Shown here piece after piece: positions 1 through 22,955 of a DNA stretch of 22,955 bases (the first letter of the stretch is position 1; each line of letters opens with the position of its first letter). The notes below the pieces were generated by a model. It saw only the letters and a list, made by a program, of their open reading frames with translations. It did not search any database and was not told where the DNA came from. This DNA comes from a virus: positions 1-22,955 of IMG/VR virus record IMGVR_UViG_3300021964_000573. One strand, given 5' to 3'. The position numbers and the translations under genes are program-made.

Positions 1-256
1 CAGAAATGTTTGATTTATAAGTTCCAACTTTTTTTGCAAGTTGGTCTTGAGTGATACCCAAAGTTTTTCTTTTGAATTTCATCTCAGATGTAAAACCAGA
101 ACTACAATCAAACTTTAATTTAATTTCATTTGCTTTGTCTTGATTTCTTTTCCAGAAAGCATGAACAGCTTGTTTAGTAACACCAAGTTCTTCACCAATT
201 TCTCTAAAAGTTTTATCATGCAAAACATAATCTCTTGTAACTTTTTCAATATCCAT
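1..256 (-). CDS. Tandem helix-turn-helix transcriptional regulator (3' part outside window)
   Basis: The frame is open from an ATG at 256-254 to the window edge, 85 codons without a stop. The protein starts MDIEKVTRDYVLHDKTFREI and has two DNA-binding segments. Residues about 12-38 (FREIGEELGVTKQAVHAFW) resemble a sigma/resolvase-type helix-turn-helix. Residues about 62-85 (FKRKTLGITQDQLAKKVGT) resemble an XRE/Cro-CI helix-turn-helix. It is divergent from the early genes, the usual place for a phage repressor or Cro-like regulator, and a 16-bp dyad lies between its start and the rightward promoter. The ribosome site is weak (AGAG just before the ATG). Repressor function is inferred from position and fold; whether the phage is temperate is unknown because the rest of the gene is missing. 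Confidence 0.75.
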   Translation of the reverse strand, partial: MDIEKVTRDYVLHDKTFREIGEELGVTKQAVHAFWKRNQDKANEIKLKFDCSSGFTSEMKFKRKTLGITQDQLAKKVGTYKSNIS

Positions 257-323
257 ACTCTAAAGGTATATGAAAATAAAAAAAAAGCAAAAAAAACTTT
301 CGTGCTAAAAGGTGCATAAACAC

Positions 324-339
324 TAGACATTTATGTCTA
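324..339. promoter_or_regulatory. Candidate repressor operator dyad TAGACATTTATGTCTA
   Basis: A perfect 7-bp inverted repeat (TAGACAT / ATGTCTA) with a 2-bp spacer sits between the divergent regulator gene and the rightward early promoter. Its core TAGACAnnnATGTC recurs in two of the three iterons inside the replication gene (1793-1834). It therefore may bind the regulator, the replication initiator, or both. Confidence 0.5.
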
Positions 340-364
340 TAGGTAAATAATTTTAGAAATAGTG

Positions 365-393
365 TTGACATAAATATAAGTATTAAGTAAAGT
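365..393 (+). promoter_or_regulatory. Early rightward promoter (TTGACA, 17 nt, TAAAGT)
   Basis: A perfect -35 box TTGACA (365-370) is followed after 17 nt by TAAAGT (388-393), giving a start near 400. The upstream string ATAAACACTAG (316-326) lies 49 nt before the -35 box, exactly as at the promoter near 17580. The predicted mRNA begins only about 3 nt before a pseudoknot-like leader. The interval 257-444 otherwise holds the dyad and A-tracts, and no gene. Confidence 0.6.
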
Positions 394-402
394 AACAGCA
401 TA

Positions 403-433
403 GAGTTTGTTAGTTCTCAAAAAAAACTAACAA
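403..433 (+). promoter_or_regulatory. Leader hairpin / H-type pseudoknot abutting the ribosome site of gene 445
   Basis: An 8-bp stem TTGTTAGT (407-414) / ACTAACAA (426-433) ends directly against GGAG. A second short stem GAG (403-405) / CTC (416-418) would place the first strand in its loop, giving an H-type pseudoknot with one-nucleotide connectors and a 7-A loop. The same layout recurs at 18018-18044 with a different stem. It could tune translation or protect the 5' end of the mRNA. Confidence 0.45.
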
Positions 434-444
434 GGAGAAACAAA

Positions 445-726
445 ATGAAATACTTACATCACTTAGTTTGGGATTATAGAGAATCTTCAGACCAAACAAA
501 ACAATTTATTAAAACAAGATTATCCAAACAACCTATTGAAACTTCACATTGCAATTTTTGTTATGGAGATGGTATAGTAGAGTTTCAGTTTGGAGAAGAT
601 GACATAGACAGAGATATCTGCGAACTTTGCGACAACTATGAAGCAAGGTCAGCGATTAGGATTGCCGATAGAATCCAGAATATCTTTATGTATCTAAAAC
701 TAAAGTCTAAAAAGGGGGTGAGATAG
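445..726 (+). CDS. Small zinc-binding protein, unknown function
   Basis: This 93-residue protein is the first gene of the early operon. Its centre has two CxxC pairs, CNFC (C36, C39, followed by YGDG as in DnaJ-type CxxCxGxG knuckles) and CELC (C59, C62), so it probably folds around one zinc ion. The C-terminus is basic (KLKSKKGVR). It starts at ATG 445 behind the ribosome site GGAGAAACAAA, whose full 11 nt are complementary to the candidate small RNA at 7740-7811. No function can be assigned. Nucleic-acid or protein binding, as in other early phage zinc proteins, is the plain guess. Confidence 0.75.
   Translation: MKYLHHLVWDYRESSDQTKQFIKTRLSKQPIETSHCNFCYGDGIVEFQFGEDDIDRDICELCDNYEARSAIRIADRIQNIFMYLKLKSKKGVR
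609..621 (+). repeat. Dispersed motif copy CAGAGATATCTGC
   Basis: Inside gene 445. It is identical over 13 nt to copies at 1977, 6021 and 10127, and here reads (G)AC AGA GAT ATC TGC, a different reading frame from the others. See the copy at 6021. Confidence 0.5.
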
Positions 727-900
727 ATGTTCCAATTATCAAGTCTACGAAGTAAGAATGTTGATGGATGGCGAAAGCCACTCAATCGTGGAAGTGGATT
801 TTTTAAAACATCTCACGATATCAATAAAGATGAGATGAAAAAGAAACACGAAAATGCCACAAAAAGAAGAAAGCAAAATCAAAAAACAAAGGAGAAGTAA
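727..900 (+). CDS. Small basic protein, unknown function (57 aa)
   Basis: The ATG at 727 directly follows the TAG of the previous gene, with a strong purine-rich ribosome site (AAGGGGGTGAG) inside the end of that gene, so the two are translationally coupled. The protein begins MFQLSSLRSKNVDGWRKPL and ends in a highly charged tail rich in Lys, Arg and Gln (KKKHENATKRRKQNQKTKEK). It has no cysteines and no membrane segment. The basic tail suggests binding to nucleic acid or to an acidic host protein, but it is unrecognised. Its end supplies the AAAGGAGAAG ribosome site of gene 902. Confidence 0.65.
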   Translation: MFQLSSLRSKNVDGWRKPLNRGSGFFKTSHDINKDEMKKKHENATKRRKQNQKTKEK

Positions 901-901
901 A

Positions 902-1105
902 ATGTTTAACAATAAGAAAATAGAAGAACTAGAAGATGACATCAAGCACTTGCATGAAGTTTGCATAACATTAACTAAAATGGTTGATAACTTGCAAGGT
1001 TGTTTAAAAGACCAGTTAGATATAAATAGATTGGTTAGAGAAAGATTAAAAACATTAGAGGGGGAAGAACATGGCAGAGAAACAATATCACAACTTCATC
1101 AGTAA
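902..1105 (+). CDS. Small coiled-coil protein (67 aa)
   Basis: The start is set at ATG 902, 4 nt after AAAGGAGAAG, rather than at an in-frame ATG 48 nt upstream that would overlap the previous gene and lacks a ribosome site. The product begins MFNNKKIEELEDDIKHLHEV and keeps heptad-like leucine, isoleucine and valine spacing through about residue 55, so a helical coiled coil is likely. It overlaps the next gene by 35 nt. Function is unknown; it may be an accessory or oligomerisation partner of the neighbouring replication proteins. Confidence 0.6.
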   Translation: MFNNKKIEELEDDIKHLHEVCITLTKMVDNLQGCLKDQLDINRLVRERLKTLEGEEHGRETISQLHQ

Positions 1106-1490
1106 AATTACCAAGACAAGTCCTTACGGATTTCAGTTAGCAGAAACTGGAGAAGATGTTTGGATTAACTACGGAAAATTTTATGAGGGCAATAAAGAAT
1201 TTGAAGCAGGTCAAGAAATATCAGTTTCTTGTACTGAATCAAATGGTAAATATTATGTGAATAAGATTGATGGCTCAACTGGTAAAGCATCCTCAGAGGC
1301 AATACAAGACCTCGTAAATGATGCAAACCAGCTAGAGGTACAAAGAGATGCAAGGCAAGTTGCAATTGTAAGACAAAGCTCTTTAAAAGCAGCAGTCGAC
1401 TATGCAACAGCAGATGCACAAGTAGTATCTTTAACTCCAGAAAAGATATTAGAAGTTGCTGAACAATTTGAAAAGTGGGTATTAAGATAA
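1071..1490 (+). CDS. Probable OB-fold nucleic-acid-binding protein
   Basis: This 139-residue protein starts at ATG 1071 behind GAGGGGGAAGAAC. Residues about 5-65 alternate short beta strands with aromatic residues (YGFQLAE, VWINYGKFY, GQEISVSC, KYYVNKI), a pattern seen in OB-fold single-strand-binding proteins. The C-terminal half carries RQVAIVRQSSLKAAVDYA and EKILEVAEQFEKWVLR, a helical tail that recurs in phage replication-associated proteins. It lies immediately before the replication initiator, and its TAA overlaps that gene's ATG. A single-strand DNA-binding or annealing role is inferred from fold impression and context; no catalytic motif is visible. Confidence 0.55.
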   Translation: MAEKQYHNFISKITKTSPYGFQLAETGEDVWINYGKFYEGNKEFEAGQEISVSCTESNGKYYVNKIDGSTGKASSEAIQDLVNDANQLEVQRDARQVAIVRQSSLKAAVDYATADAQVVSLTPEKILEVAEQFEKWVLR

Positions 1491-2206
1491 TGAAAGACCA
1501 ACCTAATTACTACAGCATCCTAACTGCTGAAGTAAGATACGACTCTCAGCTTACATGGTTTGAAAAAATCATGTATGCCGAGTTGTCGGCACTAGCCAAT
1601 AAGACTGGAGAATGTTGGGCTAGTAACAAATGGTTTAGTGATGTCTTCAAACAGTCCACCAGAACGATTACTAGGGCGATTACACGACTTTCTGAGCGAG
1701 GATATATCAAAGTATCATTTGAATACGAAGGTAAGCAAATAAGCAAAAGAATCGTTAAAATTGCTTTGCCTATGGACAAAAAAGTCATGGGGTCTATAGA
1801 CAAAAATGTCGACAACCCTATAGACAAAAATGTCCGAGAGAATAATACAAGTAATAACAATACAAGTATTAATATATATGTGAGAGATGAAGAAGATTTT
1901 CAAAGATTTTGGGATAAGCTACAAGGTAGAAAGAAAAATAAAAATGATGCCAAGAGAGCATATCTTCAAATTGATGCAGAGATATCTGCAGAAGAGTTAG
2001 CATCTAAATTTAATGAACTTTTAAATACAAGAGAAGAAAAATATGTTCCTTATCCACAGAAGTGGTTAAAGAATGAAGGATGGCACGAAGAAGTAAAAGA
2101 AGAATCTACATCACATGCTTACATGTCAGACACAGGAGTTTATAGAGATGTTGATGGTTACATTATATCAAAAGAAGAATACGAAAACTTACAGGAGAGC
2201 AACTAA
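1490..2206 (+). CDS. Replication initiator with N-terminal winged helix (lambda O-like architecture)
   Basis: The start is the ATG at 1490 (MKDQPNYYSILTAEVRYDSQ), overlapping the previous stop as ATAATGA, which gives 238 residues. Residues about 15-90 (LTWFEKIMYAELSALANKTG, then SNKWFSDVFKQSTRTITRAI and LSERGYIKV) form the winged helix seen in phage O-type and HTH_36 initiators. Residues about 93-135 are a low-complexity linker with the repeated peptide (M/I)DK(K/N)V and many Asn and Thr. Residues about 138-215 (FQRFWDKLQGRKKNKNDAKR, PYPQKWLKNEGW) are the helical C-terminal domain that typically recruits the host helicase. The DNA of the linker holds three iterons and an A+T-rich stretch, so the protein probably binds its own gene to open an origin. 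Confidence 0.72.
   Translation: MKDQPNYYSILTAEVRYDSQLTWFEKIMYAELSALANKTGECWASNKWFSDVFKQSTRTITRAITRLSERGYIKVSFEYEGKQISKRIVKIALPMDKKVMGSIDKNVDNPIDKNVRENNTSNNNTSINIYVRDEEDFQRFWDKLQGRKKNKNDAKRAYLQIDAEISAEELASKFNELLNTREEKYVPYPQKWLKNEGWHEEVKEESTSHAYMSDTGVYRDVDGYIISKEEYENLQESN
1769..1885 (+). repeat. ori: Candidate replication origin: three 24-nt-spaced iterons plus A+T-rich stretch
   Basis: Three 18-bp direct repeats start at 1769 (CCTATGGACAAAAAAGTC), 1793 (TCTATAGACAAAAATGTC) and 1817 (CCTATAGACAAAAATGTC), exactly 24 nt apart. The last two contain the dyad GACA-AAAA-TGTC, close to the intergenic dyad at 324-339. They are followed by about 45 nt of nearly pure A+T with a repeated ATACAAGTA. Iterons plus an A+T-rich element inside the initiator's linker is the arrangement of the lambda origin in gene O. 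Confidence 0.6.
1977..1992 (+). repeat. Dispersed motif copy CAGAGATATCTGCAGA
   Basis: A 16-nt string identical to 6021-6036, here inside the replication gene and read as GCA GAG ATA TCT GCA GAA. See the copy at 6021. Confidence 0.5.
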
Positions 2207-2207
2207 A

Positions 2208-2327
2208 ATGACTTTTACAGATGTAATATTAGGAATAGTTTTTACTGCAATTGCTTGGTTTTTTGGCTATAAAATATTTATGTATTTAGTTAAGTTTTGT
2301 TCAATGTTACTAGATTTGATTTTTTAA
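2208..2327 (+). CDS. Single-pass small membrane protein (39 aa)
   Basis: ATG 2208 follows the replication gene's stop by 1 nt, and AGGAGAGC lies 11 nt before it. The product MTFTDVILGIVFTAIAWFFG continues YKIFMYLVKF and ends in a hydrophobic tail, so most of it is one membrane helix. An upstream in-frame ATG would add 31 residues that overlap the replication gene and has no ribosome site. Its role is unknown. Small inner-membrane proteins in early phage operons often act on host physiology or exclusion, but nothing in this sequence shows that. Confidence 0.55.
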   Translation: MTFTDVILGIVFTAIAWFFGYKIFMYLVKFCSMLLDLIF

Positions 2328-2357
2328 ATATTAAAGTATAAAATAAAGGAGAAAATT

Positions 2358-2579
2358 ATGACAACTAATGAAGTACAAGATACTCTTCTAAACGAGAAAG
2401 AGCTAAAGGTTAAAGTAATCCGTGATGCTTTACATGTTCACAAGCTTTGGTTCAAAGATGGCAAAATTATGCCCAGATATTTAACTACATTACTTGCTTT
2501 GTTAGATGAGTACGAAAATAAAGAAGCTAGAATTTTAGCTCGACATAACTTAGCAGGGAGTGTAGAGGAATATGAATAA
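2358..2579 (+). CDS. Small conserved-looking phage protein, unknown (73 aa)
   Basis: Starts at ATG 2358 behind AAAGGAGAAAATT, which unlike the early leaders lacks the GGAGAAAC extension. The protein is mostly helical and charged (EKELKVKVIRDALHVHKLWF, then MPRYLTTLLALLDEYENKEA). It has no cysteine pairs, signal peptide or membrane segment. It overlaps the next gene by 8 nt, so the two are probably coupled. Function is not recognised. Confidence 0.65.
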   Translation: MTTNEVQDTLLNEKELKVKVIRDALHVHKLWFKDGKIMPRYLTTLLALLDEYENKEARILARHNLAGSVEEYE

Positions 2580-3090
2580 CTTAGTACAAACATTACCAGA
2601 ACTAATAGATGAATTAAAAAATATAAACATTGGAATCCTTAAAGGCAGATTAGAACGAGGGAATATTCTAAAACGAATTAAGGAAAACAAAGCCTATATT
2701 GGATATGATTCTTATTGTCAAAACTGGAATGAGTTTTTAGAAGCAGTAGGAATTAATAGAGAAACGGCTAGGCAAGATATGGAAATCTACGAAGAGTTTT
2801 CTTATTACTTGATGCAGAAAGTTGAACTACTTGCTAACTGTAGTTATGAGAGGTTGGTGCGATTATTGCCAGTTGCAAAGAAAGACCCAGACTTAAAAGC
2901 ATCACTCCTTGACATGGCAGCAACTGCAAGTCGTACTGACTTCGATAACAATGTAAAAGAATTGAAAGGTAAAATTCCTAACGATAAATGTTTATCAATA
3001 GAAACTTGTGAAAACAAACAATCTATTATTTTAGAAAAATGCACAATATGTGGATTAACTTTTAGAAGAAAGGATTTAGAACTTGTCTAA
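2572..3090 (+). CDS. DUF3102/ParB-like helical DNA-binding protein with C-terminal Cys pair
   Basis: This 172-residue protein begins with a helical segment (LPELIDELKNINIGILKGRL) followed by GNILKRIKENKAYIGYDSYC and a helix-turn-helix-like stretch FLEAVGINRETARQDMEIYE. That order is typical of DUF3102 and ParB-adjacent phage proteins. The C-terminus ends with CTIC (C157, C160), which could be half of a zinc knuckle completed by another chain. It overlaps both neighbours by 8 nt, including the TTG start of the methyltransferase, so the two products are made together. A DNA-binding role is inferred; a direct link to methylation is a guess from coupling. Confidence 0.5.
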   Translation: MNNLVQTLPELIDELKNINIGILKGRLERGNILKRIKENKAYIGYDSYCQNWNEFLEAVGINRETARQDMEIYEEFSYYLMQKVELLANCSYERLVRLLPVAKKDPDLKASLLDMAATASRTDFDNNVKELKGKIPNDKCLSIETCENKQSIILEKCTICGLTFRRKDLELV

Positions 3091-3667
3091 AATTATACTA
3101 GACCTTTGTGGTGGCACAGGGTCTTGGAGCAAACCATATAAAGAAAATGGTTATGATGTAAGAGTTGTTACTTTGCCAGAAAATGATGTAAGAGAATATC
3201 AACCACCCAAAAATGTTTATGGGATATTAGCAGCACCACCATGCGACCAATTTTCATTTGCTAAAACAACAGGGCAGCCAAGACAATTAGAAAATGCTTG
3301 GAGTATTGTAAGAGCTTGTTTAGATATCATAGCTCAATGCAATTCAATAGAATCAGATTATGCAAAAACTACTAAATTAAAATTTTGGGCATTAGAAAAT
3401 CCTAATGGTTTATTAAAAAGGTTTTTAGGTAAACCAGCTTATGAATTTAATCCTTATGATTTTGGAGATGATTATAAAAAGAAAACACATTTGTGGGGAT
3501 GGTTTAACGACCCTAAAAAAAATCCGATTGAATGTGTAAATGTAAAATTTGATAGAATGAAATCTAAAGACATACATCCAGAATATTTTGGCACTTTAAC
3601 TAGAAAAGAAAGGAGAGCAATAACACCACAAGGTTTTGCTAAAGCATTTTACGAAGCTAATATATAA
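3083..3667 (+). CDS. DNA (cytosine-5-)-methyltransferase, short phage type
   Basis: Transfers a methyl group from S-adenosylmethionine to C5 of cytosine in DNA. The SAM-binding motif I is LDLCGGTGSWSKPY (residues about 6-20). Motif IV, with the catalytic Cys, is AAPPCDQFS (about 49-57). The motif VI-like ENP lies near residue 103, and the closing motif TPQGFAKAFYEAN is at the C-terminus. At 194 residues it is shorter than restriction-type enzymes and has little room for a target-recognition domain, as in other phage versions. The start is a TTG at 3083 preceded by AAAGGA; motif I begins so soon after it that no later start is possible. It may protect phage DNA from host restriction. The recognition site cannot be read from sequence. 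Confidence 0.8.
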   Translation: MSKIILDLCGGTGSWSKPYKENGYDVRVVTLPENDVREYQPPKNVYGILAAPPCDQFSFAKTTGQPRQLENAWSIVRACLDIIAQCNSIESDYAKTTKLKFWALENPNGLLKRFLGKPAYEFNPYDFGDDYKKKTHLWGWFNDPKKNPIECVNVKFDRMKSKDIHPEYFGTLTRKERRAITPQGFAKAFYEANI

Positions 3668-3680
3668 AGAGGTAAAAGAT

Positions 3681-3998
3681 ATGCGATTTATAGAAAATGA
3701 AGATTACATAAAAGAATACTCACTTGAATATTTAGACTATGTTAGAACTTTAAGTTGCTGTGTAACAGGAAACCCAATAGCAGAGCCACATCATTTAGAA
3801 GCAATAGGAATGGGTGCGAATAGAAAGAAACCTAATATAAAACACTTTACTTGTATTCCTATTTGTAGAGAAGTTCATATCGAAGTTCATGCAAAGGGAA
3901 TCAATTGGGTAAACGAAAGGTATAGAGTTCAGCTATGGCAAGAAGCTTATTATACATTAGCTAAATGGCTTATTATTAGGGCAGAAAAAAAAGAGTAA
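3681..3998 (+). CDS. HNH/DUF968-like putative nuclease
   Basis: Start set at ATG 3681 behind AAGAGGTAAAAGAT, giving 105 residues. The core reads LSCCVTGNPIAEPHHLEAIG, then FTCIPICREVHIEVHAKGI. The residues C26/C27, H37/H38, C58, C62, H66 and H70 match the metal-site and His pattern of small HNH-related phage recombination nucleases (NinG, DUF968 and Ref-like proteins). It is the last gene of the early operon, where such proteins act in recombination or Holliday-junction processing. Nuclease activity is inferred from residue pattern alone. Confidence 0.55.
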   Translation: MRFIENEDYIKEYSLEYLDYVRTLSCCVTGNPIAEPHHLEAIGMGANRKKPNIKHFTCIPICREVHIEVHAKGINWVNERYRVQLWQEAYYTLAKWLIIRAEKKE

Positions 3999-4017
3999 AA
4001 AAATTTACTTGTATCTA

Positions 4018-4048
4018 TTGACATAGTTATAGGAACAGGCATTATATT
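4018..4048 (+). promoter_or_regulatory. Promoter of gene 4067 (TTGACA, TATATT)
   Basis: TTGACA (4018-4023) lies 17-19 nt before overlapping -10 candidates ATTATA (4041) and TATATT (4043). It shares TCTATTGAC and GTTATA with the promoter at 6699. The start would fall near 4053-4055, so the mRNA begins at or next to its own GGAG. Confidence 0.5.
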
Positions 4049-4066
4049 AGTATGGAGAAACAAATT

Positions 4067-4240
4067 ATGGATAACGGATTAAGACTACAAAGGTTACTTA
4101 AAGAAGGATTCAAAGGTTGGAGAATAATAAAATCTCAAAGAGAATTTGTAATGCAAGAATTAGAAATTTCTCAAGAACAACTTTTAGAATCAAATGCAAA
4201 TTTATTGCTAAGACTAAAACAAAAGGTAGGTGCAAAGTAA
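4067..4240 (+). CDS. Small helical protein, unknown (57 aa)
   Basis: The start is placed at the second ATG (4067) because GGAGAAACAAAT at 4054-4065 is then a normally spaced ribosome site of the same form as at genes 445, 6784, 7209 and 17706. An ATG at 4052 that begins inside this site would add five residues and could only serve as a near-leaderless start. The product (MDNGLRLQRLLKEGFKGWRI, ending LLLRLKQKVGAK) is helical and basic, with no recognisable domain. Its last base is the first of the next gene's ATG. The 12-nt string GGAGAAACAAAT is the longest perfect match to the candidate small RNA. Confidence 0.6.
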   Translation: MDNGLRLQRLLKEGFKGWRIIKSQREFVMQELEISQEQLLESNANLLLRLKQKVGAK

Positions 4241-4899
4241 TGATGGATTCAATTATAAAAACTTGCACTAAATGTCATGGTACAGGAAATACAGGACATA
4301 CACATATTGAAGATGGTAAATGCTTTGACTGTGATGGCAAAGGCATACAGTTAAAAACTTTAAAGCAAACTAGAGCAGCAATTCTTAGAGCCATAAAAAA
4401 GCAAGAAAAAATACAAGCAGAAGAAAATGTTAAATCAGATAACTTTAAAAAAGCTTGTGAAAAAAGAAAAAGAAGAACTGACAAAATTGTAAGATTATTA
4501 AATTTAAAAACTTTTGAAGATTCAAATAAAAAAGAAATTGCAGATATATCTGTAAGAGTATTTAACAGAAAAAATGTAGAAACTGATTATGGAATGTTTA
4601 CATTTTGGTTAGCACTTGGTGATGATGGGTTTGTTTATTCTTTTAAATCAGAATCTAATAAAGTTTTGGATTCTTATTACTCAAATACTGAAAAAGATAT
4701 GCTAAACAATTTTGGTGCAGAAGAAGCTGCACTTTATCATGAAAACAAAAGAATAAAGCTTTCTGGATTAATAGAAGATAAAGCTGAATACAATGTAGCA
4801 AAAATTGCATCTCGTTTCAAAAAGAATGGTTATGAAAAAGCATGGAATTGTGACTTACCTGTAGTACATATCAGCAAACCTAAATTCAAAAAGATTTGA
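4240..4899 (+). CDS. Protein with N-terminal DnaJ-like zinc module, unknown
   Basis: The start at ATG 4240 (stop-start overlap TAATGATGG) gives 219 residues. Residues 9-35 hold CTKCHGTG and CFDCDGKG, two CxxCxGxG-type knuckles that bind one zinc in the DnaJ family. A basic helical segment follows (KQTRAAILRAIKKQEK and later KKACEKRKRRTDK). The remaining half is a mixed alpha/beta domain (FTFWLALGDDGFVYSF) with no recognised motif. The zinc module suggests protein or RNA binding. It precedes the terminase genes but is separated from them by a promoter-like region. Confidence 0.6.
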   Translation: MMDSIIKTCTKCHGTGNTGHTHIEDGKCFDCDGKGIQLKTLKQTRAAILRAIKKQEKIQAEENVKSDNFKKACEKRKRRTDKIVRLLNLKTFEDSNKKEIADISVRVFNRKNVETDYGMFTFWLALGDDGFVYSFKSESNKVLDSYYSNTEKDMLNNFGAEEAALYHENKRIKLSGLIEDKAEYNVAKIASRFKKNGYEKAWNCDLPVVHISKPKFKKI

Positions 4900-4904
4900 C
4901 ATAT

Positions 4905-4952
4905 TTGACACGAACTTTAAAGGGGTTAGTCTATAAATATGAGTGCTAACCC
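4905..4952 (+). promoter_or_regulatory. Candidate leaderless promoter and dyad at the terminase start
   Basis: TTGACA (4905-4910), a 16-nt spacer and TAGTCT (4927-4932) put the predicted start on the A of the terminase ATG at 4939. The -10 is weak. A perfect 7-bp inverted repeat, GGGTTAG (4923-4929) / CTAACCC (4946-4952), encloses the ATG in its loop and could be an operator, or an RNA hairpin in readthrough mRNA. A second TTGACA lies at 4896. Confidence 0.4.
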
Positions 4953-5325
4953 TAAAATAGAAAAAGAAGCTCTTAAAAGGGCTATAAATAATTATAAAGG
5001 TAATGTCAGCGACATAGCTCAATCCTTTGGATGTACTAGACAAACCATATACAACCATTTAAGAGATGATGAGGAAATGTGGACTTTGCTTAATGATGCA
5101 AGAGAAACAATTATCGATTTAGCTGAATCCAAATTAGTAAAACTTATTGAGCAAGAAAATGTTCCAGCAGTTATGTTTGCATTAAGAACAATTGGCAGAA
5201 GTCGTGGATATGTAGAGAAAACTGAAATAGACCAAACACAAAAGACAATCAATATTATTGAAGTTCCAAAACTAGATGCCTATGAGCCAACGATTGATGA
5301 AATCACAGACAGCGAAATCAACTAA
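4939..5325 (+). CDS. terS: Terminase small subunit
   Basis: Recognises the packaging site and presents phage DNA to the large subunit. Residues about 13-42 (AINNYKGNVSDIAQSFGCTR, then QTIYNHL) form a helix-turn-helix. The following helices (WTLLNDARETIIDLAESKLV, VPAVMFALRTIGRSRGYVEK) match the oligomerisation core of small terminases, including the typical R(T)xGRxRGY element. The 128-residue length is normal. It overlaps the large subunit by up to 50 nt. No well-placed ribosome site precedes it: only GGGG 14 nt upstream, itself inside an inverted repeat. Confidence 0.8.
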   Translation: MSANPKIEKEALKRAINNYKGNVSDIAQSFGCTRQTIYNHLRDDEEMWTLLNDARETIIDLAESKLVKLIEQENVPAVMFALRTIGRSRGYVEKTEIDQTQKTINIIEVPKLDAYEPTIDEITDSEIN

Positions 5326-6655
5326 CACCATATGGAGACCAACTAAGAAACAATTAGAGTTCTTAAAGACTGGGAATATATTCGAGGTTGCATATCTAGG
5401 TGGAGCAGGGTCGGGCAAGTCATCTGTATTATTAATCGATGCCTGTAGGCAAATGAATCAACCAGATGCCAAATCTGTAATCTTCAGAAGAACTACAAAA
5501 GAACTTAGACAGCTTATTGATTACAGTTTTAAAATTTACAAACAATTAGGTGCAAACTTTAAGGTGCAAGAATCTTGCTGGGAATTTCCAAGTGGTGGCA
5601 AAGTATTTTTTTCTCATATGGAAAATGAGATGGACAAATATCAACACGATGGTCAAGAATATTCTGCTGGTGTTTACTTTGATGAGATTACTCACTTTAC
5701 AGAATCACAATATTTATATTTGCACTCAAGAGCAAGAAGTGCAAACCCAAAAGTATTTCCAAGAATAAGATGCACAGGAACTCCAGTAGGAAAACATATC
5801 GATTGGGTAAGAAGAAGGTTTATAGAAAATGGTGGTTATAAAATACACAAAGACCCAGATACAAATTTATCTAGACTTTATATTCCAGCAACTTTAGATG
5901 ACAACCCATATTTGAAATTAAATGACCCAGCTTATGAATCCAGATTAAAATTACAAGGCAATAAAATTTACCAAGCTTTAAGGTTTGGTGATTTCTCACA
6001 AATCGAGGGTGTATGTTTTCCAGAGATATCTGCAGACCACATATTGCCAAGCTACAAACCAACTGAGGGTCAAATAATTATTCGAGGATTCGACTGGGGA
6101 TTTACTGCTCCGTTTGCAACAGTTTGGATTGCAGAAGATTCAGATAAAAATTTAATTGTGTTTAAAGAATGGATAGGAACAAAAGATGGCAGCAACAAAG
6201 GACTGATGATGTCAGCAGACCAAGTTGCACAAACAATAAAAAGTATAGAGGAACAAAATAATATAAATCCACATCATGCACCAAGCGACCCAGCTATTTG
6301 GGGTAAACAAAATGTTGGAGATTCTATTGGCGAGATATTTCAAAATGCTGGTCTACTTATGGAACGAGCAAACAATGACAGACTGATGGGAACACAACAA
6401 CTGCACATGAGATTACAAATAAATGAGCTAACACAAAAACCTAAATTATTTTTTACAGAAGATTGTAAATATACTTTGCAGTCTTTAAAAAATATTATGG
6501 TCGATAAAAGAAACCCAGAGGTTTATGATACTGCTGGATTCGACCATCCAGTAGATGCTTTAAGATATGCAGTAATGAGAAGGACAATAGAAGTCGGAGA
6601 AAAATACGAGCCAGAAACTTTTGGTGAAAGAGAAACAACAATTCAGTCGTTCTAA
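5276..6655 (+). CDS. terL: Terminase large subunit (packaging ATPase-nuclease)
   Basis: Drives ATP-dependent DNA translocation into the prohead and cuts the concatemer. Walker A is LGGAGSGKSS (residues 41-50), preceded by the adenine-binding WRPTKKQLEFL. Walker B with the catalytic Glu is GVYFDEITHF (about 132-141). The coupling motif is CTGTPVG. The RNase H-like nuclease starts at GFDWGFT (about 271-277) and continues with APSDPAIWG (about 335) and DHPVDALRYAV (about 422). The 459-residue length fits the terminase_6/PBSX-like group. The start is uncertain: ATGs at 5276, 5282 and 5297 all lie inside the small-subunit gene and none has a clear ribosome site, so coupling is likely. Confidence 0.88.
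   Translation: MPMSQRLMKSQTAKSTNTIWRPTKKQLEFLKTGNIFEVAYLGGAGSGKSSVLLIDACRQMNQPDAKSVIFRRTTKELRQLIDYSFKIYKQLGANFKVQESCWEFPSGGKVFFSHMENEMDKYQHDGQEYSAGVYFDEITHFTESQYLYLHSRARSANPKVFPRIRCTGTPVGKHIDWVRRRFIENGGYKIHKDPDTNLSRLYIPATLDDNPYLKLNDPAYESRLKLQGNKIYQALRFGDFSQIEGVCFPEISADHILPSYKPTEGQIIIRGFDWGFTAPFATVWIAEDSDKNLIVFKEWIGTKDGSNKGLMMSADQVAQTIKSIEEQNNINPHHAPSDPAIWGKQNVGDSIGEIFQNAGLLMERANNDRLMGTQQLHMRLQINELTQKPKLFFTEDCKYTLQSLKNIMVDKRNPEVYDTAGFDHPVDALRYAVMRRTIEVGEKYEPETFGERETTIQSF
6021..6036 (+). repeat. Dispersed motif CAGAGATATCTGCAGA (reference copy)
   Basis: A 16-nt string identical to 1977-1992. The first 13 nt are identical at 609 and the first 14 at 10127, and a one-mismatch 14-mer (CAGACATATCTGCA) is at 15962. 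All are in the plus orientation and inside genes. They are read in all three frames (DRDICE, EISA, QRYLQ), so protein similarity does not explain them. The core AGATATCT is palindromic. Function is unknown. Confidence 0.5.
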
Positions 6656-6698
6656 AACCCCTATAAATAAAGGGCGAAAAAAAACTTTCATTAATCTA

Positions 6699-6726
6699 TT
6701 GACTTTGTTATATATACTATTATATT
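6699..6726 (+). promoter_or_regulatory. Promoter of gene 6784 (TTGACT, 16 nt, TATATT)
   Basis: TTGACT (6699-6704) and TATATT (6721-6726) predict a start near 6733, one base before the stem TGATGTT. The stretch TCTATTGAC..GTTATA is shared with the promoter at 4018. An A8CTTTC tract lies upstream, also seen near 289-303. Confidence 0.5.
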
Positions 6727-6733
6727 TATTACA

Positions 6734-6770
6734 TGATGTTAAACAATAAAAAAAACAAAAAACAACATCA
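6734..6770 (+). promoter_or_regulatory. 5'-terminal leader hairpin before gene 6784
   Basis: TGATGTT (6734-6740) pairs with AACATCA (6764-6770), 7 bp around a 23-nt A-rich loop, and abuts AGGAG at 6771. If the promoter call is right, the stem is the very 5' end of the mRNA. It may protect the message or hold the ribosome site open. Confidence 0.45.
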
Positions 6771-6783
6771 AGGAGAAACAACA

Positions 6784-7161
6784 ATGGTTAGAAATAAAAA
6801 GTTCAACGAGGAAGCAGTAACAGAAGAAAGAGTTCATAACTTCTGGGCAAAGTTTCAAAAAGCAGTTAATAATTTAAATGCTTGTACTAGAAGTGAGCAT
6901 AGCAGCATACCAGAATATTTTGCTCATAACTTTATAAATGTAATTCCTAGAGAAGGTGGAATTAGCAAATGTAAGTTTATGCAAACAAGTTTCAAATTAG
7001 GTTACTTGCAAAAAAGATTTGGTATGGAAAAAACACACTATGTAGTAAACATCAAAAAAGATATTGAGCCATTTGTAGCAAGTAGAGTGCTTTACAAATT
7101 AGCTAACATCTTAGATGAAAAGACACCTTGTAAAGTAGAACACGAAGAAATTATGTTATAA
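6784..7161 (+). CDS. Unknown phage protein (125 aa)
   Basis: The start is ATG 6784, behind AGGAGAAACAACA. An in-frame ATG 51 nt upstream would translate through the leader hairpin and ribosome site. The protein (MVRNKKFNEEAVTEERVHNF, then WAKFQKAVNNLNACTR) looks alpha/beta with a basic start. Residues about 40-75 (PEYFAHNFINVIPREGGISK) may be a compact domain. It has no catalytic signature, signal peptide or membrane segment. It lies between terminase and portal but has its own promoter of the type used by non-virion genes, so it may not be a structural protein. Confidence 0.65.
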   Translation: MVRNKKFNEEAVTEERVHNFWAKFQKAVNNLNACTRSEHSSIPEYFAHNFINVIPREGGISKCKFMQTSFKLGYLQKRFGMEKTHYVVNIKKDIEPFVASRVLYKLANILDEKTPCKVEHEEIML

Positions 7162-7166
7162 AAAAT

Positions 7167-7195
7167 TAGGGTTAGCCAGTCCCTACAAAACTGGC
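7167..7195 (+). promoter_or_regulatory. H-type pseudoknot candidate abutting the ribosome site of gene 7209
   Basis: Stem 1 is TAGGG (7167-7171) with CCCTA (7181-7185). Stem 2 is GCCAGT (7175-7180) with ACTGGC (7190-7195). Stem 2's first strand is inside stem 1's loop and touches stem 1's second strand with no gap, so the helices can stack. Connecting loops are TTA and CAAA. AAGGAGAAAC follows directly. This is the most convincing of the leader pseudoknots. Confidence 0.5.
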
Positions 7196-7208
7196 AAGGA
7201 GAAACGAT

Positions 7209-7460
7209 ATGACAGATATAAGAATACAATTACAAGAAATAGTAAATGGAACTAGAAGAAGAATATCTAGTTTGAATGATTTAAGAAGGTGGGTAAGAGC
7301 AAATAATTTTAATATAGTTTGCGACAACCTTAATTATTTGATAGTAGATGTTGCTGGTAGAGATAGCAATGTTTGGTTGGACAACTTGCCTTTTGGTAGG
7401 TCATGCGATAGATTTGCTGCACAAGCATTGTTGGATGATTTAGAATTGAGAGGTGTATAA
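7209..7460 (+). CDS. Unknown phage protein (83 aa)
   Basis: Starts at ATG 7209 behind AAGGAGAAACGAT, immediately downstream of a pseudoknot-like leader. The sequence (MTDIRIQLQEIVNGTRRRIS, then SLNDLRRWVRANNFNIVCDN) has a basic helix followed by short strands (YLIVDVAG, NVWLDNL), so a small alpha/beta fold is plausible. Its TAA overlaps the next ATG (TAATG), so the two are coupled. Function is not recognised; it lacks catalytic or metal motifs. Confidence 0.6.
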   Translation: MTDIRIQLQEIVNGTRRRISSLNDLRRWVRANNFNIVCDNLNYLIVDVAGRDSNVWLDNLPFGRSCDRFAAQALLDDLELRGV

Positions 7461-7732
7461 TGGGATATTTTTCAGAACTACAAATAAACATGGATGAGGA
7501 ACAACTTATGCCAGTACAATCGTTGCCTAAAGAATTTAAAATATTAGCAATGAGAATATGTGATGATGATTATAATTTAACACCGATACAAAGAGGATTG
7601 GTTTTATATAGAGCACAATGTATCTTGCAGGACTATAATAAGCTTCATAACGAATCAAAAAAAATAAATGAAGTAAAAGTCTTATATCAAAGGATTGTAG
7701 ATAATCTTTGCAATGAATACGAAGTAAGCTAA
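7460..7732 (+). CDS. Unknown small helical protein (90 aa)
   Basis: Translationally coupled to gene 7209 through a 1-nt stop/start overlap. The protein begins MGYFSELQINMDEEQLMPVQ and is mostly helical with mixed charge (FKILAMRICDDDYNLTPIQR, CILQDYNKLHNESKKINEVK). It carries no known motif. Its last codons contain the -35 and -10 candidates for the small RNA that begins 8-10 nt after its stop. Confidence 0.6.
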   Translation: MGYFSELQINMDEEQLMPVQSLPKEFKILAMRICDDDYNLTPIQRGLVLYRAQCILQDYNKLHNESKKINEVKVLYQRIVDNLCNEYEVS

Positions 7733-7735
7733 ACT
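7708..7735 (+). promoter_or_regulatory. Candidate promoter of the 7740 RNA (TTGCAA, 16 nt, TAAACT)
   Basis: TTGCAA (7708-7713) and TAAACT (7730-7735) predict a start at about 7742, which is the base of the long stem. Each box matches consensus at four of six positions, so the call is modest and rests mainly on the fit with the RNA's 5' end. Confidence 0.35.
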
Positions 7736-7739
7736 ATTT

Positions 7740-7811
7740 GAGAGAGTGGTCAGTTTATCCATTTGTTTCTCCGAACAAAAGACCAAACATCACCTTGACC
7801 ACTCTTTCTAT
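7740..7811 (+). ncRNA. Candidate phage small RNA complementary to GGAGAAAC ribosome sites
   Basis: Outer stem: 7740-7752 (GAGAGAGTGGTCA) pairs with 7796-7808 (TGACCACTCTTTC), 13 bp with one G-U. Inside is GTTT (7753-7756) / AAAC (7785-7788), then a hairpin TTTGTTT (7762-7768) / GAACAAA (7773-7779) with loop CTCC. A partly U-rich run follows (TTTCTATT). The string ATTTGTTTCTCC (7761-7772) is the perfect complement of GGAGAAACAAAT at gene 4067 (12 nt). It matches 11 nt at gene 445, 10 at genes 6784 and 17706 and 8 at gene 7209. An unpaired CUCC tip could nucleate on GGAG. An alternative is a plain terminator or processed 3' end of the 7209-7732 mRNA. Confidence 0.45.
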
Positions 7812-7839
7812 TGCATTAATACAATACTTCATTTAAAAT
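7811..7839 (+). promoter_or_regulatory. Candidate leaderless promoter of the head operon (TTGCAT, 17 nt, TAAAAT)
   Basis: TTGCAT (7811-7816), a 17-nt spacer and TAAAAT (7834-7839) predict a start at 7846-7847, the A of the portal ATG. No GGAG-like site lies before that ATG. A second -35/-10 option is TTGACC (7795) with TACAAT (7820), giving a 14-nt leader. Confidence 0.45.
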
Positions 7840-7846
7840 TTAGCAA

Positions 7847-10657
7847 ATGGCTATAATCGACTTAAAAGGTAAACAATACCAAGAACCAACAAAACCAAAT
7901 TTCAATGAATTAGCATCAAGCGACTATGGCTTGTATGCAAAAGGCGACATCTTACCATATAACCCAGATACCCTCGTAGGCAGAAGAGGATTCTATATGT
8001 ATGACCAAATGAGGATAGATGACCAAGTTAAAGCTTGTTTAACCCTCAAGAAGTTTGCTACATTAGCTCCAAGCTATCAAATTATTCCAGCTAGTGATGA
8101 TGAGCAAGATGTTGAGGTCGCTGAGTTTGTAGAATATTGCTTTAATAAAATGCAGGGTAATTTATCTGATAATCTTTATGAAATATTAACTGCACTTGAT
8201 TATGGCTTTTCAATCACAGAAATAAATTACAAAACATTTGATTCTGGAATCCATCAAGGAAAGATAGGACTTAAAAATCTTAAAACAAAAAGACCACATC
8301 ATTATCAGTTTGCAGTAGATGAATATTCTAATCTATTAAAAGATGGAATAGTTTATCAAGAAGGTGGTGCTGATAAAAAATACCCAGTAAATAAATTTTT
8401 AGTATTTAGTTATCAAAAAGAATTTGGCAATCACTTTGGAACATCAGACTTAAGACCAGCATATAGAGGTTATTGGTCAAAAGATGTTTTAATTAAGATG
8501 TGGAATATTTATTTGGAACGATTTGCTAACCCAACTGTTTTAGGAAGATATAAAACTAACGACCCAAGTGCAAGACAGAGTTTAAGAAATATTTTAGATA
8601 ACCTTACAGCTAAAACTTCTATTACTCACAGAATGGAAGAGTTTGATATTCAGTTATTAGAATCATCAAGAAATGCTACAGGCGATTTTGAAACTGCACT
8701 TAACTTCTACAACAAAGCAATAGCCAGAAGTATTTTAATTCCAGATAGATTAATGGCAGATGGTGAGACTGGAGCATATAGCCAAGCTAAGATTCATTTT
8801 GATGTTTTCTTATGGGTAATACAAAAGCTAAGAATGGATTTAGAAGAGAATGTAATGAACGAGCAATTAATTAGAAGATTAGTTGCTTATAACTTTTCTA
8901 ATGTTGAAGAATTACCTCACTTTAAATTTAACCCAATGACTGATGACCAAAGATTGCAACTTAATACTTTATTTATAGATGCAGTACAAAAAGGTGTTAT
9001 CAATCCAACACTAGAAGATGAAAACTTATTAAGAAAGAATTTAAACTTTCCAGAAAAAGAAAATCCAATAAAACCCGATAATCCAGAAGAAGATATTGAA
9101 GCAACTCCAGATGAAGAAGAAATAGAAGAAATATCTGAGAATAGTTATGCAGAAATAAATTTAAGACCAAGTGCAGGAATGGCAGCAGAAGCTGAGAAAG
9201 GATTAAAATGGAGAGCTGAGTTTGGTAGAGGTGGAACTCAAGTTGGAGCTGTAAGAGCCAATCAATTAAAAAGAAGAGAAAATTTATCTGCATCAACTGT
9301 AAGAAGAATGAATAGCTTTTTTGCTAGACATGAAGTAGATAAAAAAGCAGAGGGATTTAGACCCGGAGAAAAAGGATTTCCAAGCAATGGAAGAATAGCT
9401 TGGGCATTATGGGGTGGTGATGCAGGACAGACTTGGGCTAAAGCAAAATCAGCACAACTAGAAAGACAAGAAAATAATATCCTTGAATATAATCGTGATG
9501 AAGGTTTAAAAAATAAAGTAGAACAACATAACGAAGAATATGGCGATACAAAAACTAAAAGAGTTACACTTGGTATGCTTAAGACTGTTTATGATAGAGG
9601 TGTTGGTGCATACAGAACAAATCCAGCATCAGTTAGACCATCTGTTAAATCACCAGAGCAATGGGCTATGGCTAGAGTTAATTCTTTCCTTACAGCTTTA
9701 AGAACAGGAAGATTTAGAAGTGGTAAACATGATACTGATTTATTCCCAAAAGGTCATCCATTAAGTTCCAAGGATAATACAAAAGAATATAATTATAAAC
9801 CTAGTGGTGCAGAAAGAAGAGTGGATTTTAAAGTTGTAGGAAATCAGCTTGATACTTTAGAAGAAAACTTTTTAAACGAAACTAGAGATGTAATGATTAA
9901 ACAAAAAGATGCAGTAATTAAATATGTAGAAAATAAAATGAATCAAAACAAATTAGATTTTCAAGCTGTGGATAATTTAGAGCTTAAATTTAAAGGCGAG
10001 TTAAAGACTAAATTTCAAGAAAATTATGATTCTTCTTATCAAGAAGGATTAAAAGAATCCAGAAAGGAATTACCTAAAAAGTTTGCTACTGCTAAAGTAG
10101 GTATTGGTTTAACAGCACAAGAACTTCAGAGATATCTGCAATCTAAAGCTAGATTTGATGTAGCTGAAATTACAGCAAGATTAAATGCTAACTTAACTGA
10201 AGTATTATTAGATGGAATAAGAACAGGTAAATCTACATCACAAATTATTAAAGAAATTGAAACAACCTTTAATCCTTATACAGCAACAGGAACAGTCGCA
10301 GTTGGAGATAAAGTTGTTGAATCTTATAACCTCAGAACAATTACCAGAACTGCTACATTAGGTGCATATAATTCTGGCAGAAGAGCAATAGGAGAAGATA
10401 AAGACTTGGATGGGTTTGTATTAGGTTATAAACTTTCCCCTGTATTAGATGAGAGAACTTCTGATATTTGTCAGCTTATTGCACAATCAAATGTTCAAAT
10501 ACCTATAGAAGATAAAGAAAGCATTGCTAGATTGACACCACCATTACATTTTAACTGTAGAACAATTTTAACATTTATAACACCAGAAGATGAGCCAGTT
10601 GCATTTACCAATTCAGAAACCTTAGGGCAACTCAAAGGAATGACTAAAGTTGTATGA
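7847..10657 (+). CDS. Portal - DUF5872/DUF5824-like insert - MuF head-morphogenesis fusion
   Basis: At 936 residues this is about twice a normal portal. Residues 1-430 are a DUF935 (Mu gp29-like) portal, seen in GRRGFYMYDQMRIDDQVKAC, LDYGFSITEINYK and the wing/stem region NPTVLGRYKTNDPSARQSLR. Residues about 442-540 contain SASTVRRMNSFFARHE and NGRIAWALWGGDAGQTWAKA, a DUF5872-like block. Residues about 561-638 contain TLGMLKTVYDRGVGAYRT and QWAMARVNSFLTALRTGR, a DUF5824-like block. Residues about 753-935 are a MuF (Mu gp30-like) minor head domain ending in SPVLDERTSDICQ and PPLHFNCRT. No frameshift is visible between the parts. It opens the head operon and lacks a ribosome site at its ATG. 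Confidence 0.82.
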   Translation: MAIIDLKGKQYQEPTKPNFNELASSDYGLYAKGDILPYNPDTLVGRRGFYMYDQMRIDDQVKACLTLKKFATLAPSYQIIPASDDEQDVEVAEFVEYCFNKMQGNLSDNLYEILTALDYGFSITEINYKTFDSGIHQGKIGLKNLKTKRPHHYQFAVDEYSNLLKDGIVYQEGGADKKYPVNKFLVFSYQKEFGNHFGTSDLRPAYRGYWSKDVLIKMWNIYLERFANPTVLGRYKTNDPSARQSLRNILDNLTAKTSITHRMEEFDIQLLESSRNATGDFETALNFYNKAIARSILIPDRLMADGETGAYSQAKIHFDVFLWVIQKLRMDLEENVMNEQLIRRLVAYNFSNVEELPHFKFNPMTDDQRLQLNTLFIDAVQKGVINPTLEDENLLRKNLNFPEKENPIKPDNPEEDIEATPDEEEIEEISENSYAEINLRPSAGMAAEAEKGLKWRAEFGRGGTQVGAVRANQLKRRENLSASTVRRMNSFFARHEVDKKAEGFRPGEKGFPSNGRIAWALWGGDAGQTWAKAKSAQLERQENNILEYNRDEGLKNKVEQHNEEYGDTKTKRVTLGMLKTVYDRGVGAYRTNPASVRPSVKSPEQWAMARVNSFLTALRTGRFRSGKHDTDLFPKGHPLSSKDNTKEYNYKPSGAERRVDFKVVGNQLDTLEENFLNETRDVMIKQKDAVIKYVENKMNQNKLDFQAVDNLELKFKGELKTKFQENYDSSYQEGLKESRKELPKKFATAKVGIGLTAQELQRYLQSKARFDVAEITARLNANLTEVLLDGIRTGKSTSQIIKEIETTFNPYTATGTVAVGDKVVESYNLRTITRTATLGAYNSGRRAIGEDKDLDGFVLGYKLSPVLDERTSDICQLIAQSNVQIPIEDKESIARLTPPLHFNCRTILTFITPEDEPVAFTNSETLGQLKGMTKVV
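10127..10140 (+). repeat. Dispersed motif copy CAGAGATATCTGCA
   Basis: 14 nt identical to the copies at 1977 and 6021, here read CAG AGA TAT CTG CA(A) within the portal fusion. Confidence 0.45.
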
Positions 10658-10830
10658 CAGCAATAAATTCTTTATCCACTATACAAGAAGCTAAAACCTT
10701 TTTAGCAAACTTTACAAATGAAGAACTTAGATGTTTGCAATGCAACAAATTACTAGCTAAAATAAATACAAACGGAATTTTGGCTTGTCAAATAAAATGT
10801 CCAAGATGCCGAGAAATAAATGAGGTGTAA
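10654..10830 (+). CDS. com: Com-like zinc-ribbon protein (58 aa)
   Basis: The ATG overlaps the portal stop as ATGA. After a short helical lead the protein reads LRCLQCNKLLAKINTNG and IKCPRCREINEV. This CxxC-x18-CxxC layout (C27, C30, C49, C52), with CNKLLA and IKCPRC, matches the Mu Com family. In Mu, Com is a zinc protein that binds mom mRNA and opens its ribosome site. Here no Mom-like modification gene is present in the window, and the gene sits in the head operon, as in many Mu-like relatives. An RNA-binding role on this phage's structured leaders is possible but is inference. The short length and coupling make it easy to miss. Confidence 0.72.
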   Translation: MTAINSLSTIQEAKTFLANFTNEELRCLQCNKLLAKINTNGILACQIKCPRCREINEV

Positions 10831-10832
10831 AT

Positions 10833-12464
10833 ATGCCATATCCTAACGAACATGCTGCTAGACTTACAAGTCCAGATAAGTTTGTTCGCTTTAGAAGAGG
10901 TCAAGACCAAATGGGAGAAGGCATAGATGTCATCTTTGGAATTACACAAGATGGAAAATCTGAAATCCAATCCATCCGATTAGATTCCTCGAAGTTCACA
11001 GAAACTCAAGCAATGAATTGGCTTAAAGAAAATAAGTTTGAGCCAATCAAATTTGAACCAGCTACTGGTAAAGGAGAAGATACTATGGCAGAAGAGATAG
11101 TCGTGGAAGAACCTAAAAAAGAAGAAGAAATGGGCAAACACGAAGAAGAGAAAGTAATGGAGAAAGATGTTTTTGAAACTGTTGAGGAAGCAGAAGTAAG
11201 AGCACAAGAATTAGGTGGAGAAGGTCATCACGAATTAGAAGTTGAAGATAAAGTGATGTATATGCCACTTGGTACTCATGATGAATACCTTGAAGCTATT
11301 AAAAAGGAAATGGGCGAAGATAAAGAAGAAAAAGAAATGGGTGCTCATGACAAAGACAAGGAAAAAGACATGGGTGAAGATAAAGAGAAAGAAAAGAAAA
11401 TGGCTAAAGTTGAAGATTGCGATTGTGATGCAAAAAAAGATGTTTGCGATTGCAGAGAAAACACAGCTGAAAATTATGCCTTAGAACAAACTTTCAATAT
11501 CAATGGTATCGAAATCTTTTCAACAGGAGTTTGGAATGGCGATAAATATACTGCCAAAGATTTAGATGCAATGGTTTCTAATTTTGAAAAAACAGGATTT
11601 CAACCACCATTAAAATTAGGACATAACGAAGAGCAACCAGAAATGAAAGATGGTGAACCAGCACTTGGTTATGTAGATAAGATTTATAAGAATGGTAATA
11701 AACTCTTAGCAGACTTCAAAGAACTTCCAAAAAAAGTTTACGAAGCTATGAAAAGAGGTAATTACAAAAGAGTTAGTTCCGAGATTTACTGGAACTATAA
11801 AAACAATGGTTCTGTTCTCGATAGAGTACTGAAAGCTGTTGCACTACTTGGTTCTGAAATACCAGCAGTAACAAACCTTGAGGCGATAGAAGGTTTATAT
11901 TCGCAAGATACTGGTACAGGCGAAGTAAAGAAACACTATACTGAAAAGGAGAGTGAACTAATGGAAAAAGATATTACAAAAGAATATCAAGAGTTAGAAG
12001 CTAAAGTTAAAGCATTAGAAGAAGCTAACGAAAAAGCTTATTCTGAACTAGAAGAAACTAGAAAAAGCCAAAGAGCTGAAAGAATCTCCAAGTTCATTTC
12101 TGACAACAAAGAAGCTGGTAAAGTTTTACCAACCTTTGAAAAAGAATTAGAAGCTTTACTTAGTTCTGCTACAGAAGCCAAAGTCTACAGCTATACTTTA
12201 GAAGAAAATACTGTCGAACTATCACAGCTTGAGTTAGTAGAGAAAATTGTTTCATCATTCCCAAAATTAGTTGAGTTTGCTGAAGTTTCAACAGAAGGCG
12301 ATTTCATTGTCGATAGACAACCTTATGAAAATGCTGGAAATGAAGTAGATAGAAGAGCTAAACTTTATATGAATAAAGGAAAAGCAAAAGACTATCAAGA
12401 AGCAATCAGCTTAGTTTTCAAAGAAGATGAACAATTAAAAACAGATTATTTTAAACAACAATAA
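10833..12464 (+). CDS. Mu I-like head maturation protease with C-terminal scaffold region
   Basis: 543 residues in four parts. Residues 1-80 (MPYPNEHAARLTSPDKFVRF) are an N-terminal module found in many phage proteases and minor head proteins. Residues about 86-205 are very acidic, Lys/Glu-rich and repetitive (KHEEEK, MGEDKEKEK) and carry CDCDAKKDVCDC. Residues about 212-354 are the Mu I-like protease, with ENYALEQTFNINGIEIFSTG, PPLKLGHNEEQP and KRVSSEIYW; the His of LGHN and the Ser of SSE are candidate catalytic residues. Residues 377-543 are a coiled-coil scaffold that also has its own start. The ATG at 10833 follows GAGGTGTAAAT. It cleaves scaffold and itself during prohead maturation, by family analogy. 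Confidence 0.75.
   Translation: MPYPNEHAARLTSPDKFVRFRRGQDQMGEGIDVIFGITQDGKSEIQSIRLDSSKFTETQAMNWLKENKFEPIKFEPATGKGEDTMAEEIVVEEPKKEEEMGKHEEEKVMEKDVFETVEEAEVRAQELGGEGHHELEVEDKVMYMPLGTHDEYLEAIKKEMGEDKEEKEMGAHDKDKEKDMGEDKEKEKKMAKVEDCDCDAKKDVCDCRENTAENYALEQTFNINGIEIFSTGVWNGDKYTAKDLDAMVSNFEKTGFQPPLKLGHNEEQPEMKDGEPALGYVDKIYKNGNKLLADFKELPKKVYEAMKRGNYKRVSSEIYWNYKNNGSVLDRVLKAVALLGSEIPAVTNLEAIEGLYSQDTGTGEVKKHYTEKESELMEKDITKEYQELEAKVKALEEANEKAYSELEETRKSQRAERISKFISDNKEAGKVLPTFEKELEALLSSATEAKVYSYTLEENTVELSQLELVEKIVSSFPKLVEFAEVSTEGDFIVDRQPYENAGNEVDRRAKLYMNKGKAKDYQEAISLVFKEDEQLKTDYFKQQ
11961..12464 (+). CDS. Nested in-frame scaffold protein (internal start of the protease gene)
   Basis: AAAAGGAGAG (11944-11953) is one of the best ribosome sites in the window and lies 9 nt before ATG 11961, which is codon 377 of the protease frame. 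The 167-residue product starts MEKDITKEYQELEAKVKALE and is mostly coiled coil (KALEEANEKAYSELEETRKS), as expected of a capsid scaffold. Lambda Nu3 inside gene C and Mu Z inside gene I use the same nested design, so separate synthesis of a scaffold in excess over protease is likely. Confidence 0.68.
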   Translation: MEKDITKEYQELEAKVKALEEANEKAYSELEETRKSQRAERISKFISDNKEAGKVLPTFEKELEALLSSATEAKVYSYTLEENTVELSQLELVEKIVSSFPKLVEFAEVSTEGDFIVDRQPYENAGNEVDRRAKLYMNKGKAKDYQEAISLVFKEDEQLKTDYFKQQ

Positions 12465-12480
12465 AAGGAGATAAGCGAAA

Positions 12481-12840
12481 ATGAGCACAAGAATGTACAC
12501 ATCAATGGTAGCTGGAGAGGACTTAAGTTCTTTTCAATATCATTTAGTAAAAGTAGATGCAGCTAACTCAGTTGCAAGACAAACAACAGCAGGTGGAAAC
12601 ATCTTTGGTGTTGTAGATAACAAACCAGAAAGTGGAGAAAACTGTACTGTAGTAACTAATGGTGTTACAAGAGTATTTGCAGGTGGCACAATTGCTGCAG
12701 GTAATGAAGTTTCCGTTACAGCTTCTGGTACAGCTACAGCAGCAGCATCTGGAGATTACATTGTAGGAACTGCAATATCAGCAGTTGCTTCTGGAAGTAA
12801 TTTCTTAATGTTAATTACACAAGCTGGTTACAAAAGTTAA
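12481..12840 (+). CDS. Capsid decoration (cement) protein, DUF2190-like
   Basis: A 119-residue, beta-rich, Gly/Ala/Thr-rich protein without cysteine pairs apart from one Cys. It begins MSTRMYTSMVAGEDLSSFQY and contains NIFGVVDNKPESGENCTVVT and the Ala/Thr-rich GTATAAASGDYIVGTAISA. This composition, its small size and its place directly between the protease/scaffold and the major capsid gene fit the head-stabilising DUF2190 family. The ribosome site is AAAAGGAGATAAGCGAAA. Assignment is by context and composition. Confidence 0.65.
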   Translation: MSTRMYTSMVAGEDLSSFQYHLVKVDAANSVARQTTAGGNIFGVVDNKPESGENCTVVTNGVTRVFAGGTIAAGNEVSVTASGTATAAASGDYIVGTAISAVASGSNFLMLITQAGYKS

Positions 12841-12863
12841 TTTTAATTAAAGGAGAATAGAAT

Positions 12864-13808
12864 ATGCCATTAACAGCAAGAGATGTACACATTGATAGAC
12901 CCTTATCCAATCTAGTCGTAGGATTTGAACCACAAGGAACTATCGTACAAAACTTTTTACCAATCGTAGATGTTAACAAACAAAGCGATTTGTATTTTAA
13001 ATACGACAAAGGAGATTTTTTCAGAATCCCATCATCAACTGAAAGAGCTCCAAAAACTAAAGGAAGAACTACACACTTCAATGTAAGTTCAGAATCTTAC
13101 TATGCAACTAACTATGCATTAGTAGATGAAATGGCTTACGAAACTTTAGTAAACCAAGATGACCCATTAAAGCTAAAAGAAAAAGGTGCAAGAAACCTTT
13201 TCAATCTTTTAATGCTTGATATGGAAAACAGAGTAGCTTCTTCAGTAAGGTCAGTATCTAATATGGGTTCTGGTTCTACAGTAGCTTCAAAATGGTCATC
13301 AGCAACTGCTGGAACTTCTGACCCATTTGGCGATATCACAACTGCTAAAAACTTTATCAGAAGTAACACAGGATATGATGCAAACACAATCATCATTGGA
13401 AGAGAAGCATACAACTCTTTAATCAAACATGCTGATATCTTAGACAGAATCAAATATGTTCAAAGAGGTGTTGTAACTGCAGACTTACTTGCAGCTCTTT
13501 TTGATGTAGATAATGTTTATGTAGGAAACTCAATCATTAATTCTGGAGAAGAAAACCAAGCTGACAGTTTCTCAGATGTTTGGGGAGATGACACAATCGT
13601 TGCTAGATTCTCACCACCAGAAACAGATGGAAGAAACCCATCATTAGCTTATGGCTTCAGATGGACTAACCCAATGTTTGGTGCTCCAATGGCAGTAGAT
13701 TCATGGGATGATAGAGATGGACTTTTCACTAATTTAAGAGTTCAGTATTATCAAGATGAAAAAATTACTGCAAAAGATTTAGGCTATGTCTTAAAAGACT
13801 GTGCATAA
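12864..13808 (+). CDS. Major capsid protein, HK97-fold (Mu gpT-like)
   Basis: 314 residues, starting at ATG 12864 behind AAAGGAGAATAGAAT. The N-arm MPLTARDVHIDRPLSNLVVG is followed by FLPIVDVNKQSDLYFKYDKG, a long spine helix around DPLKLKEKGARNLFNLLMLD, and a P-domain region with TIIIGREAYNSLIKHADILD and VQRGVVTADLLAALFDVDNV. The C-terminal strand region contains PMFGAPMAVDSWDDRDGLFT. This order is that of the Mu-like capsid family. No proteolytic signature is obvious at the N-terminus, so delta-domain processing may be absent, with the separate scaffold taking that role. A terminator follows directly, suiting a highly expressed gene. Confidence 0.82.
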   Translation: MPLTARDVHIDRPLSNLVVGFEPQGTIVQNFLPIVDVNKQSDLYFKYDKGDFFRIPSSTERAPKTKGRTTHFNVSSESYYATNYALVDEMAYETLVNQDDPLKLKEKGARNLFNLLMLDMENRVASSVRSVSNMGSGSTVASKWSSATAGTSDPFGDITTAKNFIRSNTGYDANTIIIGREAYNSLIKHADILDRIKYVQRGVVTADLLAALFDVDNVYVGNSIINSGEENQADSFSDVWGDDTIVARFSPPETDGRNPSLAYGFRWTNPMFGAPMAVDSWDDRDGLFTNLRVQYYQDEKITAKDLGYVLKDCA

Positions 13809-13819
13809 ATTTTAAACTA

Positions 13820-13847
13820 GGGGATGTCAAAACTGGCATCCCTTTTC
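13820..13847 (+). terminator. Intrinsic terminator after the major capsid gene
   Basis: GGGATGTC (13821-13828) pairs with GGCATCCC (13835-13842), 8 bp with one G-U, around the loop AAAACT. TTTTCT follows. It lies 12 nt past the capsid stop. Confidence 0.8.
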
Positions 13848-13849
13848 TA

Positions 13850-13924
13850 ACCCATAGTGCATGGGTCAAAAGCACTCCATAAGTCATGGGCTACAAGACT
13901 CGCATAGGTCATGCGATAAAAGAC
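13850..13924 (+). ncRNA. Three tandem H-type pseudoknots (25-nt repeats with compensatory stems)
   Basis: Three imperfect repeats start with CATA at 13853, 13878 and 13903, exactly 25 nt apart. Each folds the same way. Knot 1: ACCCAT/ATGGGT (13850-13855 / 13861-13866) with GTGC/GCAC (13857-13860 / 13872-13875). Knot 2: CCAT/ATGG (13877-13880 / 13886-13889) with AGTC/GACT (13882-13885 / 13897-13900). Knot 3: TCGCAT/ATGCGA (13900-13905 / 13911-13916) with GTC/GAC (13908-13910 / 13922-13924). Stem sequences change on both sides while pairing is kept, and there are no linkers, so the helices could stack end to end. Similar stacked triplets are known upstream of plant-virus tRNA-like ends. The role here is unknown; it may be the leader of gene 13948. 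Confidence 0.55.
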
Positions 13925-13947
13925 ACAAACAATTTAAGAGGTGTTTT

Positions 13948-14046
13948 ATGACAAATGTAAGTTCAGCAGCAATCAGAGTTTATCAAAAACAACAACAAGC
14001 TAAAAAAAGACTTTCATTATTTACAAAGTTAGTTTACTCTAAGTAA
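13948..14046 (+). CDS. Very small basic protein (32 aa)
   Basis: The start at ATG 13948, preceded by AAGAGG with a 6-nt spacer, is chosen over an in-frame ATG at 13861 that would translate the pseudoknot repeats and has no ribosome site. The product begins MTNVSSAAIRVYQKQQQAKK and ends RLSLFTKLVYSK. It is basic and probably one helix. It lies downstream of the capsid terminator, so it needs readthrough or an unseen promoter. It may be a true small gene or the reporter end of a regulatory leader; function is unknown. Confidence 0.45.
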   Translation: MTNVSSAAIRVYQKQQQAKKRLSLFTKLVYSK

Positions 14047-14047
14047 A

Positions 14048-14110
14048 GTAAAGAGATTCTAATGTTGATTAGATAACGAAGAAAGCTAAGGGATTAGCAC
14101 TACTCTTTAC
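14048..14110 (+). other. Three-way-junction RNA fold between gene 13948 and the homing endonuclease
   Basis: Closing stem GTAAAGAG (14048-14055) / CTCTTTAC (14103-14110), 8 bp. Arm 1 is TCTAAT (14058-14063) / ATTAGA (14068-14073) with tetraloop GTTG. Arm 2 is GCTAA (14085-14089) / TTAGC (14094-14098) with tetraloop GGGA. The 11-nt joining strand is purine-rich (TAACGAAGAAA). It ends 10 nt before the endonuclease ATG, which has no GGAG site, so it may restrain that gene's translation. Confidence 0.45.
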
Positions 14111-14120
14111 CGATTACCTT

Positions 14121-14651
14121 ATGAGTAACATAGAGAAATGGCAACCAACACAATATCCAGATTATTTAGTATCTAACAAAGGTCGTGTTAAATCCCTTAA
14201 ATATACTAAGGGTCAACATTTTAGACTTTTATCACAGAATCCAGATAAGAATGGATATTTTTGTGTTACCTTATTTCCAGACAAAAAATATATAAAAGCA
14301 AAAGTTCATAGATTAGTTGCACAAGCTTTTTGTAAAGGTAAGTCAGAAGAAAAGAAATGGGCATTACATAAAGATGGAAACAATCAAAACAACAATGCTA
14401 GTAATTTATATTGGGGTAGTCCTTATGATAATTTTAGGGATATGCTTTTGCACGGCAGGGCTAAAAATTTGTGGACATCTAAAAAGAATGTTGCGAGAAA
14501 ACTTAAAATACAATCAGTAAGAAGAATAAAAAGAATCTTAAAAGAAGATAAATCAAGAGGTGTGCAATCTCGTTTAGCGAGAGAATATAATGTAGCACCT
14601 AAAACAATATCAGATATAAAGGTAGGTAAATCATGGCAAAACATAGTTTAG
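14121..14651 (+). CDS. HNH homing endonuclease (NUMOD4-HNH-helix-turn-helix)
   Basis: 176 residues. Residues 1-30 (EKWQPTQYPDYLVSNKGRVK) are a NUMOD4 DNA-binding motif. Residues about 55-105 are the HNH core, with KVHRLVAQAFC, ALHKDGNNQNNNASNLYWGS and DNFRDM, including the His and Asn residues expected for the beta-beta-alpha metal site. The C-terminus (SVRRIKRILKED, SRLAREYNVAPKTISDIKVG) is a helix-turn-helix. Such free-standing enzymes cut phage DNA at a homing site and spread by repair. Its 3' end overlaps the glycosyltransferase gene by 19 nt, so it may have been inserted in front of it. No ribosome site is seen. Confidence 0.82.
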   Translation: MSNIEKWQPTQYPDYLVSNKGRVKSLKYTKGQHFRLLSQNPDKNGYFCVTLFPDKKYIKAKVHRLVAQAFCKGKSEEKKWALHKDGNNQNNNASNLYWGSPYDNFRDMLLHGRAKNLWTSKKNVARKLKIQSVRRIKRILKEDKSRGVQSRLAREYNVAPKTISDIKVGKSWQNIV

Positions 14652-17491
14652 ACATTGCAATTTTTTGTGCAGGTATGGAAGTAAATCCAGATACTTTAAA
14701 AACTAAATCTTTAGGTGGAAGTGAAACTGCTGGAGTTAGTATGGCTCATGAATTAGCAAAAAGAGGACATCATGTTCTTTTGTTTTGTAACACCACCAAA
14801 GAAGGAAAGCATGATGGAGTACAATATGTTCATGTAAATAACTTTGAAGGATTTGCAAAGAATTGTCCTCATGATGTTCTAATTGGTCAAAGAATCCCAG
14901 AAGTATTTAGAGGTAATTTAAAATCTAAAATAAATATTCTCTGGCAACATGATGTTGCTTTAAAAAGCCAACGACAAAATTTTCATGGGTCATTATGGAA
15001 CATAGATAAAGTATTTTGTTTAAGTGATTGGCAAATAGAACAATACAAAGAAATCTATCAAATAGATTCTGATGAACTATTTTATAAAACTAGAAACGGC
15101 ATAAAGCTAATTCCACAACCAGATAATTCTAAAAGACAAAATAAAAGATTAGTTTATACAAACCGACCAGAAAGAGGTCTTGATAATTTGCTATTTAACA
15201 TTATGCCAGAATTATGGAAGCATGATAAAGAAATAGAATTATGCCTTGCTGGATATGATAATACATCACCTCAAATGAAACCATTTTACGATATGTGTTA
15301 TGGCAAAGTTGCAGAATATCAAAAGCAAGGATTTAAGATTGCTCATCTTGGAGCATTAAATAAAAACGAACTTTACGAACTTTATAAGACTTGTAGATTG
15401 TTTGTTTATCCTACAGCATTTCATGAAACAAGTTGTATAACTGCAATGGAAACTCAGATGACTGGAGTCCCAATGATAACATCTCACATTGGAGCATTGC
15501 CAGAAACTTTATGCAATGATGGTAACAAATTAATATTTGGAGATTATAAAAGCAATCCAGATTACAATAGAGAATTTGCAAAGCTAACAATTAACCTTTT
15601 AAACAACCAAGATGATATTGATAAGATGCAAGAATTTGGATATAAGAAAAGTAAAGAGTTTGCTTGGTCAGATTTAGCTGAAGAATGGGAAGAATTATTT
15701 ATTAAGATATTCCAAGAGAAAACAGCTAATAAAGAAAGGTTAGTCAAGCATTTATACGAAAGGGAAGATATTATGGCTATCAAACACCTCGATAGAAGCG
15801 ATTTAAGCCATTATAAGGACATCAAGGAACATTATGGGTATACAGACTCAAAAGAAGAATATAAAGCCAAATATGAAGCTCTAGGGCAGGAATATGCTGA
15901 TATTGAAACTAATATAGAATTAAGGAATTATGCAAGGACACAATTATCATTTAAAGAAATGCAGACATATCTGCAAGAAAACAAAATAGATGCACCAAAA
16001 GTATTAGATTTTGCTTCTGGCATTTGCAATGAATCAATCATAATGGCTAACAATTTTAATGCAGAAGTTGATGCAGTAAATATATCTGATGCTGAACACG
16101 AAGTTGCAGATAAGATGATTGAGAAGTTTTTAGATAAAGGTGAAGTAAATCAAATAACTGCTTCTGACCCTAACGATTTAAAAAAGCACTATGACATTTT
16201 ATTCTTAGGTGAGATATTAGAACATCAACCAAAGCCAGAAGAGTTTATGAATGAGTTCGATAAAGTTCTTAAAAAAGATTCTTTAGTTGTGATAACAGTT
16301 CCATTTGGTCTATGGGAAGATGAAAGACATGCACATCTTTGGAATTATGAAAGACAAGATTTATCTCAGATGTTTAAAGATAAAAAAGATTTAAAAATCG
16401 CAATGGTTTCTGGTGGAATAAATCAGAACAAACAGCAGACAGTTGGATGGTGGGTAGTAACTTACAAACAAAATAGTAAAACTGTAAATCCAATAAACAT
16501 GGAACGAAAACTGCTAATACAGAATCCAAGAGAAACAGTTTCAGTTTGTATGATAGTAAAGAACGAAGAAAATATGTTACACAGATGTTTGAAATCAGTA
16601 CAATCATTTGCTGATGAAATCATAATCAATGATACTGGCTCAACAGATTCAACAATAGAAATTGCAAAACAATATGGAGCTAAAATAATAAATGGTGAAT
16701 CTCCACTTGAGATAGGATTTGATGAAGCAAGAAACGAATCTATAAAACATGCAAAGTCAGATTGGATATTCTGGTTAGATGCAGATGAAGAGGTAGTCGA
16801 CAATACATTCTTACTAAAATATTTACGACCAAATATGTTTGCAGGATATTCTCTAAAGCAACATCATTTTACAATTGATGCTGGAGATACAAAAGTAGAT
16901 ACACCAGTAAGACTTTTTAGAAATGGAAGGACTGTAAGATTTTATGGATTTGTTCATGAGCATCCAGAAAGAGAAGGAATGATGAATGAAGGTGTCGGTA
17001 CAAGTACATTACTTGGTGATGTAAACATTGCACATGATGGTTACTTCTCAGAAAATAGAAGGCGAGGAAGATTCCAAAGAAATATAAATCTTATGTTTAA
17101 AGAATATGAAAAACATCCAAACAGACTTCTTACAAAATTTTTAATGATGAGAGATTTTGTTCACATTGCTAGATACGAGAAAGAACAAAACAATGGACAG
17201 CTAACACCTTATGCAATTCAAGGACTAGAAAAAGGAATTGAAATTTATAAGGAAGCCTTTTTAGAAAAGCCAAGTAATTATTCTGATGAAGCATTAATGT
17301 TCTACTCAGAAATTTTAGCACAACTTGATAGAGGTCTTGAGTACAGATGGAATTTAAATATTGGTAAACAAAATGTAATGCCAGAAAAGCAAGACCAAGT
17401 CGCAAGGTTTGAAAGTCCAGAAGATTTTGTAAAGTTTTTAAAAATGAAAGCAACGGAAAAAGAAGAACCACATACAGGAATTTTCGTATAA
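14633..17491 (+). CDS. Glycosyltransferase (GT4) - methyltransferase - glycosyltransferase (GT2) fusion
   Basis: 952 residues. Residues 1-375 are a GT-B retaining glycosyltransferase: LGGSETAGVSMAHELAKRGH, TNRPERGLDNLL, and the donor-site segment AFHETSCITAMETQMTGVPM near 262. Residues about 380-615 are a class I SAM methyltransferase, with motif I VLDFASGICNES near 456 and DILFLGEILEH near 522. Residues about 632-952 are a GT-A glycosyltransferase, with VSVCMIVKNEENMLHRCLKS, NDTGSTDST and the metal site FWLDADEE near 712. AAAGGGAAG before an in-frame ATG at 15773 could also start a methyltransferase-GT2 form. Lying between head and tail genes, it may build a methylated glycan on the virion or host surface. 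Donor and acceptor are unknown. Confidence 0.8.
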   Translation: MAKHSLDIAIFCAGMEVNPDTLKTKSLGGSETAGVSMAHELAKRGHHVLLFCNTTKEGKHDGVQYVHVNNFEGFAKNCPHDVLIGQRIPEVFRGNLKSKINILWQHDVALKSQRQNFHGSLWNIDKVFCLSDWQIEQYKEIYQIDSDELFYKTRNGIKLIPQPDNSKRQNKRLVYTNRPERGLDNLLFNIMPELWKHDKEIELCLAGYDNTSPQMKPFYDMCYGKVAEYQKQGFKIAHLGALNKNELYELYKTCRLFVYPTAFHETSCITAMETQMTGVPMITSHIGALPETLCNDGNKLIFGDYKSNPDYNREFAKLTINLLNNQDDIDKMQEFGYKKSKEFAWSDLAEEWEELFIKIFQEKTANKERLVKHLYEREDIMAIKHLDRSDLSHYKDIKEHYGYTDSKEEYKAKYEALGQEYADIETNIELRNYARTQLSFKEMQTYLQENKIDAPKVLDFASGICNESIIMANNFNAEVDAVNISDAEHEVADKMIEKFLDKGEVNQITASDPNDLKKHYDILFLGEILEHQPKPEEFMNEFDKVLKKDSLVVITVPFGLWEDERHAHLWNYERQDLSQMFKDKKDLKIAMVSGGINQNKQQTVGWWVVTYKQNSKTVNPINMERKLLIQNPRETVSVCMIVKNEENMLHRCLKSVQSFADEIIINDTGSTDSTIEIAKQYGAKIINGESPLEIGFDEARNESIKHAKSDWIFWLDADEEVVDNTFLLKYLRPNMFAGYSLKQHHFTIDAGDTKVDTPVRLFRNGRTVRFYGFVHEHPEREGMMNEGVGTSTLLGDVNIAHDGYFSENRRRGRFQRNINLMFKEYEKHPNRLLTKFLMMRDFVHIARYEKEQNNGQLTPYAIQGLEKGIEIYKEAFLEKPSNYSDEALMFYSEILAQLDRGLEYRWNLNIGKQNVMPEKQDQVARFESPEDFVKFLKMKATEKEEPHTGIFV

Positions 17492-17530
17492 TTAAAAAAA
17501 AATAAAAAAAATTTTCCTTACAAAACCTTT

Positions 17531-17607
17531 ATAAACACTAGCTTTTATGAGTTTGAGTAAATTATTTTTAATTAGTATGTTGACAAAGTTATAATAGAGG
17601 TTATTTT
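17531..17607 (+). promoter_or_regulatory. Promoter region of gene 17706 with ATAAACACTAG upstream element
   Basis: TTGACA (17580-17585) and a weak TATTTT (17602-17607) predict a start near 17614. ATAAACACTAG (17531-17541) lies 49 nt before the -35 box, the same spacing as the copy at 316 before the early promoter at 365. The 214-nt gap 17492-17705 also holds A/T runs and a 9-bp stem AACAATTAC (17639-17647) / GTAGTTGTT (17674-17682) with one G-U in the leader. No gene is seen in it. Confidence 0.55.
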
Positions 17608-17705
17608 TATAGCATGATGAAGTTATTAATTATTACACAACAATTACTAGGTTACCAAAGCCAAATTTACAATGTAGTTGTTAGCTTTATCTAAGGAGAA
17701 ACAAG

Positions 17706-18011
17706 ATGAAAGATTTTTTTGGAAGCACAGTCGAGGACTACAAGGCAAAAATGCAAGGATATAAAGAAAGCATTGTTCTTTATAACGAGTGGTTAAATAG
17801 TAAATTAGAAAAAATTTTTGACCCTAGCAAATCTTTGCAAAGCGATGTTTTTACAAAAAAAGGTAAGCTCAGAGCAAAATATCTTAAACAAATAGCAATG
17901 TATAAAAGATGGATTGCAATGGAAAAAGATTCCATTAATTTCTGTATAGATATGATGAAAGGCAACAGATTCAAATATACAGATGAAGATTTAGAAACAA
18001 TGTATAAATAA
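17706..18011 (+). CDS. Unknown helical protein (101 aa)
   Basis: Starts at ATG 17706 behind TAAGGAGAAACAAG, one of five GGAGAAAC sites. The protein is helical and Lys/Tyr-rich (MKDFFGSTVEDYKAKMQGYK, LYNEWLNSKLEKIFDP, YLKQIAMYKRWIAMEKDSIN). It has no metal site, signal peptide or membrane segment. Its promoter resembles the early promoter, including a shared upstream element, so this two-gene unit may be expressed with the early set although it lies among structural genes. Confidence 0.62.
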   Translation: MKDFFGSTVEDYKAKMQGYKESIVLYNEWLNSKLEKIFDPSKSLQSDVFTKKGKLRAKYLKQIAMYKRWIAMEKDSINFCIDMMKGNRFKYTDEDLETMYK

Positions 18012-18017
18012 AAAAAA

Positions 18018-18044
18018 GAGCTTGGCATCTCACTAAACTGCCAA
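18018..18044 (+). promoter_or_regulatory. H-type pseudoknot candidate abutting the ribosome site of gene 18056
   Basis: Stem 2 is TTGGCA (18022-18027) / TGCCAA (18039-18044). The short stem 1 is GAG (18018-18020) / CTC (18029-18031). One-nucleotide connectors and a 7-nt loop (ACTAAAC) match the leader at 403-433, while the stem-2 sequence differs completely. AGGAG starts at 18045. Confidence 0.45.
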
Positions 18045-18055
18045 AGGAGAAGATT

Positions 18056-18265
18056 ATGGATAAAGCATATGCAAACCATCCAGCAACAAAGTTAGATGAG
18101 GAGAGAAGTATTAGAAAGTTTGAACTACTAACTGATGCAACATCCCGTTTAGACAAAGTTCTTGAGTTAGAGCATGGTGAATATCTTGACAAAAAAGTAG
18201 CCGACAGGTTGCACAAGATTATGGTCGAGATAAATGACATAGCTTACGACAGATACAATGTTTAA
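18056..18265 (+). CDS. Unknown small helical protein (69 aa)
   Basis: Starts at ATG 18056 behind AAAGGAGAAGATT. The product (MDKAYANHPATKLDEERSIR, then KFELLTDATSRLDKVLELEH) is strongly helical and acidic/basic mixed, with heptad-like spacing, so it may dimerise. It ends just before the gp36-like operon's own promoter. No function is recognised. Confidence 0.6.
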   Translation: MDKAYANHPATKLDEERSIRKFELLTDATSRLDKVLELEHGEYLDKKVADRLHKIMVEINDIAYDRYNV

Positions 18266-18310
18266 TTGATTGTTTAGGTCGGTATGATAAAATAACTTCA
18301 TGCCGACTTA
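18266..18310 (+). promoter_or_regulatory. Leaderless promoter of the connector/tail operon inside a dyad
   Basis: TTGATT (18266-18271), 16 nt, then TAAAAT (18288-18293) preceded by TGA (extended -10). The predicted start is exactly the A of ATG 18300, and no ribosome site exists. An 11-bp inverted repeat, 18275-18285 / 18300-18310 (core GTCGG / CCGAC), has the -10 in its loop and the ATG in its right arm. In readthrough mRNA it would hide the ATG; as DNA it could be an operator. Confidence 0.55.
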
Positions 18311-18797
18311 TACAACAGTACCCAATGTTTATTCTTTATATCCAAGAGTAGGAAGCTTGGCTTCTGTTAATTCAGCTTCAATATCTTTTTATATTGACCA
18401 AGCTGAAAATGAAATCAACGGATATTTAGCAAACAATTATACCTTACCTTTTTCTAGTAGCCCACCTATGATAACAACTCTTTCAACAGAATATTCCCTC
18501 GTTAAAATCTTAGAGAGATTCTTCACTCAAGAGGTGGGCTCTACTAATGCATGGGTAGAAGAAAGAAAAAAATATATAGTAGACACATTAAACAAAATTA
18601 ATGATGGAACTTTAGGACTTGTAACATCTTCTGGAGAACTTATTGTTTATAATTCTGGAGATACTATTTTCTCTAATACAATGAATTATACTCCAACATT
18701 TACAATGCTTGATGAAACCTTACAGCAAATAGATAGCGATAGACTTGAAGATGAATATGATGATGTAAAAGATGAAGAATGGAATCCTTTATATTAG
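18300..18797 (+). CDS. Head-tail connector, Mu gp36-like (DUF1320)
   Basis: 165 residues. MPTYTTVPNVYSLYPRVGSL, then FYIDQAENEINGYLANNYTL followed by P, gives the four-helix start typical of gp36/gp6-type adaptors that bind beneath the portal. EYSLVKILERFFTQEVGSTN and WVEERKKYIVDTLNKINDGT complete the helical bundle. The C-terminal part, with SSGELIVYN and the acidic RLEDEYDDVKDEEW, is a variable tail. It opens the tail operon and is followed with no gap by the virion-morphogenesis gene. The Mu-type order (gp36, gpG-like, gp37-like) supports the call. Confidence 0.75.
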   Translation: MPTYTTVPNVYSLYPRVGSLASVNSASISFYIDQAENEINGYLANNYTLPFSSSPPMITTLSTEYSLVKILERFFTQEVGSTNAWVEERKKYIVDTLNKINDGTLGLVTSSGELIVYNSGDTIFSNTMNYTPTFTMLDETLQQIDSDRLEDEYDDVKDEEWNPLY

Positions 18798-19217
18798 ATG
18801 GCAGTTATAGTAAAAGGTATAAGAAAAATTAATAACTTGCTAAGAAAAGTACAAGTTGAAGTTGTAAATCAAGCTGCACCATTGAAACAAGCTGGTGTTT
18901 TACTTTTAAACGAAATAGATGGATATTTTCAACAAGGTGGTAATCCTAGTCAAGGTGGCAAATGGAAGATGATAAAAGAGCTAACCATTGCCAGAAAAGG
19001 TAGCTCAAGAGTATTAATTGATACTGGTGTTTTAAGAGGTAGCTTTAGACAAGATATTACAGGAAATACTTTACGAATTGGCACACAAGTTAAATATGCA
19101 AAATATCACGAAGAAGGTGATGGAGTACCAAAAAGACCTATGTTACCAAGTACACCTAAAGTTGTAGAAGTAATAGACAAGCAATACACTAACTACATTG
19201 CGAAATTAATTAAATAG
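18798..19217 (+). CDS. Virion morphogenesis / tail completion protein (Mu gpG, P2 gpS family)
   Basis: 139 residues. The signature segments are GKWKMIKELTIARKGSSRVL, IDTGVLRGSFRQDI, then QVKYAKYHEEGDG and KRPMLPSTPK. The TG-LR-S and YA-YHE-G followed by RPMLP pattern is that of the phage virion morphogenesis family (PF05069), acting at the head-tail joint. The ATG at 18798 directly abuts the TAG of the gp36-like gene with no ribosome site, so translation probably depends on reinitiation by the same ribosome. Confidence 0.8.
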   Translation: MAVIVKGIRKINNLLRKVQVEVVNQAAPLKQAGVLLLNEIDGYFQQGGNPSQGGKWKMIKELTIARKGSSRVLIDTGVLRGSFRQDITGNTLRIGTQVKYAKYHEEGDGVPKRPMLPSTPKVVEVIDKQYTNYIAKLIK

Positions 19218-19232
19218 GTATAAACTCTAATT

Positions 19233-19673
19233 ATGGCAATAATAGATTATCTTGGTATAGAAAATGCTGTCAAAGATTTAATAGAAAATAATGCAGATAC
19301 ATCTGGCTATACAGTTTTGGTTGAGCCAATAGATGCTGTCAAAACTGATGCTTGTCCTTATGTTGCTATTTATTTAGACAGTTGGGATTCTCCAGCAGAT
19401 GAAGAATTAATTGGTGGAACTAAGCCAGTAAGAACTTTTTTAACATTAGAAATTTGGTGCTATGATTTTAGTTTAGAAAATTTAGCAGGTGCTGAAGCAA
19501 GGGATGATATGCTGGGAAAAGTTAAAGAAGTATTGAAATTAAATAGAACAATATCCGATACTGTTTTAATAACAAGATTTCTTGGTGGTAATTTTGACAA
19601 TCAAAAACTTACTGATGGTATTGGTTTTTTTAAAGGTGTTAGTGTAAAATTACAATGTGAGGTACGAGAATAA
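19233..19673 (+). CDS. Tail terminator-like protein (gp37/DUF1834 position)
   Basis: 146 residues of mixed alpha/beta: MAIIDYLGIENAVKDLIENN, PYVAIYLDSWDSPADEE, RTFLTLEIWCYDFSLENLAG, then the C-terminal strand GVSVKLQCEVRE. The order of one helix, paired strands and a closing strand fits tail-terminator proteins that cap the tail tube, and the gene lies between the tail completion and tail tube genes as expected. The start has no GGAG site. TATAAA at 19219-19224 lies 9 nt upstream, so a weak local start is possible, but readthrough from the operon is simpler. Confidence 0.6.
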   Translation: MAIIDYLGIENAVKDLIENNADTSGYTVLVEPIDAVKTDACPYVAIYLDSWDSPADEELIGGTKPVRTFLTLEIWCYDFSLENLAGAEARDDMLGKVKEVLKLNRTISDTVLITRFLGGNFDNQKLTDGIGFFKGVSVKLQCEVRE

Positions 19674-19849
19674 TGAAGATTAAATTTATTAAAGGCGATT
19701 TAACAATAGTTGGATTTGGAAAAGCAGAAAAAGATAAAATCGTAACAGTTTCTAAAGAATTAGGAGCTAATCTAGTAAATGATGGAATTGCAATTGAAGT
19801 AAAAGCTAGTAAAATAAAAGAAGAAGATAAAACTTCTAAGGAGCAGTAA
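19673..19849 (+). CDS. Small unknown protein between tail terminator and tail tube (58 aa)
   Basis: The ATG overlaps the previous TAA as TAATG, and the gene runs 58 codons to TAA at 19847-19849. The product begins MKIKFIKGDLTIVGFGKAEK and continues DKIVTVSKELGANLVNDGIA, with a Lys/Glu-rich end. It is a short beta-alpha-beta-like unit with a charged tail. Its last codons, AAGGAG CAG TAA, provide the ribosome site of the tail tube gene, so the three genes are coupled. It may be a small tail-assembly factor (by position only). Confidence 0.65.
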   Translation: MKIKFIKGDLTIVGFGKAEKDKIVTVSKELGANLVNDGIAIEVKASKIKEEDKTSKEQ

Positions 19850-19852
19850 AGC

Positions 19853-20809
19853 ATGGCATACGGAATAGGTGGTTATGTAAGTTTAAGTTTACAAAATAGT
19901 GCTGGAACAGCAACGACAAATAGAACTTATATACCATTCAAATCAGAATCATTAACTGAGAATATTGAGCAGTTACAATCAGAAAATATTGAAGGAATAT
20001 TTGATAACCCAGATACTTTAACTGGCATTAAGAATATAACAGGGGATATAATATTTGAGCCACATCCAATATATTTAGGACACTTCTTAAATGGAGTTTG
20101 TGGTCAATCTACATCTACATTATCTACATCAGCTTATATTCATGAATTTTTACCAAGACAAGCTGATTTTGATGAGATAGTTGCTTTACCACCTTATACA
20201 GTAGAAGTTTATAAAAATGTTGGAAGTGCATATCAATATGTTGATGCACAAATTCATACACTTGCAATCAATATGACTGCTGGTGGAATTATAGAAGCTA
20301 CAGCAACTCTTCATGCAAGAACAGTAAATCTTGTAGCAGGAACAACACCATCTTATGTAGATGCAAGTCCTTATACTTGGGACACAGTTTCTTTACAAGT
20401 TGCTGGTAGTGCAAATGGAGAATTTGAATCTGCAACAGTAACTTTAACAAATCCATTAGTTGGTGTACCAACTTTAAATGGTGAAAAAACTGAAGCTAAA
20501 CTTAAAAGAGATGGATTTAGAACAGTTGGAGTAGCTGGTGACCAAGATTTCTCAAATCAAGATGAGTATAATGTTTTTGCTGCACAAACTAGGCAAAGAT
20601 TTTTATTTACACTAACTGGAGATAACATTGGTGGAAGTGCTACTAATGAAATTACAATAGATATGCCACAAACAAATTACACAACTTTTGCAGGTAATGT
20701 TGGTGGACCGGGAAGAATTGTAGCATCTTACGAAGGTAATGGTGAATATGATACTTCTAGTAGCTATTCAGTTAGGTATACATTAACAAATACAGAAGCA
20801 AGTTATTAA
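19853..20809 (+). CDS. Major tail tube protein (siphovirus type)
   Basis: 318 residues, starting at ATG 19853 after AAGGAG. MAYGIGGYVSLSLQNSAGTA, then TYIPFKSESLTENIEQLQSE and the strand-rich FEPHPIYLGHFLNGVCGQ, followed by repeated beta strands (VEVYKNVGSAYQYVDAQIHT, GEFESATVTLTNPLVGVPTL), is the pattern of tail tube proteins. No sheath gene precedes it and the next genes are the chaperone pair and tape measure, so the tail is long and non-contractile. The extra C-terminal strands (about 230-318) may be a surface domain. Confidence 0.75.
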   Translation: MAYGIGGYVSLSLQNSAGTATTNRTYIPFKSESLTENIEQLQSENIEGIFDNPDTLTGIKNITGDIIFEPHPIYLGHFLNGVCGQSTSTLSTSAYIHEFLPRQADFDEIVALPPYTVEVYKNVGSAYQYVDAQIHTLAINMTAGGIIEATATLHARTVNLVAGTTPSYVDASPYTWDTVSLQVAGSANGEFESATVTLTNPLVGVPTLNGEKTEAKLKRDGFRTVGVAGDQDFSNQDEYNVFAAQTRQRFLFTLTGDNIGGSATNEITIDMPQTNYTTFAGNVGGPGRIVASYEGNGEYDTSSSYSVRYTLTNTEASY

Positions 20810-20824
20810 TATAAGGAGAAGCTC

Positions 20825-21091
20825 ATGAAGTTCACTTTTCAAGGAAAAGAGATAGAAGTAAAAACAGCTAAGGCAAGAGATGTTGTAGCAATTGAAAAAA
20901 AGCTAGGCAAATCTCTTACTAAGGTTGGAACAGACCCATCTTTTACAGATATTTTTACTGTTTTTACAATAGCTGTTTGTTCATCTGACCCAACGATAAA
21001 TGAAGGTTGGGTAGAAGAACATGCAACTTTTGAAATGATGGAACAAATGTCTAATGTGGTCGCAAGTTTTTTGGCAATAAAGACAGACTAG
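20825..21091 (+). CDS. Tail assembly chaperone, short form (lambda gpG-like)
   Basis: 88 residues behind AAGGAGAAGCTC. It begins MKFTFQGKEIEVKTAKARDV, typical of gpG-like chaperones that coat the tape measure before tube assembly, followed by TFEMMEQMSNVVASFLAIKTD. Near its 3' end, T TTT TTG (21067-21073) is an in-phase -1 slippery heptamer, so a fraction of ribosomes should make the longer form. Confidence 0.75.
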   Translation: MKFTFQGKEIEVKTAKARDVVAIEKKLGKSLTKVGTDPSFTDIFTVFTIAVCSSDPTINEGWVEEHATFEMMEQMSNVVASFLAIKTD

Positions 21092-21231
21092 ACAAAAACT
21101 TTTATGCCATAGTCGATTTATTAGCTAAGGAATATGGATGGACTATAGAAGAGATTTCTGATTTGACTATAAACGAAGTAAATGAGTTAGTTCGTATAAT
21201 TCAGAAACGAAATAGACAATCCAGCAAGTAA
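20825..21231 (+). CDS. Tail assembly chaperone, -1 frameshift product (lambda gpGT-like)
   Basis: Codons are read to TTG at 21071-21073, then the ribosome slips back one base on T_TTT_TTG and continues GGC AAT AAA to TAA at 21229-21231. This adds 52 residues (GNKDRLDKNFYAIVDLLAKE, then YGWTIEEISDLTINEVNELV) and makes 135 in total. The added part resembles the T-domain of other chaperone pairs and has no start codon or ribosome site of its own. An 8-10 bp stem (21072-21082 with 21100-21109, one bulge) begins at the slip site and may stimulate it. Short and long forms together recruit tail tube subunits onto the tape measure. Confidence 0.7.
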
Positions 21232-21241
21232 AGGATAAAAT
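21213..21241 (+). promoter_or_regulatory. Candidate promoter before the tape measure (TAGACA, 17 nt, TAAAAT)
   Basis: TAGACA (21213-21218) and TAAAAT (21236-21241) predict a start at 21248-21249, the tape-measure ATG. A TATAAT follows at 21241. AAGGA lies 13 nt before the ATG, which is long for a ribosome site, so both leadered and leaderless translation remain possible. Confidence 0.35.
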
Positions 21242-21248
21242 ATAATCT

Positions 21249-22955
21249 ATGGCAAACAGCATAGAAATCATAATTAAATCGATAGACCAATCTACTGCTG
21301 TATTAAAGAAAGTAGAACAAAACACATCCAAACTACAACAAAAAACATCTAAACTTACTGCAGAAAATAAAAAGTTAAGTAGTAGCTTTTCTTTGGTTAA
21401 AGCTGCTGCTGTAACTTATGCAGCAATTCTAGGTGGAAGAGTATTAAAGAATTTAATTGGTGTAGGTAATCAATTAGAAAATCTTGAAGTAAGATTAGGA
21501 ATTTTATTTAAATCAACTGAACAAGGTAGCAAAGCTTTTGATGTAATGAACAAGTTTGCTAGTAAAGTTCCATTTAGTTTAGAAGATATACAAAAAGCTG
21601 CAGGTAATTTGGCAGTAGTATCTAAGGATGCTGATGATTTAGCAAAGATATTAGCAGTTACTGGTAATGTTGCTTCTGCAACAGGTTTAGATTTTCAAAC
21701 AACAGCTTCACAAATACAAAGAGCATTTGCTGGTGGTATAGCATCTGCTGATATATTCAGAGAAAAAGGTGTTAGAAGTATGCTTGGCTTTAAACAAGGA
21801 GCTACAGTATCAGTTGAAGAAACAATTGCTGCTTTCAACAATGCCTTTGGACCGGGTGGAGAATATGGAAAATCCACAGATTTATTAGCACAAACATTTG
21901 CTGGTACATTGTCAATGATTAACGATAAAGTTTTTCAATTTAAAAAAACTATTACAGACCAATTTTTTGATATTATGAAAACTGAACTTCAAGCTTTAGA
22001 CAGTTTCTTAGCTACCAATCAGAAAATGGTAGAAGATTTTGCTAAAAGTATTGGTGATGTTTTAGCTTCAGCAGTAAGAGGTTTAGCTAGTGTTACAAAG
22101 TTTCTTTATGAAAATTGGGATGCAATTAGAATTACTTTTGAATTATTAATAGCTTTAAAAATAATATCTTGGGCAACTCAACTTGCTAATGCTTTAAGAC
22201 AAGTAGCAAAATGGACTGCAATAACATCAGCATTTACCAGAAGCTGGAGCACTTTATTAGTTGGCTTACTTGTAACCGGAGCATTTGAATACTTTCAAGC
22301 TCTTGGTAAAGAAGTAGAAAATTTAGGAAATCAATATGAAGATTTAAATAAACAACAAAAACAAAATAATGAAACTGTTGGAGATTCTGTAAATCTTTAT
22401 AGAAAGCTTACAGAAGGAATGGAGTCTGAATGGAGTAAATGGCGACTTACAAGTGAAACAGCAGCTTATGCTGTAGGTCAAGCTTTAGTCAGTAATGTAA
22501 CCACAGCAATAGATGATATAGCAATTGCATTAGGTCGTGCTGTAGTACTAGGCGATTCGTTTAAAGACAAATTTCTAAGCATAGCTAAAATTTTAGGATT
22601 GGCTTTATTGGATGCAGCAGCTCAAATTATAGCTACAGCAGTTGTAACTAAACTTTGGGATTTAATCAAAGGAAAAGTCAAAAAAGTTTGGCAAGAAATA
22701 ACAACTTATATAAAGAAAGTTGGCGAAGCTAAAGATAAAACTAAAGATTTCTTAGATTCTTTAAACAAGAGAGCACCGAGTACAGAAATACCTGGTGTGG
22801 ATTTAAGTAAAAGTAAAAAATCAAAATTAAAAATTGGAGCTGGAGATATACCAACAAGTTCTTTTGCATCACCGGGTGTTATAGATACTTTAACTGGTGG
22901 GTCGGGATTTGGTGCATTGTTTGGTAGTGCAGGTGGTGGTAGTTTTTCTGGTTCA
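21249..22955 (+). CDS. Tail tape measure protein (N-terminal 569 residues; continues past window)
   Basis: Sets tail length and is ejected with DNA. The start MANSIEIIIKSIDQSTAVLK is followed by a coiled coil (VEQNTSKLQQKTSKLTAENK). Residues about 75-220 hold the tape-measure core: NQLENLEVRLGILFKSTEQG, VPFSLEDIQKAAGNLAVVSK, GLDFQTTASQIQRAFAGGIA. Hydrophobic segments lie near 297-314 (LLIALKIISWATQLANAL), 334-350 (TLLVGLLVTGAFEYF) and 448-470 (ILGLALLDAAAQIIATAVVT). The Gly/Ser-rich stretch at the window end is a linker to an unseen C-terminal part. Family and position are clear. Confidence 0.85.
   Translation, partial: MANSIEIIIKSIDQSTAVLKKVEQNTSKLQQKTSKLTAENKKLSSSFSLVKAAAVTYAAILGGRVLKNLIGVGNQLENLEVRLGILFKSTEQGSKAFDVMNKFASKVPFSLEDIQKAAGNLAVVSKDADDLAKILAVTGNVASATGLDFQTTASQIQRAFAGGIASADIFREKGVRSMLGFKQGATVSVEETIAAFNNAFGPGGEYGKSTDLLAQTFAGTLSMINDKVFQFKKTITDQFFDIMKTELQALDSFLATNQKMVEDFAKSIGDVLASAVRGLASVTKFLYENWDAIRITFELLIALKIISWATQLANALRQVAKWTAITSAFTRSWSTLLVGLLVTGAFEYFQALGKEVENLGNQYEDLNKQQKQNNETVGDSVNLYRKLTEGMESEWSKWRLTSETAAYAVGQALVSNVTTAIDDIAIALGRAVVLGDSFKDKFLSIAKILGLALLDAAAQIIATAVVTKLWDLIKGKVKKVWQEITTYIKKVGEAKDKTKDFLDSLNKRAPSTEIPGVDLSKSKKSKLKIGAGDIPTSSFASPGVIDTLTGGSGFGALFGSAGGGSFSGS

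Follow-up and report, generated by a model that had tools for sequence, protein, structure and literature searches.

The window, the whole stretch of DNA analysed here, is a 22,955-base fragment of a phage, with genes for a replication initiator, an HNH nuclease, a terminase, a portal-MuF protein, a protease, the major capsid protein and tail proteins. Its late operon holds a NUMOD4/HNH homing-type endonuclease gene (14121-14651), followed by a glycosyltransferase-methyltransferase-glycosyltransferase fusion (14633-17491). The nearest named phages are remote, TerL matching Pelagibacter phage HTVC115P at 36%. A host search over genome contigs gave no close match: the portal had none, and the major capsid protein reached only 35-37% identity. 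Relatives were gathered from IMG/VR by portal and major capsid searches over viral contigs, which returned portals at ∼60-82% identity as well as more distant relatives.

Between the terminase gene and the portal gene lies an element that we propose encodes a small RNA. Members carrying it were identified through synteny and the loop core. It stands directly upstream of portal in the sampled members of one clade and occurs in 14 rows of the portal tree; in sister phages without it, terL is followed directly by portal. Three DNA patterns searched against viral contigs found the element only in this phage group, chance matches aside. The features at the locus are as follows.

7707-7735, plus strand: weak sigma-70-like promoter of the small RNA, TTTGCA (7707-7712), 17 bp, TAAACT (7730-7735); 8/12 consensus
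7740-7814, plus strand: proposed small RNA, with an outer stem, a loop carrying an anti-ribosome-site motif and a short U-rich tail; from fold, conservation and stem covariation
7740-7752, plus strand: 5′ arm of the outer stem, GAGAGAGTGGTCA; from fold and comparison of relatives
7765-7772, plus strand: loop core GTTTCTCC, the proposed seed; identical in 11 members of the main-loop type
7796-7808, plus strand: 3′ arm of the outer stem, TGACCACTCTTTC, then TATT, a weak terminator-like end; from fold
7811-7839, plus strand: head-operon promoter-like pair TTGCAT-17-TAAAAT, ending 7 bp short of the portal ATG, with a predicted leaderless mRNA; read from sequence
7847-10657, plus strand: portal fused to a head morphogenesis (MuF-like) domain, without a Shine-Dalgarno site; PHROG portal and head morphogenesis

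Folding of 7735-7815 yields −24.2 kcal/mol (z −4.5); the outer stem has 13 bp, and a CUCC loop closes the apical hairpin. The stable fold described in a first-pass annotation, made from the window alone, is therefore real in the window, but its apical hairpin is particular to the window's own lineage and is absent from most others. The letters of the outer stem vary by lineage while pairing is kept. Over 13 lineages, 93% of cells are paired against 66% in shuffles, 9 of the 10 pairs show double changes (32 doubly changed cells, 8 in shuffles), and covariation is 0.80 compared with 0.25 in shuffles, with all slid registers failing. The stem alignment was made by hand and its arms were picked after looking; because of this hand alignment, the absolute covariation figures flatter the structure.

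The loop core has a single plus-strand copy in the window and is unchanged in all 11 elements compared (the window, L001-L004, L009, L018-L020, L023 and L024). TTTG or TTG opens it in most main-loop-type members. The small RNA thus shows one of the features expected of a trans-acting antisense sRNA: its secondary structure is conserved and exposes a conserved seed. CUCC is followed by A, G or C in the nine lineages read, never by U, even though most targets read AAGGAG. The loop does not continue as CCUCCUU like the 16S 3′ end and is therefore not a general copy of the 16S anti-Shine-Dalgarno sequence; a general mimic of that kind was considered and rejected.

The ends of the RNA are less well defined. 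Promoter-like boxes had been read as placing the 5′ end at the stem base, and the pair listed above does end 4 bases 5′ of the stem, but its 8/12 matches fall below the 9/12 threshold of a standard scan. A TATAAT-like box lies at or near this position in most lineages. That transcription of the small RNA starts at this pair is inferred, not shown. An intrinsic terminator scan of the small-RNA end returned no match, with only UUUCUAUU around the stem end; as the U-tail is short and the scan empty, the small RNA may be part of a longer transcript. Rfam covariance models had no match in the window at gathering score, and a search of 7700-7860 up to E 10 gave no family (best E 4.3, all far below gathering scores). 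The C4 antisense RNA model RF01695 matched neither in the window at gathering score nor in 7700-7860 up to E 10.

The complement of the loop core, GGAGAAAC, occurs exactly five times on the plus strand of the window, in all five cases 3-5 nt 5′ of an ORF-opening ATG. Each site listed here rests on the count, the ORF and the duplex.

434-441, plus strand: target site of the 93-aa gene 445-726; 11 nt complementarity
4054-4061, plus strand: target site of the 57-aa gene 4067-4240; 12 nt complementarity
6772-6779, plus strand: target site of the 125-aa gene 6784-7161
7198-7205, plus strand: target site of the 83-aa gene 7209-7460
17695-17702, plus strand: target site of the 101-aa gene 17706-18011

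Counts and ORF starts thus confirm what the first-pass annotation had read here, a unique loop core whose complement is five times a ribosome site, and the 12 and 11 nt of complementarity that it gave for 4054 and 434 hold as well. Over both strands, 0.63 copies would be expected by chance, and none of 100 dinucleotide shuffles reached six. Duplex scoring against controls was equally favourable: among 34 leaders of the window, the five GGAGAAAC sites take the top five ranks at −13.3 to −14.5 kcal/mol, and no random 7-mer joined to CUCC gave five such partners (0/1000). Shuffles of UUUGUUU equalled the native loop in 141/1000 cases, which is the recurrence rate of the native order itself, as seven distinct orders exist. 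That such duplexes arise only when the seven bases before CUCC stand in their native order counts against coincidence. The RNA thereby shows a further feature of such sRNAs, a seed whose complementarity to ribosome sites on several unlinked mRNAs exceeds chance.

Several target leaders also contain a hairpin that ends 2 nt 5′ of the Shine-Dalgarno site (window 405-433 and 7180-7197; L020 1420-1451 and 1660-1693; L047 2000-2025). The loops of these hairpins (TTCTC, TCTCC) could pair with the Shine-Dalgarno site itself, a possible second layer of control.

For comparison across phages, we counted ATG starts with GGAG 4-10 nt upstream. GGAGAAAC is found at 27 of 121 such starts in phages with the matching loop, at 0/20 in phages with a changed loop and at 0/168 in close relatives without the RNA; distant relatives have it at 2/325. 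Matching-loop phages differ from the changed-loop and RNA-less close relatives, which are similar in G+C and together give 0/188, with a Fisher p of 1.4e-12. This value overstates independence because several target leaders are mutually homologous. Certain leaders are recurrent cassettes (AACATCAAGGAGAAAC, ACTGGCAAGGAGAAAC), so the independent origins of GGAGAAAC starts number fewer than 27; many unrelated leaders are nonetheless among the targets. Nor is the site diagnostic by itself, since the unrelated Roseobacter phage CRP-1 has it at 3/29 starts. It is also present in the unrelated freshwater phages L031 and L033, and Pelagibacter phages have it at 1/103.

The earlier claim of target-site conservation beyond GGAG thus survives in part: among close relatives, GGAGAAAC starts are confined to matching-loop phages, but target-driven conservation of the bases beyond GGAGAAAC is not supported. 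In L020-22 the loop reads AAAAGTTTCTCC, but the targets of these phages still read GGAGAAACAAA or GGAGAAACGAA, and the bases past the 8-nt core do not covary there.

The 33 target genes, a set that includes extra loci without portal-leader sequence, can be sorted into 26 protein groups that are unrelated to one another and consist mostly of small orphan proteins. Pfam, PHROG and PADLOC scans of the targets gave almost no matches and recognised none as structural; one target is an amidoligase (PF12224). Near-identical proteins with swapped leaders retain GGAGAAAC (L004_734/L005_415 and L022_8586/L071_8195), as does L061_7448, a homolog of 17706-18011 at 47% identity, in a different leader. Target homologs in RNA-less phages lack the site, for example L024_1575 compared with L078 (84% identity, GGAGGAAACC). 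Some homologs inside the RNA-bearing group lack it too, among them the L009 and L002 homologs of WIN_434. Many target genes have promoters of the TTGACA-16-TATAAT type, two of which are perfect (L002 1037 and L022 8377).

In close relatives, nearly the same terL-portal leader stands before unrelated small genes (window 6772-7161, L001 698, L004 350 and L005 28). The leader between terL and portal thus stays fixed while the gene cassettes behind it are swapped.

In one clade, comprising L007, L011 and L015, the stem is kept and the loops are other pyrimidine-rich sequences. These RNAs lie at L007 150-200, L011 4440-4510 and L015 1210-1280, with loops reading UUCUUCCUUU or AUUCCUUCC. A search of the available leaders in the changed-loop lineages for complements of these loops found none enriched, and retargeting is therefore not shown. 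In the portal tree, the phages with the RNA make up a single clade (100/98); those with a changed loop make up a clade as well (100/100), placed inside the matching-loop group with moderate support (87/60); the matching-loop group is whole in 10% of bootstrap trees. Because the changed-loop phages are one nested clade, the loop change and the absence of GGAGAAAC leaders coincide once. The co-variation of loop and leader for which the first-pass annotation had looked to relatives is thus borne out in that a changed loop goes with the absence of GGAGAAAC leaders in one well-supported clade, but not for any base past the 8 nt. As far as sequences can tell, loop and leader did change together, yet in a single event that left the new loops without visible phage targets.

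The energy of anti-Shine-Dalgarno pairing at the portal start is just −1.5 kcal/mol. Boxes equivalent to the promoter-like pair of the head operon occur 7-10 bp 5′ of the portal ATG in 12 related loci, covering all lineages listed, and mostly take the form TTG..., 16-18 bp, TATAAT/TAAAAT/TAAACT. With such a pair 7-10 bp from the ATG and no Shine-Dalgarno site, we infer that the portal mRNA is leaderless and therefore exempt from the RNA; the predicted start of the head-operon mRNA is the portal ATG or a position shortly before it.

Taken together, we consider it likely that 7740-7814 encodes a phage antisense RNA acting in trans, one that would cover the ribosome sites of an early and accessory regulon. 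This trans-acting reading, already advanced in the first-pass annotation, is supported by stem covariation in 13 lineages, the fixed loop core and the loop-linked GGAGAAAC starts. At the level of sequence alone, the structure, the conservation of the loop, the enrichment of targets and the link between enrichment and loop are established. Production of the RNA, repression and its timing are inferred, in the absence of expression or interaction data.

The constant position directly upstream of portal and the weak terminator-like end would also suit a cis-acting leader or attenuator of the head operon (or a terminator of the terL/accessory operon), with a loop that responds to free ribosomes or early mRNAs, or to which a protein binds. 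We hold this to be unlikely: in all lineages a separate promoter-like pair between the element and the portal ATG leaves no leader, and a cis role gives no reason to expect GGAGAAAC at as many as five distant genes in one phage, or to expect that relatives lack it. Alternatively, the loop could be aimed at host mRNAs with GGAGAAAC, phage genes merely following host usage. Within the same phages, however, structural genes use GGAGATAA and GGAGAATA and accessory genes use GGAGAAAC, a separation that host-like usage would not produce. Such a host-directed RNA seems to us quite improbable, although host targets cannot be excluded while the host is unknown, and the lack of obvious phage targets in the changed-loop lineages speaks for it.

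Two further readings fare worse. GGAGAAAC might be a common strong site in AT-rich phages that was spread by duplicated leader cassettes, the hairpin being an unrelated terminator; the recurrent cassettes and the CRP-1 count fit such a coincidence. It is largely refuted, and we give it very little weight, given the 0/188 in close relatives of similar G+C, the many unrelated leaders, a loop core that stays invariant amid a changing RNA, and the restriction of such duplexes to the native base order before CUCC. In the window and its nearest relatives L001 and L004, TTCGGAGAAACAAATGGAT on the minus strand could be read as the ribosome site and start codon of a minus-strand gene. Other lineages have no ATG there while stem and loop persist, which refutes this as a general explanation and leaves it with virtually no credence.

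If the antisense reading is right, the covarying outer stem would present a fixed motif, UUUGUUUCUCC (core GUUUCUCC), unpaired or weakly paired. The core would pair in trans with GGAGAAAC, including the Shine-Dalgarno GGAG of early and accessory genes. Pairing over GGAG and AAAC would block 30S binding on the accessory genes, with specificity coming from the AAAC after GGAG, and the leaderless head operon would escape the RNA. We infer repression rather than activation because the pairing lies on the Shine-Dalgarno site itself, and the place of the RNA just ahead of the head operon suggests that it acts near the early-late switch. The most likely role would be to shut off accessory genes around late-gene turn-on, with one RNA silencing an entire gene set as particle building starts.

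Most known early-to-late switches of phages act on transcription. A broader proposal, on which we are evenly divided, is an address system: unrelated incoming accessory genes carry or acquire the 8-nt tag GGAGAAAC, one RNA silences this changing set when late expression begins, and the structural operon escapes through its leaderless mRNA. If true, this would explain how accessory genes are exchanged without rewiring transcription. For metagenomes, it would also provide a sequence tag by which early and accessory phage genes without a known function could be found, and for uncultured phages an RNA-RNA pairing open to direct test.

A literature search, in which subscription journals were thinly covered, turned up no phage RNA for which many phage genes share a tag. 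In bacteria, Yfr1, the cuckoo/CcsR RNAs and the C-rich sRNAs of Firmicutes each face the ribosome sites of many mRNAs with one exposed pyrimidine motif. The window RNA resembles these in multi-target pairing at ribosome sites through a single exposed motif, but it is phage-encoded, has no Rfam match, avoids the CUCCU continuation and would draw its specificity from AAAC. Ranade and Poteete (1993), cited in PMC12197685, are said to have described sar of phage P22 as an antisense RNA that switches translation of the early gene ant during development. Like sar, the window RNA would be a phage antisense RNA blocking a phage ribosome site; sar targets one mRNA, whereas the window RNA is encoded in trans and has several genes as its proposed targets. 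Two short base-pairing phage RNAs that act in trans, lambda PreS and the sRNA of Vibrio phage VP882, are known chiefly for host or few-gene targets. For the window RNA, in contrast, the tag is phage-wide and common to genes that come and go. PreS and the VP882 sRNA are both cited in PMC12197685. The c4 antisense RNA of phages P1/P7 has loops that pair around the ant ribosome-binding site and block translation (PMC12197685). The likeness to c4 (RF01695) lies in a phage-encoded RNA that blocks a phage ribosome site; but c4 acts on ant, whereas the window RNA is matched, by way of a single 8-nt tag, to many genes that are neither linked nor related.
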